Shown piece by piece: positions 1-64,000 of a stretch of DNA of 64,000 nucleotides. The notes below the pieces were generated by a model that was not told where the DNA came from, did not search any database, and saw only the letters and a program-made list of their open reading frames with translations. This stretch comes from a virus: IMG/VR virus record IMGVR_UViG_3300035670_000067, positions 1-64,000 of that record, one strand, 5' to 3'. Position numbers and translations under genes: made by a program. How positions within the stretch are numbered: the stretch's first letter is position 1; the number at the start of each line of letters is the position of its first letter.

Positions 1-7
1 AGAAATA

Positions 8-48
8 AAAAAAACCCCGCCCCCAGCATTGGCTACCGAGGGCAGGGT
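8..48 (-). terminator. Probable rho-independent terminator after the acidic-tailed gene
   Basis: Read on the minus strand, an imperfect GC stem (CCCTGCCCTC.. against ..GGGGGCGGGG, small loop CAAT) is followed by a run of eight T. It lies just after the stop codon at 70 and would end the leftward transcript of this region. The stem has bulges, so strength is uncertain. Confidence 0.6.
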
Positions 49-69
49 GTGACCGCTTACTACGGTCTT

Positions 70-753
70 TTACTCTTCGTCATCGTCATCGTCATCTTCG
101 TCGTCGGCGTTGGCGTCATCAGCCTCTTCGACCTCTGCCTCATCGGCATCCTCAGCGTCCTCAGCCTCGTCTGCCTCATCGGCATCCTCAGCATCCTCAG
201 CGTCCTCAGCCTCGTCTGCCTCATCGGCAGCCTTAGCAGCTTTCTTGATCACAGGCTTGCCGCCCTTGACTTTCTTGCCGCCCTTGGCAGCCCGCTCGGC
301 CTTCTTAGCCAGACGCTTCGCCCTTTCCTCTTCGAGCTTTTTGGCGGCCTCAGGATCCGGAGTGAACTCCTTCACCAGTTTGATCTCGCCATTGCTCTTG
401 CACTCGAAGTACTCGGGGTGCGACGCGACACAGAACGCGAGATAGCCGGCGTCAAGGTTGCGATCCTTGCCGTTTTCCTTACGATACTCGGCAAGCGCAG
501 CACGCACTTCCTTCGCACCCTTACCGGCCTTGACCAGCGAAACAATCAGATCAAGAGCGATCTGCTTGCTGGTCCCGGGAGCAAACCGCGAACCAGTCGC
601 GGGATGGATTTCTTTGGCGGTCTCAGCCTTGGGATGCTTGAAAGTGATAGGAGTCACCTCAACGGGCTTCTTCTCTTTCTTGACCTTCACCGCTCCATCC
701 TTAGCGACCTTCGCGGTTTTGACATCATCTTTCTTGCTGACCTTACCCTTCAT
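70..753 (-). CDS. Acidic-tailed protein with winged-helix-like middle
   Basis: Protein of 227 aa whose function I do not recognise. The N-terminal ~45 residues are Lys-rich. The middle (~50-120) looks like a small helical or winged-helix domain ending in 'YFECKSNGEIKLV'. A Lys/Ala linker follows, then a ~50-residue tail of repeated Glu-Ala-Asp units closing in an Asp run. Helix-turn-helix plus acidic tail resembles the architecture of the RNA polymerase delta subunit, but that is an analogy from domain order only. I chose the ATG at 753 because AAGGAAGG lies upstream of it; a GTG at 789 would add 12 residues. The acidic tail is a short-period DNA repeat (about 75-230), so copy number may vary between relatives. 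Confidence 0.75.
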   Translation of the reverse strand: MKGKVSKKDDVKTAKVAKDGAVKVKKEKKPVEVTPITFKHPKAETAKEIHPATGSRFAPGTSKQIALDLIVSLVKAGKGAKEVRAALAEYRKENGKDRNLDAGYLAFCVASHPEYFECKSNGEIKLVKEFTPDPEAAKKLEEERAKRLAKKAERAAKGGKKVKGGKPVIKKAAKAADEADEAEDAEDAEDADEADEAEDAEDADEAEVEEADDANADDEDDDDDDEE

Positions 754-816
754 AACTCGTCCCTTCCTTTTGTTGTTGGATTTGGACACGTCTGTAATAA
801 CGCAATGGAACGTCTA

Positions 817-2382
817 CTACATTTGCTTCACAGTAACTGTTTTTTCAAGCCAATTAATCGTGATCTGAGTAATGCCTCCGACAGCTTCTTCCGGGTCAGG
901 CTTTGACGTTTTTTCTGCCATCAACACTGTCGTAGCTGTCGTGTAAGTGCTGGAAGAACCATCTTTTTCAACCTTATCAACCTTGACAGGCTCTTCGGTC
1001 TTAATTGGCTCTTCGACGGGCTTCTCAATATTCACATTTATACCATCCACTTCTCTAATGCCATGCTTATTAACGTATGCTCTACATGGTCTTAGCCAAG
1101 GACATGCCGCACAGAAACTATCAAAGTCTTCTTTCTTTTCAGGACTTTCATCAACAGTGCCCCAGCAATCAAATCCGACATCTTGTAACGCTTTATGTTC
1201 GTGGTAATCGCGCGAAGATATATCTACAGTAGATTTGAATGTCTCATCATTAAGAGCTTCAAGAATTGTTTTTGCGATTACATCAGATTTGAAATTCATT
1301 ATAAATTCAAAAGCGCGCTCCGCTATCTTTTTCATGCTCTTGGGTTTAGCCAATATATTATGCAAAACTTCTTTCGCATTATCCCAATTGTAACTCACAC
1401 ACGCATCTTCTGGAATTGTGTTATCAGCTCCAGCCAATATATCTTCGTGCACGACAGATATGCATCCGTAAAGCATAGGCTCGAAATGAGTATAATTGTT
1501 ATAGCCTCTTGTTGAACCGTCAATTGAGAATTTGGTAATTTTGAATTTTTCTACTAAAAGATCATGCGGTATAAAACCATGATAAATATGTTCAATAGGT
1601 TGTTCAGCCTCGTATTCCTTATCTTCAACTAAATCACGTTTGATAAATTTCTGCAATCTTCCCTGCGCAAGTAAATCGTGATATTCCTTGCCACCACCAT
1701 AAAAGTGAATGGAGCATCCGTCAAACCCGTCCAATGCTTCGAAGATTTTTGCATGTCCCTTCCACTGTATCCACTGCTGAGCCATCATACCATCAGCTCG
1801 TTCATCACCCATTTTAGGCAATGACGCAAATGTAAGATCGTCAGGTATTATCATTGGAAAATAAGTCCAAATCTTCTTGGCTTCTGTTGGATATGAATCT
1901 ACGGCATTGAAATGTGGACGCTGACTGGCAACAAGCAAATCAATATATTCGGAAGCTAAAATAAACCATTTATTCGTTTTGTGCCAATACACGTCATGCA
2001 TTGTAACTATCTTTTTGATGCCATCTGTCTTTGAATATAAATCCAGCCATCCCATGGGGCTAACAACATTCATATTTCCCTTAGTGGGATGCGGACTTGG
2101 ATGAATAAAATGTATCAAGTCAAATTGCTTAAGTCTCTGGACTGTTGAATTGATGAGATCTGGATGATAAGAAATAAATTCGCTATCTAATTTCTCGCCA
2201 CGCATATACCTAATGCCTATTGGAACTTTCTTATCATTGTCACAACTGTACCTGAATCCGCTTGTCGCATAGAAGTGAGTTACTTCGTGCCCCAATAATC
2301 TGTACCCATCACGTATTGCTTCAGCCCATGTCGTAATCCCGCCAACGTCGAGAATGGGGAAATTGATCAATGCGATCTTCAT
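817..2382 (-). CDS. GT-B (family 4-like) glycosyltransferase with Cys-containing C-terminal extension
   Basis: Protein of 521 aa. The start 'MKIALINFPILDVGGITTWA' is the typical first strand and Gly loop of GT-B glycosyltransferases. Later segments 'HIYHGFIPHDLLVEKF' and 'STRGYNNYTHFEPMLYGC' match the nucleotide-sugar binding half of family 4 enzymes. It should transfer a sugar from an activated donor; donor and acceptor are unknown. Residues ~400-521 form an extension with a 'CAACPWLRPC' cluster at ~425 that might bind metal, followed by a Lys/Glu/Pro-rich stretch. The ATG overlaps the previous gene's stop by four bases (ATGA), indicating translational coupling. It joins the other glycosyltransferases of this window as a possible modifier of virion or host glycans. 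Confidence 0.75.
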   Translation of the reverse strand: MKIALINFPILDVGGITTWAEAIRDGYRLLGHEVTHFYATSGFRYSCDNDKKVPIGIRYMRGEKLDSEFISYHPDLINSTVQRLKQFDLIHFIHPSPHPTKGNMNVVSPMGWLDLYSKTDGIKKIVTMHDVYWHKTNKWFILASEYIDLLVASQRPHFNAVDSYPTEAKKIWTYFPMIIPDDLTFASLPKMGDERADGMMAQQWIQWKGHAKIFEALDGFDGCSIHFYGGGKEYHDLLAQGRLQKFIKRDLVEDKEYEAEQPIEHIYHGFIPHDLLVEKFKITKFSIDGSTRGYNNYTHFEPMLYGCISVVHEDILAGADNTIPEDACVSYNWDNAKEVLHNILAKPKSMKKIAERAFEFIMNFKSDVIAKTILEALNDETFKSTVDISSRDYHEHKALQDVGFDCWGTVDESPEKKEDFDSFCAACPWLRPCRAYVNKHGIREVDGINVNIEKPVEEPIKTEEPVKVDKVEKDGSSSTYTTATTVLMAEKTSKPDPEEAVGGITQITINWLEKTVTVKQM

Positions 2383-3002
2383 GTTATTCTTTCTCTGAAT
2401 TGTTTGATTTTTCTACGAAATGCGTTCAGATTCTTTTTGAATTCTGTATCGTTGATGTCGTACCCCATATAATATCTTATCTGAGAATCCTTTATTTCTT
2501 CACCACCCTTAAATCTAGACTTCAAAATATTCCAGAATTCTTTATCCCATCCGTTAAAGATCTTTTCTCGATTAATAATTGAAGAAACAATTTTGAGAAT
2601 CCTTTTACCATCATCTGCCGATTTTGACACAGCAAAAAGATCTTGAATGTTAAACCCATCTTCGTCAGACGCTAATCTATTCTCTGTAATGAATCTATCT
2701 GCTGAACGCAATATCTGTACTCTGAAATCTCCAGCACGTCTAACTATGGCGCTTAGGACAACGTTTTTCCAATCACGTTCTGAACCGTATTTGTATCTGA
2801 ACTTGTAGAGCTTCAATAATTCCAGTCTAACATACTGCATACAGTCTTCAATGTCTTCCGGCCTATATATTCTAGCTCTTACCGCTGACTGTATGCACTT
2901 CTCAAACTTGTTGAGAAACTTAAGGTGTCTTTTGTTTAGAATTGGCGCGGCTTGATCGCAGAAAAAATTCAGCAACAGAACCGGGTGCAGATATGCCAAC
3001 AT
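2379..3002 (-). CDS. Sigma-70-like RNA polymerase factor (divergent, tentative)
   Basis: Protein of about 207 aa. The middle, 'RPEDIEDCMQYVRLELL' followed by 'WKNVVLSAIVRR', resembles sigma region 2 (acidic-Asp/Gln-helix plus W..ii.R). The C-terminal part, with 'EFWNILKSRFKGGEEI' and 'LNAFRRKIKQ', resembles the region 4 helix-turn-helix of ECF or phage late sigma factors. If correct it would redirect host polymerase to phage promoters. The start is unsettled: the only in-frame ATG (3002) lies 83 bases inside the preceding gene, and a TTG near residue 9 is an alternative. It ends in an ATGA overlap with the glycosyltransferase. Confidence 0.5.
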   Translation of the reverse strand: MLAYLHPVLLLNFFCDQAAPILNKRHLKFLNKFEKCIQSAVRARIYRPEDIEDCMQYVRLELLKLYKFRYKYGSERDWKNVVLSAIVRRAGDFRVQILRSADRFITENRLASDEDGFNIQDLFAVSKSADDGKRILKIVSSIINREKIFNGWDKEFWNILKSRFKGGEEIKDSQIRYYMGYDINDTEFKKNLNAFRRKIKQFRERIT

Positions 3003-3213
3003 CGGACGCTTTCACAGCCAAGATCGCTCTTGCTATCGTCCTAAGGCATTCGGCATCCGATAATGTTGCTGTTATCACCTCCAAACGAAAATTGGGTGAT
3101 GTCTTCAACTCTCTGACTATGCTGGTCATAGCAGTTGGAGATATATTCTGATCTCTATCTTGTGTCTGAAATTCTACTCCCGTCAATATGCACATCTTTT
3201 TATAACCATTCAT
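2920..3213 (-). CDS. Hypothetical protein, 97 aa
   Basis: Short protein beginning 'MNGYKKMCILTGVEF'. No family recognised. The segment 'TLSDAECLRTIARAILAVKA' looks helical. It lies in a chain of overlapping genes: its start overlaps the HNH gene by four bases, and its 3' end overlaps the sigma-like gene by about 80 bases. Tight coupling supports a real gene. Confidence 0.55.
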   Translation of the reverse strand: MNGYKKMCILTGVEFQTQDRDQNISPTAMTSIVRELKTSPNFRLEVITATLSDAECLRTIARAILAVKASDVGISAPGSVAEFFLRSSRANSKQKTP

Positions 3214-3512
3214 ACAAGATTCCTCCTATATCTGGCCTCATTTCTCTCTATTGCCTCTCTTAGTTTTCTGTTGATAGTTGCTTTATCAAATCCTGGAACA
3301 TGCTTATGATGAAACATGTCGTGATGTTTCGAACACAAACACACTAGATTGTTGGCGCAATGAATTGGCTTTTCACTTCTAAAAATAATATGATGGACCG
3401 ATGCAGCACGTTTCCCGCAGCTTGACATCTGACACAATTCGTTATCCCTATTTATCACATAAAGATATAACTCTTCATTCATACTATCATATTCGTGATT
3501 AGGATCTAACAT
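3210..3512 (-). CDS. HNH endonuclease-domain protein
   Basis: Protein of 100 aa. It shows the HNH (beta-beta-alpha metal) signature: a CxxxxC pair in 'CQMSSCGK', catalytic 'VHHII', the central Asn region 'CANNLVCLCSKHHDMFHH', and paired Cys/His ligands. The domain fills nearly the whole protein. Small phage HNH proteins may nick DNA during packaging, act as free-standing homing nucleases, or aid recombination. Its position among recombination genes next to a RecU-like resolvase favours a DNA-processing role, but a mobile homing nuclease cannot be excluded. It overlaps the resolvase gene by 14 bases. Confidence 0.8.
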   Translation of the reverse strand: MLDPNHEYDSMNEELYLYVINRDNELCQMSSCGKRAASVHHIIFRSEKPIHCANNLVCLCSKHHDMFHHKHVPGFDKATINRKLREAIERNEARYRRNLV

Positions 3513-3972
3513 TTGGTTCCATTTCTATAATGTGAAGCAGAGTGTTAAAATCCCAATGAGTATGATTTTCAAGTGTCCCATCCTTATGCCTTCGAATATA
3601 CCATGGTCTAAGCTCTTCTATCTTTACTCTTGCATATCTTGAATCATTTAAGCATCTAATCGGCAATACGATCGCGATCTTGGGAAATGCGCGAATAAAA
3701 ACTATGCCCAGCCCTACACCGCCAGCCAAATGCGCAGCTTCTAATCCCTGTTTTTGGTGATCCTTAAAGATGCCAACATTAAAAGTCCCACTATTCAACA
3801 ATTTGAATTCAACAGCCACAAATGCTGAGCGCCAAACAAAGTAAGAATCATATGGCTTTAACTTCGTATTCCTGGCATCCATCAGTGTGACTACATGAAT
3901 ATTCTGCTTTGTTTCAGCAGACCACTGTCTCAGCTCATTTCTGAACTGTGATGCTTTCTGACGCTCAGACAT
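3499..3972 (-). CDS. RecU-like Holliday-junction resolvase / PD-(D/E)xK nuclease
   Basis: Protein of 157 aa with a PD-(D/E)xK nuclease pattern: 'KPYDSYFVW' supplies the Asp, 'FVAVEFKLLNSG' gives the E-x-K, and 'FKDHQKQGLEAA' matches the conserved His-Gln of the RecU/penicillin-binding-protein-related factor A family. The following 'AGGVGLGIVFIRAF' is a typical next beta-strand. RecU enzymes cut four-way junctions symmetrically. That fits the surrounding Rad50/Mre11 and RecA genes and a recombination-dependent replication style. Length is a little below RecU (~200 aa). The start overlaps the Rad50 C-half by eight bases. Confidence 0.7.
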   Translation of the reverse strand: MSERQKASQFRNELRQWSAETKQNIHVVTLMDARNTKLKPYDSYFVWRSAFVAVEFKLLNSGTFNVGIFKDHQKQGLEAAHLAGGVGLGIVFIRAFPKIAIVLPIRCLNDSRYARVKIEELRPWYIRRHKDGTLENHTHWDFNTLLHIIEMEPNVRS

Positions 3973-4576
3973 AAGACTTTTTCCTTAGATCGTACACGCT
4001 GCCTATCGTTTGCGCAAATTCAGAAGATTGTGTAACAACCATTAGTTGGATCCCGAATCTCTCGCAAACCTTTTTAATGAAATTGCCAGCAATGATCTGC
4101 CTGTCTGGCTCTAATCCACCAAATGGTTCATCTAAGAATATAACCTTATTGATTGATTTATCCACCTTACAAATTACAATCCGCATTAAAACGCCTATAA
4201 TCTCAGCCACCGAACGCCCCTTGTTCATACGGATATCTAGCCAGCCTTCTCCCCTGTTGGCATTCACCATGAAATCACAAGAAGTGTTGTCACCATGCCT
4301 ACCTATCTCAAACTTGAATCTATACTTGTCATCAAACATATCAATTAAACCAGCAGAGATCACACCTTCAAACATTTCGATAATCTTATCATATCGTTTG
4401 CTGATAAGATACTCTATAACTAACCTTGCACGTTTACGCTTTTTGATTTCAGCTAACGCTTCTTTCCTCTGCGTCTTTGCTTCTGCAATTTTCTTCTTTA
4501 TCTGTTCGCGTATTTTCTTCGCAGCGTATAGATCGTTGAAAACTGCATCTATTTTACTTTTTTCTAAACTGAGCAC
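3965..4576 (-). CDS. C-terminal ATPase half of a split Rad50/SbcC
   Basis: Protein of 203 aa from a GTG start. The sequence GGAGGTTATTTGTG places a strong ribosome site ahead of that GTG, which I prefer to an upstream ATG at 4630 lying inside the preceding coiled-coil gene. A short coiled coil is followed by a 'GRSVAEIIGVLMRI' signature helix, Walker B 'VIFLDEPFGGLEP' and a switch-like 'MVVTQSSEFAQT'. These are the C-terminal elements of ABC/SMC-type repair ATPases. There is no Walker A; that is in the gene at 5779-6864. It should pair with that half to form the Rad50 head working with the Mre11 nuclease at 4821-5804. Confidence 0.78.
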   Translation of the reverse strand: MLSLEKSKIDAVFNDLYAAKKIREQIKKKIAEAKTQRKEALAEIKKRKRARLVIEYLISKRYDKIIEMFEGVISAGLIDMFDDKYRFKFEIGRHGDNTSCDFMVNANRGEGWLDIRMNKGRSVAEIIGVLMRIVICKVDKSINKVIFLDEPFGGLEPDRQIIAGNFIKKVCERFGIQLMVVTQSSEFAQTIGSVYDLRKKSYV

Positions 4577-4811
4577 AAATAACCTCCAATTCTTCCAATT
4601 CCTTCGATATGCGCTTTTCTTCTTCTTCAAGCTTAACCTTCAGAGCATCTAACTCTTTACGCATCTGCTTTGTGGAACAAACTTCTTTGTTGAAAAACTT
4701 CAGCAACTCTTTTTGAGCAAGATCACGTTTATGCTTCAGCATATCGTGCTCGACCTGTAGCTTGTTTAACTCTTGACGCATTGCTTCTACTTTCTTAACG
4801 ATATTGATCAT
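4554..4811 (-). CDS. Coiled-coil protein, probable middle piece of split Rad50
   Basis: Protein of 85 aa, almost entirely heptad-like and Lys/Glu/Leu-rich ('RQELNKLQVEHDMLKHKRD'), with no catalytic motif. It lies directly before the Rad50 C-terminal ATPase half and overlaps it by 23 bases. I infer it is the returning arm of the Rad50 coiled coil as a separate polypeptide, or that it is joined to the ATPase half by ribosomal frameshifting in the overlap. The reading frame downstream is open across the junction, so both are possible. Confidence 0.6.
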   Translation of the reverse strand: MINIVKKVEAMRQELNKLQVEHDMLKHKRDLAQKELLKFFNKEVCSTKQMRKELDALKVKLEEEEKRISKELEELEVICAQFRKK

Positions 4812-4820
4812 CGCACTCTC

Positions 4821-5804
4821 CTACATTACCTGTTCTAATTTCTCGAGACAATATTGTTTGACTTCTTCTGATACCTTAGCTGTCAACAATGCTGGCGGAT
4901 TCAATAAGATCAATTTTAGATTTTCCACAAAATTTGCACCAAGCGTATTTGATTCGGACAAAGATTCCATCGCTTCTATGAAGTTTTGTTTCTGTAACTT
5001 TTCAATAGCTCTATCAACTGAAGACAGATCAAATACTTCAGAAGCCTTTTTAGTTTTCAATTTTATTTGTTCGATATCGATATCAAATCCATTTATCCTA
5101 ATTATGGCTATCCCCGGCCCAACACCCTCTACAGAACTTTTATAATCAACTCTTCCTATAGAGCCGGGATTTACGAAATATGTTTTTCTATTCAAAGATT
5201 CTACGGCTATTGGCTTGTGGAATCCTAAATGATTATGTCCGCACAAAACCAGATCTACATTAGTCGAAACGTCTCTGGGGTCTACCGTTACCCTAGCCCC
5301 ATCAATGATTTTGGTCGGCGCATCGCAGAACATCGCGTGAGTCAATAAAACTGTCGGCTTCTTTTCATCAATGATTTTAGAACACCAAGTATCACTAGCA
5401 ACTAAATCTCTAGAATAATCTATTCCAGTTATCACACACGACTTTGTAATAACGGTATCTTTAGAAACTCTGCGAAACCACTTGTATCTCTCGAGTAACC
5501 CGAAATTCGTTTTATGAACATAATCTGCATTCCCACCCTGTACGTCATGATTGCCATACACAAACAGAATGTTTAATTCTGGATAGCTTTCCACAATTGA
5601 CACAAATCTTACCATCAACTCATCGTCAGGTTTGTACGAATGTGAAAGATCACCAGTAACCGCCAGATAGTGTATTTTTCTTTTTCTGCAAATTTCAACC
5701 GACTGTGTCAGAAGACTGAACACATCTTCGTTATAGTTGTCTATCCTATTCTCTGGCGGACGATTGGCGATATGTAAATCAGTTATGTGAGCTATCTGCA
5801 ACAT
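4821..5804 (-). CDS. Mre11/SbcD-type nuclease
   Basis: Protein of 327 aa with the full calcineurin-like metallophosphoesterase set in order: 'HITDLHIANRP', 'VTGDLSHSY', 'FVYGNHDVQGG', 'LLTHAMFCD' and 'LVLCGHNHLGFH'. These residues bind the two metal ions of Mre11/SbcD exonucleases, which process DNA ends with Rad50/SbcC. T4 gp47 and T5 D12 are phage relatives. A C-terminal ~100-residue helical region would contact Rad50. I chose the ATG ('MLQIAHITD'), though a GTG four codons upstream is possible. The gene sits between the two halves of Rad50, an unusual order. Confidence 0.85.
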   Translation of the reverse strand: MLQIAHITDLHIANRPPENRIDNYNEDVFSLLTQSVEICRKRKIHYLAVTGDLSHSYKPDDELMVRFVSIVESYPELNILFVYGNHDVQGGNADYVHKTNFGLLERYKWFRRVSKDTVITKSCVITGIDYSRDLVASDTWCSKIIDEKKPTVLLTHAMFCDAPTKIIDGARVTVDPRDVSTNVDLVLCGHNHLGFHKPIAVESLNRKTYFVNPGSIGRVDYKSSVEGVGPGIAIIRINGFDIDIEQIKLKTKKASEVFDLSSVDRAIEKLQKQNFIEAMESLSESNTLGANFVENLKLILLNPPALLTAKVSEEVKQYCLEKLEQVM

Positions 5805-6864
5805 ATAAATTTCCACATTCTTTGCATTTGATTAATTGATACTTAGACAACTGCTCTTGTGTCTTTGCCTTACTTTTCTCTATGTCTTCCATTCTATCTT
5901 CGATATCAACTAGCATATGGCACGTTTCTAACATATTGTTAATGTCAGCCCCATTCTTTAGGAATGCGTTTAGAGCCGTTTCCAGCCCCTCCAACCGTTG
6001 CGCCACACCGGCAACCGCCGCATATTTATTGAATGCCGCGCTGGCCTCTGTAAGGGCATCCAATAGTCTTCTTTGGGTACACGCATTAGCGGCGGCGGCA
6101 AGGCAACTGCCTAACTGTTCAATGAGTGTAGCCAGTCTATTGATTTCTGTACTACTGCTCTCCAACAATTCTAGATCAGCTATAGCTTTTTCGTATTGTG
6201 CAACTGAAGCAGCTAGTGAATCGAATTGTCCACGCAACTCTTGACATCTAACGAATTGTTCTTCTACTCCATTATATGTCTTAAGTTCTACACGATGTGA
6301 AGACAAAGAAGCTTCTATAGAATGTAATCCGTTCTGTTTTTCGCAAATCTCGCGGCTAATTGTTTTCTTTATCTTTTCAGCAATGTCTATGCCTGTAAGA
6401 TAATTCAGCAGGCTACCCCTTGTCGGCGCACTTTCATAAACTAGAAATGGTAATGGATTATCAACACCGGCGATGACTGGACACAATTCAACATTACCCA
6501 GTTTGATAAACATAGTCCCAAGTATCTGCTTTATCGGCGCTGGGACTTCTGACCCGAATCCTGTAAACTTTTTGTCATTCAGTATATAACTATTTTCGTG
6601 CTTACCGCGCACTCTAACGATTATGATGTCTTCATTCAACCCTTCGAATATCAATTTAACAGACGCATCAAGTATCTCCCCATTTTCCTTCCTACGCATC
6701 CATTCTCCGCGTGGCGAATTCGTAGCTGCCCAGTGATACGCTCTGACTAATGCACTTTTTCCGCTATCATTTGCGCCTATTAGTGCGAACGCATTGTCTC
6801 TAATCTCTACATCCAAATGCTTATGACATTGGAAGTTTTTCAGGATTATCCGTTTTAGGCGCAT
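5779..6864 (-). CDS. N-terminal half of a split Rad50/SbcC, ending at a zinc-hook-like CxxC
   Basis: Protein of 361 aa. It starts 'MRLKRIILKNFQCHKHLDVE' and carries Walker A 'IGANDSGKSALV' at ~29-40, the standard N-terminal lobe of Rad50/SbcC. From ~165 to 340 it is coiled coil. It stops just after 'KCKECGNLYV' (Cys347, Cys350), a CxxC at the position of the Rad50 zinc hook. It has no signature motif or Walker B; these are in the gene at 3965-4576. This looks like a Rad50 divided at the hook so the two ATPase lobes are separate chains. Its end overlaps the Mre11 gene by 26 bases. Confidence 0.8.
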   Translation of the reverse strand: MRLKRIILKNFQCHKHLDVEIRDNAFALIGANDSGKSALVRAYHWAATNSPRGEWMRRKENGEILDASVKLIFEGLNEDIIIVRVRGKHENSYILNDKKFTGFGSEVPAPIKQILGTMFIKLGNVELCPVIAGVDNPLPFLVYESAPTRGSLLNYLTGIDIAEKIKKTISREICEKQNGLHSIEASLSSHRVELKTYNGVEEQFVRCQELRGQFDSLAASVAQYEKAIADLELLESSSTEINRLATLIEQLGSCLAAAANACTQRRLLDALTEASAAFNKYAAVAGVAQRLEGLETALNAFLKNGADINNMLETCHMLVDIEDRMEDIEKSKAKTQEQLSKYQLIKCKECGNLYVADSSHN

Positions 6865-7201
6865 TGAGTTTATTCATCCTTGGAACGGTGGAACTTAAGA
6901 AACCTATGAAATCGACTGGTTTGTGACAATGGGGACATAGAATGATATCCCCATCCTTACATTCTTTCATATCTAATGCGTAACCGTCGAGAAACTCACA
7001 CTTGTCTGGTGTCCAATGATCATACGCTACACAGTCTTTAGTCTTTACTCGCCCAAATCTATCAGCTTTCACTCTTAGCGGCACAAACGAAACACCAATA
7101 GGTCTGTTTTCATTCACGCACACTATGACCGGATAAAAATGCCGCCTCCGAAGAGGCGGCATCGCTTTCATCCGCTTAATTCTTTGCTGGCGCTTGCTCA
7201 T
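6821..7201 (-). CDS. Zinc-finger-like hypothetical protein
   Basis: Protein of about 126 aa if translation begins at the ATG at 7201, which has GAGG upstream. The N-terminus is very basic ('MSKRQQRIKRMKAM'). The C-terminal half contains 'CEFLDGYALDMKEC' and 'ILCPHCHKPVDF', a likely zinc knuckle. No family recognised. Oddly, a perfect terminator hairpin for the preceding gene (7139-7162) lies inside this reading frame. Either translation starts after it (GTG at 7123 or 7117), or the hairpin controls read-through into this and the Rad50/Mre11 genes. Its 3' end overlaps the Rad50 N-half by 44 bases. Confidence 0.55.
   Translation of the reverse strand: MSKRQQRIKRMKAMPPLRRRHFYPVIVCVNENRPIGVSFVPLRVKADRFGRVKTKDCVAYDHWTPDKCEFLDGYALDMKECKDGDIILCPHCHKPVDFIGFLSSTVPRMNKLNAPKTDNPEKLPMS
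7134..7162 (-). terminator. Rho-independent terminator after the holin-like gene
   Basis: On the minus strand, stem ATGCCGCCTC with a TTCG tetraloop and perfect complement GAGGCGGCAT, followed directly by TTTTT. This is a textbook terminator with an extra-stable UUCG-type loop. It follows the stop of the 80-aa membrane protein at 7176 and lies within the 5' part of the next overlapping frame, so it could act as an attenuator for downstream repair genes. Confidence 0.85.
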
Positions 7202-7418
7202 CCTTCGGAACCTCGGGAAGTTTAACATCCTTCATCTTAGCGCGAACCTTGGGGTTGAGCGCCAGGATGTTCATAACACTAACGAAATAGTTGACAAACT
7301 TCCAAAGGAATTTGTCATCTTCCTTTGTCGGCGTCAACTTGACCACTATACTCGCGCCAGCGATAACATAGCACACAACATTAAGGATAGAGACCCAATT
7401 GTCTTGGAACCACTGCAT
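7176..7418 (-). CDS. Small membrane protein, holin-like
   Basis: Protein of 80 aa. Residues ~8-27 ('WVSILNVVCYVIAGASIVV') form a membrane span, followed by 'KLTPTKEDDKFLWKFVNYF', a pattern I associate with small phage membrane proteins often annotated as holins, and then a Lys/Pro-rich tail. The ribosome site AGGAG before ATG is strong and a terminator follows, suggesting high expression as its own unit. No endolysin gene is adjacent, so the lysis role is tentative. Confidence 0.6.
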   Translation of the reverse strand: MQWFQDNWVSILNVVCYVIAGASIVVKLTPTKEDDKFLWKFVNYFVSVMNILALNPKVRAKMKDVKLPEVPKDEQAPAKN

Positions 7419-7427
7419 GTTTTTCTC

Positions 7428-7757
7428 CTAGTTTTTGAACAACGTTAACGTCAAAGTGTAGACAAATGTACCATTAAGCCCGTCTTCACGCAACAGAGCG
7501 GTTTTCTGATTGCTGATCAAAATCTTTTCCAATTCAGCTAATATCTTATGAACCATCTGCGAATATACAACATCTTCAGCACGAAGATCTTCCAAAAGTG
7601 CTCTTCTTTCAACAGCGCATTTTACGGTTAAAGAACCGATGTGTTTCTTAATTAATTCTACAATTGCATCTCTTACATATTGTTTATTGAAATCATCTAG
7701 TGCGGCCTCTGCCAATATCCTGGATAATTCATCTTGCAATATAGAAGTGTCAGCCAT
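7428..7757 (-). CDS. Hypothetical protein, 109 aa
   Basis: Mostly helical-looking sequence ('MADTSILQDELSRILAEAAL') with a beta-rich end ('GTFVYTLTLTLFKN'). No family recognised. Its ATG overlaps the end of the preceding gene by eight bases, so the pair is probably co-translated. It lies between the RecA operon and the holin-like gene. Confidence 0.6.
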   Translation of the reverse strand: MADTSILQDELSRILAEAALDDFNKQYVRDAIVELIKKHIGSLTVKCAVERRALLEDLRAEDVVYSQMVHKILAELEKILISNQKTALLREDGLNGTFVYTLTLTLFKN

Positions 7758-8127
7758 TTTGCATTGAAACCTTTTTAGCTATCTTCTTTATCCTATTTTC
7801 AATCTGCTTTGTTACAACAATCAGCTCTTCAAGAGTATCAATGTCGTTTTGAGTGACTTTCCCATGAATGCCGATAGCCATATTGGCATATAGATAAGAA
7901 ACTACAAACGCTAAGGCGTGATGTACGCTAGAAAAATATCCAAGATTCGTACCAGATATGTTGCCTTTATCCTTTATCCAGCGAAAGGCTTCTTTGTGTG
8001 TATCCCAATCATACCTGCCACCAACCTTTTCAACGACAACACAATTCAAACTACTAATAATCTTTAGTCCATCTATGGTAATGTTGATGTATTGTCGAGA
8101 TTCGGTTTTTGCTTGGTCTTTCTTCAT
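7750..8127 (-). CDS. Hypothetical protein downstream of RecA, 125 aa
   Basis: Protein of 125 aa with a beta-rich first half ('YINITIDGLKIISSLNCVVV') and a helical second half ending in Lys-rich sequence. Its start lies immediately after the RecA stop (ATG at 8127; a GTG at 8139 would overlap RecA). No recognisable domain. Its position suggests a role linked to recombination, which is inference only. Confidence 0.6.
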   Translation of the reverse strand: MKKDQAKTESRQYINITIDGLKIISSLNCVVVEKVGGRYDWDTHKEAFRWIKDKGNISGTNLGYFSSVHHALAFVVSYLYANMAIGIHGKVTQNDIDTLEELIVVTKQIENRIKKIAKKVSMQNG

Positions 8128-8128
8128 A

Positions 8129-9223
8129 CTACGCACCAATTTTATTTTTCAGTTCTTTTATCTGAACCTTCAGCTTTTTCTTTTCTTCTTCGTCTATCGT
8201 AGCTTTATACAATCTTCTCAAATGACGCAGATTCTTTTGATCTTCGCTTTCTGTCGGAAAAAGTACATCAACAATTGACTTTCTAAGCTCTTCGTTATTT
8301 CTAATCGCTTCAATAGCTCCATTTATACCCTGACCGATGTTAACGCCATTAACTGAATACCAAGACCCGCCCTTACATACCGCACCAGCCTTTAGCCCCA
8401 TTTCAATAAGCTCTTTTTCCTTATTGAAACCAGTACCAAATTCAATAGAAGTCTCTGCAATTCTAAATGGCGGAGCAAGTTTATTCTTTATAATCTTAAC
8501 TCTTACATTTGTACCAGCGGGACCGTCCTCTTCATCCTTTGTTTTATCAGTCTGCGTCTTCCTAATATCGACACGAACGGAAGAATAAAACTTCATGGCT
8601 TCGCCACCCGGACTTACCTCTGGCGACCCCCATTGGACTCCGATTTTTAACCTAATCTGATTAGTAAAGATAACCAGAGTCTCTGTCTTTTTTATCGGAC
8701 CTGACAACATTCGGCAGGCTTGTGACATGAGTCTAGCTTGAAGGCCGATATGACTATCTCCAATGGCACCTTCTAACTCTGCTCGCGGAACAAGTGCTGC
8801 TATGGAGTCTATAACGACAACGCCAAATTCTCCCGTACGGATCATAGTCTCTGCGATCTGCAGCGCTTCCTCGCCATTGTCTGGCTGACTAAAGATCAAA
8901 GCGTTATCCCCAACAAGCTGAACCCCAAGCTGTTCTGCATATATAGGATCGAGTGCGTTTTCTACATCTATGAATCCACACTTTTTACCGACTTTCTGCG
9001 CATTCGCTATGACATGCAAACACATCGTTGTTTTGCCAGACGAAGCCGGTCCCAGTATCTCAACCATTCTGCCATAAGGAAATCCACCGATACCAAGCGC
9101 TTTATCAACAGCGTAACTTCCACTAGAGATACACGGAACCTTTTTTGCAGTTCCGTCAAAAACATATGCAGACTCAACACCATGCTTTTCTTTGATCATC
9201 TGGACTAGGGCAGAACTATTCAT
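8129..9223 (-). CDS. recA: RecA recombinase
   Basis: Protein of 364 aa close to bacterial RecA in length and motif order. Walker A is 'GPASSGKTT' (the usual Glu is Ala), then 'FIDVENALDP', Walker B 'VVVIDSIAALVP', the L1 loop region 'EGAIGDSHIGLQARLMSQACR', and 'TNQIRLKIGVQWGSPEVSPGG' covering L2. It forms ATP-dependent filaments on single-stranded DNA and performs strand exchange. The C-terminus is Lys-rich rather than acidic, unlike E. coli RecA. I chose the ATG at 9223 because AGAGG stands five bases upstream. A terminator separates it from the gene before. With the UvsY-like, Rad50/Mre11 and RecU-like genes it forms a recombination set. Confidence 0.95.
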   Translation of the reverse strand: MNSSALVQMIKEKHGVESAYVFDGTAKKVPCISSGSYAVDKALGIGGFPYGRMVEILGPASSGKTTMCLHVIANAQKVGKKCGFIDVENALDPIYAEQLGVQLVGDNALIFSQPDNGEEALQIAETMIRTGEFGVVVIDSIAALVPRAELEGAIGDSHIGLQARLMSQACRMLSGPIKKTETLVIFTNQIRLKIGVQWGSPEVSPGGEAMKFYSSVRVDIRKTQTDKTKDEEDGPAGTNVRVKIIKNKLAPPFRIAETSIEFGTGFNKEKELIEMGLKAGAVCKGGSWYSVNGVNIGQGINGAIEAIRNNEELRKSIVDVLFPTESEDQKNLRHLRRLYKATIDEEEKKKLKVQIKELKNKIGA

Positions 9224-9242
9224 GTTCACCTCTTATGTAATG

Positions 9243-9270
9243 AAAGAGGGCAGGCTAAATGCCTGCCCTC
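9243..9270 (-). terminator. Terminator hairpin upstream of recA
   Basis: Perfect 10-bp stem GAGGGCAGGC / GCCTGCCCTC with a five-base loop, followed on the minus strand by TTTC. It lies after the gene ending at 9296 and before recA, so it should end or reduce transcription from the single-strand-binding-like gene upstream. The T run is short. Confidence 0.7.
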
Positions 9271-9295
9271 CTCTCGGGGTTGGATGGGTTGAGAG

Positions 9296-9811
9296 CTAAA
9301 GCTTTTTGACTTTCTTAACTTTCTTGACCTTCTTTGCCTCTGCGTCTTCTCCTGCTCCAGAACGACATTTGGACCCGTAAGCTGCGATCTTAGTGATCGA
9401 ATCTCTTGTGGCGACAACACCCTTACGATCAGGGCGTTCTTTCAATTCGATAAAAACATCAAACTTCTCGCCATAATACGCAGTCAGGTCTATCTCGTCT
9501 CCGATATCAATCGGATTGCCACCATTCATTACGGTAACGTAAGACATCAGCTTACTGGTGGGGGTCAGTTCAAGACCGACAAACGCCTTGGCGATATAGC
9601 CCTTAGCTGATTCACCGCCAGTGAATTTGCCACCAGTCAGCTTGAATTCAAGAGCCGCCATCGGCCCGAACTTAGCTTCTATGATCTTAGCGGCCTGGAA
9701 CACAGAAGGATACCATTCATGCGATTCGGGTAACTGACGCGGACGCTCCTTGATAACAACGATACGCTTGAGATTGACTTCGCCGTTATCCTGTTTCTTT
9801 TCCTTTTCCAT
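9296..9811 (-). CDS. Hypothetical basic-tailed protein next to RecA (possible DNA-binding protein)
   Basis: Protein of 171 aa. The beta-rich core has segments such as 'ALEFKLTGGKFTGGESAKGY' and 'KFDVFIELKERPDRKG'. It ends in a Lys-Val repeat tail ('AKKVKKVKKVKKL'). The core could be an OB-like fold and the tail could bind nucleic acid, so a single-stranded DNA-binding role beside RecA is plausible, but I see no defining motif. It is followed by a terminator, consistent with abundant product. Confidence 0.6.
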   Translation of the reverse strand: MEKEKKQDNGEVNLKRIVVIKERPRQLPESHEWYPSVFQAAKIIEAKFGPMAALEFKLTGGKFTGGESAKGYIAKAFVGLELTPTSKLMSYVTVMNGGNPIDIGDEIDLTAYYGEKFDVFIELKERPDRKGVVATRDSITKIAAYGSKCRSGAGEDAEAKKVKKVKKVKKL

Positions 9812-9812
9812 A

Positions 9813-10427
9813 TCACACCTTCAGTTTGATTCTTGCTTTTTCTTGATTTACAACTTCAATCCCAGCCGACTTCCCTTGTACGATATTGCGCAACGTTGGC
9901 AACAAAGCACCTTTCGTAATAACAGCCGCCCGGAAAACATTATTAAGCAGTCTGTATTGAAATTCTAGGTCGGATATTTGTTTTTGCCATTCACGTATCT
10001 TTTCCTTATATTTCTTTGCCATGTAACCGCGAACAGTATTTTCAGTTACGCTTTCTCTTGGCTTGGCGACATTATCCTGCAGATGACATTTGCAAGTGTA
10101 GTACAATTCTTCTTGCCATAACTGATATCTGTTTTTCAATTCTTCCAGCTTGTGTCTTGCGATTTCACACACTAGCGAGACGCTTGCTTCTAGCGCAGCT
10201 TGTTCATCCACATGAACTGCAAGCTCTGGTAACGGTATGTCGCCACCAACTCTGAGTTGCTCAAAACTGAAACCAAACTCTTTCTTTATTTGCTCTGCCT
10301 TATCAGCCGGGATAACAAACACATAACGATCACGTTCCCTGCTTACTTTCACACCAGCGTGTTTCAGCAGGGAACGTGCGATGATCTGTTTATCCTGGCT
10401 GTTTATATCGTCACTCTGACTTGCCAT
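9813..10427 (-). CDS. UvsY-like recombination mediator (tentative)
   Basis: Protein of 204 aa. The C-terminal half is a long helical region: 'TVRGYMAKKYKEKIREWQKQ' followed by 'DLEFQYRLLNNVFRAAVITK' and 'GALLPTLRNIV'. The pattern of an early conserved segment, a coiled helix and a terminal A...K...L..L stretch resembles UvsY-type recombinase loaders of many phages, which place RecA/UvsX on coated single strands. Its position one gene away from RecA fits. I chose the second ATG ('MASQSDD') at 10427; a TTG at 10448 would lengthen it by seven residues. The match is from pattern only. Confidence 0.5.
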   Translation of the reverse strand: MASQSDDINSQDKQIIARSLLKHAGVKVSRERDRYVFVIPADKAEQIKKEFGFSFEQLRVGGDIPLPELAVHVDEQAALEASVSLVCEIARHKLEELKNRYQLWQEELYYTCKCHLQDNVAKPRESVTENTVRGYMAKKYKEKIREWQKQISDLEFQYRLLNNVFRAAVITKGALLPTLRNIVQGKSAGIEVVNQEKARIKLKV

Positions 10428-11271
10428 CGTCGTGTTCGAGAGTAACAATCATCTGACCCTTCTTGGCGTTCGCGATCGGAACACCTTTCAAGGTCTTCTT
10501 AATCCCGCGCTCTTTGCACAAAGCGCGCAACTCGTCATCGGTCATCTCAGAATAATCCTTCTCTTCCTCTTCCTCTTCCCCTTCCTCTTCCTCTTCCTCT
10601 TCCTCTTCCTCTTCCTCTTCCTCTTCCTCTTCCTCTTCCTCTTCGGCTTCCTCTTCCTCTTCGGCTTCCTCTTCCTCTTCCTCTTCGGCTTCCTCTTCCT
10701 CTTCGGCTTCCTCTTCCTCTTCGGCTTCCTCTTCCTCTTCTTCCTCGTCAGCCTCTTCGGCTTCCTCTTCCTCTTCTTCCTCATCAGCCTCTTCGGCTTC
10801 CTCTTCCTCTTCGGCTTCCTCTTCCTCTTCTTCCTCGTCAGCCTCTTCGGCTTCCTCTTCCTCTTCTTCTTCCTCGTCAGCCTCTTCGGCTTCCTCTTCC
10901 TCTTCTTCTTCCTCGTCAGCCTCTTCGGCTTCCTCTTCCTCTTCTTCCTCGTCAGCCTCTTCGGCTTCCTCTTCCTCTTCTTCCTCGTCAGCCTCTTCGG
11001 CTTCCTCTTCCTCTTCTTCCTCGTCAGCCTCTTCGGCTTCCTCGTCCGTATCAACCTTAATGTCTTCTTCCTTACCGATTAACGCACCCTTCTTAGCCAA
11101 ACTGTTCCAAATTTCCTTAGCTTCATCAGCAAGAGCTTCAACACCAGTCTTCAGATCATCGCCAACAAATCTGGCGAGATGAATGGACATCACACCAGAC
11201 GTACCGGTCTTGAAATCTCTACCATACGCGACCGTGATTTCGTTCTTCTTTTCTACTTCGACCTTAGCCAT
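10411..11271 (-). CDS. Protein with long Glu-rich repeat and C-terminal SAP/Rho-N-like domain
   Basis: Protein of 286 aa. Residues 1-75 form a folded N-domain ('MAKVEVEKKNEITVAYGRDF'). Residues ~76-240 are almost only Glu with Ala/Asp in repeated units such as 'EEAEEADEEEEEE'. The last ~45 residues, 'YSEMTDDELRALCKERGI' through 'KKGQMIVTLEHDD', match the helix-extended-helix pattern of SAP or Rho N-terminal domains that bind nucleic acid. The acidic block could mimic DNA or buffer basic partners. It is encoded by a DNA repeat of about 33-36 bases (10561-11046). Function unknown; it sits between DnaE and the UvsY-like gene. Confidence 0.7.
   Translation of the reverse strand: MAKVEVEKKNEITVAYGRDFKTGTSGVMSIHLARFVGDDLKTGVEALADEAKEIWNSLAKKGALIGKEEDIKVDTDEEAEEADEEEEEEEAEEADEEEEEEEAEEADEEEEEEEAEEADEEEEEEEEAEEADEEEEEEEEAEEADEEEEEEEAEEEEEAEEADEEEEEEEAEEADEEEEEEEAEEEEEAEEEEEAEEEEEEEAEEEEEAEEEEEEEEEEEEEEEEEEEEEGEEEEEEKDYSEMTDDELRALCKERGIKKTLKGVPIANAKKGQMIVTLEHDDGKSE
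10561..11046 (-). repeat. In-frame tandem repeat coding a Glu-rich tract
   Basis: About 485 bases built from CTCTTC/TTCCTC hexamers and a longer unit of about 33-36 bases containing TCGTCAGCCTCTTCGGC. It encodes Glu/Ala/Asp repeats on the minus strand. All units keep frame. Copy number is probably unstable between isolates and hard to assemble from short reads. Confidence 0.85.
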
Positions 11272-12388
11272 TTTCTGCTTCCTTGTATTTTGTTAGTTGG
11301 GAAAGTTCAGTTTTTCTGCTATCGAAGAGCAGCTTACCTCTATTCTTCTTTAAAGAAGCGATAAAACACTTACCCTTCTGCAGATGTTCAGAAACGTCGG
11401 ACCAGTCACTTGCAAAAACAGTTATTGAGCTTTCTGACTGGCCATCGGTAATGTCTACGAACCCCATTTCGTTTCCATTTTTATCTGTGTGTTTTTTCAC
11501 TTTGATGACCTCAAAGGCCACCTTTATCATTTCTCCTTCTTCTTTTTGTTCTATCAATGCGAGAGTGTTAGCTTTTTCTGCCGCTATAATATCAACAAAC
11601 TGTTTCAGCTTACTTGGCTTGAACGAATAACCATAAGCTATGTCCTGAGCATATTGTTTGTTGATTCTTTTACCAGTACACGCTTCCTCTGAATGGCTTA
11701 TGGCGGCACTGCCACAATACGGACACACTATACCATCTTCTTGTAACTTTTTCACTTGTACATTTACAGGATAACGATATTTACATTCGTAACAGAAAAT
11801 TTGACGACATACTTTCTTATCACCACGCATTTCCAATAACTCATCATATATGACTTCCATCTTGCCAAATTTTCTAAATGTATTGGCAAGAACTATATTA
11901 GTCAATGTCGCAATCGTCAACGCTCTATTTGCTGTTCTCTGCACGAAATCTTGGAATGATAAAAACTTTCCGTTTTTACGTTCTATTTCTATCACTTCTA
12001 TGGCTTTATCACCAACTCGCTTGATTGCAGTCCATGGCGAAACCAAACATCCCTTACCAACAACGAAATCTCTTGTGCTCTTGTTGACTTCTGGTGGGAC
12101 TATCTTTATAGCCATTCTCCTAGCTTCGGAAAGAACTGAAATAAACTTTTTGTCGTCGTCAGTGCTATATGTCAGCACCGCATTTATGTACTCAGCAGGA
12201 TAGTGATATTTCAAATAAGCTGACATATAAGCTATGAACGCATAAGCGCAGGCGTGGGAATTATGAGTAACAGTGTTCTGTACAACATAATTTCTACGCC
12301 GTTGAGTCATTTCTAAATCATAAACGCTTCTAATTCCCAATTTTTTGACTGAAACAATGCGCGAATTTTTGACTTGAACGTTATCCAT
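11264..12388 (-). CDS. dnaE: Split-intein C half (Int-C) fused to the C-terminal part of DnaE
   Basis: Protein of 374 aa. Residues 1-43 are an intein C-terminal segment ending 'NYVVQNTVTHN', with Ser44 as the first extein residue. What follows, 'SHACAYAFIAYMSAYLKYHY', is the conserved DnaE segment just after 'YTFNR' in the upstream gene. The rest holds a zinc-ribbon-like insertion ('CRQIFCYECKYRYP', 'GIVCPYCGSAA') and a C-terminal OB-type domain ('VAFEVIKVKKHTDKNG'). After trans-splicing with the 13325-15955 product it should give a DnaE-type polymerase of ~1112 aa. It begins inside the end of the homing endonuclease gene (76-base overlap). Confidence 0.9.
   Translation of the reverse strand: MDNVQVKNSRIVSVKKLGIRSVYDLEMTQRRRNYVVQNTVTHNSHACAYAFIAYMSAYLKYHYPAEYINAVLTYSTDDDKKFISVLSEARRMAIKIVPPEVNKSTRDFVVGKGCLVSPWTAIKRVGDKAIEVIEIERKNGKFLSFQDFVQRTANRALTIATLTNIVLANTFRKFGKMEVIYDELLEMRGDKKVCRQIFCYECKYRYPVNVQVKKLQEDGIVCPYCGSAAISHSEEACTGKRINKQYAQDIAYGYSFKPSKLKQFVDIIAAEKANTLALIEQKEEGEMIKVAFEVIKVKKHTDKNGNEMGFVDITDGQSESSITVFASDWSDVSEHLQKGKCFIASLKKNRGKLLFDSRKTELSQLTKYKEAENG
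12260..12388 (-). other. Int-C segment of the DnaE split intein (43 residues)
   Basis: Residues 1-43 of the DnaE C-half gene. It contains the block F/G pattern 'SVYDLEMTQRRRNYVV', an aromatic/Val strand, and a terminal 'THN' before Ser+1. The terminal Asn cyclises and the preceding His assists; Ser+1 takes the branched intermediate. Size and ending resemble split inteins such as gp41-1 rather than cyanobacterial DnaE. Confidence 0.88.
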
Positions 12389-13287
12389 ATTGATTTCTCA
12401 CATTTGATTTGATGTTCCCACATCACCACCATACCATCTACTTTCTTACTTCTATTTATAAATTTCGCCTTTGATTTATCTCTTATCAAATTCTTCTGAA
12501 CAGCAATCGGTATACTTTTCTTATGTCCAAAAAATCTTGGATGCCAATGCCAATAAATACCATGACATTCTACAACAATTTTCTTGTCGCCTATAAATAT
12601 TAAGAAATCATATAAATATCTTCCCAATTTCTTTTGATGAACAAATTTAACATTATGTCGCTTTAGAAATTTTTTGAAAATTAATTCTATAGAAGAACTT
12701 TTTCCGTTATTCGAATCGCGCTTAAGCCTTTCTATTGTCACATCACGCATAAAATTCTTGAGTCTCTGCGAATGACGTTTGCCCAACATCCCATGCACTT
12801 TGCGTTTAGAAGCCGAAATCGACATCTTTTTGCGGGTTTCTTCAGTGGGATATCTGAACATATTCTTCAGACTAACAGACAACATAGATTTAGAAGTTTC
12901 TTTTGTAAGACCTTTATTCCAAGCTGTTTTACCTAATCGCGGATTATTCTGCTCCATCCACCTAGCTTGTCTTTCTATAGACGCATTAGATTCTCTTGTA
13001 AGCCCCTTATTCCACGCCTTATGCGATGAACACTTTTTACCATCAGCACAAAATTTATTCAGCACTATCCCACTAGAATACAGACATACCTTCAAAGGCT
13101 TCCCGCATCCACATTTAGATACGTTCAAAAATTTAACGATATACTGCTCGACATTTAATTTGTGTTCCTTCATTAGATGATAATTGAACATCCACGCCTT
13201 ATATTTTCCGTTCTTTTTTCCTTCATAATACAAGTATTCTGGCTTATTACAATACGGACATTTATTGGGGACTTCAGCGATTTTCAT
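12313..13287 (-). CDS. Homing endonuclease, Vsr-like (EDxHD) with NUMOD3-like repeats, lying between the split-intein halves
   Basis: Protein of 324 aa. N-terminal zinc-finger-like segment 'CPYCNKPEYLYYEG' with later His residues, and a second cluster 'CGCGKPLKVC'. Then come repeated NUMOD3-like motifs 'HKAWNKGLTRES', 'GKTAWNKGLTKETSK' and 'GMLGKRHSQRLKNF', which bind DNA in homing enzymes. The C-terminal catalytic domain resembles the very-short-patch repair fold: 'SSIELIFKKFLKRHNVKF', 'GRYLYDFLIF', 'VVECHGIYWHWH', a 'RDKSKAKF' Asp, and 'VVMWEHQI'. This matches the EDxHD family described in fractured genes with split inteins (Dassa et al. 2009). It should cut an intein-free dnaE allele and spread the element. 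Confidence 0.88.
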   Translation of the reverse strand: MKIAEVPNKCPYCNKPEYLYYEGKKNGKYKAWMFNYHLMKEHKLNVEQYIVKFLNVSKCGCGKPLKVCLYSSGIVLNKFCADGKKCSSHKAWNKGLTRESNASIERQARWMEQNNPRLGKTAWNKGLTKETSKSMLSVSLKNMFRYPTEETRKKMSISASKRKVHGMLGKRHSQRLKNFMRDVTIERLKRDSNNGKSSSIELIFKKFLKRHNVKFVHQKKLGRYLYDFLIFIGDKKIVVECHGIYWHWHPRFFGHKKSIPIAVQKNLIRDKSKAKFINRSKKVDGMVVMWEHQIKCEKSIWITFKSKIRALFQSKNWELEAFMI

Positions 13288-13324
13288 AAATCACCATATG
13301 GTAAAGCATGAGAGACATGCCTAA

Positions 13325-15955
13325 TCATATCGTTCTAACTATTCCATATGAAAAATCACTTTCGATCAACTGCCTCAAAGTCCTATATTCTCCGTCATCG
13401 CATAACAGCCTATGATCTAAAGTGCAAGATAATTTTTCTCCATCATCGAAACATATCTCATAACATTCCATTTCACCATTATCATACACTTTTTGTACTG
13501 GGTCAAAATGAATTCCATCTTCATCGTGAGTAGCGACTAAATCACCAACATTGATATCTCTAATTTTCTTTTCACCTTCTATGGTCAGCACCAACTGATT
13601 TTCTTCAACACATCTGTTGAACGTGTATTTACTGAACGCTTCAATAAATCCCCAAATCTCTTCAGCAAGCGCTTGGTCAATATCAGATTTTTCTTTACAG
13701 CCCTTGTAGAATTTTTCCTTCCAAACAGCAAACTTTCGCGGGTCTTTTAGCTTGATGCCCTTACGGAAATTGTCAGATTCAGATGGTGTAAATCCTGCTA
13801 AGACAACCGCCAACTTAGACGCTTGCTCTTGGAATAACAACACACCATAACTCTTTCCAAGAACGCTTTCCATCTTAGGATGCAGATATTGATAATATTG
13901 GCCATGCTTTCTGTTGACATATTCAGTGTGCATGTTCTTTTCAAGAACACCAGTACGATACAACGATATGATAGCAATTATATCTTCTATGGAATCCGGC
14001 TTCATATCTTGAGACAGTTTTATCATGCCGTCAGAAGTGCCAAGCTGGAACAATCCAACATTCAGACCCTTACCAATCATTTCATAAACATCTTGGTCTT
14101 CAAGATGTTCCAACATAAATTCGCACAACCCATCGAAGTCAGAAAACGAAACCTTGTGCCTTTCCTTTATAAGCGCAACAGTCCTTGCAATGATATCTAA
14201 TGTATTCTGTCCAAGAAAGTCTAATTTCAAAATACCAAGGTCTTCCAAGGCGTACATGTCCCATTCAGTAACTTTTACGTCTTTCTTTTTGTTCTTACCG
14301 CCAGTTAATGAATACGCAATCGGACACCATTCATGCACCGGAGTTCTAGTGACCACTACACCACTTGCATGAACGCCGGTTTGCCTGTTTACGCCAAGCA
14401 GGTTAACAGCAGTGTTTTCAATATCTTCATTTTCTTCTAGGAATTCAGCGACCTGTGGATAACCAGTTACTATTTCATCCCAATTCTTTTTATAATCTTC
14501 GTACGAAGAATTGGGTGGAAGCGCCGTATCACCATCATCTATTTTAGAAGTGATACTATTGACCAGTCCAAAATCCATATCAAATACTTTAGCTGCATCT
14601 TTAATCGCGCTCTTAGGCTTCCACTTGGTGTAATTACAGATGTGAGCAACACATTCGTTGCCATACTTTTCAATCACATAATCAAGAACCCTTGAGCGTA
14701 ATTCCTTGCTAAAATCCATGTCTATATCTGGGAGTGTAAGACGCTCTTTGGTCAAAAATCTTTCAAATGGACAATCAAACCTAATTGGATCTACCCATGT
14801 AATATTCATCAGGAAGGCGATCAATGAACCGTTTACACTTCCGCGAGCATTGTATGGAATATCATTTTTTCTACAAAAATTCGCAATATCGTAAACGACA
14901 AGAAAATAATTACTGAATTTCAGAGAAGTGATAACTCTATATTCTTCTTTATAGCGCAGTCTATATTCTTTCTCCTTCATGAGTTTACCCCATGACGGAT
15001 GCTTCTTGCAAATCTCATCAAGGTCTGTGTCTGGCGTTTCTGATACAATCGGTAATGGTGAACCTTCCGGTAACAGATTAAACGCTTCTATTCTATTTGC
15101 CAAACAAACAGTCTCATCTATCGCTTGATTCAGCATTTCATCGCTGATATAATCGTGCCACAAGTCTCTGGCTGAACGTAATTCGTTCACATCTTTCAAC
15201 CAAAGCTGTTTCGTGGCGTAAGTGTGATTTTCTGCATCATTTACACTTTCCCGCCATTTAACACAGATGACGGCATCATGTATATTGCTCTGTTCTTTTG
15301 ATATGTAGTGTCCATCCATAGTAACTATGAACGGCAATCCGTATAGCCTAGCAAGGCGTAACACATATTTGTTCAAACGAACCTGTTCCGGCATATCGTT
15401 TAACTGAATTTCTGCATATATCCTATCTTTGAACACAGTCATCAAATTCTTAAGTCTGCGCTTAATCAACCTCTTTTTGATTTTATGCTTTGCAGACAAC
15501 ATATTCTTCTTCAGATAATCAAATCCGACTAGACCATTTTCACAGCCAGTTGTGATTAGCAAGCCTTCATTGTGTTCTATCAAATCTTTGATTGAAACTC
15601 TTGGCTTCTTTAAGAAACCGTTTTCCCAAGCGTTGCGCATGAGAATCTTAAGATTGCTCCACCCGACAGCGTTCATTGCCAAAATAATCATGTGTCCATA
15701 ATTATATGGAATATTTGATTGTTCTGTATCGTAATCATCAACCCAATAAATCTCGCATCCGATAATCGGCTTTATTCCGGCCGCTTTGCAAGATTTCCAA
15801 AGATTATAGATACCTCCGAGTGTACCGTGATCGGTGACAGTTACAGCGGTTTGTTCTCTAGTCTTGGCTTCTGCCACCAGATCTTCCACTCTGGTAACAG
15901 CGTCCAAAACAGAAAAATGCGTATGACGGTGGTGGTCAATGAACATTGTTTGCAT
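13325..15955 (-). CDS. dnaE: N-terminal part of DNA polymerase III alpha (DnaE) fused to split-intein N half
   Basis: Protein of 876 aa. It starts with a PHP domain ('MFIDHHRHTHFSVLDAVTRV', 'VTVTDHGTLGG'). The polymerase core follows: 'ARGSVNGSLIAFLMN' and catalytic 'LPDIDMDFSKELR' at ~405-415, then 'LDFLGQNTLDII'. At residue 781 the conserved DnaE sequence stops at 'FSKYTFNR', and Cys782 begins an Int-N of 95 residues running to the stop. It is the leading polymerase gene of the phage and is inactive until spliced in trans to the 11264-12388 product. Start could be the first ATG or the fourth codon, both near AAGG. Confidence 0.93.
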   Translation of the reverse strand: MQTMFIDHHRHTHFSVLDAVTRVEDLVAEAKTREQTAVTVTDHGTLGGIYNLWKSCKAAGIKPIIGCEIYWVDDYDTEQSNIPYNYGHMIILAMNAVGWSNLKILMRNAWENGFLKKPRVSIKDLIEHNEGLLITTGCENGLVGFDYLKKNMLSAKHKIKKRLIKRRLKNLMTVFKDRIYAEIQLNDMPEQVRLNKYVLRLARLYGLPFIVTMDGHYISKEQSNIHDAVICVKWRESVNDAENHTYATKQLWLKDVNELRSARDLWHDYISDEMLNQAIDETVCLANRIEAFNLLPEGSPLPIVSETPDTDLDEICKKHPSWGKLMKEKEYRLRYKEEYRVITSLKFSNYFLVVYDIANFCRKNDIPYNARGSVNGSLIAFLMNITWVDPIRFDCPFERFLTKERLTLPDIDMDFSKELRSRVLDYVIEKYGNECVAHICNYTKWKPKSAIKDAAKVFDMDFGLVNSITSKIDDGDTALPPNSSYEDYKKNWDEIVTGYPQVAEFLEENEDIENTAVNLLGVNRQTGVHASGVVVTRTPVHEWCPIAYSLTGGKNKKKDVKVTEWDMYALEDLGILKLDFLGQNTLDIIARTVALIKERHKVSFSDFDGLCEFMLEHLEDQDVYEMIGKGLNVGLFQLGTSDGMIKLSQDMKPDSIEDIIAIISLYRTGVLEKNMHTEYVNRKHGQYYQYLHPKMESVLGKSYGVLLFQEQASKLAVVLAGFTPSESDNFRKGIKLKDPRKFAVWKEKFYKGCKEKSDIDQALAEEIWGFIEAFSKYTFNRCVEENQLVLTIEGEKKIRDINVGDLVATHDEDGIHFDPVQKVYDNGEMECYEICFDDGEKLSCTLDHRLLCDDGEYRTLRQLIESDFSYGIVRTI
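13328..13612 (-). other. Int-N segment of the DnaE split intein (95 residues)
   Basis: Residues 782-876 of the N-half gene. Block A is 'CVEENQLVLTIEGEKKI', followed by 'INVGDLVATHDEDG'. Block B contains 'LSCTLDHRLL', giving the T-x-x-H pattern (Thr, Asp, His) needed for the first acyl shift. No endonuclease domain is fused. It ends in the gene's stop codon, so splicing must occur in trans with Int-C at 12260-12388. Confidence 0.9.
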
Positions 15956-16003
15956 ACCTTATAATAGCACGGCCACACACGTTTACAACAATACCAGACA
16001 CTT

Positions 16004-16408
16004 TTATTTTATCTTAGTGAATCCACCAGCACGACGAATTCTATCGGTTATTCTTTTCTCATCCTTAACCATCTTGAATATAGCTTCTTTAGCGTCCGCA
16101 TTGAGTATCCTGCGCAACGACAATGCTGGTTTGAATTTGATTACTTTTCTAGAACCTTTTTCTTGCCAAGTGCCAGTATGACGAATATAATACTTGAAAG
16201 GCTTTCTCCACTTTATATGAAATATCCCGAATCCTCTTATATTCAAAAGACTGTTTTTCAGCAAAGTCTTCTGTGCCAATATAAACACAGATTCTATTAT
16301 TCTTTTGGCGAGGTCTCTTTCTAATCCGTACTGTCTGGCGAATTCAGAAATAAATTCTTCGTCTAATACATAACCTATCTTTTCGTCATTTTCAATTCGC
16401 CTATTCAT
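16004..16408 (-). CDS. HU/IHF-family DNA-binding protein
   Basis: Protein of 134 aa. The HU core shows helices at ~18-50 ('DEEFISEFARQYGLERDLAK'), then 'NIRGFGIFHIKWRKP' (HU 'l.gFGtF.v..r'), the flexible arm, and 'KVIKFKPALSLRRIL' (HU 'v.FkPg..lk..vN'). It is longer than HU (~90 aa), with a basic C-terminal tail. It should bend DNA to aid replication, packaging or recombination. It overlaps the thymidylate-synthase-like gene by eight bases and precedes dnaE. Confidence 0.85.
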   Translation of the reverse strand: MNRRIENDEKIGYVLDEEFISEFARQYGLERDLAKRIIESVFILAQKTLLKNSLLNIRGFGIFHIKWRKPFKYYIRHTGTWQEKGSRKVIKFKPALSLRRILNADAKEAIFKMVKDEKRITDRIRRAGGFTKIK

Positions 16409-17375
16409 TCGCTATTGAATCGTAAAAAGGATTACCAATTCGTTCCATCATATGAATAATTTCATCCTGATACGAATCAGAACCATATTTTTCCAAAACA
16501 TATAACATCAAAATATAGCCAACTTCTCTTAAGAATGGAGTTTCTATTTGATTCAATATACACGCAAACAAGGAATCCATTAATTCCTTCGGATTAACTG
16601 CCGGATTCTTAAACGTCTGCGCTGTGAACATTTGCCGCAAATGGTTTTCGTATCTGTTTAACTGCTCTAGATCACTCCAAAACACGTTAGGATTAGGATC
16701 AAATAGTCCTATGTATGTAGTGTCACCAATTGTGAATTTATGATCAAAGAATGCATATTCTCTGGTGCCATAGCTTTCTATTCTGCTATCGTCGCCATTC
16801 TCGCCAATAATGTAGATGTTTGTATTAGAATGCTTTTTGTGAAGCCAACACGCGAACATTTCTGAGATTAATCCGAGAACAAACATATCGTTGACCATGT
16901 CTTCTCTAGCCTTTTCATATAATCCACTAACAACAACATCTTCTTCTGTCGTACTTACTGAGATGGACAAAAGATCTGGTATATCGTTTGATTCTTCAAA
17001 GTCTATTGCCGGATCTCTGACAACAATCGTTGATATGTCTAATTCATTTACTGTCAGATCATCAAAAACGGCTTTCAACTGATTAACGCCAACTGGCTTA
17101 ACAAAATCTCTTTCATCATCTACATCTTGATTAGTTTTTATCGCCTCTTGAAGCTGGTCTGGTCCTATCCAATTCAGAATCCTTGGCCCATAAGCGCCAC
17201 GCAATTGAGATCCATTGTCTGAATATATTCCAACATGACGACTATAATACATGAGTTCACTTAATGAGTTTGAACCACGTAATATCCATAACCAATAAGC
17301 AAATCTAAATCCGAAATTTGTATAATCAGTTCTATATTCAATTTTGGGGACACCATTGAACCAATGCTTTCTCAT
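16401..17375 (-). CDS. Thymidylate-synthase-like protein lacking the catalytic cysteine
   Basis: Protein of 324 aa. The N-terminal part matches the thymidylate synthase/dCMP-hydroxymethylase fold: 'NFGFRFAYWLWILRGSNSLS', then 'YSDNGSQLRGAYGPRIL'. The segment where these enzymes have 'PC.L....' reads 'DIPDLLSISV', so the nucleophilic Cys appears to be Asp. The MRSnD-like segment is 'YEKAREDMVNDMF'. The fold is probably intact ('GLISEMFACWLHKK'), but ordinary methyl transfer to dUMP looks unlikely. It may bind a nucleotide, regulate, or do another base chemistry. It lies between the helicase and HU genes with four- and eight-base overlaps. Confidence 0.78.
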   Translation of the reverse strand: MRKHWFNGVPKIEYRTDYTNFGFRFAYWLWILRGSNSLSELMYYSRHVGIYSDNGSQLRGAYGPRILNWIGPDQLQEAIKTNQDVDDERDFVKPVGVNQLKAVFDDLTVNELDISTIVVRDPAIDFEESNDIPDLLSISVSTTEEDVVVSGLYEKAREDMVNDMFVLGLISEMFACWLHKKHSNTNIYIIGENGDDSRIESYGTREYAFFDHKFTIGDTTYIGLFDPNPNVFWSDLEQLNRYENHLRQMFTAQTFKNPAVNPKELMDSLFACILNQIETPFLREVGYILMLYVLEKYGSDSYQDEIIHMMERIGNPFYDSIANE

Positions 17376-18754
17376 GTACGCACCTTTGTTTGTGTGTTCA
17401 ATTTCTTATATTCATGTTTTTCGTTTTCTGGCACGCTGCTAAATCTCATACGATCCATACTTGTACTAAGTGTAAATGGCTTACCGCGGAAATCTCTAGT
17501 CTTTAGCCATTTCATGTTTATGATGCCAGTCTCTAACGTGTTTTCATCTGGTTGGATTAGCAGCGCTACGTCAACCTGATCTTTAATATGCGTGCTGAAC
17601 GCTATTTCATCTTTCCCAGTCTGAACCAATGACCACGTTGGCATATTCAATCCACGTGCGATATGCAGCTTTAGTTGAACTGCTAAATCTAACTGACTTT
17701 CCCATGCCATGTTTATATCGCCAGATTTACATGTCATGATATTAAGATAATCTATTCCACACATCTTAACGTTAGACTTATTGAAATATGATTTAACTGC
17801 CGCCTTCACCGCCTTTACTGTACAGCCTTCTGGCATATCTATAACTTCAAATCTATTCTTGTTTGATTTCGATTTTTCGACCGCTTCGTCCAATTTGTTC
17901 CATTGATCTTTTGTTAACGCATATCTTCTAAAATATTCATAAGGTATTCCACTCATTCGGCAATACCATCTCATGTAATATTGTTCTTTAGGCATTTCTA
18001 TCGTGACGACGACAACATCTCCGGTAGTCTGCCAACAATAAGTTGCGAAATCAAGCAACATTATACTTTTCCCACTTCCTGTCGGGCCAGACACTAATCC
18101 AAATTCTCCACTGCGCAAACCAATCATCTGTGAATCTATTTCTGTGATGCCCGTTGGCGTACCGCCAACACTACCTGGATTCTTTTGGATATGAATAAAA
18201 TGCTGCTTGAAATGTTTGTAGCCTTCTCTTGGATCGCCCCTGTCTACCTTGAAATCTTTAGAAGCAGATAAATCATTAAACGAAACCAATCTCTCGCGAG
18301 CTACTGTTAGAGCTTTTAGATCACCCTTTAATCCCTTACCAAGATCGCCAATTGTTTCGTTTACACAAATGGAAATAACTCTTCCTTCGTATAGAATCTT
18401 TAATTTCTTCATTGCAGACACTGTCGCTGCAAGCGTCATGTCTCTGCCAAGTTTACGAATACGCTTCCACATCACAGTCAATTTGTCTCTGTGACTGTGT
18501 TCAGTATCGAGCATATTCTTGAATGCTATATCATCTAGAAGCACGTTGTCATCTTGCCACAACGCAACGGCTTTGTCATAGATATGCTTCACAAGATCAC
18601 TCGATAGGACGTTGCTATCGAAATTCAAATAAACACGCTGCATATTCCATTTATTTTTCAACGTACCGGCAACAAATTTCATCTCTAATTCTCTGTCGAC
18701 GAAATCTGTTTGCCTATGTAATCTCCTATATGATGGAGAAGAATAATCCTTCAA
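17372..18754 (-). CDS. DnaB-type replicative helicase
   Basis: Protein of 460 aa. An N-terminal helical domain (~1-160) precedes a RecA-like ATPase core: Walker A 'SGPTGSGKSIMLLDF' near residue 225, 'VVVVTIEMPKEQYYMRWY' (H1a with catalytic Glu), Walker B-like 'MCGIDYLNIMT', 'LVQTGKDEIA', and a C-terminal 'KTRDFRGKPFTL'. These are the DnaB/gp41-family features of the hexameric helicase that unwinds the fork ahead of the polymerase. No fused primase is present and no primase is visible nearby. It overlaps both flanking genes by four bases. Confidence 0.9.
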   Translation of the reverse strand: MKDYSSPSYRRLHRQTDFVDRELEMKFVAGTLKNKWNMQRVYLNFDSNVLSSDLVKHIYDKAVALWQDDNVLLDDIAFKNMLDTEHSHRDKLTVMWKRIRKLGRDMTLAATVSAMKKLKILYEGRVISICVNETIGDLGKGLKGDLKALTVARERLVSFNDLSASKDFKVDRGDPREGYKHFKQHFIHIQKNPGSVGGTPTGITEIDSQMIGLRSGEFGLVSGPTGSGKSIMLLDFATYCWQTTGDVVVVTIEMPKEQYYMRWYCRMSGIPYEYFRRYALTKDQWNKLDEAVEKSKSNKNRFEVIDMPEGCTVKAVKAAVKSYFNKSNVKMCGIDYLNIMTCKSGDINMAWESQLDLAVQLKLHIARGLNMPTWSLVQTGKDEIAFSTHIKDQVDVALLIQPDENTLETGIINMKWLKTRDFRGKPFTLSTSMDRMRFSSVPENEKHEYKKLNTQTKVRT

Positions 18755-19623
18755 TTGAACTTCCCTATCATCTTTTTTCTAAGTTCTTTTGAGCATGAAA
18801 TCGTGAGTGTGCATTGTTTACTACCGTAATAAGGGCAATAGATACCGTGTTCCCTACAAAACAGATATTCTGTAGATCTATCAGCATCAACAAATTTCTG
18901 TATCTCAGCTTTGTCTGACATCCTAATTAGAGACGGTATTTTTGAATTCTCTTCACACAACGCAAACGTCCATCTAATATATCTTTTCAATACATACTGC
19001 CATCTATCGGGATATTCGACTTGGAAAATCTTTACCAATTGACCAACAATTCTCATAATCCTGTGAGCCTTCGCATCAATGAAATGCGAATATGGTTCGT
19101 ACATCTCTTTTATGAATGATCTAAAATCACCAATTTTCCAATATCTAACATTTTTATCTGTAACTTTGTTTTCCAGAATATGTCCAGATGAGTTTGGAGA
19201 TATCTCTTCAGCGGCATTAAATATAGATAGATCTAATTCTTTTTGTGCTAACTTGATCAATTCAGATACTTTCCGCACCCAATCATATCTACACGTAACA
19301 CTCGACGTACATTTCTTTATATCTTTTTCAATTTTCAAAAATTTACAACCAGCGCAATTGGATGAATTGATATATTCTTTTTGAAGAGTTACGTATAGTT
19401 TTCTATCAAGGCCGCTTCTGTAATACTGAAAGATATCTTTATTCCCTTGCAACACTTTTCTTAATTTGATAGCGCTAACGCCCAGATTAGCCACCATATC
19501 AGATTCAACCACTATCCCGTCATTCATTACATACAGGATAGCTCTGACCACTAGAATAGATTTACAGAATCGTATTTTTCTCAATATCTTATCGTCACAA
19601 ACAATGAAAGTATTACAGATCAT
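18751..19623 (-). CDS. Cys-rich hypothetical protein between the two helicase genes
   Basis: Protein of 290 aa with no family recognised. Residues ~30-90 look like a winged helix ('SDMVANLGVSAIKLRKVLQ', then 'YYRSGLDRKLYVTLQ'). Two Cys groups follow, 'CAGCKFLKIEKDIKKC..C' at ~93-115 and 'CREHGIYCPYYGSKQC....C' near 255-278, likely metal sites. Its place, ATGA-coupled to both the DnaB-type helicase and the SNF2-type helicase, suggests a replication accessory such as a loader or primase-associated factor (inference). Confidence 0.6.
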   Translation of the reverse strand: MICNTFIVCDDKILRKIRFCKSILVVRAILYVMNDGIVVESDMVANLGVSAIKLRKVLQGNKDIFQYYRSGLDRKLYVTLQKEYINSSNCAGCKFLKIEKDIKKCTSSVTCRYDWVRKVSELIKLAQKELDLSIFNAAEEISPNSSGHILENKVTDKNVRYWKIGDFRSFIKEMYEPYSHFIDAKAHRIMRIVGQLVKIFQVEYPDRWQYVLKRYIRWTFALCEENSKIPSLIRMSDKAEIQKFVDADRSTEYLFCREHGIYCPYYGSKQCTLTISCSKELRKKMIGKFN

Positions 19624-21437
19624 ATTTTGCTTGCCAAGTCTCTGAGGCTTACAGTGCTCTTCTGATATTCACTCTGCTTGAAGAATCTAGAAGCCAGTTC
19701 TCGCTTATTGGCCAAGACGTTGTACAAATGTTCTTCCACTGTATCTGGAACAATCATATTCATTACATATACTGTCTTATGCTGACCGCGCCTATAAACT
19801 CGCGCAACACGCTGATCTAATATCGCAGGATTCCACGGTAAATCAAAATTGATGATGTAATTTGCTGCCTGCAAGTTAGCACCATACGCCAGTGCATCAG
19901 AACACACCAAGAAACGTGGTTCTGAACCCTTACAGAAGGCTTCAACTATGCCAGTAGCGTTACTACTGCCCCCCACCACCACACCAACCTCGCCGGCATT
20001 TAGAGAGCGTATCCATTTTACAAGGTGTGGAACTACTTTATTGGCAAATCTACTGAATATTAGTACCTTAGAATTCTTTGGTATCTCTTCTAGTATAACT
20101 TCTTTCAAAACATCAAATTTAGAAGAATGGTCTTTTTTCTTACACTTAGGATCTATCGCTTTCATAGTATCTGCAATCTGCAACAGATAATTCAACAGAG
20201 TCGCCAATGCTGCATTATTGATACTGTTCTGTTTCTCGAGATCTGATAGTTCCTGCAACACACCCTTCCTAGCATCTTTATAAAATGCCAGCTGACTTCC
20301 GCTCATTGGACATTCGCGTATAGATGTCATGATTGGCGGTCGCTCTTTCCACACATCGTCAATGGTTCGCCTAATCACGACATCTTTTATCTTAGTACGC
20401 AATTCTTCTTCATTACGCACACCAACTGGCTGTCCCCAGAAATCCAATATGAGATATCTATTAAGGAAGCAGTGGAATGGTCCCAATATGGTTTCATCAA
20501 CAAGATCAACAATATTGTGCAACTCCTGAAGTTTATTCTCAATGATAGTGCCGGACATTGCTATGAACATGCTGCCTGGGTATTGAGACAACGCTATTTT
20601 CTTCATTGCCTTGGAAACGGCGGCAGTACGATTTTTCAGCTTAGTAGCTTCATCACAAACGATTACATCAAACTTCTTATCTATAATCTCTTGAGCCAGC
20701 ATTCTAACCTGCTCATAATTGGCGATAAGAATTTTTGATTCCCCAACAAGCCTGCGTCTAGCGATTTTAGGCTTTTCTTTTTCTTCACAACATTCTTCGG
20801 CGTATTCGCAAACCCTACAATCTTCGTTTCTCTTGAGAAACCTCTCTGAGACCCCAGTTCTACATTTGCCGTAATCAGAAATCAGTGTTATGTCTGACTC
20901 TGGCAATTTCGTAAACTTCAATATCTCATTTTTCCATTGATGCGCAATTCTTAGCGGACAAACTATCAGAACAGTTTCGTATCCATAGTATTCCATTCCC
21001 TTAAGAATAGCTGCTATAGCTTGAGGCGTTTTACCAGTACCAACTTGATCACCTACTATAATCCTGCGAGCAGCAACACAAACATTTGCACCTATAATCT
21101 GTGAAGGAAACAACTTACATGTTGGATCGTCTGACCAGAGATTCAAATCAATAGATTTGTTTTTTCTAGCGCGACGCACACGTCTTAGTCTCTTTTTAAA
21201 TAAGCGATGAAGCTTGAGCACCTTTTCAGTAACACTAAGATCTACATTATAATTCTTACAAAAGCCAACGAGATTATCGAGCTCATTTAGAAAGGTGAAG
21301 AAATGCTTGAAATTCTTATCAAATGTCAGATTATGTATATTCTTCTTCAGATTGGCTAAAATCATGTGAAAATCATTACCCATGATTTTCACGGATATTT
21401 TACCATGCCCAAGATATTTGGAATATATGCTGCCCAT
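19620..21437 (-). CDS. SNF2/SF2-family DNA helicase or translocase
   Basis: Protein of 605 aa. Motif I 'IIVGDQVGTGKTPQAIAAIL' near 125, Ia 'VLIVCPLRIAHQWK', motif II 'DVIVCDEATKLKNR' near 260, III 'MFIAMSGTIIENKLQEL', IV/V region 'SKVLIFSRFANKV', and VI 'LDQRVARVYRRGQ' near 545 are all present in SNF2 order. An insertion with 'CRVCEYAEECC' and further Cys may bind zinc. Such phage enzymes remodel protein-DNA complexes or forks (T4 UvsW is an SF2 example). It ends in an ATGA overlap with the next gene. Confidence 0.88.
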   Translation of the reverse strand: MGSIYSKYLGHGKISVKIMGNDFHMILANLKKNIHNLTFDKNFKHFFTFLNELDNLVGFCKNYNVDLSVTEKVLKLHRLFKKRLRRVRRARKNKSIDLNLWSDDPTCKLFPSQIIGANVCVAARRIIVGDQVGTGKTPQAIAAILKGMEYYGYETVLIVCPLRIAHQWKNEILKFTKLPESDITLISDYGKCRTGVSERFLKRNEDCRVCEYAEECCEEKEKPKIARRRLVGESKILIANYEQVRMLAQEIIDKKFDVIVCDEATKLKNRTAAVSKAMKKIALSQYPGSMFIAMSGTIIENKLQELHNIVDLVDETILGPFHCFLNRYLILDFWGQPVGVRNEEELRTKIKDVVIRRTIDDVWKERPPIMTSIRECPMSGSQLAFYKDARKGVLQELSDLEKQNSINNAALATLLNYLLQIADTMKAIDPKCKKKDHSSKFDVLKEVILEEIPKNSKVLIFSRFANKVVPHLVKWIRSLNAGEVGVVVGGSSNATGIVEAFCKGSEPRFLVCSDALAYGANLQAANYIINFDLPWNPAILDQRVARVYRRGQHKTVYVMNMIVPDTVEEHLYNVLANKRELASRFFKQSEYQKSTVSLRDLASKI

Positions 21438-21476
21438 TGAACACCTCCTAAGGCGTATGCAATAACGGGCAGATAC

Positions 21477-22895
21477 TTATGCGTAATTCGTCAAACGTCC
21501 ATTTCGGAAAGTAAGCTGTTTTGTTCCGCTTGGAGTCGTAACTCCAATAACTTGCGACCATCCGGATTCCGGTGCAGTCGAACAATCTCCAAGTCTAGAT
21601 TCAAGTGAAATCAAATCACCATTTTGATCTGTTTGTATATCGCAAACTGGTAAATATCCATCTGAAGTTACAGCGCTCCATTTAGAATAAAACATCAACG
21701 TTGGATATACACCAGACAATCCCTGAGTTGACATTTTAGGAAAAGCTAAAATCACAGCTTCATTCGTATTTTCTGGTATTGATAAATTATAATTATAATT
21801 ATATCTTATATCTACAGAACCTGGATTTGCGTAAAATCTTCCAGATGTTTCCAGATTTCTAACAGACAATGTTCCAACGGTTCCAGATTTGATATAATCT
21901 ATGCCACAGTTTATTTTTCCAACATGAGAACCAAATACATCTATCTTACCCAATTTACGATAATCTGTAATCCTTTTACTATATACTGAAATATAAAAAA
22001 GATCTTGAGGAAGTCTTTCGCCATAAACACCACTCTTTTGTCTAGATCCTGTTATTGGATCTGCTGCCGATAAAGTGTACCCGCCACCATTATACCAAGA
22101 CCATCTTTGATCCGTTGTATTCGAATAAGGAAATATAGAAAAGAATAACAATTCTGATCCAGTATTGTTGAATTTAAACAGAAACTCTACTGGTGCCACT
22201 TCAACCATTCTGGAGTAAGCGTAAGTACTTATACCAGAATCTGGAGCAAACACTAATGCTCTCAAATTCACCTTAAGATATGTCTCACCACCTTCCACAT
22301 ATGTTCTCGCCGAACCGTATTGTTCAGATTGTTTCTGCGTAATGAAACATCTAATGAAATCTGAAGTGGACTGTAGCGTGTGAATTGCTTTGATGTGACA
22401 ATTCAAATTGCCAGCAGACTTTATTCCAATACAAGCACACAAATCCAAATCATCACCAGGACGAATCAATTTCGCTCTAGTATAATCAACACGTATATCG
22501 GAAATGCCATGTATCATAACATTTCCTATTTCATCAGCTTGAATATCTCCTTGCGCAATCCCAACAAACGGTTCATGGCCATCATCCATAGAAAACACAT
22601 ATGATCCTGAAGATCCTGGCAATGATTCACGATAAAAATATTCTAGCGCATTCGTTTCATTCACTATGGCACAAGCTGGAATATTATTCGTTGTGTCATT
22701 GATATCTCTAACTATGAAAACTAGATCCCCATGTCGTATCTGTGTACTGATATTCTTACAAGATAATACTATATTACCGTCAGCTCTATCAGAAGATTTA
22801 CCGGAAGATTTGTTCTTATTCGTTTTCTTTAACTGTTTTTCTAAGGCTTCTACTCTACGGATAAGCTTGTCTATCTTTATATCTTGCTTATTCAT
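21477..22895 (-). CDS. Coiled-coil-headed structural protein (tail/baseplate, tentative)
   Basis: Protein of 472 aa. Residues 1-30 are a coiled coil ('DKLIRRVEALEKQLKKTN'), followed by a Ser/Lys linker and a long beta-rich body with many aromatic and Gly residues ('YVFSMDDGHEPFVGIAQGDI', 'TQGLSGVYPTLMFYSKW'). No catalytic motif. This shape and its position two bases after the hub gene suggest a distal tail or receptor-binding component. Confidence 0.55.
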   Translation of the reverse strand: MNKQDIKIDKLIRRVEALEKQLKKTNKNKSSGKSSDRADGNIVLSCKNISTQIRHGDLVFIVRDINDTTNNIPACAIVNETNALEYFYRESLPGSSGSYVFSMDDGHEPFVGIAQGDIQADEIGNVMIHGISDIRVDYTRAKLIRPGDDLDLCACIGIKSAGNLNCHIKAIHTLQSTSDFIRCFITQKQSEQYGSARTYVEGGETYLKVNLRALVFAPDSGISTYAYSRMVEVAPVEFLFKFNNTGSELLFFSIFPYSNTTDQRWSWYNGGGYTLSAADPITGSRQKSGVYGERLPQDLFYISVYSKRITDYRKLGKIDVFGSHVGKINCGIDYIKSGTVGTLSVRNLETSGRFYANPGSVDIRYNYNYNLSIPENTNEAVILAFPKMSTQGLSGVYPTLMFYSKWSAVTSDGYLPVCDIQTDQNGDLISLESRLGDCSTAPESGWSQVIGVTTPSGTKQLTFRNGRLTNYA

Positions 22896-22897
22896 AT

Positions 22898-25396
22898 TTA
22901 TTCCGTCTCACCTTCGCCTTCTTCATTCGGTTCTTCCACCGGTTCTTCTGGCTCATCAGGTAATTCAGGATCTTCAACAACATATGTATCGCGATCATTA
23001 TCAAGTTCCACTTGCTTCTCATCTTCCTGAGTCTTAGCAGAATCTTGATTATTCTTCTGTTTTATATAGGCGTTAGAGAACGATAGCTGAGTGCCAAAAC
23101 TATCACTATCATTCAATACAGACCAGGAAATGGAAACCAAGGCGCTAGTCAAATCGGTATACTTAGTTCCATGTATTTTTCTTATTCTATCACCTAGCGA
23201 AGGGCCAATCCAAAGATACGGAACATTTGCTTCAACTGTTTCCGACAATCTTGAATAACCTTCCAGGAAAGCTATCAGCTGTCTTAGCAGTTCTGCTATG
23301 GACATCCCCATATACGCTTTGTATTGAGGAAAGCTTGCGCAATGCCTAACGTAGTAACCCAATTGATGATCATCCATTGTCGAAGTATCAAATGTAGGAA
23401 TGGCTTCTACTTTATTCTTTTCTGAATCAACTGGATACCAAGCGTTAGTGTGGATTATGATATCGCTACTGTCGTCATTCAAATATGCTGGAAATTCAGC
23501 TCCACTTTGCTGATTAATTAATCCAGTGGGAATTTTTCTTCCAACTATTGCTGCAACATCTGTTTTGAAAGATGCTGTCAAATACACATCGCGCGGTTCC
23601 ATCTTTATTCTTGCATATTCCTGACCATCATACGAATATTTTGTCATGCAAGAAGCTATATGATTGTCGCCTTCTTTTTTGTCAGTCAGCCCAGCACCTA
23701 TCGGGCTTTCTCTCTTGAACTGTGGCTTATCAAATACGACAACGCCAGTGCTTTCATCAAACGAATACTCTCCATCACTTGGGAATATCCAGCTTAACGA
23801 ATTGCCAAGCTTATTCAGATCATCAGCAGTAGCTTCCGCAGACGCAATTCTTGGAACTATGACGCTATTACCGTTTACGTCACGCCTCTGGAATTTCCTA
23901 TCATTACGCCTTTCATCAAACATAAAGATTATCGGTTTTTTGTAACCGGCAAATCCAGGATCGTTAATATCGCGTTTGATCCTTGCTGATTTTAGCCACC
24001 ACTTTTTCAAATCATTTTCATAAGAAGCATATTCACTTCCTAAAATACCACTTAGCGGAAGAGTGGTTTTATCTTTGGTCGTGCTTACTATTTGATCAGC
24101 AAACAACCCACCTTCTATGGCGATACCATAATACCGATAAATTCTTTCATATCGCAAAACATCTACTGCATCAGTCTGATCTACAGACTGATCGGTTGTA
24201 GAACTTTCGTTTGTGTAGTATTTCGCGATTGCCCACTTACGCCAAGCTTCATAATCAGCCCTATTTTCAAAATCGTAACCATTGAATCTTTGCCATAATG
24301 GAACTAGTCTCACAGTTGAAACCATGCGCACCGCCCCACCCTTGGCTATGGCATAGGCTACGCTATTCGTGCCATCTCTTTGAACATTTATTGAAGATAC
24401 ATTTGCCCCACTAGTAGCGATCTTTTCCGCTGTTTCCGGAACCTTTAGAAAAACCTGATTGATTGTGCCTTCTGCAATCTGTTTAATGCGAATTTTGACC
24501 TTAGGTTGAGAATAATCCAAATACCAAATCCATCTGCCCGGCAATGATTGAACCACTGTATCAATAGCACTACAAACATTCATGTTTTCTAATGAGAAGT
24601 TCTGAGGCTGCTCTCCGCGCAATCCAGCTATCTTCACCAGATCATTACGATTTATCTTTATTCCAGTTTGAACTAAGGTGTATGGCTCTATCCAATATTT
24701 TTCTATGTGAGCCAATATCGTCGCCCACGACCAATATTTCCCATTCCATGCCTTAGCGTTGAATGCGTCTGAAGCTAACCCATCATCCTCATTGGATATT
24801 TCAGGATAAAAGAAAACACACATCGTACTGGAATAATTTTCAGTAAAACAATCTGGTATCCCATTCTTATTAAAAACGCACGGTTCGTTCTGTAAATATC
24901 CGGTCTTATCTCTTATGTGAGCGCGATACTTTTCAAAGGTGTATTTTATGTCTCCCAATGAAACACCGCTACCAATCAAATCTGGCGAAGACGACGCACC
25001 TTCGACTGCATATAGTCTACCTCTAATAGAAGTCCGTTTACTAAGATACCACTTATAGTCTTGACATGTTACAGACATCTCTTCAGTCGACCCGTCCAGA
25101 GTTCCTCTATTGATATTTACAAATCCTCTGAATATGGTTGTCATCAGCGCATCTCTGCCCGATCCTGAAACACTTACTATACGGATCGGTCTAAATATAT
25201 TCTGTTCTTCACCAAACGCCTTTTCTGGAAACACTATTTCAGCACTATCAAAATCAGCGCCAGAAGAAACCTTTACGGATTTTACTCTAGCTCCTGTTAT
25301 CACACCGATATCTGCCGCGCCTCCCCAAGGTTTAGCATCACCCATGACTAATAGGGTGGCTGGCGCGTTCATGTCTTCCCAAACTGTTGATCCCAT
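22898..25396 (-). CDS. Tail hub-like protein
   Basis: Protein of 832 aa. The beginning, 'GVITGARVKSVKVSSGADFD' and 'TIFRGFVNINRGTLDGSTEE' then 'MSVTCQDYKWYLSKR', is typical of tail hub proteins (gp27/late control D type): a beta-barrel carrying a displacement-and-frame 'orthogonal' block. The middle also contains 'NMNVCSAIDTVVQSLPGRWI', common in hubs. The C-terminal 80 residues are acidic and disordered (Glu/Pro/Asp). It should cap the tail tube and organise the tip. Its stop overlaps the next gene's start region by one base. Confidence 0.65.
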   Translation of the reverse strand: MGSTVWEDMNAPATLLVMGDAKPWGGAADIGVITGARVKSVKVSSGADFDSAEIVFPEKAFGEEQNIFRPIRIVSVSGSGRDALMTTIFRGFVNINRGTLDGSTEEMSVTCQDYKWYLSKRTSIRGRLYAVEGASSSPDLIGSGVSLGDIKYTFEKYRAHIRDKTGYLQNEPCVFNKNGIPDCFTENYSSTMCVFFYPEISNEDDGLASDAFNAKAWNGKYWSWATILAHIEKYWIEPYTLVQTGIKINRNDLVKIAGLRGEQPQNFSLENMNVCSAIDTVVQSLPGRWIWYLDYSQPKVKIRIKQIAEGTINQVFLKVPETAEKIATSGANVSSINVQRDGTNSVAYAIAKGGAVRMVSTVRLVPLWQRFNGYDFENRADYEAWRKWAIAKYYTNESSTTDQSVDQTDAVDVLRYERIYRYYGIAIEGGLFADQIVSTTKDKTTLPLSGILGSEYASYENDLKKWWLKSARIKRDINDPGFAGYKKPIIFMFDERRNDRKFQRRDVNGNSVIVPRIASAEATADDLNKLGNSLSWIFPSDGEYSFDESTGVVVFDKPQFKRESPIGAGLTDKKEGDNHIASCMTKYSYDGQEYARIKMEPRDVYLTASFKTDVAAIVGRKIPTGLINQQSGAEFPAYLNDDSSDIIIHTNAWYPVDSEKNKVEAIPTFDTSTMDDHQLGYYVRHCASFPQYKAYMGMSIAELLRQLIAFLEGYSRLSETVEANVPYLWIGPSLGDRIRKIHGTKYTDLTSALVSISWSVLNDSDSFGTQLSFSNAYIKQKNNQDSAKTQEDEKQVELDNDRDTYVVEDPELPDEPEEPVEEPNEEGEGETE

Positions 25397-26319
25397 TAGA
25401 ATGTTGATCCTATGGTTAAACCGCTAATTGGATCTGGCGCTTGTCCATCAATCGTAACGGACACAGTCTCAACATTGCTTTCTTCTACACCATCACTGGT
25501 CACAGCGCGAATAACTATAAGGAATGTTTTATTCTCTTCCCCGTCATACAACTGTGTGGTCGTATATGTCTGCATTATACCATTCGCTCTAGTGAATTCA
25601 AAATATGTCGTATAATCAACAGTCCCAGTTCCATTATCATGATACAATCTGAATTTGGCTGCGGCATCTCCATAGATCCACGGGAACGATATCTTGATTT
25701 TTCCAGCATTCGCCGGTTCTGCGCCAAATGCGATATTCTTTATATTTTCATCTAACACAGATGGTGGAATATAATTAGCTCTAGGTATCACAATATGCAA
25801 CTCAAATTCTGTAGAACTGTACAGCCCGCTCTTATACGCCTCTATTCTAAATTTCCAAGTTCCATTAGATGGAAGATTATACGTTACGGAAGTTGTCGCA
25901 CTAGACAATAGATCAAATTGTTTTGTTGTATCAATAGATCCAGAACCCCAATTGCTGAATACGACGTAATTGTCCGGCGCTCCTGTGGATGGTGCTGTCC
26001 AACTCAACTTAACATGATGCCTATCAACATATGAATATTTAGGATATCTTGGCGGTGATGCAAAAGCGGGAATCAATATAGATCCATCTATGGAAGAGCT
26101 TTCATTACCTATGTCATCAAATGCAACTATTCTAAATTGATGAGTTGCATTGGAAAGCTGTTCTGTTATTACTTGATAAGTATCATTAGGATTCAAAAAT
26201 GTAGATCCGAAAACAATCGTCCCATTTGAAGATATTACTATCTTATCATCTCTAAAATGGACTGTCCTATCTCTACGGATAAAACGCCCATGCTTATTTC
26301 TTGCATGAGCAATGCGCAT
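25396..26319 (-). CDS. Fibronectin-type-III-like tail protein
   Basis: Protein of 307 aa made of beta-sandwich repeats. 'HQFRIVAFDDIGNESS', 'VKLSWTAPSTGAPDNYVVF' followed by 'WKFRIEAYKSGLYSS', and 'KTFLIVIRAVTSDGVEESNV' are three fibronectin-III/Ig-like edges. The N-terminus is basic ('MRIAHARNKHGRFIRRDR'). Such modules decorate phage tails and help weak surface attachment. It overlaps the small basic gene by 26 bases and the hub by one. Confidence 0.7.
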   Translation of the reverse strand: MRIAHARNKHGRFIRRDRTVHFRDDKIVISSNGTIVFGSTFLNPNDTYQVITEQLSNATHQFRIVAFDDIGNESSSIDGSILIPAFASPPRYPKYSYVDRHHVKLSWTAPSTGAPDNYVVFSNWGSGSIDTTKQFDLLSSATTSVTYNLPSNGTWKFRIEAYKSGLYSSTEFELHIVIPRANYIPPSVLDENIKNIAFGAEPANAGKIKISFPWIYGDAAAKFRLYHDNGTGTVDYTTYFEFTRANGIMQTYTTTQLYDGEENKTFLIVIRAVTSDGVEESNVETVSVTIDGQAPDPISGLTIGSTF

Positions 26320-26500
26320 CTTTCTTATTCTTTTCTTTGGTTGTCTTAACTAAGTCAAGCAACTTTTCCGCACCTTCAACGGCCAAATCATCTACAATAC
26401 CAGGAATAAATATTGTCGCTACTTTTGCGGCTGGAATTATACTTTTCAGAACAGTAACAGTTCCACGCCCAACATATTTGACAGTCTTCCAGATTTTCAT
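26294..26500 (-). CDS. Small amphipathic basic protein, 68 aa
   Basis: Begins 'MKIWKTVKYVGRGTVTVLKS' and contains a hydrophobic stretch ('IIPAAKVATIFIPGIV') followed by a charged tail ending 'HCSCKK'. It resembles small proteins found among tail genes of other phages, but I know no function. It overlaps the FN3-like gene by 26 bases and is two bases from the previous gene, so it is likely real. Confidence 0.6.
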   Translation of the reverse strand: MKIWKTVKYVGRGTVTVLKSIIPAAKVATIFIPGIVDDLAVEGAEKLLDLVKTTKEKNKKDAHCSCKK

Positions 26501-26502
26501 AC

Positions 26503-27072
26503 TTACTCCAGAGCTATATATGTTTCAGCACTTGAAAATGTTCCGAACGTAGTGGTGACAGAAGCGATCACATAATACCCCTTATTCTTTGTCAAGGTCG
26601 GGCTATTCTGCGATAGTACCGCCACACCATTCGTGAACGAGGAAGTGGTTAGCGAAAATTCTTCTTCATGATCTTCATTGTACACTGTCAATGAAATGGA
26701 GCTCAGTCCGGTCGTAATTAGTTCTCCATTTACATTTAGGAAAGCGAAGAATGTCAGCGCTAATGTATCTTCATCATAAACAGGAAGCACTACAAATTCT
26801 TTATGTTCTTTCTGTGAAAGATCGCTATATCTTATTTCAACTGATTTATATCTGTCAGCGTTGGCTAATGATGCGCCACCATCAATTACACCAACTATAT
26901 GTTCAAATTGCGAAGCTGATAAAATGTACTTATACCAACCTCCACCAATTTCTAAGATGGTTGGCTGTGTGTAATTTGTTCCATCTACTTCTTTTAGAGA
27001 AGTCCAAGTTGGCGATAATCCAGTTGCCGGAACACCGCTAGAAGAAAAGTAAACCGTGAAATAGTTTGCCAT
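26503..27072 (-). CDS. Virion beta-sandwich protein, 189 aa
   Basis: Starts 'MANYFTVYFSSSGVPATGLS' and continues 'PTWTSLKEVDGTNYTQPTIL' and 'EIGGGWYKY', a pattern recurring in phage tail or decoration proteins. The second half is Ig-like ('ISLTVYNEDHEEEFSLTT'). No enzyme motif. It directly follows the large Ser-rich adhesin gene and may be a tail accessory. Confidence 0.6.
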   Translation of the reverse strand: MANYFTVYFSSSGVPATGLSPTWTSLKEVDGTNYTQPTILEIGGGWYKYILSASQFEHIVGVIDGGASLANADRYKSVEIRYSDLSQKEHKEFVVLPVYDEDTLALTFFAFLNVNGELITTGLSSISLTVYNEDHEEEFSLTTSSFTNGVAVLSQNSPTLTKNKGYYVIASVTTTFGTFSSAETYIALE

Positions 27073-27093
27073 TTTGACCTCCTTACTAAATTA

Positions 27094-30000
27094 TCATTCG
27101 TCTATAATTTGCGAAGAAGTTTCGCTAACTGCCGTAGATGATGATGATGAAGATGAAGACGCATCGGCTAAAAGATAGGGTTGGAATGCCGTCGCAGGTG
27201 GCGTGAAGTCAGAAGTGTAGCGGGCAATTCCCTTTGATAATCTCAACTCTTCGAAATACGCATTAGCGTAACTGCTATTTTCGCCACTTTGGCCAATGAA
27301 CAAAGGGCACCCATCACTGGAGAAATCGCCGTCAGCGAACGTGCCGATAGACGCGCCATCTACGTAGTTCGTTACTGTGGAGCCACTGCGCACAAGTGCG
27401 ATATGATACCACGTATTCAAGCTCGGGCTCCACGACAGAAAACGCGAAGTGCCTGAGCCGGTGTAGAGGTACATCTGCGCACCGCCGGCGTAGTAGCCGA
27501 ACTGCCATCCTTTGGTGCCATCTCCTGTGCCATCATGCGCGCAAATGAAGGTGTTAGCGTTAGCCTTAAGCAATAACCAAAATTCTAATGTAAAATCACC
27601 ATTTCCAGCAGTACCTAAATCCCAATCTGTACTATTGGGAATACTTAAATCATCACCTGTCCCATCAAGATAACAGCTTGCTCCGCCGAACTTACAAAGA
27701 TTAACAATCTTCACGTCACCATTAGGCGTTATGGTATGACCAGTGATTCCCGAATCTGTAAATGTTGTAGAATTTTCAGCTCCTTCAAAATGTAATAATA
27801 AAGTTGTATTAGCATCAGAAGTAAAAGCTGTAGTAGAAGGAGTAAAATTAGAAGTATATCTTACATTAGTACTAATTCTAAATTCATCAACATATCCATT
27901 AAGAGGATAATCTGTTCTAAAACCAATTCTTAATCCTTGACTATATGAAGAACCAAGATCTGCTGTATATGCTCCATCTTCTAAGGTTTTAGATTTAGAA
28001 TCTCCATCGATAAATGTATACCATGTATTTCCATTTCTAACTATAGCAATATGATACCATGTATTGGTTGATGGAGTGAATGATACTGAATATTGAATGT
28101 CATATGCTGTACCATTATAACTCATAAAATATAATTTATGATTAGTATTATCATAAAGTGTTGTCATTGATGGATGTACACTATTCAAACAGCTCCAAAG
28201 ATGAGTATCTCCTAAAACATTCCATTTAACATAAAATTCTACAGTAAAATCTGAAGTTCCGTGTGGGAAATCTGTTGCACTATATGGAGTACTTAAATAA
28301 TCTCCATCTCCATCAAAATATCCAGCACCATTATCAATTTTCGCAGTATGAACAATCTTAGCATCTCCGCCAGGAGTCACAGTGTGAGGGGCAGATCCTC
28401 CTAATGCACTGTCTGTAAAAGTAGTCGATCCATCTACACCATCCATATGTAGTAACAGCACAGTATTCGGATCTATTTCAGTATCGTAAGATAGGGATGA
28501 TGATGAAGAGGAAGAAACATCGGATTCGGACGAAGATTCAGATGTTGACGATAGTGACGAAGTTTCGGACGCTTCGGTGGACGACGAAGACGACGACGAA
28601 GACGACGACGAAGACGACGACGAAGATATAGATGTTGATGAGGAGCTTGATTGACTGCTAAGTGAAGATATCGATGTTGATGAAGAGGTCAGACTAGCGA
28701 ATGTCGAGGAACTTGAACTCGACGAAGACAAACTTGTAGAACTAGATGAAGAACTGGCTGAAGAAGTTTCACCAGCTTCAGTCGACGAAGAAGAACTGGA
28801 TGAACTCGACGAACTAAATGAAGAGCTTGAAGATTGTGAAGTCGAACTGTAGCTGCTCAGACTACTCAACGACGAAGAAGACCAACTTGAAAATTCTCGC
28901 GAAGAAGCTGTTGATGAACTCGACCAACTCGAATATTCTTGTGAAGTTAGGCTAGATGATGAACTACTTTCCTCACCAAATGGATCTATTTCTTTTATTT
29001 TCAGTATACCACTTTTCAGAATCTTTGATCCATGACCCACACCGGTCTTACCATCTATTTCTCCAACGACTGTTGAAGTAATAGCCCCACTGCCGCCATT
29101 GGTATACATGTTAAAGTGGTCCACATCATATATTTCAGCCTTCTTGTGCTTCCATTGAAGCACTGCTGATTTGCCAGAAGTTTTTCTTGTCTTATTGAAA
29201 ACAAACTTTTGATGGGGGATGGCGTACACGTCTATGTCAAATATACTATCTGGATCTCCAATATATACATCATATTGATTAGATTGACATTCTGCAACTT
29301 TATCATCATTTACATAGAGCGCATACCACTGTTCTAATTGATCTTCTGTCCAATCAGAACTAGTTACTAAATCCCACAAAACGCGAATATATCCGGTTCT
29401 ATTTCTTAACCATTTCCAATATTGATTGGATGGTTCAAACTGGATTCTAGCATGATGTATTGAAAGTTCATTTCTATAACTATCACTAGTGACATAGAGA
29501 GTTGCTACGTCGTCAGCGCTATAGGCATAATGTGATTCTATACGCATCTTCAGCCATATGCCAATAGATTCGCCAGACGCTAAACTTCCGATATAGAAAG
29601 AATATTCTGAAGAAGATGAACTGGACGACGATGATGAAGATGAAGAACTAGATGCTGAAGTGCTAGACAGACTTGATGATGAAGATATCGAATAAAACGA
29701 TTCTATAAGATCTTCAGATGTCAATGATGTTTCAGATGTCGAAGATGAAAGGCTGCTCACATCATCGGCAGAACTCGATTCCGAACTGCTACTGGTTCGA
29801 TATTCTGAACTGGCCGAGCTTCTACTTGAAGTCGATAAAGTCGAAGATGATGAACTTGAAAATGATGAACTTTCCGAAGCTAATGTGGATGATGATGAAT
29901 GACTTGACACACTGCTCGAAGCTGAAATAAATGTTGAAGATGAAGATGATGTTACTCCAGCTTCTGTAGATGATGTTGAATCTGCAACACTAGATGTAGA

Positions 30001-31992
30001 TGTGCTGCTACTTGTAGTAGACATTATTGAAGAACTGCTTGAAGACTCTTCGCTAACTGAACTTTCACTAGAAAAATCAGTATCAGCTATGCCTAATCCA
30101 AATTCATAATGAGCGTGTCTTCCGGGCACACAATGGGGATTTCTTATTATGTCGTCCCCATCTACAACTATGCCATTCAGCCCTCTTTCTATAGCGAATG
30201 TCACTACATCGTTATACGTCTTATTCTTTAGACTCAGCCTTATCCCAGCAATGGTTCCAGCGGTTGTGTTCTTTATGAATACTTTTCTATATTGTGTATA
30301 TCTGTAAGATGATCTAATCAGACCAGTAGTAAACACACTAAATGGATCTGTTGTATCATCGTATTCTTCATTGGATATCGCACCGCCTTCTAAATTCAAA
30401 GTATCTTGATAATGATACTCTGGCTTATAGAAGGAAAGTTCTTTTATCGTTGATGATGAAGAACTTGATGATGATGAACTAAATGAACTTGTCGAACTGG
30501 ACGTGTAGCTTATTGAAGAACTACTGGACGATGAAGAAGATGAAAATGTCGAACTGCTGGATGATGAAGATGAAGTAACGCCGGCAGCAGTAGAACTGCT
30601 TGATGATGAAAGCGAAGATGGTGATGAACTTTCTCCACCGCTACTCAAATCCGATATTGAAGAAGACGATGAACTCCAGGAACTGAACTCTCTAGAAGAA
30701 CTGCTAGAATTAGAAGACAACGAAGATGAAGAACTATATCCACTTAATTCTACCGAAGAATCTGATGATGCTGAAGATGATGAACTCCATGAATTTAGCT
30801 CTAATGAGGATGAAGATGATGATAATCCCGGACCATCATAAACTAATGCAGATTCTTCGAGATTATACGCTACTAAATCTAATGCTCCCATTTCATCGGG
30901 AATCGTCGGCCAATTTGGAACCCTGTCGAATGACCACCAGCAACGAAGATTGTTTGTCGCACTATGCCGCGCCAAATCTAATGGATTTCCATTATTGAAT
31001 AACTCTGCAACTTCACCCTGCGCATCTTCGCCAACCCCAATATCACCATCAGTAAACTGTTTATCCCAGAATGAAATCTCATCATAGAATCCACCAGCTT
31101 GAATCGCCGCAGATGAATATCTTCTTGGAATATGAACAAACATAGCTGTAGAAACTAAATCTTCAACACCAACCAAGGAAACTGTACCTATCAAGACATT
31201 ATCAATATATACCTTCAGAACGCCGCCCTTATCAGCACTATAAACTATATGATGCCAGCGTCCATCCATAACTTGCAAAGTCACATCAGCTTTACTATTA
31301 GTCACCGCCGTGATTTTTGCTGTTCCAGCCTGATTGTACAAAACTGCTCTTAACTTCCATGATGTTGAACTTGTGTTTATCAGCATCACTGCGTGAGCAT
31401 AAAACAAACCTATTGATAAGATTCTAACTTGCTCTAAATTAGCATAATCGCCGGCGTTCAATTTCTCAAATTTGTGATATAAAGAAACTGTGAATGACAG
31501 TCTTTTCAATAATAGTTCATTCTGCGCGGATTCTAAATATCCATCATCACTGTCTAACTGTATACCGCCTATGTTGGCTATACTTGATGAAGAAGAATTA
31601 CCAGTAGATTCACTAAACGAAGATTCGCTTTGACTAGAACTTGACCAACTTCTATATTCTTGCGAAGTGGAAGAACTTGAATTCGAAGTCAAGCTTGTGG
31701 AACTAGAACTTGACCAACTTGAAAATTCCCGCGAAGAAGCTGAACTTAATTCTGATGTGGATGAACTTGACCAAGTATCTAATTCTAAACTTGAACTTGA
31801 CCAGCTTGAATATTCTTCACTAGAAGACGATGAGCTAAACTCATGTCCAGATATTGACGATGATGACGAAGACGAAGATTGTGAAGATAATGAAGTGGAA
31901 GATAATGAAGTGGAAGAAGATGATGACGATGATGATGATGACAGTGAAGAGCTTGAATATGATGAATATTCTATTGATGAACTGCTTGACAT
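27094..31992 (-). CDS. Giant serine-rich multi-LamG adhesin / tail fibre protein
   Basis: Protein of 1632 aa with alternating folded and Ser-rich parts. Ser-rich 1-142; LamG-like domain ~142-389 ('GGIQLDSDDGYLESAQNEL', 'DGRWHHIVYSADKGG'); Ser-rich to ~515; beta domain ~517-640; Ser-rich to ~795; beta domain ~795-1005; Ser-rich to ~1168; two tandem LamG domains ~1168-1390 and ~1392-1612 ('NTWYHIAIVRNGNTWY', 'NTWYHIALVRSGSTV'); short Ser-rich end. Shared motifs include 'EYSSWSSSS' and 'STEASETSS'. LamG domains bind glycans or proteins, so a receptor-binding role is likely. The Ser tracts use mixed codons and could be flexible O-glycosylated stalks. It is encoded after the tape measure and the gene at 31994-32812. 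Confidence 0.8.
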   Translation of the reverse strand: MSSSSSIEYSSYSSSSLSSSSSSSSSSTSLSSTSLSSQSSSSSSSSISGHEFSSSSSSEEYSSWSSSSLELDTWSSSSTSELSSASSREFSSWSSSSSTSLTSNSSSSTSQEYRSWSSSSQSESSFSESTGNSSSSSIANIGGIQLDSDDGYLESAQNELLLKRLSFTVSLYHKFEKLNAGDYANLEQVRILSIGLFYAHAVMLINTSSTSWKLRAVLYNQAGTAKITAVTNSKADVTLQVMDGRWHHIVYSADKGGVLKVYIDNVLIGTVSLVGVEDLVSTAMFVHIPRRYSSAAIQAGGFYDEISFWDKQFTDGDIGVGEDAQGEVAELFNNGNPLDLARHSATNNLRCWWSFDRVPNWPTIPDEMGALDLVAYNLEESALVYDGPGLSSSSSSLELNSWSSSSSASSDSSVELSGYSSSSSLSSNSSSSSREFSSWSSSSSSISDLSSGGESSSPSSLSSSSSSTAAGVTSSSSSSSSTFSSSSSSSSSSISYTSSSTSSFSSSSSSSSSSTIKELSFYKPEYHYQDTLNLEGGAISNEEYDDTTDPFSVFTTGLIRSSYRYTQYRKVFIKNTTAGTIAGIRLSLKNKTYNDVVTFAIERGLNGIVVDGDDIIRNPHCVPGRHAHYEFGLGIADTDFSSESSVSEESSSSSSIMSTTSSSTSTSSVADSTSSTEAGVTSSSSSTFISASSSVSSHSSSSTLASESSSFSSSSSSTLSTSSRSSASSEYRTSSSSESSSADDVSSLSSSTSETSLTSEDLIESFYSISSSSSLSSTSASSSSSSSSSSSSSSSEYSFYIGSLASGESIGIWLKMRIESHYAYSADDVATLYVTSDSYRNELSIHHARIQFEPSNQYWKWLRNRTGYIRVLWDLVTSSDWTEDQLEQWYALYVNDDKVAECQSNQYDVYIGDPDSIFDIDVYAIPHQKFVFNKTRKTSGKSAVLQWKHKKAEIYDVDHFNMYTNGGSGAITSTVVGEIDGKTGVGHGSKILKSGILKIKEIDPFGEESSSSSSLTSQEYSSWSSSSTASSREFSSWSSSSLSSLSSYSSTSQSSSSSFSSSSSSSSSSSTEAGETSSASSSSSSTSLSSSSSSSSTFASLTSSSTSISSLSSQSSSSSTSISSSSSSSSSSSSSSSSTEASETSSLSSTSESSSESDVSSSSSSSLSYDTEIDPNTVLLLHMDGVDGSTTFTDSALGGSAPHTVTPGGDAKIVHTAKIDNGAGYFDGDGDYLSTPYSATDFPHGTSDFTVEFYVKWNVLGDTHLWSCLNSVHPSMTTLYDNTNHKLYFMSYNGTAYDIQYSVSFTPSTNTWYHIAIVRNGNTWYTFIDGDSKSKTLEDGAYTADLGSSYSQGLRIGFRTDYPLNGYVDEFRISTNVRYTSNFTPSTTAFTSDANTTLLLHFEGAENSTTFTDSGITGHTITPNGDVKIVNLCKFGGASCYLDGTGDDLSIPNSTDWDLGTAGNGDFTLEFWLLLKANANTFICAHDGTGDGTKGWQFGYYAGGAQMYLYTGSGTSRFLSWSPSLNTWYHIALVRSGSTVTNYVDGASIGTFADGDFSSDGCPLFIGQSGENSSYANAYFEELRLSKGIARYTSDFTPPATAFQPYLLADASSSSSSSSTAVSETSSQIIDE

Positions 31993-31993
31993 A

Positions 31994-32812
31994 TTAACAC
32001 TGCAAGCTCATTTGGAATTGCAGATCATATAGCAATGTTCCAGAACCATTACCTTCAGAATCTTTGCCGCCATTACTTGTGCCAGTGTTTAATCCTGTCA
32101 TTATCACATTCTCATATGTATTTCCATTCAAGAATAATGTCCCGATCTTACCCAGAGGTCCACAACTACAAAGATAGTTGAACATATAGGCCTCTTTGTG
32201 TTGTACTGAAGTATGCGCCAGCCAGCAACTTAGGGCTATAGTAACAATACCATCGTTCAAATTGGATACAGGCGCATTCGTTCTGAATTTTCTTGGTCTT
32301 GACAATTGTGAAAATGATACGGGCATCGCAGCTTCCCAGTTATTGTAGAATCTAAATCTAAATTCACTAAAGGACTGGTCTTTATCTTGATACTTATATT
32401 GAAAATAACCATCTCTGACTTGCGTCGTGCTGGGCTGAGCCTGCATGAAGTTTTGGCTATCGGAAAGTATGAAATCTAAACTGTATCGAAAATATTGATT
32501 ATGAGTCATAACGTCAAAATCTACAGATGCTGGCACTACATCTTGATACGTGTTATCGTTTACGATTAAATTGGCTCTGCTATGCTTGGCGACTTCTTCG
32601 CCAAGATTGTAATGCAGAGCTTCTATCTCTGTCTTTGTCTTATTGGCTATATGCCACGAACAGTCTATGGTGATCCTTCTATCTACTTCGTCAGATGGTT
32701 TTAGCAGAGCGCCTATCGCTCTGGGGAATGTTAATGATATCGGATTGCTAGAACCGGAAAATGCGACGTTCGTTATGTGAGATATTCTGACCCCTCCAAG
32801 AATAGCTGACAT
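31994..32812 (-). CDS. Tail protein after the tape measure (distal-tail-like, tentative)
   Basis: Protein of 272 aa, beta-rich ('SGSSNPISLTFPRAIGALLK', 'RITIDCSWHIANKTK', 'NQYFRYSLDFILSDSQNF'). Its start touches the end of the tape measure gene by one base, the position normally held by distal-tail or tail-tip proteins. No clear motif; assignment is positional. Confidence 0.5.
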   Translation of the reverse strand: MSAILGGVRISHITNVAFSGSSNPISLTFPRAIGALLKPSDEVDRRITIDCSWHIANKTKTEIEALHYNLGEEVAKHSRANLIVNDNTYQDVVPASVDFDVMTHNQYFRYSLDFILSDSQNFMQAQPSTTQVRDGYFQYKYQDKDQSFSEFRFRFYNNWEAAMPVSFSQLSRPRKFRTNAPVSNLNDGIVTIALSCWLAHTSVQHKEAYMFNYLCSCGPLGKIGTLFLNGNTYENVIMTGLNTGTSNGGKDSEGNGSGTLLYDLQFQMSLQC

Positions 32813-35800
32813 TATGCAACACTCCAGACATCGCCAGTGCCAGCGTTATCGAAGACACTCACACCACCTCTTTTCCCAGCAACTGCCCCTCTATTTTCTT
32901 CTCTAAGTCTGCGCATAGCGTTTAGCATACCAGTTTCAACAGCTTGCGCAGTTTCTTTCTGTGTCGCTTCTCCGCCCCTAACTGTAAGCGGATCAGGCGA
33001 AATATTGAGCTGTTTCTGTATCTCGCCGATTAACCCTTCCCAAGTTCCCTGCCCCTGTATAGCTCTTTCCTTATAATCAACCTTACCAAACGCTGCTTCT
33101 ATCTTGTCAACTTGTGATCTAACGTATGCATCTCTGGCGGCAGCATCTTGAATCTCAGCAGCATTCGCTGCGACTTCTTTCATGTATCTGTTATAAACAG
33201 TGCGAGAAGCTTTTGTTATTTGAGAAGCTGTCCAATTAGTCTTGGGGAGACCACCAGTGAATGTCTGTCCAGCATATGTTCCACTTCGCGCTGCTCTTTG
33301 AGCTTTCTCAGCTATTGACTGTCTTCTGGTTTTTTCATAATCATGAATATCTGTTAAGACTTGAGCCTTATTGCCAGCAGCACCGGCGGCTCTCGCTGCT
33401 CCAGCTTGCCCGCTAAGATAGTCTAAAATCTTTTCGCCATATTCTTTCAGTGTATCGGTGACTTGACCGATGCTATTTTCTATAGCTTGAGCAGCAATCT
33501 CAGCATTGTCTTTAAGTAACTTTTCATTTTCTTTTATCTTGTCAGCAACTCTAGCACGTTCTCTCTTGACTGCGTCAGAAGCGTTTTTGGTATTAGGATC
33601 AAAGAATTGATCTGCATTCGCAAAAAGATTTTTTAATACTTCTGGCGTCGCCTTATCAAACCTTACATCTAATCCGAATTTTTTTGCTATATCCAAAGAG
33701 GCCGCTTGCAGCATAGTGTCAAACGCGAACATAGCCGGAGACGTGTATTTTAAAATATTCCAGATCAATTGGAAAATTCCATATAATGCATACGCTGTCG
33801 TCACGATAGACTTCAATCCATTATAAACACTTCTAACTCCATCCATTATAGTTGTGATAACTTTATTGTCGCTATTCAATATCCAATCAAATATCTGTAA
33901 TATGATATCATATATCTTATACAACGCGATTGTTCCAGCAACTAAAAACGTCTCCCACAACCATTTCATAGCTGACACAGTTTCGCCAGAAAATATAGAA
34001 TTCTTCATTAAAGCTCCGATATCGAATGAAGCTATCAGAACTCCAATCTGAGATAATAACCAGATTAATCCTAATGACGCATAAGTCAACGCTTTGTTTA
34101 TAGCGAAAACGATCATGCTGTAAATTTCTTGTCCGAATCTTTTCAATTTATCTACACTATACATATCGCCTCTAAATATACCAACGAACACGTTCTTTAT
34201 TTTTTCGCCAATCGTAAGTATTTTCAACAATGCGTCTGAGACTATTCTGGCAAACATAATGATATAATTTGTATCGCCCATTTTCATCATACTGGTGAAA
34301 AATTTATAGATATCCATAAGTTTAGACTTTATCTTTTCTATGACTTGAGGATCGAACATCGTACCATGCACTAATGATTTCACCGCTTCCAAGAATTTCT
34401 CGAAAGAAGCTTTCATGAAATCAACCACTGGTCTGAGTACCACTAAGGCTTTACCAAATCTTTCGATTATAGATTCTATTCTGGACGATGTCAGAATTTT
34501 TCCTAATTCTTTCCAATATGACATCATCTTATTGGAAAAAACTGTCGCAGATAAAAGTTTATCAAGCAACTTAGCGAATGACAATTTCGCAACATTTATT
34601 GTTTCATTGATTCTCGCTAACTTACTTTGCATCGTGTTTAGCGCCATCCCAACCTGTGCAGAAACAGATTTTTCAAGTTTTTCAAACTCTTGACGCATCT
34701 GCGCTATTTCTTCAATCGCACCCTTCTTACTAAAGATACCAAATGCTCTACGAGCTTGCACCAAGCCGAAAACTTTAGATAATTTTTCAACTGGGATTTT
34801 ACCCAGTTGTTGAATCATCTGAGCGAATCCTTCACCAAATCCGCGCTTCTTTGTTACATCCTGTATTTTATTCATATCCAAGCCAAGAGCTTCCATCTCT
34901 TTCCTGGCTTTACTCGAAGGTCTATAAACAGCTTCTGCGAATCTCTGCATATATTTACTGCTAGTCCCGGCAGAACCTCTGCCAAATGCGCGAGTCAGAT
35001 ACGCCAACTGTATCGCGGCTTCTCTAGCAGGAACACCTAATGATTCGAGAATAGAAGCTGCAGATGACAATGCTGGACCATACTCTTGCAGTGTAGTAAC
35101 GCCTAAGGTCGTACCAGCATTCAATATTCTGCCAGCTTCAGCAGCATCTTTCAATTGACTCTTATAAGCGTTGAAGAAAGTTACCAATGAATTTGTCGCT
35201 TCGCCCAAGTCTGACATATCACCCATCGCCAACTGTACTGAAGCTCTCAGAACATCAAGCGCTTCTTTCTGAGTACGAAACCCTGATGACAATGTATTGA
35301 ACATCGCTTCGTTTATAGCTTCAAACGACATACCAGTTCTATACATCATTTTTTGAACTGCTGTCATCACCCACTGGAATTTAGTTCCATAGATATCAAT
35401 TACTTCTTGTGCGGCCTTAACAGCACCTCTTTCAAACGAAACAAATAACACAAGACTGTCGTTAGCGAATTTAGCGATACTTTCTAAGATATTATTCATT
35501 GACATCCGTGTCAATGCAGCAAGCCCCTTCCAGAAAGAAGACCAAATTTCTTTTATGACTCTCACAGATCCCTTAACTATAGCGCCAATAATTCTAAATC
35601 CAGCAGTCAACACATCACCGATGACTTTCATGGATTTAGTAACTATATCAATAACTTCTTCAAATATGAGTTGAATACGTCCAGCAATTACTTGTATTGT
35701 GGATATTACTCCCATGACAACTAATGTGATACCGGCCATCACCGCAGCACCAATCGCTGTGCCGCCACCTGGACCGCCAGCTAATGTCCCGATAATACCA

Positions 35801-36855
35801 CCGATTAAACCTGAAGCAAGTGTATAACCGATACCCCTTATTGCACCGCCAACCGAAACCGCCAACTTTCTTAAACTGAATGTCAAGAAATTGAAAAACA
35901 TTTCGGCGATTGTTCCTGCGGCTCTACCTAAATCGCCAGCGACTGCGCTAACAGTGTCGCCAAAGATACTACCAACCGTAGAAGCAATTGATCCAACGGC
36001 GGCTCTGGCAGATCCTGATGTTCTTGACTGCAACGCCATCTGTTGCATTTTAGTACCGATATCAATAGCAGTAAAACCAAGAGCGCCACCCAGTTCTAAT
36101 GCCCCCTGTCTAACTGTATTACGTATCATATCTCTTCGTTGTTTTAGTACCTTGGCTCTTTCTCTAAATTGAGAACGCATAGTTCTCTGATATGCGGAAT
36201 TAGCTTTAGCTCTTAACCGCTGAACTCTTAATTCTTCTGCTATATCTCCACCAACAATTCCAGTTTGACCAGCTAATTTGCCAGACGCAGAACGAACATA
36301 GTTATTTGCTATTTCGCGAACTTCTTTTATAGAGCGTCCGTATTTATGCATACCGGCAGCAGCTTTATCCATATTAACTACTGATATTTTAGCTAAAGTG
36401 TCTCTCATCGGCTGCAGATATTTGTTTGCATTCAGCGCAGAAACACCAGCCTGCTTCAATTTAAGTGAAAGAGCGGCAATTTTCATATTATATGAATGCA
36501 TTACCCTAACTTTAGCAGAATTCATAATTGACGCCATAGTTCTAGATATACTATCGCCAGTTTGCCTAAAACTTCTGGAAGTTTTAGCGGAAACACTACG
36601 CAAATTCCCATATCTATTCTGAAGTAATCTTATCGTCCCACTGTAATCCCCAAGCTTCTTATCTGCTCTTTCAGCAGACTTCACCAAAGCATCTACATCT
36701 GCTTTAGTAAGTGTAAACCCCTTACCGGAAGTCTTACGAATTTTTTCTAATTCTGCGCGTAAATCAGCCGCAGTACCAACTAATTTAGCGATCTGCTTCT
36801 GAGAGTTGCCGGTCTTTATGCCAAGAACAAATCTTATTTCTCGTTCTCTGGCCAT
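32812..36855 (-). CDS. Tail tape measure protein
   Basis: Protein of 1347 aa, among the longest genes, directly downstream of two chaperone-like genes. A basic coiled-coil N-terminus ('MAREREIRFVLGIKTGNSQK') leads to a hydrophobic Gly/Ala membrane-like region (~335-400). A domain typical of phage tail tape measures follows: 'GTKFQWVMTAVQKMMYRTGM', 'SEAL'-like 'TQKEALDVLRASVQLAM', 'LVTFFNAYKSQLKDAAEAGR' and 'GVPAREAAIQLAYLTRAFG'. It sets tail length and later helps DNA entry. By the usual rule (about 1.5 angstrom per residue) the tail would be near 200 nm (inference). Start overlaps the previous stop by one base. Confidence 0.88.
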   Translation of the reverse strand: MAREREIRFVLGIKTGNSQKQIAKLVGTAADLRAELEKIRKTSGKGFTLTKADVDALVKSAERADKKLGDYSGTIRLLQNRYGNLRSVSAKTSRSFRQTGDSISRTMASIMNSAKVRVMHSYNMKIAALSLKLKQAGVSALNANKYLQPMRDTLAKISVVNMDKAAAGMHKYGRSIKEVREIANNYVRSASGKLAGQTGIVGGDIAEELRVQRLRAKANSAYQRTMRSQFRERAKVLKQRRDMIRNTVRQGALELGGALGFTAIDIGTKMQQMALQSRTSGSARAAVGSIASTVGSIFGDTVSAVAGDLGRAAGTIAEMFFNFLTFSLRKLAVSVGGAIRGIGYTLASGLIGGIIGTLAGGPGGGTAIGAAVMAGITLVVMGVISTIQVIAGRIQLIFEEVIDIVTKSMKVIGDVLTAGFRIIGAIVKGSVRVIKEIWSSFWKGLAALTRMSMNNILESIAKFANDSLVLFVSFERGAVKAAQEVIDIYGTKFQWVMTAVQKMMYRTGMSFEAINEAMFNTLSSGFRTQKEALDVLRASVQLAMGDMSDLGEATNSLVTFFNAYKSQLKDAAEAGRILNAGTTLGVTTLQEYGPALSSAASILESLGVPAREAAIQLAYLTRAFGRGSAGTSSKYMQRFAEAVYRPSSKARKEMEALGLDMNKIQDVTKKRGFGEGFAQMIQQLGKIPVEKLSKVFGLVQARRAFGIFSKKGAIEEIAQMRQEFEKLEKSVSAQVGMALNTMQSKLARINETINVAKLSFAKLLDKLLSATVFSNKMMSYWKELGKILTSSRIESIIERFGKALVVLRPVVDFMKASFEKFLEAVKSLVHGTMFDPQVIEKIKSKLMDIYKFFTSMMKMGDTNYIIMFARIVSDALLKILTIGEKIKNVFVGIFRGDMYSVDKLKRFGQEIYSMIVFAINKALTYASLGLIWLLSQIGVLIASFDIGALMKNSIFSGETVSAMKWLWETFLVAGTIALYKIYDIILQIFDWILNSDNKVITTIMDGVRSVYNGLKSIVTTAYALYGIFQLIWNILKYTSPAMFAFDTMLQAASLDIAKKFGLDVRFDKATPEVLKNLFANADQFFDPNTKNASDAVKRERARVADKIKENEKLLKDNAEIAAQAIENSIGQVTDTLKEYGEKILDYLSGQAGAARAAGAAGNKAQVLTDIHDYEKTRRQSIAEKAQRAARSGTYAGQTFTGGLPKTNWTASQITKASRTVYNRYMKEVAANAAEIQDAAARDAYVRSQVDKIEAAFGKVDYKERAIQGQGTWEGLIGEIQKQLNISPDPLTVRGGEATQKETAQAVETGMLNAMRRLREENRGAVAGKRGGVSVFDNAGTGDVWSVA

Positions 36856-37487
36856 TATTTCACGCTGTTAGGATTCCATTTACCATAGTTGAGTTTGAAA
36901 TTAGGAGCCTTCTTAGAATATTCTATTAGCTGCGTTCTCAAATTTTCAAATTCTTCGTGAGACATTGTTGCCAATCTGTTCTTCACGTTATCAACATCTA
37001 TATATGGAAGTTTTATCTCTCCATTCATTACTTTCGCCCTAGCTTCATCTATGGACTGCTTAGAATAACCGTGCTGTGCAATCATAAGATCAAATTGTGA
37101 CATGCTGGGCTGAACTGTTACAAATGCATTAGACGTATGTAGCTGCTGCCCCGTAGTGGCGGCTGGCTGGGCATTTTGAGCAGCAATGGCGGCGTCTCCA
37201 AACATGCTCTTGTCCTTTTTAGGGTCTGCATACATACGCCGTTGCATACAGCCTATTGCGAACATGATAGATTCAATTAATGATGGATCTTCTGAGTCCA
37301 CCATATCAACAAATTCAGATAATGTCTTACACCCGCCCATCCCCATTGTCGCTGCTATCGCAACAGAACGTTGAATTAAATCATAACGTTCTACATTAAA
37401 GATCTCCTCGCCTATCTGTACCTGATGTACAACCTTAGAGGCGAGGAGATCTTTGTAATACTTTTCGTCTCTGTCTACTGCATTCAC
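36855..37487 (-). CDS. Tail assembly chaperone-like protein 2
   Basis: Protein of 210 aa between the first chaperone-like gene and the tape measure, the standard place of the second tail assembly chaperone. GTG start in a four-base GTGA overlap with the preceding stop, so it is translated by coupling rather than by the frameshift seen in lambda. Helical with a Gln/Ala-rich middle. Function by position. Confidence 0.6.
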   Translation of the reverse strand: MNAVDRDEKYYKDLLASKVVHQVQIGEEIFNVERYDLIQRSVAIAATMGMGGCKTLSEFVDMVDSEDPSLIESIMFAIGCMQRRMYADPKKDKSMFGDAAIAAQNAQPAATTGQQLHTSNAFVTVQPSMSQFDLMIAQHGYSKQSIDEARAKVMNGEIKLPYIDVDNVKNRLATMSHEEFENLRTQLIEYSKKAPNFKLNYGKWNPNSVK

Positions 37488-37918
37488 TTAGACGCGATAT
37501 TGATGATGTCAGAAGGCTTAACGTCTTCTTCTTTGTCTATAGTGCCAGTAAGTGCGAATTTGAAAACAAGCTGCATAGTATAAAGATCCATAATTTCCTC
37601 AAGACGTTTCTTTGCTTCTTCAATATCCATGGATTTGAATTCAGGATGTGCCTTGCCCAAGGATATCACTATACCCTTCATCATATTACCAAGCATCTTG
37701 TCATTCTCTCCATCAATTTTATTTTCAATAGCACTTAACTCATCAAACTCTTCTTCAGACAACCCAACTGCTCCCTCTTTTTTCTGGAGAAAACGCATTC
37801 TGGTAAACGCACTACTCTCTTCCTTATCCATCAAAGCCTTATGCTCAGAATAAGTGAGAGTCGTAAACGTGTAAACCTTTTCATCTGCGAGCTTGACGAG
37901 CAACTTTCTCATTTCCAA
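37484..37918 (-). CDS. Tail assembly chaperone-like protein 1
   Basis: Protein of 144 aa: 'MEMRKLLVKLADEKVYTFTT' then acidic helices ('GLSEEEFDELSAIENKIDGE'). Small acidic helical protein immediately upstream of the tape measure pair, as expected for tail chaperones that bind the tape measure before tube assembly. Its transcription from upstream must pass the terminator at 37945-37978. Confidence 0.6.
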   Translation of the reverse strand: MEMRKLLVKLADEKVYTFTTLTYSEHKALMDKEESSAFTRMRFLQKKEGAVGLSEEEFDELSAIENKIDGENDKMLGNMMKGIVISLGKAHPEFKSMDIEEAKKRLEEIMDLYTMQLVFKFALTGTIDKEEDVKPSDIINIASK

Positions 37919-37944
37919 TTCCTTTATGTTGGATTAGAACTAAT

Positions 37945-37978
37945 AACAAAAAAGAAGCCGGCTCAAAGAGCCGGCTTC
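37945..37978 (-). terminator. Strong terminator after the tail tube gene
   Basis: Perfect 11-bp stem GAAGCCGGCTC / GAGCCGGCTTC with a three-base loop, followed on the minus strand by TTTTTTGTT. It lies between the tail tube stop (37999) and the chaperone gene, so it likely raises the ratio of tube to downstream tail proteins by partial termination. Confidence 0.88.
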
Positions 37979-37998
37979 GGATGGCTTCGAGGTTTTCT

Positions 37999-38433
37999 TT
38001 AGACGTTAGCGTTCCACACCGGGGCGGTCGCACCCAGCGAGATGTGGCCAGGATCAGCAATCGTAAACGTCAAATCACTTGTGACGAAGTCATTCTGTGT
38101 ACTGGCCACAGAATAGTTACTGAGCTTACAAGCTTCAATAGTTCCAGCAAGACCGCCGCCGTTGGGACCAAACCCAAGCACGACGTCAACATAGTTGTTT
38201 GTCAACATCGCATCACTGAGAGTCCAGCGTGAGCTGGACGCAGTAATCTCGCCAGATCTATTGCCAAGCTCGATAGCAAGTGGAAGACGATAATCGCCAC
38301 CGTACAGACTCTGAGGATCGCCGTCATAACTGACAGAGATTTCTGTCATCACGCCGACGCCAACAGCAGGTGAAACCGCATTCTCTGCTCTAACAACCAT
38401 AGTACCGACAGAAAACTGATATGTGTACGCCAT
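37999..38433 (-). CDS. Major tail tube-like protein
   Basis: Protein of 144 aa: 'MAYTYQFSVGTMVVRAENAV', 'VGVMTEISVSYDGDPQSL', 'NRSGEITASSSRWTLSDAML'. Small beta-rich protein with a strong ribosome site (TAGGAGAAAATC before ATG) and a strong terminator after it, as for abundant structural proteins. Position just before the tape measure and chaperones indicates the tail tube subunit. No sheath gene is adjacent. Confidence 0.7.
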   Translation of the reverse strand: MAYTYQFSVGTMVVRAENAVSPAVGVGVMTEISVSYDGDPQSLYGGDYRLPLAIELGNRSGEITASSSRWTLSDAMLTNNYVDVVLGFGPNGGGLAGTIEACKLSNYSVASTQNDFVTSDLTFTIADPGHISLGATAPVWNANV

Positions 38434-38493
38434 GATTTTCTCCTAGTTGATTTTTAAGCCATCACGATATTTATCTATCTTGCCCAAACACTC

Positions 38494-39828
38494 TCAATCC
38501 TTCAAATACACTAAATCCAAATATGACTGCAATTCGATCATAGAATTTTCCCATGTCCTCCACACAACCGATGCATATCTATTGTCTATTTCTAAACGCT
38601 GTTCGGCAGTGCCGCGTTCTTCATAAACCTGATTCATTTTGTCTCCAAGTTCCTGAATATCACCAAATCCCATTTCTTCTCCCTCATAATAGGCCGAAGT
38701 CCCGACAGCCAATTTATCGTCGCATCTTCTATATGAAACTTCTTTACACAAATATCTCGCACCCTCCATATATTCCATATAACCACAACATTCATTATTC
38801 AATTGAATGATTGGCTTTTTCATAGCTCCTAATTCTAATCCAGGAAGCCAAGTAGATTCACCACTAGAGAATCCAACCAAACAATCTATACGAGAATACA
38901 CATGAGGCAACACTTCTGGATGAATTGGTACGTCTAATACTGAAATATGAGGTAACTTGTTTGCTGGCAACCCTAGCTTGGCAATGCAGGCATTTAGTTC
39001 AAGCCTTATTGACCATTTAGATCTATCCTCTTGATACTCTCCATAAGGCCGATTGCCATACTTGCAGACCAGCAGAAGGCTAACAGGATCATCTTTTGTA
39101 AACGTATTACAATAGGCTTGAACGATTTCTTCAACACCCTTCCTATAGTTCCAGCTTCCCACCACACCAAATACATATCTGTTACGAAGAGACACAATAT
39201 CAATTGGCGTAATTCCAGGGTGAAATAATTTCCCATCATAACCTATCCTCACTGTTGCTAATTGGGACTTAACTCCCGATTCTTTAAATCTGCGATAATC
39301 TATTTCTGTGGGGCATAAGATAAGATTCGCGTTATTACACCATTCCACAAGTCTAGGTTGCATCCTTCTAGTCTCGATCATAGTCCAGCCTATTACAATT
39401 CTATCAGTTGGCAAGAATTCTTTCTGTAGATGTCCAGGACCAGCTATAACAAGGAATATAGATTTACTAATATCAAAACACGGATTATTCACATACCATT
39501 GCAATCTACTAAACAATGCTGGATGAATATCAATTGGTGATTTTATTGGCGAAAGTTTGATATCATATAATCCAGTCTTTTCAAGACCAAATATCACTTC
39601 TCTTGTGTGCCCAGCATACCCACCATAGAAATCAACATAACCTCTAATATGCAGATTTCTCTTTTTAGCTCCAACGAAATCATTGACCAAAAACGGTCTG
39701 GCTAACGCACCTTCTGACGTCAATACATTTCCAATATCTAATGGACATAGATTCATCTCTTCAGCAACTGGATTAGAACAAGTATCACTATTGTTAGATT
39801 TATCTTTTTTTGCCCTTATCATGGCCAC
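38494..39828 (-). CDS. GT-B glycosyltransferase within the tail genes
   Basis: Protein of 444 aa. 'RGYVDFYGGYAGHTREVIFG' at the N-terminus, 'YVFGVVGSWNYRKGVEEIVQ' (inter-domain strand and catalytic-loop region) and 'SSGESTWLPGLELGAMKKPI' (the E-rich donor-binding motif) mark a family 4-like GT-B transferase. It is embedded between the tail terminator-like and tail tube genes, overlapping the former by ten bases, so it is expressed with virion proteins. A virion-modifying role is inferred from this context. Confidence 0.78.
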   Translation of the reverse strand: MAMIRAKKDKSNNSDTCSNPVAEEMNLCPLDIGNVLTSEGALARPFLVNDFVGAKKRNLHIRGYVDFYGGYAGHTREVIFGLEKTGLYDIKLSPIKSPIDIHPALFSRLQWYVNNPCFDISKSIFLVIAGPGHLQKEFLPTDRIVIGWTMIETRRMQPRLVEWCNNANLILCPTEIDYRRFKESGVKSQLATVRIGYDGKLFHPGITPIDIVSLRNRYVFGVVGSWNYRKGVEEIVQAYCNTFTKDDPVSLLLVCKYGNRPYGEYQEDRSKWSIRLELNACIAKLGLPANKLPHISVLDVPIHPEVLPHVYSRIDCLVGFSSGESTWLPGLELGAMKKPIIQLNNECCGYMEYMEGARYLCKEVSYRRCDDKLAVGTSAYYEGEEMGFGDIQELGDKMNQVYEERGTAEQRLEIDNRYASVVWRTWENSMIELQSYLDLVYLKD

Positions 39829-40316
39829 TCATCCTCGGTTCCATATCTGCTTTGGTAATCTTCATCCTTTGCTGAGACCACGAGAGAAAAATTCATAAAT
39901 CCACAATACTTCTCAAATTGATTTGAATATCTGAATTCTCTTTGTGTTCTCAAGCACTTGGCTACATACAAACCATAATTGCTAGGACTGTTTACTTCGC
40001 ATAATTGTTGTGGACGTTTATTTAAAATATTTTCTATCTCGTCCATTATCTTACTAGCGGTCGTCCTAGGATTCTTATCCGTCTTTTCAACCCACACATA
40101 AAATCCTATAGAAGCGTGTTCTGCTGGCAACTTTTCTTCAGCATTTTCTATCACGTAATCGTAACATATCTGTGGATATCTATTGCCGATAGGATTGCCG
40201 TCACTTGGATGTATTTCTATATTACCATTCTGGTCTTTTGCCAGCAGTTTCACCAAAATTGGCGATAATTCAAGGACTAATGGAATCTTTGCTTCTATTT
40301 TGATTGCTGTTGGCAT
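39819..40316 (-). CDS. Tail terminator/completion-like protein
   Basis: Protein of 165 aa: 'KIPLVLELSPILVKLLAKDQ' then 'ASIGFYVWVEKTDKNPRTT' and 'NYGLYVAKCLRTQREFRY'. Size and position, just after the HK97 gp10-like gene and before the tail tube, match tail terminator proteins that cap the tube. Assignment is mainly positional. Confidence 0.5.
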   Translation of the reverse strand: MPTAIKIEAKIPLVLELSPILVKLLAKDQNGNIEIHPSDGNPIGNRYPQICYDYVIENAEEKLPAEHASIGFYVWVEKTDKNPRTTASKIMDEIENILNKRPQQLCEVNSPSNYGLYVAKCLRTQREFRYSNQFEKYCGFMNFSLVVSAKDEDYQSRYGTEDEWP

Positions 40317-40936
40317 TATTCACCGACTTGTTGAAGTATTAGCCTCGGGATTTCTTCCAACATTCTTTTCTCTGCCAATTCTAAAGATTTATCCATCCAC
40401 TGATATCCTGGTGCAATCTTTGATACAGAAGTAGTAAACACAACACCATATTTTTCTGAGCCTGCTTTCTGCGCGTTCAGCCAAGTTGAAGTGCTAGTAT
40501 ATCTTAACTCATTATCTATGTATCTTTGGCGAAATTTGCCTCTTAATCTATTGTATGGAATAGCAAGTGCGTATGGATGTTTGTAAGATCTTGGAGGCAG
40601 CGCTTTTCTACCATACTGTTCTATGATCAATGGGAAAAACGCTTCCATGACTGATTCGGATAAAATGATTCTTGATGTCAATTTATTATTTTCTATTCTT
40701 AAGCTTACACCAGCACCAATTTTGGGATTTGTAATTTTTCTATTCTCAGATTTTAACTTATCAACTATACCTGCATATTTCCTAGTCGCTGGACTACGCA
40801 TCAAAACCGTTTTGAGTGACTGTCTTAAAATCTTTGGTCCATTAGCATTAATGACATTAATACTCTTTTGGACTTTCTTCAAAAGAACCTTACTTAATTT
40901 TGTTTCAAATTCTTTCGTTGATAAATTATTACGCAT
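40316..40936 (-). CDS. HK97 gp10-like head-tail / neck protein
   Basis: Protein of 206 aa, basic and helical at the N-terminus ('KEFETKLSKVLLKKVQKSIN'), then 'KHPYALAIPYNRLRGKFR' and 'GYQWMDKSLELAEKRMLEEI', the end typical of gp10-like head-tail joining or minor tail proteins. It overlaps the Ser-rich gene by eight bases. Confidence 0.6.
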   Translation of the reverse strand: MRNNLSTKEFETKLSKVLLKKVQKSINVINANGPKILRQSLKTVLMRSPATRKYAGIVDKLKSENRKITNPKIGAGVSLRIENNKLTSRIILSESVMEAFFPLIIEQYGRKALPPRSYKHPYALAIPYNRLRGKFRQRYIDNELRYTSTSTWLNAQKAGSEKYGVVFTTSVSKIAPGYQWMDKSLELAEKRMLEEIPRLILQQVGE

Positions 40937-43070
40937 TGGCGAAATTCACTTCTTCTATACGTTCAGCGTTTACTTCCAAATGATGTCCTCTACCTGCCGC
41001 GTCATTGACGTGAACAACTCTAAATATAATTCCTTCTTCGCTTGTCATCGAACTTGATTCGCTCGCTTCAGAAGAGGAAGATGTGCTCAAAAATGTTGAG
41101 GAGCTCGAGCTGAATGAACTTGTTGAAGAACTGGAACTTCTAGTAGAACTGCTTGAAGAAGAAGAATAACTGTACGGTGTACTCAATTCTAACGTGCTCA
41201 GCGATGTTGAGCTATCAGATGATGATGTAGATTCAATTACACTACTGGACGATGAAGACGACTGTGAAGAAGTCGAAGATGATGAAGACGACTGTGAAGA
41301 ATCTGATGACTGAGAAGTTGGCGATGACGAACTACTAGACGATGATTCTTGCAGAAGCGTGGATGATGACGACGAAGATGTTTCTGACGCTTCGGTTGAC
41401 GAAGACGAAGACGAAGACGATGACGTTTCAGATGCTTCGGTTGACGAAGACGAAGACGAAGTTGATGACGAAGACGATGATAAAGACGAAGATGTTTCCG
41501 ATGCTTCGGTTGATGAAGAAGATAACGAAGTTGATGACGAAGACGAAGACGAAGACGATGACGTTTCAGATGCTTCGGTTGACGAAGACGAAGACGATGA
41601 CGAAGAAGTTTCCGATACTTCTGTTGATGAAGAAGATAGCGAAGTTGATGATGAAGACGAAGACGAAGACGATGACGTTTCAGATGCTTCGGTTGACGAA
41701 GACGAAGACGAAGACGAAGAAGTTTCCGATACTTCAGTTGATGACGACGAAGAGGATGACGAAGACGTTTCCGATACTTCTGTTGATGAAGAAGATAATG
41801 AAGTTGATGAAGATGATGACGAAGACGAAGATGATGTTTCCGACGCTTCGGTTGATGATGACGAAGATGAAGAAGAAGATGTTTCAGATGCTTCGGTTGA
41901 CGAAGACGATGACGAAGACGATAACGAAGACGATGACGTTTCAGATGCTTCGGTTGACGAAGACGAAGATGAACTACTTAAAGACGTAGAACTACTCGAA
42001 GACGACATTTCAGGTCCTTCTTCTTCAATGTCGCCAGATTCCATATTTACAGCTATTAAATCCGCGTTCCCCATAGTGTCTGGAATAGTGGGGAAAGAAG
42101 TAATATCATCAAATCTATACCAAGAATAAATATTAGCAAACTTTGGATGAGATTCTAGATTTTTTGGTCTACCGTCATTCCATATAAGAGCAACATCTGA
42201 TCCAGCTTTAGCGAATTCTCCTAAAGCTATTTCTTTATTTGAAATATAACCATCATCAAGATTTGTGTGCCAAAACACATAATCATCAAGATAGTAAGCA
42301 CCGCCAGAAACGGTGGCTGAAAGAAATTTAGATATTGATGTTCTAGAAACAACCGGTAGTGAAAAATCATTAGGAGTTGCCGTATACCCAATCAGCTTAT
42401 TATCTTCATATATTCTTATATCTTTTCCAGGATTGAATACACAAATAACACAATGCCATCTTCTATCATCGATGAAATTTGATTGATGTATGGAAGATGC
42501 AGTAAGATATAATTTGTTTTGCTGATTTCTACAATAAACTTGCCATATAGCACCAGGACCTGAATCAACTATCATTCGAATTCTAACGAAAATATCGCCC
42601 CAATTAGCTAAATTGACTAAGATTTGACTGAGAGCATATTGATTTAGATCTAAACCATCCCATCTCCACCAACATGAAATGGACCATCCAGAATTTGGAA
42701 AAAAAGAAACTGGAGGATTAGTCCCCACAAAATTGATAGATTCATCCACACCATCTAATCTTATTGCTTTTTGATTGCCGTAACTTGATGACGATGACCA
42801 ACTTGAAAACTCTATCGAAGATTCACCAATACTGCTTGAAGACCAAGAATTGAACTCTGCGCTTGTTGAAGTGCTAGATGTCGAGCTTCTTGACGATGAT
42901 GAAGAAGAACTGAATGAGCTATATTCTCGTGAAGTAAGAGAAGAAGATAATGAAGTTGATGAAGATGATGAAGATGATGAAGAGCTAAATGAATTGTATT
43001 CTCTTGAAGATATTGAAGAAAAACTTTGCGAATTTTCTGTACTACTCGATGAAGAAATATCTACAGACAT
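40929..43070 (-). CDS. Serine-rich LamG virion protein in the neck region
   Basis: Protein of 713 aa. Ser-rich 1-98, a LamG-like domain ~98-352 ('KAIRLDGVDESINFVGTNPP', 'DRRWHCVICVFNPGKDIRIY'), a second Ser-rich block ~352-670 with eleven copies of T-E-(A/V)-S-E-T-S-S, and a short folded C-terminus ('GIIFRVVHVNDAAGRGHHLE'). The LamG domain is paralogous to the first one of the 1632-aa adhesin; both end in 'FPTIPD' or 'WPTIPD' followed by a hydrophobic strand. Lying between head-tail genes, it may be a neck fibre or whisker. TAATG-coupled to the preceding gene. Confidence 0.72.
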   Translation of the reverse strand: MSVDISSSSSTENSQSFSSISSREYNSFSSSSSSSSSSTSLSSSLTSREYSSFSSSSSSSRSSTSSTSTSAEFNSWSSSSIGESSIEFSSWSSSSSYGNQKAIRLDGVDESINFVGTNPPVSFFPNSGWSISCWWRWDGLDLNQYALSQILVNLANWGDIFVRIRMIVDSGPGAIWQVYCRNQQNKLYLTASSIHQSNFIDDRRWHCVICVFNPGKDIRIYEDNKLIGYTATPNDFSLPVVSRTSISKFLSATVSGGAYYLDDYVFWHTNLDDGYISNKEIALGEFAKAGSDVALIWNDGRPKNLESHPKFANIYSWYRFDDITSFPTIPDTMGNADLIAVNMESGDIEEEGPEMSSSSSSTSLSSSSSSSSTEASETSSSSLSSSSSSSSTEASETSSSSSSSSSTEASETSSSSSSSSSSTSLSSSSTEVSETSSSSSSSSSTEVSETSSSSSSSSSTEASETSSSSSSSSSSTSLSSSSTEVSETSSSSSSSSSTEASETSSSSSSSSSSTSLSSSSTEASETSSSLSSSSSSTSSSSSSTEASETSSSSSSSSSTEASETSSSSSSTLLQESSSSSSSSPTSQSSDSSQSSSSSSTSSQSSSSSSSVIESTSSSDSSTSLSTLELSTPYSYSSSSSSSTRSSSSSTSSFSSSSSTFLSTSSSSEASESSSMTSEEGIIFRVVHVNDAAGRGHHLEVNAERIEEVNFANA
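41340..42014 (-). repeat. In-frame repeats coding Ser-rich T-E-A-S-E-T-S-S units
   Basis: Minor-strand-coded block with eleven T-E-(A/V)-S-E-T-S-S motifs spaced by serine runs. On the plus strand this appears as GATGCTTCGGTTGACG-type units between GAC/GAA/GAT stretches. Serine codons are mixed (TCT, TCA, TCG, AGT, AGC), so the tract is kept at protein level rather than by simple slippage. Confidence 0.85.
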
Positions 43071-43348
43071 TATTCACCTGTCAAATCAATAAGTTGGTCA
43101 TTGTTATGCCATTGCATCAGCTGTGGAAATATCTCGCTGTAAGAATATCTATCCCATTGACTAAATTCTTCAGGCAGCAAATGCGGATTAGCTGAGTAAT
43201 GTTTAGTCACCTTTATAACTGTTAATCCAGTCTTTGTTCTTATACAATCACCAATATTCTTTTCAACTATTATTCCAGCATCCATGTATTCTTGAACTTT
43301 ATTCCAATTTTCTTGGAATGATGTATCAACTATGAAATAGATATTCAT
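43070..43348 (-). CDS. Hypothetical protein between two Ser-rich virion genes, 92 aa
   Basis: Begins 'MNIYFIVDTSFQENWNKVQE'. Small alpha/beta protein without known motifs. It is coupled to both neighbours (four-base overlap upstream, TAATG downstream), supporting a real gene, and its place suggests a neck or connector accessory. Confidence 0.55.
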   Translation of the reverse strand: MNIYFIVDTSFQENWNKVQEYMDAGIIVEKNIGDCIRTKTGLTVIKVTKHYSANPHLLPEEFSQWDRYSYSEIFPQLMQWHNNDQLIDLTGE

Positions 43349-44058
43349 GACGAGCTACTCCCACTGGTTGATGAAGATGATGAATTTGTTACGCTACTAG
43401 ACGATGACGATGATGATGAACTGTGAGAGCCATATCCGCTACTGGTACTTGAAGATTCAGAACTTGAAGAACTACTAGAAGCGGAAGAAGTGGACTCTGT
43501 TGCATAACCTATACTTGTGGAAGAACTTGAGCTAGAACTTCTAGAAGATTCACTAGATGAAGAACTCAGTGAGCTCGTGCTAGATAATGAACTAGTTGAA
43601 GACCAGCTTTGTGAAGTGCTCAGTTCTCTGCTCGAACTTGAATAAGAACTAGATGAACTTGATGAACTACTAGAAGAAGATGAACTTGAAGATGACCAGC
43701 TCGAAAATTCTATTGATGAACTACTTGAAGACGAACTTGACGAACTACTTGAAGAAGAACTAAATGAACTATACTCTTCATCTTCATCACCATATGCATA
43801 TTGCTGATGTACTCTTATGAAATCCCCATCTCTGATATTCGTGCCATAATCAAAGAAAAACAAGTATCTGGATTTCGATAAGTTCCCAGCATCCCCGCCT
43901 TCAGCTAAACTTGGAATTTCTTCTTGTTCAAATGTACATATTACATTTCTTGCGACAGTCACTAGCTTACGAATACGTTCTCCATATTCATTGCGCGTAC
44001 CAAGATCGCGCAATCTGAGTATCGAACATTTTCGTATTAGTAACCCTTGGAAACTCAT
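43345..44058 (-). CDS. Head-closure-like protein with a C-terminal Ser-rich extension
   Basis: Protein of 237 aa. Residues 1-~92 look like a small neck adaptor ('ILRLRDLGTRNEYGERIR', 'YLFFFDYGTNIRDGDFIRVH'), as in SPP1 gp16/HK97 head-closure proteins. The remaining ~145 residues are nearly pure serine with 'IEFSSWSSSS'-like motifs seen in the two LamG proteins. A Ser-rich tail on a head-tail joining protein is unusual and suggests projecting, possibly glycosylated, neck appendages. It overlaps the connector gene by four bases. Confidence 0.65.
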   Translation of the reverse strand: MSFQGLLIRKCSILRLRDLGTRNEYGERIRKLVTVARNVICTFEQEEIPSLAEGGDAGNLSKSRYLFFFDYGTNIRDGDFIRVHQQYAYGDEDEEYSSFSSSSSSSSSSSSSSSSIEFSSWSSSSSSSSSSSSSSSSSYSSSSRELSTSQSWSSTSSLSSTSSLSSSSSESSRSSSSSSSTSIGYATESTSSASSSSSSSESSSTSSGYGSHSSSSSSSSSSVTNSSSSSTSGSSSS

Positions 44059-44723
44059 ACTGCTTCGTATACGAAACTGTTGAATTGAGGCAACAGAGAA
44101 AACAGATACTCAATATATTGATCCAAACTCATTCGTGTTGAATCGCTGGTCGTCCTGCCAGCTAACACGTAACGGTATTTGCCTATCTCTTCTTCAAGTA
44201 TATCACCCTTGGCATATACAGATGGATTTAATCTAGCCATTGTTCTATTGATTATGCAAAGCTGGAGCAAGGACAATATTGATGCAGGTGAAGATGTTCC
44301 AAATGTCCCAACGATTTTTATATTCCTTATCCCCTTGGGGAAAACGCCAGCTTCTTCGTCATTGCCATATTCTATGTTATCTATAGGATTTATAATTTCT
44401 ATCTTACCAGTGTTAGGTTCATACCAGATTTCTCTTGTCGCACTTGTCTGCGTCACATTTACACTTGTCTCGGCCAAATCTTCTCCAATAAGCGTCATGG
44501 AAACCAATGAAACTATGGGAATTGGAGTTACGAATAGATGCTTAGTCCCGTCGCCATCAAAGTATAATGTCTGTTCTATTGCTTCCCAAGTAAATCCAGA
44601 TTTTTGCGTAATTTCTTCGTAAGACGCACTTCTTATGAGAGTAGGTATATCACTAATACTAAAACTAGGATTCAATATCCTAAAATATTCTGCGATTTGA
44701 TCATCTGTCAGAAAATCGGCCAC
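44055..44723 (-). CDS. Head-tail connector (gp6-like)
   Basis: Protein of 222 aa: 'MADFLTDDQIAEYFRILNPS' then beta-rich 'PIPIVSLVSMTLIGEDLA' and the C-terminal helix 'LLQLCIINRTMARLNPS'. This is the usual pattern of HK97 gp6-like connector proteins that bind beneath the portal. It is separated from capsid genes by the glycosyltransferase cassette. Confidence 0.65.
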   Translation of the reverse strand: MADFLTDDQIAEYFRILNPSFSISDIPTLIRSASYEEITQKSGFTWEAIEQTLYFDGDGTKHLFVTPIPIVSLVSMTLIGEDLAETSVNVTQTSATREIWYEPNTGKIEIINPIDNIEYGNDEEAGVFPKGIRNIKIVGTFGTSSPASILSLLQLCIINRTMARLNPSVYAKGDILEEEIGKYRYVLAGRTTSDSTRMSLDQYIEYLFSLLPQFNSFVYEAV

Positions 44724-44732
44724 GCTTCACCT

Positions 44733-45737
44733 CTATTCGTTAGGCTTAGTATCTGTCTTTTGACCGACTTTCTGACGCTTTTCCCATTCTTCGAATTTAC
44801 TTTCTGGCTTGCAATACAATCCCCTAGTGGGTTCGTTCGCTATATCACCCAATCCATCTGTCGCATAAGCAACAGCTTCTTCAAATGGGACATGATCGAA
44901 AACTTTCAATTCAGATTTTTCATTGCAATTGTATATCTTTAATCCAACAGCATCAAAGTGTGGCTTCAGCTGTGGAAAATATTCTTCTCGCATTCTCTTG
45001 TATGTATTCAAGTTACAATTGACAGCGCCCTTGTCGCGGCCTTCATCGAAATGATAGGTATTTGTTTCGCTCATATTAAGATCAACGCCAAGCAAGAATA
45101 TAGTTCTAAATCCAAGCAAGAACAATATCCTAATGGCCGGCAATATCACACTTCTACCACCGCCATAGTCTTCAGCATTCCCCCAATTAAGAGTATCTTC
45201 CCAAAGCCATCTATTGGCGTGGAATTTACTATTCCTCTTGAAATAGTACACGTTAGGGACATCGCCAACATTACAATCCAACGGACAATCGTTATAGTTG
45301 TCCCACAATGGTTTGTCTACCGCTCCTATCGGAACGAATTTCATAATCTTAGGATCAACCCAAATAGAACGAATAAATCTAGATGGATCATCAACACTGA
45401 TCCACGCATCTGGCCTATATGTTCTTGGACTATTGTTTAATCCTAGAGTCCAACAATTCTTCAATTTGGTCAAATCAAGAAGTTTGAAGCTTGGGCCGCC
45501 CGCTATGAGGAACGCCGTTGCGCCTTTGTAGTGCCCCAGTAAGGCGTTTGCAGTGTTCCCTTCTCTTGTCCAGAAGAAAGGCATTGGCTGAAACCATTCT
45601 TTTTCATAGGTGTGGCCCAGCCATAACTTTCTGTCTTTGATCATTTCATAAGCGCGGCCATCTCGCATACGAGAATCGTCTTTTCTGTCGCGCTTCAGCC
45701 CACGCTCACAGACATTGTTCATTTTCTTTGGCTTCAT
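44733..45737 (-). CDS. DUF115/MptE-like sugar- or glycan-related protein
   Basis: Protein of 334 aa. 'TAFLIAGGPSFKLLDLTK' and 'GFRTIFLLGVDLNMSETNTY' match the GGPS...L and D-containing motifs of the DUF115/MptE-like family, often found beside flagellin or surface glycosylation genes (Maf proteins). Between them, 'LGLNNSPRTYRPDAWISVDD' is also characteristic. It may transfer or handle a nonulosonic-acid-like or other sugar. It starts in an ATGA overlap with the GT-A gene, so it belongs to the glycosylation cassette. Confidence 0.6.
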   Translation of the reverse strand: MKPKKMNNVCERGLKRDRKDDSRMRDGRAYEMIKDRKLWLGHTYEKEWFQPMPFFWTREGNTANALLGHYKGATAFLIAGGPSFKLLDLTKLKNCWTLGLNNSPRTYRPDAWISVDDPSRFIRSIWVDPKIMKFVPIGAVDKPLWDNYNDCPLDCNVGDVPNVYYFKRNSKFHANRWLWEDTLNWGNAEDYGGGRSVILPAIRILFLLGFRTIFLLGVDLNMSETNTYHFDEGRDKGAVNCNLNTYKRMREEYFPQLKPHFDAVGLKIYNCNEKSELKVFDHVPFEEAVAYATDGLGDIANEPTRGLYCKPESKFEEWEKRQKVGQKTDTKPNE

Positions 45738-46468
45738 CGCTGAATCTCCAGATGTTTGCCAGCTTCAGGATCACGCTCATGATTTAGATGGAACTGTTTT
45801 TTCTTTGTAGACAATTTCCATTTTTGAAAACGCTTCTTGAACTGTAAGTCTGACTTTGGATTTAATCCTTTGTTGAACATGTGAAAATCTCTACTATTAC
45901 CTTCGATGTAGTATCCATTCAATAGGTTCTTGTGGACCATCTGAAAATATCCAGCTCCAACATTGCCCATTTTACGATTGCTGATTGCGGCTAAATCTGC
46001 AGTCTTTTCAATCAAAGACGGATATTGAATACAGTCTATTAATTGATCAACATCTTGCACTTTGTTTGACCAGCGTCCAACAGATATCATTTTGCTCAAT
46101 CTATCTTCTGAACTCATAATCAGTTCGGACACTTCTTTCCAAAATCCTAATTCATAAACCATGTCACAATCAGAAAACACAACATATTCGGTATCTTCGT
46201 CAAGCATCTTTACTTGATCATTTCTGGTATAGCCGCGCATAGCGAAACGTTCTTTATCTTCCATTAAAAGCAACTTAATCTTTAATCCACACTTCCTATA
46301 GAAATCTACAACTTCTTCAGTTGTTGGATTCCCATTGTTGGGCATGGCACACACGTTAACGACCAATTGATTCTGCGAAAAGAATTTTTGTTCAACTGCT
46401 AAACTGGATAAATCCCAGCAAAGACGTCTCTGATAATTGTGACACAATAATAGGATCTCTATTTTCAT
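45734..46468 (-). CDS. GT-A glycosyltransferase
   Basis: Protein of 244 aa: 'MKIEILLLCHNYQRRLCWDL' (donor-binding first strand), 'TRNDQVKMLDEDTEYVVFSD' then 'CDMVYELGFW' with the D-x-D metal motif, and 'GNVGAGYFQMVHKNLLNGYY' (acceptor side). Family 2-like fold. It should use a nucleotide-sugar donor with Mn or Mg. It is six bases after the double transferase gene. Confidence 0.75.
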   Translation of the reverse strand: MKIEILLLCHNYQRRLCWDLSSLAVEQKFFSQNQLVVNVCAMPNNGNPTTEEVVDFYRKCGLKIKLLLMEDKERFAMRGYTRNDQVKMLDEDTEYVVFSDCDMVYELGFWKEVSELIMSSEDRLSKMISVGRWSNKVQDVDQLIDCIQYPSLIEKTADLAAISNRKMGNVGAGYFQMVHKNLLNGYYIEGNSRDFHMFNKGLNPKSDLQFKKRFQKWKLSTKKKQFHLNHERDPEAGKHLEIQR

Positions 46469-46474
46469 GTTACC

Positions 46475-47998
46475 TCACGGAGTTAGATATTGTCTGAAGT
46501 TGTGTTTGACGATTCTTCGTTTGCCGCCAAGTCTTGTTATGACATACCATACAAGAGTGTCTTGGGAAGGTATTGGCATCTTACCGCCGCACATCCGCGC
46601 TAGATGCTTTGTGAAGGCTGTTTTTTCAATCGAGAAAAACGTACAAATTCTTTTGTGGCGATGCTTAGGCTGTTCTATCTTCAGCCCACTAAATAGAGGC
46701 TTTGTCTTATTGAAGTCTGGCAGCTTGTCTGCCCACCAATCTAATAGATGAAGCCAGTGGATTCCATTTTTCTCATAAATCGGATCATGTTTAATCTTAG
46801 TGTATCCCCAAGGTGAAGCTGTCAAGGTTGCGTCCCACGCTTCTTCGGGAATTTCTATTTTATCACACTTTGGCGTCACATCGCAATCCATCTTTATCCA
46901 ATATCTAGTCTTTACATTTTTCGCAACACCGAAAACAAATGCGCTGAGCATATGCTCTTTGTCTGACAAATCTGAAGAGTTCGGCCAAGTGATAACGCGA
47001 GTGCTGTTGTCTACTTCTGTAATAACAAAATCAATACATTTGCTGTCAGCAAATACAATCTTTTTCATATGTTTGATAGGTTCGACATTCTGCCAAAGTT
47101 TCCAATTCTTCAAGAAATGATGTAAATACTTATTATTGACTGCTGTTACTAATGTACAAAGATCCGCATTATTGTCTTTCTCTTGCAACCACTTTTCTAC
47201 TGAGCTATCGTGAAAGCAAGAATGCTCAATATCAATGAATCCATTCTCTCGCATCTCAGAATATGTCTTTTTCCAATATTCGCAATTCTTATATCTACCG
47301 ACATGCTTGTGTCCATGATAATGTATAATCTTTGTATCTTTGGTGACTGTTCCAAATCTAACAGATTCGCCCCATTCTGTGCCAGCCAATCTATGCTCTA
47401 CAAGAGGAAGCATTAGCTGACACGCTATTTCGTCAACTATTCTAGTCGTACAGCGCTTCTCATACCCGCGCTGACATATCTCATTCCATTTTTCTAAGGC
47501 TGGATCACCACTAATCCAGCCATTGATGCCCGTGTTTATTGCCGCGCCATAGGCTAACGCGCCAGCTATTAATTCAGGGCAAGCCTTCTTCCAAGCGTTT
47601 ATTCTACGTGAAATAGAACTACCAGTTGTTTTCCAATTCGCAAAATTCCCTGTAACAAATCCATTAGCTGCTATCATCATGAAATATTCATCTATTGGAT
47701 TCAAAACAAGTGTATCGGCATCCAGAAACATCACTAAATCAAAATTATTCACATAGCGATGTAATGTTGGCTTTATGCTCAGCGGATAATCATTAGATTC
47801 TGGCATATAAGCGGTGAAACACTTGAGCTCTTTCAATTTTGAAAGGAACCAGTCGTCCTGCAACCCCTGTAACAGAACAACTATACTTCCATTCCAAACC
47901 TTGCGCAATGAATAGATGCTAACAAGCATCCTCAAGCAGCATTTTGTTCCACGATTGAAATAGATTACTGTCTTACTGCATGTTAAAGAATCTAACAT
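46475..47998 (-). CDS. Two-domain GT-A glycosyltransferase
   Basis: Protein of 507 aa. The N-terminal domain resembles family 8/glycogenin-like enzymes: 'CLRMLVSIYSLRKVW' and 'YVNNFDLVMFLDADTLVLNP' with D-A-D. The second domain (~275-500) repeats a GT-A layout: 'LCTLVTAVNNKYLHHFLKNW' and 'YWIKMDCDVTPKCD' with D-C-D. Two transferases in one chain could add two successive sugars. I chose the ATG at 47998, which has GGAAG seven bases upstream, giving a 26-base overlap with the preceding gene; an upstream start at 48052 is less likely. Confidence 0.75.
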   Translation of the reverse strand: MLDSLTCSKTVIYFNRGTKCCLRMLVSIYSLRKVWNGSIVVLLQGLQDDWFLSKLKELKCFTAYMPESNDYPLSIKPTLHRYVNNFDLVMFLDADTLVLNPIDEYFMMIAANGFVTGNFANWKTTGSSISRRINAWKKACPELIAGALAYGAAINTGINGWISGDPALEKWNEICQRGYEKRCTTRIVDEIACQLMLPLVEHRLAGTEWGESVRFGTVTKDTKIIHYHGHKHVGRYKNCEYWKKTYSEMRENGFIDIEHSCFHDSSVEKWLQEKDNNADLCTLVTAVNNKYLHHFLKNWKLWQNVEPIKHMKKIVFADSKCIDFVITEVDNSTRVITWPNSSDLSDKEHMLSAFVFGVAKNVKTRYWIKMDCDVTPKCDKIEIPEEAWDATLTASPWGYTKIKHDPIYEKNGIHWLHLLDWWADKLPDFNKTKPLFSGLKIEQPKHRHKRICTFFSIEKTAFTKHLARMCGGKMPIPSQDTLVWYVITRLGGKRRIVKHNFRQYLTP

Positions 47999-48818
47999 AT
48001 TTTCTTCCATCAATAACTCGTTTAATGATGTTTCTTTGGTTGTAGCACTCATTTAACAATTCCTCTGCTGCCTCTTCATGCTCTAAATGTACCTTCAGTG
48101 TCTCTATAAATTTTTTCAACAAATCGAACTGCTCTTTGCTTATCCCAGTAACACACTCTTTCACTTCACCAAAATCAAATCTAATTGGATCGCATCTTAT
48201 TGAACTATCATTGTCGCCTATAAGATTCTGTATAACTAACACTAATTCCATCAATGATAAAGTGCTGATATCTGGGATTTTATTGCTCGTGACACAATCT
48301 ATGAAATTATCTAACTCTGCAAATTTGATTCTTGTCAACGGATTATCTGTAACAATGTAAGATTTATTTATCAGCAATGATAGCGCGATATTGCACACCG
48401 TTGTATCAGTCCTCATTGATGAACAAAATCCATATAAGCTTGGAACATCAATTATATTTATTCTTGAACCGCTAATAGACGAGCAGTTGTTATGTTCTGA
48501 TTTGAATAAAACAAATCGCTTGTATTTCTTGGATCTAATGATATCTAAACACTTTACATTCAATGCATGTAAATATCCTACGAAGTCTTGCTCTTTCCAC
48601 AACTCTTCATAATCCAGTATAACACACCAATATATCGTGTCATACTCTTCTTTTATTTCGTAATTTAGAATATCACAGATTTCAAGATTTGCAACATCAA
48701 TATCGTTGAATTTGTGGTATAGATTTATATCTACACCATCTACTTTTCTTAAATTGCCAATATTGGAAAATATCTTATATCCAACATTCCCCAATGCTCC
48801 AATCACCAGATCTTTCAT
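47973..48818 (-). CDS. Divergent NAD(P)-binding SDR/epimerase-like protein
   Basis: Protein of 281 aa. The start 'MKDLVIGALGNVGYKIFSNI' is a Rossmann G-x-x-G-x-x-G, followed by 'VDGVDINLY' and the strand/loop series 'YDTIYWCVILDYEELW'. The usual YxxxK is not clear ('SLYGFCSSMRTDT'), so activity may be changed. It may modify a nucleotide sugar for the surrounding transferases. ATGA-coupled upstream. Confidence 0.55.
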   Translation of the reverse strand: MKDLVIGALGNVGYKIFSNIGNLRKVDGVDINLYHKFNDIDVANLEICDILNYEIKEEYDTIYWCVILDYEELWKEQDFVGYLHALNVKCLDIIRSKKYKRFVLFKSEHNNCSSISGSRINIIDVPSLYGFCSSMRTDTTVCNIALSLLINKSYIVTDNPLTRIKFAELDNFIDCVTSNKIPDISTLSLMELVLVIQNLIGDNDSSIRCDPIRFDFGEVKECVTGISKEQFDLLKKFIETLKVHLEHEEAAEELLNECYNQRNIIKRVIDGRKYVRFFNMQ

Positions 48819-49990
48819 AGTAGATTAAACACCTTTCTACATTCTATTTGATTAGCTTCGTAAAACAGTCTTGTGTTAATATCATTAGCCATATTGGGAT
48901 CATGCATTCTGGTGGCAGATTCTTCATGAATACCCATGGCTTCTGCGCAATACCAAATTGATACACCGCGCTTCTTAGCTCTAAAACAGAAATCAACATC
49001 ATTGCAGTCACCATAGTATTGTTCATCTAATCCATTAAGCTCTTTGTACAGATCTACATTTATAAGGGCACAGGCGAAGGTGACGGCATTTACCTCTCTG
49101 GTTGGATAAAAACACTTATCATGTTTTTTACCGCGTCCAACATGCTCAAACAAATTGTTTCCATCACCCATAATGATACCGGCATGTTGATACCTAAAAT
49201 CTGGATAATACAAGGAAGCGCCAACTATGCTCGCATTTTCTTCATGGCAAGCACAAAGCATCTCATTTATCCAATCAAAATGCTCCATCATATAGACATC
49301 ATCGTTTAGAAGAAGAACGTACTTATATCTGCCTTCGATATGACGATGTATGATAGTATTATTCAAATGACTGAAATTAAACCTGCTTGTATTCTCAAAC
49401 ATATCAACAGAATAGCGCTGTCCGTACATTTCATTGTATCTCTTCAAAAAATCTTGATCGCCATAAAATCCAAGGTATGGCGTCCCACGCTTTATGCATC
49501 CCAGACATTTATCTAATCTTGTAGAATTGGAACTAAGAATTACAATTGCCACATCTTCATCTATATGTCTCGTGTGCGCATATCTGTCTCCGCAGAAACC
49601 AGATATTTTAGTTGCGTTTCTTCCTTCTATCGCATGCGAAAATTGTATTTCGTTCTGTACTATGCCACGATATTCTCTTATCACTGATATTGTTGCTTTG
49701 CCCGCCAACACTGCCGCCACCATTGCACACCAAGACCTGTCTGAGAACATATTACGACGGGCTAAGACCACCACTGGCACACCAGCCCCGCCCCCCAGCC
49801 CCGCCCTACTTGTGAAAACGTTTACCGGGGTCTTTATACCATTCTTTTTCTTGTAATAATCGAAAACTATAATATCTGCCTTAGACTGTTCAGCTATATA
49901 AAACAACTCTTGTTCTTTGTTTGACGTATCATAAATTCCGTCAGTCCTAACTAAAATTTCCCAGTCTTGATTGTGTGTTATCATTTTCAT
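48815..49990 (-). CDS. Family 2-like glycosyltransferase
   Basis: Protein of 391 aa. The main GT-A domain lies in the C-terminal two thirds: 'VAIVILSSNSTRLDKCLGCI', 'RYKYVLLLNDDVYMMEHFDW' (D-D-x metal motif), 'GGKDE'-region equivalent 'ELNGLDEQYYGDCNDVDFCF' and 'RAKKRGVSIWYCAEAMGIHE', the family 2/rhamnosyltransferase signature. The N-terminal 130 residues also resemble a partial transferase ('DWEILVRTDGIYDTS'). First gene of the glycosylation cassette, just after the capsid terminator. Confidence 0.8.
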   Translation of the reverse strand: MKMITHNQDWEILVRTDGIYDTSNKEQELFYIAEQSKADIIVFDYYKKKNGIKTPVNVFTSRAGLGGGAGVPVVVLARRNMFSDRSWCAMVAAVLAGKATISVIREYRGIVQNEIQFSHAIEGRNATKISGFCGDRYAHTRHIDEDVAIVILSSNSTRLDKCLGCIKRGTPYLGFYGDQDFLKRYNEMYGQRYSVDMFENTSRFNFSHLNNTIIHRHIEGRYKYVLLLNDDVYMMEHFDWINEMLCACHEENASIVGASLYYPDFRYQHAGIIMGDGNNLFEHVGRGKKHDKCFYPTREVNAVTFACALINVDLYKELNGLDEQYYGDCNDVDFCFRAKKRGVSIWYCAEAMGIHEESATRMHDPNMANDINTRLFYEANQIECRKVFNLL

Positions 49991-50012
49991 AAAAGAAATA
50001 ACCTTATGGACG

Positions 50013-50054
50013 AAAATAAAAAGGCCGGTGGATTTGATAATCCACCGGCCTTTT
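50013..50054 (-). terminator. Strong terminator after the major capsid gene
   Basis: Perfect 13-bp stem AAGGCCGGTGGAT / ATCCACCGGCCTT with a six-base loop, followed on the minus strand by TTTATTTT. It sits between the capsid stop (50066) and the glycosyltransferase cassette and should make capsid mRNA far more abundant than the downstream genes. Confidence 0.9.
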
Positions 50055-50065
50055 AGCGTGGTCGG

Positions 50066-51052
50066 TTAGAAGGAGACTGTCGTGCTCAGATTGTCGATCT
50101 CGCAGGTCATATCTGTCCGATTGAACTGGAAGGCGATACGCTCACTGGTAACGTACTTCCGCTGATCGGATTCGATGACTTTATCAGATTCGAGTTTGAT
50201 GCGCCGACGATCACCAATCTCGCAGGCTTCACGATGCATGACCACCGCGTGACCTGACGGAGCGTTAGCGAGTTCGTACACACGAACGCCATAGATGGTG
50301 GTCAGCATACCATCTGACTCACCAGCTGAGCCAAGACCAGTGATGAAGCTCGCCAGAGCCAGACCAGTCATGCTCGTGTTTTTGAAGTTGGTGTTTGACC
50401 GAATATTCGCAGCCTGATCGGGAGGAACGATGCAGATCAGACGGCTCTTGTTGCGACCATATTTCCCAAGGTTATAGATCGCGTTATTAACCATGTCTTC
50501 ATCGAAGGCGGCACCACCGCCAGCGACTTCTGACGCACCAGATTCATTGGCAACGGTGAAGATACCGTCAAACGCAAGACGCGAATCACGGATATACCAG
50601 TTGGCGGTTGTCGCGGACTCAGGCGTCGGCGCAGTAGCGGTGTGATCAACATCGCCCTGGAGGAACGCCAGTTCTTCCGCCTCAGCAATAGCATCGGCGA
50701 AGTCCTGCAGAACCTGAGCCACAACGTCAGGCTGAGAATCTTCGATAGCTTCTTCGTCAATCATGACGTAAGCCATCAGTTTCTTAGCCGTCCATGTGAC
50801 TGAAGTCGCCGCATAGCTTGTCAGCGTAGCGGTCGTACCATCAGGAATATAGTACGCTGAACCGCCGCTAGTTCTCTTCGGCTTGGTCCATGTGCGCGAA
50901 GGCATGGTGAATGACGGGACCAGTCTACGAATCAGGTTGCGTTCGCGAACGAACTCGATCACCTGATTCGCCAGAGGCGTCGGAAGATAAGCACTGATGC
51001 TGGACCCAGAGGTCGCAACTGACAGTGCCTTGCGGATAAGCTCGACACTCAT
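50066..51052 (-). CDS. Major capsid protein (HK97 fold)
   Basis: Protein of 328 aa. The HK97-fold landmarks are visible: N-arm ('LANQVIEFVRERNLIRRLVP'), E-loop region ('SRTWTKPKRTSGGSAYYIPD'), spine helix ('QPDVVAQVLQDFADAIAEAE' then 'ELAFLQGD'), and the late beta/A-domain 'SDGMLTTIYGVRVYELANA'. The order portal-protease-capsid and the terminator after it support the call. Strong ribosome site AAGGAATAAAA before ATG. Confidence 0.92.
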   Translation of the reverse strand: MSVELIRKALSVATSGSSISAYLPTPLANQVIEFVRERNLIRRLVPSFTMPSRTWTKPKRTSGGSAYYIPDGTTATLTSYAATSVTWTAKKLMAYVMIDEEAIEDSQPDVVAQVLQDFADAIAEAEELAFLQGDVDHTATAPTPESATTANWYIRDSRLAFDGIFTVANESGASEVAGGGAAFDEDMVNNAIYNLGKYGRNKSRLICIVPPDQAANIRSNTNFKNTSMTGLALASFITGLGSAGESDGMLTTIYGVRVYELANAPSGHAVVMHREACEIGDRRRIKLESDKVIESDQRKYVTSERIAFQFNRTDMTCEIDNLSTTVSF

Positions 51053-51073
51053 TGTTTTTATTCCTTGTCTTTG

Positions 51074-51619
51074 TTACTTCTGGGTCGTTGACGCTAACAG
51101 AAGACCAAAGTAAACACTGGTCGCTTTACTCTGCTCTTCCTTGCTTAACGCCGCAAACTCATCAGGATTGCCCTTCAGAGCATTGCCGTCGCCAAGCAGA
51201 TGGAGAACGTATTTGACAGTTTCGGGATCCGAAGCGTCCTTGAGAACTTTCTTGATCTTATTAGGATCGGGCTGTTCTGAGGACTGTTCGCTTTTCTTGC
51301 CAAGCTGGGCGGTGAGAGCGGCAACGCTCTTAACCAGTTCAGCCATGACAGGATTTTCTGTCTCAAATTTCTTCTGCGCAGCGGCTTTCGCAGCATCCGC
51401 TTCCTGTTTCAGTTCTTCAGCTGTCTTGGCTTTCTGAGACAGAGCAGTGATCGCATCAGCAAGCTGTTTCTGCGAAGCAGCAACAGTATCCACAAGCGCT
51501 TTCATCGCAGCAACAGAATCAGCAACAGGCTTAATCTGTTCTGCGACCATTGTCTTCGCCTTTTCCTCAGAAACGCCACTCGGCGTCGGCTGAGGAACTT
51601 TATCGGTCTTGGTGGCCAT
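51074..51619 (-). CDS. Nested scaffold protein from an internal start
   Basis: The codon for Met188 of the protease gene is preceded by AAGGAGAAACAT, a near-perfect ribosome site at ideal spacing. It would yield 181 aa, 'MATKTDKVPQPTPSGVSEEK' onward, that is only the helical scaffold domain. This copies the lambda C/Nu3 arrangement in which one gene makes protease-scaffold and a larger amount of free scaffold. Confidence 0.78.
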   Translation of the reverse strand: MATKTDKVPQPTPSGVSEEKAKTMVAEQIKPVADSVAAMKALVDTVAASQKQLADAITALSQKAKTAEELKQEADAAKAAAQKKFETENPVMAELVKSVAALTAQLGKKSEQSSEQPDPNKIKKVLKDASDPETVKYVLHLLGDGNALKGNPDEFAALSKEEQSKATSVYFGLLLASTTQK

Positions 51620-52180
51620 ATGTTTCTCCTTGTTAGAGATCTTGTTTTGCAGTGATTTCCCGGTTGCTTCTAAAATAGAAGCTGCGGGATTTGCTGGTAA
51701 ACCTACAACGCTAACTTCAAAAAGTTCCATTTCTTTGATTCTATACTCAGTAATACTTCCTGTGTCAGGATCTTCCACCCTTTCCACTCTCTTTACACGC
51801 AATCTGATGGACATTGAATTTAGAATACCTTCTTTAATTTTAGTCCAGATATCATCAACATCATTTGCCTTGCTAAACTTCACGGTAACGATAAGACCTT
51901 TATCGTCCACCTCGGTCTTCACAACCTTGCCAACCGGCTTGTCTGTGTCGTGATTGAAGAATACCGTGTTGGCACCGGGCTGTAATAGATCTTTTTCAGA
52001 TTTCTTCCAAGCTTCGAGTGTAATGACGTCACGAACACGATCTTTGACAATAGTACCAGCATATCCAACAAGAATTCTATCACCACCCTTTTCACTCACA
52101 CCCTTTATCTTAAAAAGACTGTCAATAGCTTTATTCACGTCTTTTTCAACAGATTTCTTGATCTTCATTTTCTTTTCCAT
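51074..52180 (-). CDS. Prohead protease fused to scaffold
   Basis: Protein of 368 aa. Residues ~25-175 are an HK97-type U35 protease: catalytic His in 'VFFNHDTDKPVGKVV' (~76), Ser in 'LNSMSIRLRVKR' (~122-124), and the final 'FEVSVVGLPANPAA'. Residues ~188-368 are helical Ala/Lys/Glu-rich scaffold ('VADSVAAMKALVDTVAASQK'). The protease should cut scaffold and capsid during maturation. An internal in-frame start gives scaffold alone (separate entry). Start overlaps the portal stop by one base. Confidence 0.88.
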   Translation of the reverse strand: MEKKMKIKKSVEKDVNKAIDSLFKIKGVSEKGGDRILVGYAGTIVKDRVRDVITLEAWKKSEKDLLQPGANTVFFNHDTDKPVGKVVKTEVDDKGLIVTVKFSKANDVDDIWTKIKEGILNSMSIRLRVKRVERVEDPDTGSITEYRIKEMELFEVSVVGLPANPAASILEATGKSLQNKISNKEKHMATKTDKVPQPTPSGVSEEKAKTMVAEQIKPVADSVAAMKALVDTVAASQKQLADAITALSQKAKTAEELKQEADAAKAAAQKKFETENPVMAELVKSVAALTAQLGKKSEQSSEQPDPNKIKKVLKDASDPETVKYVLHLLGDGNALKGNPDEFAALSKEEQSKATSVYFGLLLASTTQK

Positions 52181-53742
52181 TACTCGCCTAAGAGGTATAG
52201 ATTGCGATAGTGGTTACTTACTTTGACTTCCTTCAAAAGCATATCAATCATAGTAGCTAATTTTTCTTGATTCCCGTCAAAATGCTTTTCACAAATCTTT
52301 AATGTCTGAATAAATCCGTATATGAGTTGTTTTTCTTCATCAGTAAAGGTGGACATAATGGTGTCATTAAAAACATTGTCTGTATTTAGACGCTCTTTTG
52401 CACACTTCACAATCAGAGATAAAGCAGAATCAACAATATCCTTCTTGGGTTTCTGCTGAGTCTGTTGACCACTACCCTGTCTGGAAGGCGGCACTATTCT
52501 GCCAGATGGATCAACTTGCCCACCGCCAGGAAGAATATTAATCGGCGTATCACCCCATGGAACTTTAGACATACCCTTCTTAGCGCGTCTTTCATTAATG
52601 ACTATAACGCCATTTCTAAGATCGTCACTATCTATTCTCCCTTCTGTCTCTGCATCTTCAAGATCGATAGCGCCAAACTCTAACTTTAGATCCATAAAAC
52701 CAAAACCGTCTTCTATGATCTCTTTTGTATAAGCGTAAGCTTCTTTATTCAATATAGGTTTTAGCGCACCATTCTTATAAATGCGAACTTGTTCTGCAGA
52801 ATTCAATTTGCCGGTAGTCTCATCAACTATACCCATGATGAATGGCTGCATCTTGAAAACAGCAAAAATTCTATTTCTTATTTCCTTGCCATATTCAGAG
52901 AATTCCATATCTTTATTATTGAGCGCTATTCTAACCCAACTCAGCTTATCACTATTCGTAATAAATGTCCTATGTGAATTACTTGCCCCCTTAAACTTAG
53001 ATTCCCAGTATTCTCTGAATTTCTTTAATTCTGTTCTGCTTAATCCAGGAACAGTCAAAACACCGCGAGCCTCTGCGCCATTGATAAAATTGTTCGAATT
53101 GTAATTAGCTCTGAGCAGATCTGTTGCCACACTATTCGCGACAACGTCTATTGGCTTTAATCCGTATGGTGTAGAACTCATGGGCAAGATGTTCAGAAGA
53201 ATTATTTCGTCCTTATCAAACTTAGGCGAATCTTCTGTAACGATCCCATTAGAAGTCTGTATGTAAGTATTCTTTTCGTAAAGATTACCACTTTTGTCTG
53301 TTCTTATTTTGATCGAAGCAGATTTTATCGCATAAATTTCTCTAAGAAGTTTCTGCCGCTTAACCTTTTCTATTGTACCGTATCCCCATATCAGAAGATC
53401 ACGTAAGAACTTTTCTCTTATTTCTCTAAACGACTCTTTGTTTAGATTGGGGTCGTTCAAGAATTCTGTGACGACTTCTATACGGCTCTTTACTTTACCA
53501 TCTATCTTTTGGTCTTTGTCCTTAGGCACTATTGACCAATTTGTCTGTGTGCAATCGTCAACTATTCTGTTGATCGTAGCAAACAGCCATTCATTCGCAT
53601 GATATAATTCAAAGGCGTCACTATTACTTACTCTGATGAACATTTCTTGGATAGGTGCGCCACTACGCACAAACCCATCTATTTCGCCAGATGCATCTTT
53701 TATAATCAGCCCGGTCGCTTCTGATAACGTCAGTCTTTTCAT
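52180..53742 (-). CDS. Portal protein
   Basis: Protein of 520 aa. 'NEWLFATINRIVDDCTQTNW' near residue 50, 'LLIWGYGTIEKVKRQKLLRE', 'LPMSSTPYGLKPIDVVANSV' (the portal Pro-x-G-x-S region), and the stem segment 'LTVPGLSRTELKKFREYWES' with later 'FGAIDLEDAETEGRIDSDDL' are classic HK97/SPP1-type portal features. It forms the packaging ring at one vertex. A Gly/Gln-rich linker (~425-450) precedes a C-terminal helical domain. Confidence 0.9.
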   Translation of the reverse strand: MKRLTLSEATGLIIKDASGEIDGFVRSGAPIQEMFIRVSNSDAFELYHANEWLFATINRIVDDCTQTNWSIVPKDKDQKIDGKVKSRIEVVTEFLNDPNLNKESFREIREKFLRDLLIWGYGTIEKVKRQKLLREIYAIKSASIKIRTDKSGNLYEKNTYIQTSNGIVTEDSPKFDKDEIILLNILPMSSTPYGLKPIDVVANSVATDLLRANYNSNNFINGAEARGVLTVPGLSRTELKKFREYWESKFKGASNSHRTFITNSDKLSWVRIALNNKDMEFSEYGKEIRNRIFAVFKMQPFIMGIVDETTGKLNSAEQVRIYKNGALKPILNKEAYAYTKEIIEDGFGFMDLKLEFGAIDLEDAETEGRIDSDDLRNGVIVINERRAKKGMSKVPWGDTPINILPGGGQVDPSGRIVPPSRQGSGQQTQQKPKKDIVDSALSLIVKCAKERLNTDNVFNDTIMSTFTDEEKQLIYGFIQTLKICEKHFDGNQEKLATMIDMLLKEVKVSNHYRNLYLLGE

Positions 53743-53770
53743 CTACAAGTCTCCATAGAGCCTATATCTG

Positions 53771-56047
53771 TCAATCAATCCCACTAATATTCACATCACT
53801 AAATTCAATGGCAACTTGTGAAGTCTGGTTTATTTCGCAATTATAAACTGATCCGAAAATACTATCTATAACGTCTTTCCCATAACCGGTAGGATGATCA
53901 ACTTTGTTGCCCTTCAAATATTTCAAATGTCTGGATTCTCTTGCGAAAATATAATCATAAGGATATTCAACTCTATTTTCAACAAAACAATTCTTTGCTT
54001 TTACTGGAACTTCATCTGTTCTGTCAAGCGAAAGTAAATCTGTATCTATACCTCTATCTTCAAGCGATTGCTTGAACATGTGAGAGTTGTAACTGTCTGC
54101 TGTTATCTTGGCAATCTTGAATCCGCGCTTCAATAATGCCATGACAATATATTGCAAGATTCCGGTATAGTATATCTCACCATTTTTCAGCAATCGCACA
54201 TCAACTTTATCAGATGGATCTATCCATCCTATGAAATCAAGTTTGATTAGTGGCTTATCTTGCCACATTTCATCATCATCTACATCTTTAGGCTTTTCTT
54301 CTTTTGACAGATCTTCAGTCAACGGATCTGGCTCATTCATCGCTTTAGAAAACTCTTTGTTTTCGAGCGGATCGACTCTAACCTTGACCCAGCCAACGCA
54401 ATGAGTTAGTGAAAATGCGGTTTTATCCTTATTCTTCGATAAGTCGAAGTGCATATAGTAATCTGCTTCTATATCAGGAGTAAACCAGTCAGCAAACGCA
54501 CCATTCCCACGATATGGATTAGCAGTACAATTTTCATATTCTCTGCAAGCATACTTATTCTGTGTCAATGCTCTTTTCTGATAAACCGGACACTGCCTGC
54601 ATGTCTCGCAAACATTCTTATCGACAAATTCTGGGTCTCCCCAAAATGTCTCTATAACACCCATCGGCACAGCACCGAAATCTCGCATAGTCCTGCGATA
54701 ATCTCGTTCAAGCTGCTGCTTAAAATCGTCTTTTGTCAACTTAGGATGTATTTCCCAAGTTGCCTTCTGAACAGCGTATGCGCTTTTGTTCGTTTCAGAG
54801 ATTCTTTTTAATTCATAGAACTTATGCATCACGAAGTCGTCGTCATACCGCGGTGTCGTAATTCCGATCATTTTATAATGTTCTGGAAATCTAGTCTTGC
54901 ACGAACCAAATGCTGCTTCCCAACATTCTTCCGCCTTTGATTCTCCAGAGTCATCGTCTGTTCCTCCAGAAGAAGCCAAGAAGAATGCTATTTCGTCACC
55001 AACCCATTGAAGAGTGTTGTACCCAAGCCACCCAAAGGCTTGGGAGTTGCCGCTCAACGCAACCAAATTCTTTTGAAAGAAAACTGCTTGAACACTCGGG
55101 GTGTCATATTTCTTTTCAAACCAAGCACAATTCTGCAAATGACCAAGAAATTCTTTGAAGAATACGTTCTTTGCTTGATTTTCGTTTCTTGCAACGTTGA
55201 TGAAATATATGGGAGATCCCGGTGAAAGACCATAATATGACTGTGGGCTATACATGCACAAGCAACGATATATTCCATAAAGGTGTATAATACTAGAGAT
55301 GAAGTCTTTACCACTATTTTCAGGATATAATCCATTAGCGCAATAATTGTGATATGGATGGTCGCAGATTATATCATAGACCAATTCTGTTTTTCTAGGT
55401 TGGATGGATTCTAGACTAACCCAATGTATATTCGCAATGTGTTTATGTCGAGCTTCTGCAATTTCTGTCGGATTAATCGTCGGCGACAAAAATGTTCGCG
55501 GTGCCGCCATATAATCTCCAATAGACATCTTAGATATCGGAATTTTTCCCTTTCCTACAACATCTATGTTATGTTCATCTGTTGCATCGAGATACATCCC
55601 ATTAGAAAACGTGTATCTCTTTGTTTTTTGTAATCCTCTGGCAACGCACAACCCCTTATTCCAAATTTCTTTATTATTTTCATCTCTGCTCTGGACAATA
55701 ACCATTTGCCCGCACAACGATGACATTTTTCTAGGGCCACCATTTGTCCAAATTATTGTTTCTCCAGAAAGACAACCTTTTCCTAATAATAACAAAGCCT
55801 CACGCACTTCAGGTTTTGTAACTTCTACAGCAATTTCCATAATTTTAGGACGACAACCGCGACCAGTTCTAGGATTGAATTTACAATTTAGATATTCTTT
55901 ACTCTCTATAAATTCTACGATGTCTACAGGCTGTGTTTCCCAAATATCTTCTGGCGATGTCCCTATAGAGTGCGCCAAATATTTGAATGGATCAGCAACA
56001 AATTGATTTTCGTGTCCTCTTGAAATCTTGCGTGATTGTGCTGGCAT
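53771..56047 (-). CDS. terL: Terminase large subunit with an in-frame mini-intein in Walker A
   Basis: Protein of 758 aa as encoded, 605 after splicing. The ATPase P-loop is interrupted: 'ALLLLGKG' then the intein (92-244), then 'SGKDFISSIIHLYG'. Removing it restores GKGSGKD. Walker B is 'LQWVGDEIAFF'. The nuclease domain has 'YMHFDLSKNKDKTAFSL', 'KITADSYNSHMF' and 'GKDVIDSIFGSVYN' as its acidic metal ligands. A Cys cluster, 'CETCRQCPVYQ...CREYENC', lies between the two domains. It packages DNA into the prohead. TAATG-coupled to the small upstream gene. Confidence 0.92.
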   Translation of the reverse strand: MPAQSRKISRGHENQFVADPFKYLAHSIGTSPEDIWETQPVDIVEFIESKEYLNCKFNPRTGRGCRPKIMEIAVEVTKPEVREALLLLGKGCLSGETIIWTNGGPRKMSSLCGQMVIVQSRDENNKEIWNKGLCVARGLQKTKRYTFSNGMYLDATDEHNIDVVGKGKIPISKMSIGDYMAAPRTFLSPTINPTEIAEARHKHIANIHWVSLESIQPRKTELVYDIICDHPYHNYCANGLYPENSGKDFISSIIHLYGIYRCLCMYSPQSYYGLSPGSPIYFINVARNENQAKNVFFKEFLGHLQNCAWFEKKYDTPSVQAVFFQKNLVALSGNSQAFGWLGYNTLQWVGDEIAFFLASSGGTDDDSGESKAEECWEAAFGSCKTRFPEHYKMIGITTPRYDDDFVMHKFYELKRISETNKSAYAVQKATWEIHPKLTKDDFKQQLERDYRRTMRDFGAVPMGVIETFWGDPEFVDKNVCETCRQCPVYQKRALTQNKYACREYENCTANPYRGNGAFADWFTPDIEADYYMHFDLSKNKDKTAFSLTHCVGWVKVRVDPLENKEFSKAMNEPDPLTEDLSKEEKPKDVDDDEMWQDKPLIKLDFIGWIDPSDKVDVRLLKNGEIYYTGILQYIVMALLKRGFKIAKITADSYNSHMFKQSLEDRGIDTDLLSLDRTDEVPVKAKNCFVENRVEYPYDYIFARESRHLKYLKGNKVDHPTGYGKDVIDSIFGSVYNCEINQTSQVAIEFSDVNISGID
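55316..55774 (-). other. Mini-intein (153 residues) inside the terminase P-loop
   Basis: Residues 92-244 of the terminase gene. It starts with Cys ('CLSGETIIWTNGGPRKM'), has block B 'MYLDATDEHNIDVV' (T-x-x-H) and a block F/G end 'LVYDIICDHPYHNYCANGLY' with final 'PEN' before Ser+1. No endonuclease domain. The residue before the terminal Asn is Glu rather than the usual His, an unusual splice-junction state. Confidence 0.9.
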
Positions 56048-56277
56048 TAGAACTTACCAAATGTCACGATATTGTTTAAGAACAAACGATAAACAAACGA
56101 TCCCTTCATACCCAATAATTCTTTGTCGATCTGCACACGCAAATCAGCAAATGGTACAGAAATCAATTTCATTCTATATATTCTCAACTTTTTACTACGC
56201 AGCGATTCATCTACTTCATTAGAAGACATATACTTGAAATATAATCTGAGATATTTTCTAAGTTTTGACATCTTCAT
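56047..56277 (-). CDS. Small basic hypothetical protein before the terminase, 76 aa
   Basis: Basic helical sequence ('MKMSKLRKYLRLYFKYMSSN', 'RSKKLRIYRMKLISVPFADL'). Coupled to terminase by TAATG and overlapping the preceding gene by 20 bases; the second Met (third codon) could also start it. Function unknown; a packaging accessory is possible from position. Confidence 0.55.
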   Translation of the reverse strand: MKMSKLRKYLRLYFKYMSSNEVDESLRSKKLRIYRMKLISVPFADLRVQIDKELLGMKGSFVYRLFLNNIVTFGKF

Positions 56278-57085
56278 GTGACACTTCTATCACTTTGCCA
56301 ACGCCAGAAGTAGTTTTGACACTAGCTTCCATAAGTCCTCTGCGTATTGCAGATTGGACTTCTGTATCCTTAACATGTAATCCTATCAGCTCAACTATAG
56401 TTCTAAGAATAATCTTGAATCCGTCAGGCGTCAAGAAAAAGTCTGATTTTCTTTCGACTTTATCTATTCTCTCTATTGACTTGCCTATTGAGTCAACCAA
56501 TCTGGATATTCTATCTATTACCTGCCCATCAGTAAGTGAAGTTTCATTATCCACAATTTCTTTGATCAGAAAGAATTTCTCACCATTTCCCAAATGCTCT
56601 GCGGATAACGTCTCTTCTATGGCCTTAAGAAGTTTGTTGGGATTCTTTACTGGCTTATGCCTACTGAACCTATCTATGTATTGCGTAAGCATAACGCGCA
56701 GTGTGGCTAATTCTTTCTTGTGATCCAAAATATCTGGATCATTAATGAAAACAGTTAACACATCTGCCAATTGTTCGGTATACACACCCTTATACTTATC
56801 TAAGGCGGATGCAGTCCCGCTAACTAAGGCTCTCGTATTTGCTCCACCATGGAATCTACAATATAAACTTCCATCAGATGCTGCTCTTTTACATCTAACT
56901 TTAGGCAGATCATATAACTTTTTATTCTCTTCGTCTCGCTGATGCTTCATCCTAAAGCATCGCAACTTGCCACCCTTTACTCTATGTTCAATGGGAATAT
57001 CTTCACCAGACATCCCTATAAGATGCCCGTGTTCTTTATAAAGTTGGCGTCTTGCCTTCTTTTCTTTTGCAAAGTCTCTGGTCAT
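56258..57085 (-). CDS. Probable small terminase subunit (HGG-motif protein)
   Basis: Protein of 275 aa with the Cys/His motif 'RCKRAASDGSLYCRFHGGAN', which recurs in proteins encoded just upstream of large terminases. The rest is helical ('KELATLRVMLTQYIDRFSRH', 'DGQVIDRISRLVDSIGKSIE'). A DNA-recognition role in packaging is likely by motif and position, but I see no standard small-terminase HTH, so other roles remain open. Confidence 0.5.
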   Translation of the reverse strand: MTRDFAKEKKARRQLYKEHGHLIGMSGEDIPIEHRVKGGKLRCFRMKHQRDEENKKLYDLPKVRCKRAASDGSLYCRFHGGANTRALVSGTASALDKYKGVYTEQLADVLTVFINDPDILDHKKELATLRVMLTQYIDRFSRHKPVKNPNKLLKAIEETLSAEHLGNGEKFFLIKEIVDNETSLTDGQVIDRISRLVDSIGKSIERIDKVERKSDFFLTPDGFKIILRTIVELIGLHVKDTEVQSAIRRGLMEASVKTTSGVGKVIEVSHEDVKT

Positions 57086-57131
57086 GTTTCTTTCCGTCTA
57101 ATAGAAAGAATAACCAGCTGGAACAATCTAA

Positions 57132-57539
57132 TTAGTTCTTAGTTAACCATTCAAATATGGCTCTTATAACAGCCATCAATGTAACCGCTGATATTCCACT
57201 TCCCGCCACTACAGCGGCAGTTCTTTTCCTACTTGGTTTTCTGCCGCGCAGCCATTCTATATCCCCCTCCATTTTCAAAATCTTTTTAGAAATACAGATA
57301 TCGTTAACTTCCATTTTCTCAATTTGTCCACTCATAGAATCTATTTGTCCACGCATATTATCTATAGAAGTCTTATGTCCCTCTAACATCTGCCTTATAC
57401 CGACCACCCTACCCAAGGGATCGCCAACAATCGCTTCCTTTAATACGTTTAACGAATCATCTATACTATCAAACCGTCTATCGCCGGATTGCTTATGTTC
57501 GCGACATTCTTTTATAGATACTGGGCGATCATCAGACAT
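57132..57539 (-). CDS. XhlA-like coiled-coil membrane protein
   Basis: Protein of 135 aa. A long coiled coil (~20-95, 'GIRQMLEGHKTSIDNMRGQI') is followed by basic 'RGRKPSRKRTAAV' and a C-terminal membrane span ('GSGISAVTLMAVIRAIFEWL'). This order matches the haemolysin XhlA family of phage lysis-associated membrane proteins. TAATG-coupled to the gene before. No endolysin is next to it. Confidence 0.65.
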   Translation of the reverse strand: MSDDRPVSIKECREHKQSGDRRFDSIDDSLNVLKEAIVGDPLGRVVGIRQMLEGHKTSIDNMRGQIDSMSGQIEKMEVNDICISKKILKMEGDIEWLRGRKPSRKRTAAVVAGSGISAVTLMAVIRAIFEWLTKN

Positions 57540-58129
57540 TAGGTGTTCTTATCTATGTGTTCGTACCATTCTAATCTAACATTCGTCAAATTTGAATTTG
57601 TTCCTGAAGTTAGTCTAAGCAAGTACTTTGTATTTCTCTTCAAGATCAATTCTTCATCATTTCTAACTATCGAAGCTGATCTGGCTTGCGCTGATGCACC
57701 ACCGCCCTTATAAGTATGGATCAACCTTCCATCTGTTGAACCGCCAGTTATTCCCTTGTGAATAGTGACTGTCGCAGCAGTCGAACTATTCCTATTATTA
57801 TTTCCAACAGTTTGTAAAGTAGTTCCAACTCTATCTGAATCTTCATATAAATCAAATTGCGTTATAGCCGAACCATCTAAATCAAACAACATATGAGCAT
57901 ATTTGGTTGAATTCGGTGTAGTGATCAAATAAACCTGAGCTTCTGAACTATTCAGTGCTACTGAATCGGTATAAATGAAGTGAGATCCTGCATGGATCTC
58001 ATGATGCGCGTAATCTATTATCTGAAGTGTATTCGTAGTCTTATCAACGCCAGAAATCCCATTAACCCATTTAATCCCACCAATAATCAGTGGTTTTATG
58101 AGTCTTTCTATAGCTGTTGATATCACCAT
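57539..58129 (-). CDS. Virion decoration-like protein, 196 aa
   Basis: Beta-rich protein: 'NTLQIIDYAHHEIHAGSHFI', 'YTDSVALNSSEAQVYLITTP', 'NTKYLLRLTSGTNSNLTNV'. The 'HHEIHAGSHF' segment recurs in small phage virion proteins that I know only as structural or hypothetical. TAATG start with GGGAG upstream, coupled to the 94-aa gene. Confidence 0.6.
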   Translation of the reverse strand: MVISTAIERLIKPLIIGGIKWVNGISGVDKTTNTLQIIDYAHHEIHAGSHFIYTDSVALNSSEAQVYLITTPNSTKYAHMLFDLDGSAITQFDLYEDSDRVGTTLQTVGNNNRNSSTAATVTIHKGITGGSTDGRLIHTYKGGGASAQARSASIVRNDEELILKRNTKYLLRLTSGTNSNLTNVRLEWYEHIDKNT

Positions 58130-58413
58130 TAATCTCCCATGTAATCATTGGCACCGAGGTATGAATTGGGACTAAAAGCGAAATATGCAGCCGCGCCAGC
58201 CATATCGCTTCTTCTTGCCCAACGAATAATGGTATCATTTCCTACAGTGTGCGTTCTGCGAACCGCCCATTCTGAAGTTGCTCTACTGGTCCCAACGTCT
58301 GCAAAGAATTCATAAACATAATCAACACCGCTGATTGTAACTTCAACAGTGACTTTATCAATAATGTCAGCAAACTGATTACCAACACTATTGAAAATCT
58401 TAGGCTTTGACAT
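58129..58413 (-). CDS. Small virion-like protein, 94 aa
   Basis: Beta-rich: 'ADIIDKVTVEVTISGVDYVY' then 'ATSEWAVRRTHTVGNDTII'. No motif known. It forms a translationally coupled pair with the decoration-like gene and is therefore probably structural. Confidence 0.55.
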   Translation of the reverse strand: MSKPKIFNSVGNQFADIIDKVTVEVTISGVDYVYEFFADVGTSRATSEWAVRRTHTVGNDTIIRWARRSDMAGAAAYFAFSPNSYLGANDYMGD

Positions 58414-58451
58414 TGTCTTATCCTTTTACAGAAAAATCTGTCATGCTCTGA

Positions 58452-58640
58452 TTATTTGATAACTTTCTGATCTTCAGCACCAACAACTTTCTTTGCTGCT
58501 TCTATTCTATCCTGTGTTGGAATTTCGTATTCTTTGCGCTGTCTGAATTCTTCTTGCTTGCCTCTGTTCCAGAATTTGGTCGGACGAAAATATCCAACAA
58601 CTCTACTAAACACTTCGCATTCTCTTCCGCACTTAGCCAT
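58452..58640 (-). CDS. Stand-alone glycyl-radical domain like the C-terminus of class III ribonucleotide reductase
   Basis: Protein of 62 aa starting at the ATG of a TAATG junction (58640) with AAGGA upstream. It reads 'CGRECEVFSRVVGYFRP' then 'NRGKQEEFRQRKEYEI'. R-V-x-G-Y holds the glycine that carries the radical in anaerobic NrdD, and the following N-x-G-K-Q-E-E-F is the conserved end of that enzyme. The catalytic barrel is absent here. It could act like GrcA/YfiD, a spare radical domain replacing an oxygen-damaged one of host or phage NrdD. A longer start at 58709 is less likely. Confidence 0.78.
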   Translation of the reverse strand: MAKCGRECEVFSRVVGYFRPTKFWNRGKQEEFRQRKEYEIPTQDRIEAAKKVVGAEDQKVIK

Positions 58641-59059
58641 TAGAGTAATCCTTGTCTTTGGAATCTCATTAGCTTTTCTCTGAGGGTTGTTCTTGCCATG
58701 TTCAAACATGCCGCTAAATCTGAAATGCTTACCGTATCGCCATGTTTCTTATATAACTGTAGAACTAACTCATCTATTCTTTTGCGGGCAACGTTTACCT
58801 TATGAATTCGTTCCAGTCTTTCTATCGGCGTCTCTGCATCGGCTAATCCCGTAACGGTTCTTGAAAATCCATAATTCGTATTTAATGTTTTCTTTCTAAG
58901 ACCAGAACCCAACTTATTTATGACTTCAAGTTGTTTCGTGATCTCTCCACTCAATTCTTTGAATATTTCTGAAGTTAAACTTTCAGCGCTTATTTCAGGA
59001 ACAGATTGACTTTGCTTGCTTGAGGGATCTGACATAGTGTCTTTCGAACGGCTCTTCAT
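58640..59059 (-). CDS. Helix-turn-helix protein, possible regulator
   Basis: Protein of ~139 aa. The C-terminal 45 residues, 'IDELVLQLYKKHGDTVSISD' and 'LAACLNMARTTLREKLMRFQ', form a clear helix-turn-helix of the Fis/winged type. The N-terminal half is charged and Ser-rich. It may regulate transcription or mark packaging sites. The start is ambiguous (GTG 59062, ATG 59059, ATG 59035); all overlap the phosphoesterase gene. Confidence 0.6.
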   Translation of the reverse strand: MKSRSKDTMSDPSSKQSQSVPEISAESLTSEIFKELSGEITKQLEVINKLGSGLRKKTLNTNYGFSRTVTGLADAETPIERLERIHKVNVARKRIDELVLQLYKKHGDTVSISDLAACLNMARTTLREKLMRFQRQGLL

Positions 59060-59831
59060 CACCCTGCCTCAGTAATATGCCGCCAAACTGCGGATTATGA
59101 TTTTTCCCGGCGGTTCTGGAAACAAACGGCGTTTTCATCTGCCAGCCGGGTGTCACTATAGATAACCCAGTGATTGTATTTGTCGGAATACCAACTGAAA
59201 TATATCTATGTCTGTGACTTCTAACTACAACATCAGAACGCTTTTCTCCCCATCTCATCTGATTAGCCCAGACTTCCGTTATTTCACCCATCGGTCCAGA
59301 TGATTCATAAGCCTGCCTTGATGTTGTTCCAATATGATGTGCTATGTTCACATTCCACCTGCCAACATCAATGAAAATCATCTGTGGTACTTCATCGCCA
59401 TCATATTTGTCAGCCTTCAAACAATCTGCAATCATTCTGGCTATTTCAGCAGACTGCCCGTCATGTACTTCTGTGCCGGCAGTCATCAAGAACTTGTTTA
59501 CTTTCTTGTTATGCCTAATCGGCTCTAGAATCTCAATCGCTGTATTTTTGTGATCATTCAAGTCATGACTGAATTGTGTTATGGAATTGTGATGTCTGTT
59601 ATCTACAACATCACCATTTACCACAATGGAATAACCCTCACCCTTAGTCACATCTGGAACCCATTCATTCCAGAACTCTTCCCAATACTGATACAATAAT
59701 AACTGAAATCTATTAGGCATGTATTTTCCACCACCGACCAATGTAATTCCATTTTTAGGACACATGCCGAATTTGCATCCGCCGTGTAAATCGCTAATGA
59801 TAATGAGATTATTTGTCTTCTGCGTTTTCAT
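58995..59831 (-). CDS. Calcineurin-like metallophosphoesterase
   Basis: Protein of 278 aa with the metal-binding series 'IIISDLHGGCKFG', 'SIVVNGDVVDNRHHNS', 'MTAGTEVHDGQSAE', 'NVNIAHHIGTTSR' and 'VVVRSHRHRYISVG'. Distinct from the Mre11-like gene. Similar enzymes are often encoded near phage terminases; substrate (nucleic acid or nucleotide) is unknown. Strong ribosome site AGGAGAAGGTT before ATG, after a 222-base gap. Confidence 0.78.
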   Translation of the reverse strand: MKTQKTNNLIIISDLHGGCKFGMCPKNGITLVGGGKYMPNRFQLLLYQYWEEFWNEWVPDVTKGEGYSIVVNGDVVDNRHHNSITQFSHDLNDHKNTAIEILEPIRHNKKVNKFLMTAGTEVHDGQSAEIARMIADCLKADKYDGDEVPQMIFIDVGRWNVNIAHHIGTTSRQAYESSGPMGEITEVWANQMRWGEKRSDVVVRSHRHRYISVGIPTNTITGLSIVTPGWQMKTPFVSRTAGKNHNPQFGGILLRQGDEEPFERHYVRSLKQAKSICS

Positions 59832-60007
59832 AACCTTCTCCTAGGACAACAGTTATATCAATCTGTAGCGCATCTAGAGATAAAAAGTTATTGAACGCTG
59901 TAACAAATGCGTTTTAGCCGCTCTAACACCACGCCCCACCCCGGCACATAGGCCAGCCCGCCTATTTGCGTCTAGACAGCCCCAAAAACGTTCTAGAAGC
60001 CGTTCCC

Positions 60008-60039
60008 GCCGTTGGCTGGTGCGCCACCTAGCCAACGGC
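60008..60039. terminator. Long GC hairpin after the 88-aa gene
   Basis: Perfect 10-bp stem GCCGTTGGCT / AGCCAACGGC enclosing a smaller hairpin (GGTG..CACC). It lies 15 bases after the stop at 60054 on the minus strand. There is no T run after it, so it may be an mRNA-stabilising or Rho-assisted end rather than an intrinsic terminator. The gap 59832-60053 contains nothing else recognisable. Confidence 0.5.
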
Positions 60040-60053
60040 ACAGCAAAAACCAC

Positions 60054-60320
60054 CTAAGCTATGATCTTATCGCCCTTTGCTTCCATTATCGGCATGACTC
60101 TATCTGAATTAACCCAAAACGCGCCATTCCTTCCATCCTTGAGCTTCAGCATAATGCCGCTTGGTGAAATATCAACTATCTTGACTCTTACTGGCTTCTT
60201 TTCATCGCACAGTCTGACGATGTAAGATTTGCCGCGTTTGATCTCAATAGTCTTCTCTTCAATCTTCACATCTGTACCGTTCTGCTTCTCTTCCATCTTC
60301 TCTTCCATCTTCTCTTCCAT
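60054..60320 (-). CDS. Small protein with M-E-E-K repeats, 88 aa
   Basis: It starts with three copies of Met-Glu-Glu-Lys, then 'IEIKRGKSYIVRLCDEKKPV' and 'RVKIVDISPSGIMLKLKDGR', a small beta-barrel-like body. Each 12-base repeat carries its own ATG and an AGAGAAG ahead of the next ATG, so several starts are possible. No family recognised. Confidence 0.6.
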   Translation of the reverse strand: MEEKMEEKMEEKQNGTDVKIEEKTIEIKRGKSYIVRLCDEKKPVRVKIVDISPSGIMLKLKDGRNGAFWVNSDRVMPIMEAKGDKIIA

Positions 60321-60401
60321 TTTGATTCACTTTCTTGTTCGATTTTCCAATAGCTAATACTTGTTATATTCCGGCTGCCATTACGGTAACGGCGACGGCT
60401 T

Positions 60402-60440
60402 CGGTTATATAGGCCGCCCCCTTAGGGGCGGCCATAACCG
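60402..60440. other. Large inverted repeat in an intergenic gap
   Basis: Two stacked stems: CGGTTAT / ATAACCG (7 bp) and GGCCGCCCC / GGGGCGGCC (9 bp) around CTTA, with a three-base bulge on one side. It lies in the gene-free 60321-60613 stretch together with another hairpin at 60566-60595. No T run on either strand; possible regulatory, RNA-processing or stabilising element. Confidence 0.5.
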
Positions 60441-60565
60441 TATGTCGGCGCGGACGTTTTTTGAGAGAAATTGAACATTTTCCATCTTTCCTTTCCACTG
60501 AATCTCCAATCCGATGTACGATTTGCCAGCCGGTGACTAATATCTATTACATAGAAGTCTAGAAT

Positions 60566-60595
60566 AGGTGGTAGCCCTTTAAGGGGCTACCACCT
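60566..60595 (-). terminator. Hairpin after the 167-aa gene
   Basis: 12-bp stem AGGTGGTAGCCC / GGGCTACCACCT located 19 bases after the stop at 60614, read on the minus strand. Followed by ATTCT, so only a weak T tract. Probably ends or protects the transcript of the abundant-looking gene upstream. Confidence 0.55.
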
Positions 60596-60613
60596 AACGG
60601 CCACAGCATTTGA

Positions 60614-61117
60614 CTAGCCGGCGATGATCTTTTTCTTCTTTTTCTTGAGGATCTTGATGCCTTCGGCAGGCTTGATCACAGCTTCTGCTTTCGGCATATA
60701 AGTGTCCTCTTTCTTCACGAAATACTCAGCAGGAATGCTGAATGTCCACACATCGCCATCCTTTGTGAGAGGACAAACGATGCGTTCACCAATCTTCTTC
60801 GCGTCACGGAAGTAACCGCGAAGATAGATTTCATTGTTCCAGAAGAAAGAACCAAGCCACAAAGCAATCTGCCGAGCCTTTGTAACTTTGGTCTTCCACA
60901 TGCCTTCGGGATTAACAGAAATGGCGAACTTGGTCTTATCTTCATCATCCGTCAAGATGTCAAAACAGACCGGTTCGCCCTTTTTGAAACCCATCTTACG
61001 AACAGCGTGATTGTTAATCGCACTGTTGCTTTTCCCGGTGTTCAGAATGAGTGCCGGGAAGTCAACAGCACCACCAAATGAGTTCCGAGGGACCTTATCG
61101 AGCTTCACAAAAGCCAT
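60614..61117 (-). CDS. Hypothetical protein with Lys-rich tail, 167 aa
   Basis: Beta-rich start 'MAFVKLDKVPRNSFGGAVDF' and 'NNHAVRKMGFKKGEPVCFDI', reminiscent of a swapped-hairpin or AbrB-like strand pair but too weak to name. Middle 'RQIALWLGSFFWNNEIYLRG', end 'GIKILKKKKKKIIAG'. The strong ribosome site ACAGGAGAAAAAAC before ATG and a hairpin after it suggest abundant expression. Nucleic-acid binding is possible from the tail. Confidence 0.6.
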   Translation of the reverse strand: MAFVKLDKVPRNSFGGAVDFPALILNTGKSNSAINNHAVRKMGFKKGEPVCFDILTDDEDKTKFAISVNPEGMWKTKVTKARQIALWLGSFFWNNEIYLRGYFRDAKKIGERIVCPLTKDGDVWTFSIPAEYFVKKEDTYMPKAEAVIKPAEGIKILKKKKKKIIAG

Positions 61118-61139
61118 GTTTTTTCTCCTGTTTTATGTT

Positions 61140-61511
61140 CTAGTTTTGCTCAAAACCGTCTTCTTTTTGATCAACTTTTTCTGTTTTCTCTTCGTTTTTT
61201 ACCTCTTCTTTCGTCGTTTCTTCTGCGATTTCTTCGTCTTTCACAAGCATCGGCTTAGGCATCAAACGTGCTCGGTTGATGCCATTTGTCCCCTTTGACT
61301 TGCCATATTGTGAAAGACTTTGAATGAATTGTTCCTTGTCAAAACTCTTGTGATTTCCAATTGTGACAATGTCATGATTATCTCTGACCGCCACGGCTAA
61401 CGTAGCAAGTAGACCAATCATCTCATCGCGGCTCATAAACCGGACAGCAACTGGAACTTCAACCGAGTTGACAAGAATTTCCTGATTACCATCGATCGTC
61501 TTAACGAGCAT
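61140..61511 (-). CDS. Hypothetical protein, acidic C-terminal tail, 123 aa
   Basis: Folded part 'MLVKTIDGNQEILVNSVEVP', 'SRDEMIGLLATLAVAVRDNH' and a Glu/Lys-rich disordered end. No known family. It overlaps the epimerase gene's stop by 11 bases and precedes the Lys-tailed protein; the opposite tail charges could let the two interact (inference). Confidence 0.55.
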   Translation of the reverse strand: MLVKTIDGNQEILVNSVEVPVAVRFMSRDEMIGLLATLAVAVRDNHDIVTIGNHKSFDKEQFIQSLSQYGKSKGTNGINRARLMPKPMLVKDEEIAEETTKEEVKNEEKTEKVDQKEDGFEQN

Positions 61512-62352
61512 TTTGATAAAACTCCACTTGTGATTTTATGAGTTCTGTAATGCTTCTCTGTTGCGTGTGAATGGATTTCCATGTCGGACAGCATTCCAAT
61601 TTTAATGGATCATACGGTGGGAGCTCCTTATATTGTGGGTTTGCTTGTTTATTTGTGACCAGTTCGACTATCTTCAGGAGATCATCTAAAGAGATACTTT
61701 GTCCAGTGACATTGGAAATTGTTGATGTCTTACTATCTATCTTTTCAACAATGGCGTCTACGATTTTCAGCACATCAACAAATTCTCTAATCGGCGAGCG
61801 TCCGCGTTTTCTGTAGATCGTCAAGGGTTCTCCATACAGAACATGTCTAATCATCCGCGGAATGATGTGAGTCTCGTTGATGTGCGCTTCGCCATACTGC
61901 CCACTTGCGCCAGTAACATTGAAAAATCTCAAAATATTGTATTTCGTAGAATACCTCTTAACTAGAAGTTCCTGCATCAATTTGGTCATACCATAGTGGT
62001 TTATAGGCTCTAAACGACTTTCTTCCGTTATCATATCTTTTTTATTGCCATAAACTGAACAAGAAGAGGCTAAAATAACCGGGCAACGGTAACGGGCAAG
62101 CAACCGCCGCAGTTCAATTACATTGTTTTCGAAGTATTCATACGGCTTTTCTTCGCCTTCCGAAACGTATGCGTATGATCCTAAGTGAATAATTAGATCC
62201 GGTTGATTGTGGATATCAAGCGAATATGGAATGGTTGGATTCAAATTATAATGCCGTCCGCCGGTGTCGAAGAGCATTAGCTGGTGATTCTTCAATCTTT
62301 CGCAGAGGAACTGTCCGATGTAGCCCTTGTGTCCGATGATAAGAATTTTCAT
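61501..62352 (-). CDS. NAD-dependent nucleotide-sugar epimerase/dehydratase
   Basis: Protein of 283 aa. 'MKILIIGHKGYIGQFLCERL' gives the Rossmann G-x-x-G-x-x-G. 'LIIHLGSYAYVSEGEEKPYE', 'VILASSCSVYGNKKD' and catalytic 'NHYGMTKLMQELLVKRY' (YxxxK) follow, then 'NILRFFNVTGASGQYGEAH', all typical of GalE-like extended SDR enzymes. It converts one UDP-sugar to another and could feed the phage glycosyltransferases. I start at the ATG at 62352; an upstream start is possible but would add a sequence unlike the family. Confidence 0.88.
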   Translation of the reverse strand: MKILIIGHKGYIGQFLCERLKNHQLMLFDTGGRHYNLNPTIPYSLDIHNQPDLIIHLGSYAYVSEGEEKPYEYFENNVIELRRLLARYRCPVILASSCSVYGNKKDMITEESRLEPINHYGMTKLMQELLVKRYSTKYNILRFFNVTGASGQYGEAHINETHIIPRMIRHVLYGEPLTIYRKRGRSPIREFVDVLKIVDAIVEKIDSKTSTISNVTGQSISLDDLLKIVELVTNKQANPQYKELPPYDPLKLECCPTWKSIHTQQRSITELIKSQVEFYQNAR

Positions 62353-62795
62353 TTTAGGAACCTTTTGTGTTGTGCATTGTGCATTGTACAAAGGTAATAA
62401 CACTGCAAAAAGCCATGTTTGCCGCATAACTGCAAAAAAAACATGCCGTATTGTGCCGTGCCGTATTGCCGCAAAACTGTGTATTGTTTCGTTTTTATGA
62501 AATCTGTTCTATAGAATTTGGATCTTGAGTCTGTAAATGGAATCAAGTGATCAAAGATTCAGCAGTCTATGAATCATTCATCTGTAGAATCTTAGATTCA
62601 ATAGTTTGTTCAGTTCTTATGAGGCGGGTGTGCCCCCCCAACAAAAAGTTGCTATTTGAAAATAAAAGAATTCAAATTATTCTCCATATATACCCCAGGT
62701 AAGGGGCATGGTTGTAGGTTATATGGATATTCAAAATTTCCGGACGTCTTTTTGGAAATCTGGATTTGCAGTGCCACATTGTACCGCGCCGTATT

Positions 62796-62981
62796 GTACA
62801 AAGTAATTCGTAACCGATTTGTGTATAAACGAAATCGGCTTGAAAATTTGTCATATAATCCGGGAGGAATTGTGTATAAACGAAATCGGCTTGAAAATTT
62901 GTTATATAACTTTGGTATCGTACAAAGTAATTCGTAACCGATTTGTGTATAAACAAATTTAAGCCGAATTTTTGTTATATG
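62796..62981. repeat. Direct repeats with three DnaA-box matches
   Basis: A 35-base unit (GTACAAAGTAATTCGTAACC onward) occurs identically at 62796-62830 and 62920-62954. A 39-base unit (TGTGTATAAACGAAATCGGC onward) occurs at 62820-62858 and 62871-62909 with one mismatch, and in degenerate form at 62944-62981. Each of the three begins with TGTGTATAA (62820, 62871, 62944). CCGATTT / AAATCGG at 62814-62838 can pair. Spacing between the first two boxes is 51 bases, close to five helical turns. Confidence 0.85.
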
Positions 62982-63015
62982 TTTGTGGGGGAATATCACA
63001 CGCCGGCCAAAGGCT

Positions 63016-63038
63016 CCCCCCGCCACAAGGGCGGGGGG
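63016..63038 (-). terminator. GC hairpin after the 52-aa gene
   Basis: 9-bp stem CCCCCCGCC / GGCGGGGGG a few bases after the stop at 63047. No T run follows on the minus strand, as with the other hairpins of the GC-rich end. Confidence 0.5.
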
Positions 63039-63046
63039 GCATCGCA

Positions 63047-63205
63047 TTAGGCCATACGGCCAGCAGCAAATTCGCCGGGGGCGAGGCGAACTTCGACGTT
63101 AGCCCGCGCGTTGATAGCGCGGGCGTAACGGCGGGTTTCGCCGCTCGCAATGCGAGCGGCGAGCCGCGCAGCGCGGCTAGGCTTGCTGGGACGGGGGGTA
63201 CTCAT
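63047..63205 (-). CDS. Small Arg/Ala-rich basic protein, 52 aa
   Basis: Found by reading the minus strand: ATG at 63205 preceded by GAAAG, 'MSTPRPSKPSRAARLAARIA' then 'SGETRRYARAINARANVEVR' and a TAA at 63047. Very basic, probably nucleic-acid binding or disordered. GC-rich with short palindromes inside, ends before a GC hairpin, and has the same composition as the next two genes. No family recognised. Confidence 0.6.
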   Translation of the reverse strand: MSTPRPSKPSRAARLAARIASGETRRYARAINARANVEVRLAPGEFAAGRMA

Positions 63206-63248
63206 ACTTTGTCTTTCGGTTGAGGGGTTGTGGGATTATGGGGCGGGG

Positions 63249-63503
63249 TTACATGTCCGCCACTTCGACCGCCATTACGGCAGCCTTGGCGGCGGCGGCG
63301 GCCATATCTTCATTGCCGCCGTCAATGGCATCGGCGGCGGCGGCGAGCAAGGCCGCCGTAGCCCTGAAGGCTTGCCACTGGAAAAGCGTCCCCCGTTCTT
63401 CTAATGTCTTGAAGTAGGCGGCGGCGGCAGCGTAGGCGGCGGCGGCGCCGAATTCGGCGCGCAGTGTTTCATCCAGCATGGCCAGTAACAATTTGCGATA
63501 CAT
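63249..63503 (-). CDS. Ala-rich small protein, 84 aa
   Basis: ATG at 63503 follows AAAGGAATCGTC, a good ribosome site; upstream residues in the same frame are unlikely. It reads 'MYRKLLLAMLDETLRAEFGA' then long Ala-rich helices ('RATAALLAAAADAIDGGNED'). GC content is far above the rest of the window. No family recognised. It resembles its upstream neighbour in composition, so the two may be related. Confidence 0.65.
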   Translation of the reverse strand: MYRKLLLAMLDETLRAEFGAAAAYAAAAAYFKTLEERGTLFQWQAFRATAALLAAAADAIDGGNEDMAAAAAKAAVMAVEVADM

Positions 63504-63539
63504 GACGATTCCTTTCGGTTTTGGGATTAGGGGGAATGT

Positions 63540-63568
63540 GGGACCGGGCGGCAATGCCGCCCGGTCCC
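63540..63568 (-). terminator. Perfect GC hairpin between two Ala-rich genes
   Basis: 13-bp perfect stem GGGACCGGGCGGC / GCCGCCCGGTCCC with a three-base loop, six bases after the stop at 63575. Very stable, but followed by ACATTCCCC rather than T. Possibly a Rho-assisted or RNA-stabilising element. Confidence 0.55.
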
Positions 63569-63574
63569 GTTGCG

Positions 63575-64000
63575 TTACTTAAGGTCCGGGTTCGCCGCCG
63601 CCCATTCGGCGGTGGCTTTGAGCATGGCCACCGCCACGGCGGCGGCATCAATCGCCGCCGTCAGTGGCATTGGACGGACCCGCGCCGCTACTTCCGCCAC
63701 AAGGGTGGCGGCGGCGGTGGCGTCTTCGTTGCGCATGGTACGCAACGCGGCAAGGCCAATGCCTTCCAACCCTTCACGGGTAGCGGCATCGCCTGCGGCG
63801 ATAGCGTACAGGCCCGATACCTTGCCGGACTCACTGTAGGCGCTTGGAGAAGCGCCGGGAGCGGCCTTTCCAGTGGCAGCTCGCGCCGTCCACACTTCTT
63901 GCCATGCATGGCGAGCGAGGCAAGCGCCCTTGAGCGGGGAGCCCTCGACACTCACCGCTACCTTCAAGGCGGCCGCCGGGAAAGCGGCGGCGGCGGCGAA
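63575..64000 (-). CDS. Ala-rich protein, partial at the window edge
   Basis: The frame is open to the edge without a stop, so the start probably lies beyond 64000; a TTG at 63967 ('LKVAVSVEG') is the only alternative seen. It contains 'CLARHAWQEVWTARAATGKA' and ends in Ala-rich helices ('IDAAAVAVAMLKATAEWAAA'). Same GC-rich style as the 84-aa gene. No family recognised. Confidence 0.6.
   Translation of the reverse strand, partial: FAAAAAFPAAALKVAVSVEGSPLKGACLARHAWQEVWTARAATGKAAPGASPSAYSESGKVSGLYAIAAGDAATREGLEGIGLAALRTMRNEDATAAATLVAEVAARVRPMPLTAAIDAAAVAVAMLKATAEWAAANPDLK

Follow-up and report, generated by a model that had tools for sequence, protein, structure and literature searches.

A predicted two-chain Rad50 with a terminal zinc hook in a large, mostly uncultured phage family

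We describe a phage locus which most probably encodes a complex of the Mre11-Rad50 (SbcCD) type for the processing of DNA ends, in which Rad50 exists permanently as two chains. The locus lies in a window of 64,000 nucleotides, corresponding to bases 1-64000 of the IMG/VR virus record IMGVR_UViG_3300035670_000067 (full record, 110,384 bases), from a tailed phage as judged by its major head, portal and large terminase genes. As far as can be read from sequence, many other phages, most of them uncultured and forming a large family, share the split Rad50. Single-chain Rad50 (T4, SPO1), engineered two-chain heads and Mre11/Rad50 fusions are known. For a naturally split Rad50, the openly licensed literature yielded no published account.

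Organization of the locus

The Mre11-Rad50 set occupies four open frames on the minus strand, transcribed in the order N-half, Mre11, 85-aa protein and C-half (Table 1). All four are present as the sequence-only reading had described them, with Mre11 and the 85-aa gene located between the two ATPase halves. That reading had also recognized a gene carrying Walker A and a coil and ending at the zinc hook. Indeed, the N-half ends KCKECGNLYVADSSHN, with the CKEC motif 11 residues before the stop. Overlaps of about 25 bases, typical of tightly packed phage genes, join the N-half and Mre11 frames as well as those of the 85-aa protein and the C-half. A RecU-like gene and an HNH gene are found downstream of the set. 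An alternative C-half start, TTG at 4630, was considered; GTG at 4576 is likelier, as it is preceded at six bases by GGAGG (4587-4583) and gives a protein of 203 aa, like those of relatives (median 215 aa).

Table 1. Features of the Mre11-Rad50 locus in the window
Feature	Position	Strand	Support
Predicted Rad50 N-half, 361 aa, with ABC ATPase lobe I, a base helix, a helical arm and the zinc hook at its end	5779..6864	-	Pfam AAA_23, phrog_16465, PDB profile, AF2
Walker A GANDSGKS, residues 30-37	6754..6777	-	N-half conservation
Zinc-hook motif CKEC, residues 347-350, stop 11 residues on	5815..5826	-	N-half conservation
Mre11/SbcD nuclease, 327 aa from ATG 5804	4821..5804	-	Metallophos 7e-12
Conserved helical companion protein, 85 aa	4554..4811	-	Family profile; fusion in locus L134
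Ribosome-binding site GGAGG, six bases before GTG 4576	4583..4587	-	Read in sequence
Predicted Rad50 C-half (GTG start, 203 aa) with a helix of about 80 residues at its N-terminus, then signature region, Walker B and H-loop region	3965..4576	-	phrog_15167, PDB profile, AF2/Foldseek
ABC signature region NKGRS, residues 118-122	4211..4225	-	Column counts, 115 C-halves
Walker B VIFLDE, residues 145-150	4127..4144	-	Column counts, 115 C-halves
H-loop position TQ, residues 182-183	4028..4033	-	Column counts, 115 C-halves

The two halves carry complementary Rad50 motifs

The N-half scores 44.5 bits against Pfam AAA_23 (cut-off 27) and matches phrog_16465 (2e-23). When a profile of 23 N-halves was compared to the PDB, the top match was Rad50 5f3w (3e-15), followed by 3aux (8e-15). 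In the AF2 model (pLDDT 76, pTM 0.43) the arm is uncertain and the head resembles Rad50/SMC heads, as judged by structure search. Walker A residues G30, G35 and K36, together with the hook cysteines C347 and C350, are invariant in the 23 aligned N-halves, and the Q-loop residue Q134 is nearly so.

The C-half matches phrog_15167 (8e-12). The top PDB matches of a profile of 25 C-halves were Rad50 3qkr_B (2e-13), 1ii8_B (6e-13), 1us8_B and 1f2t_B (up to 3e-12), and these are exactly the separate C-chains of Pyrococcus furiosus Rad50. Rad50 also gave the best Foldseek matches to the AF2 model (pLDDT 89.6, pTM 0.71). Walker B residues D149 and E150 are present in 115 of 115 C-halves. The signature motif is less well kept: compared to LSGGE, the Gly-Gly pair is retained and Ser and Glu are not (Ser in 15 of the 115, with Arg, Phe or Tyr common), giving a family consensus [A/D]-[R/F/Y/S]-G-G-G, and the copy in the window reads KGRS. 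The H-loop histidine is found in 113 of 115 C-halves, with Gln in that of the window. Given this degenerate signature and the Gln, the Rad50 ATPase of the window may be weak or altered. The T4 signature itself reads SEGE. The active-site residues D8, H10, D51, H85, H155, H189 and H191 of Mre11 are invariant in 17 sequences (numbering from 5801).

Judged by these motifs and profiles, each half carries ATPase motifs absent from its partner, and both are closest to Rad50. This complementarity speaks against two functionally separate proteins, one RecF/AAA_23-like and the other ABC-like, which would form no common ATPase, as do the co-occurrence of the halves with each other and with Mre11 and the fusion of an N-half to Mre11 in one locus (L134, see below). 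Such a separation, which we consider unlikely, could account for the degenerate signature and for the treatment of the pieces in PHROGs, where phrog_16465 (exonuclease), phrog_15167 (ATPase) and phrog_18563 (unknown) are not linked to one another.

The split is found throughout a phage family

Single-sequence searches of viral contigs returned no matches. Related loci were gathered from viral contigs by C-half, N-half and Mre11 searches starting from split members. Among 147 distinct N-half loci, a C-half lay within reach in 107, and these included Mre11 in 105 cases and the small protein in 86. The order seen in the window (N-half, Mre11, small protein, C-half), for which the sequence-only reading had proposed to search other phages, was the commonest (51 of the 147 loci), followed by N-half, small protein, C-half, Mre11 (32 loci). 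The CxxC motif is terminal in 140 of 141 distinct complete N-halves, its first Cys lying at a median of 13 residues (range 6-36) from the C-terminus, and occurs in none of 114 distinct C-halves. No open frame carrying both Rad50 halves was observed in the related loci.

PF13476 was searched in 14 records, ranging in size from 61 to 619 kb, and gave a single match in 12 of them; in all 14, the top match was an open frame of N-half size or, in the record of L134, a fusion. Likewise, neither PF13476 nor the half profiles revealed a second Rad50, which would have undermined the initial reading, in the 110-kb record of the window (possibly incomplete), where PF13476, the N-half profile and the C-half profile match once each.

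The family includes cultured or named phages. In two of them, vB_BboS-125 and Mvi-JY20, the genes are annotated as exonuclease, hypothetical and ATPase, or all as hypothetical. In Bacillus phage vB_BboS-125, the N-half gp32 ends ICPLCEQTHKGGGC, the small protein is gp34, the C-half is gp35 and Mre11 is unannotated. Microcystis phage Mvi-JY20 has a gene order identical to that of the window. The split set is also present in Tunturiibacter phage Tunturi_5 and in the 485-kb phage LR745208. In Microbacterium phage Magritte, the genes of the set are dispersed and the N-half has lost its CxxC. Within bacterial and archaeal genomes, C-half loci numbered just four, of which three belonged to Bacilli and the fourth to an Anaerolineae MAG, suggesting that it is essentially a phage or prophage protein.

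In the window, the 85-aa and C-half frames overlap, and altering a single base of the A6 run that closes the former would join the two. Mre11 would nevertheless still separate N-half and C-half after such a join. Moreover, the halves are separate genes with invariant motifs in more than 100 distinct loci, some of them from cultured phages, and they stand far apart in Magritte. The single-base error raised by the sequence-only reading is thus ruled out, and the chance that this arrangement arose by sequencing or assembly error, or through the decay of one Rad50 gene, is negligible.

The halves might instead be rejoined into an ordinary Rad50, by trans-splicing inteins or programmed frameshifting. 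Phage genes fractured with split inteins are already known, and DnaE of the same virus is itself split by a split intein. However, no intein sequence could be read at the N-half end or the C-half start, the hook residues are native and most N-halves stop about 10 residues or less past the hook. In addition, Mre11 sits between the halves, gene order varies among phages, and the joined pieces would lack matched out and back strands in the arm. We therefore regard rejoining as very improbable.

A single ancient origin of the split is likely from phylogeny, although sampling from split members may under-represent intact close relatives. The split set falls on one side of a 100/99 branch both in an Mre11 tree (31 split and 7 intact sequences) and in a Rad50-head tree (26 split and 7 intact), which points to one old event. 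The nearest intact Rad50 sampled is that of Achromobacter phage JWF, which sits on a long branch as sister to the split set in the head tree (98/93).

The return arm is mostly missing

According to the initial reading, Rad50 is split at its zinc hook. This holds for the N-half, whose chain ends there. The C-half, however, starts only about 50 residues from the head, and the greater part of the return arm is absent. Walker A is separated from a conserved turn (Y/F-x-G-L/V) by 156 +/- 4 residues, and the C-half begins at a nearly constant point, whereas the arm from turn to hook varies from 113 to 309 residues and shows no correlation with C-half length (r = -0.11, 13 pairs). The coil of the C-half stays at only about 50 residues whatever the length of the N-half arm, suggesting that the return arm was lost or replaced, beyond a simple cut. 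In the AF2 models, a helix spans residues 2-81 of the C-half, and one spanning residues 159-196 of the N-half is followed by a turn.

Walker-A-to-hook distances cluster around 266, 312, 358, 405/421 and 467 residues (best period 51.5, R 0.51 compared to a null 95% value of 0.22), a clustering which may partly reflect shared ancestry, and the autocorrelation of hydrophobic residues in the arms peaks at lag 47. These patterns do no more than suggest an arm formed by the N-half alone as a series of helical units of about 47 aa. Some N-halves end two to four residues past the second hook Cys, so that, at least there, a second chain would have to supply the other zinc ligands.

A conserved 85-aa companion protein

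A profile of 97 small proteins built without the copy of the window matches this copy over its length with 1.2e-12 (next window frame, 0.32), with a mild circularity since the 97 had been collected with a profile including it. By this criterion and its recurrence near the halves, the 85-aa gene is a conserved member of the Mre11-Rad50 set and no bystander. In locus L134, one 771-aa open frame comprises Mre11, the N-half, a CPLC hook and the small protein, in this order, followed by the C-half as its own frame. This fusion links the small protein to the complex and locates it behind the hook. Other apparent small-protein fusions (L006, L163, L188, L202, L228 and others) were rejected: their upstream part is an extended frame without recognizable domain, and only that of L134 is real.

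The small protein is probably a remnant of, or a substitute for, a piece that once followed the hook. One variant of the same complex would make it the missing return strand itself, pairing with the distal arm to restore a two-stranded arm up to the hook. Its conservation near the C-half and its position in L134 are compatible with this, and 85 aa plus the C-half coil of about 50 aa nearly equal the arm of the window. Against it, small proteins of about 75-96 aa face arms of 113-309 residues, one copy being too short for most of them, and their sequence suggests a hairpin. Furthermore, the small-protein profile had no clear match in seven intact Rad50 proteins, return arm included. A return-strand role is thus possible but doubtful.

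Relation to known Mre11-Rad50 systems

The window set resembles Mre11-Rad50/SbcCD, T4 gp46/gp47 and SPO1 gp21.9/gp21.3 in its ABC head motifs, CPxCG-type hook, Mre11 partner and replication-recombination setting. The initial reading had contrasted it with the single Rad50 of T4 and T5; a single chain is indeed seen in T4, and also in SPO1 and a Staphylococcus phage. T4 and SPO1 Rad50 are one chain with a long return arm, in contrast to the two chains, terminal hook, N-half-only arm and extra small protein observed here. The hook lies in mid-sequence in intact Rad50 (C288 of 560 in T4, C324 of 637 in SPO1, and similarly in E. coli). Phage JWF (gp43/gp44) likewise has its Rad50 in one chain, of 670 aa with CPAC at 326, unlike the split set.

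A structural parallel is the catalytic domain of P. furiosus Rad50 (PDB 1f2t, 1f2u, 1ii8, 3qkr), a head made of separately expressed N and C halves as proposed here. That split is man-made for crystallography and lacks the full arm and hook, whereas the present one is natural. Among viruses, Mre11/Rad50 fusions of the Mimivirus R555 type are another rearrangement of the same complex, in a report where the word 'split' is absent (PMC3175470). They go in the opposite direction, joining Mre11 to Rad50, while L134 combines fusion and split. A survey of jumbo phages found SbcCD near universal, and its relevant passages make no mention of splits (PMC7824862).

A model for the complex

By homology we infer that the ATPase head is built from two chains, for which the co-expressed P. 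furiosus halves provide a precedent. N-half and C-half would meet in the ABC head and along a short antiparallel coil at its base, with about 40-50 residues per side. ATP would be sandwiched between two such heads working with two Mre11. The distal arm would be helical and formed only by the N-half, possibly in units of about 47 aa, and, being self-contained, could do without a long C-half return strand. One zinc would be held in common by two terminal hooks, linking two arms. Like T4 gp46/gp47, the complex could serve recombination-dependent replication by trimming and opening DNA ends.

More tentatively, the set could represent a separate SMC-like lineage in which a self-supporting rod of units of about 47 aa, formed by the N-half alone, carries the hook. 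The hook would then have no mechanical coupling to the C-lobe, and the ATPase head could open as its two chains part, with the small protein serving as a latch between the chains.

How signals and tension pass between hook and heads in Rad50 is an enduring question, which has mostly been approached with cut or shortened coils. With the two-chain Rad50 proposed here, one arm strand would have been removed naturally while hook, heads and Mre11 were kept across a large phage family, including records above 600 kb. Its small, separately expressed subunits would make this question directly testable. Many phage genes labelled exonuclease, ATPase or hypothetical could also be re-annotated as parts of one complex.

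Signature and hook residues of the split Rad50

The ABC signature serine, whose site corresponds to position 119 of the window C-half (the chain carrying the signature region and Walker B), is kept in 15 of the 115 family C-halves, most members having Arg, Phe or Tyr instead. Since this serine is replaced in most C-halves, the alignment suggests that ATP sensing across heads is altered in the family. Among the complete N-halves seen (the chain with Walker A and the terminal zinc hook), outright hook loss was observed for gp155 of Microbacterium phage Magritte only, which lacks any terminal CxxC and is annotated as hypothetical.

Fusions and insertions at split-Rad50 loci

Genes for a PD-(D/E)XK/Cas4-like nuclease, the small protein (the conserved helical companion of ~85 aa) and a sliding clamp often lie between Mre11 and the C-half, as in the viral loci L003, L017, L028, L031, L032, L037 and others. 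The L037 Mre11 is interrupted by an intein with a LAGLIDADG-like domain, positioned directly ahead of the GHWH active-site motif. In locus L134, Mre11, N-half, hook and small protein form a single ORF, overlapped by a separate C-half ORF. In Bacillus phage vB_BboS-125, an AP2-domain (homing-type) gene is inserted with the N-half on one side and the small protein on the other.

A second split gene in the window

Besides Rad50, DnaE is a further split gene of this virus, and its route of splitting differs. A 324-aa endonuclease-like ORF (HNH/DUF559 matches) sits between its two parts. A nearby ORF carries a long A/D/E repeat run (EEEAEEADEEEE...).

Features in the window and at homologous loci
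Feature	Location	Strand	Remarks
DnaE, broken gene	window 11264-15955	(-)	two parts
DnaE N-part	window 13325-15955	(-)	C-terminal end is intein N-half (CVEENQLVLTIEGEKKI...)
DnaE C-part	window 11264-12388	(-)	starts with intein C-half (...VVQNTVTHN|SHACAYAF)
Repeat-rich ORF	window 10411-11271	(-)	286 aa
Mre11 with intein	L037:3305-5401		698 aa
Mre11/N-half fusion with separate C-half	L134:7062-10047		fusion ORF 771 aa
vB_BboS-125 Mre11	L004:9238-10218		without annotation in record
vB_BboS-125 AP2-domain gene	L004:7398-7970
Magritte gp155	L069:1339-2391		N-half
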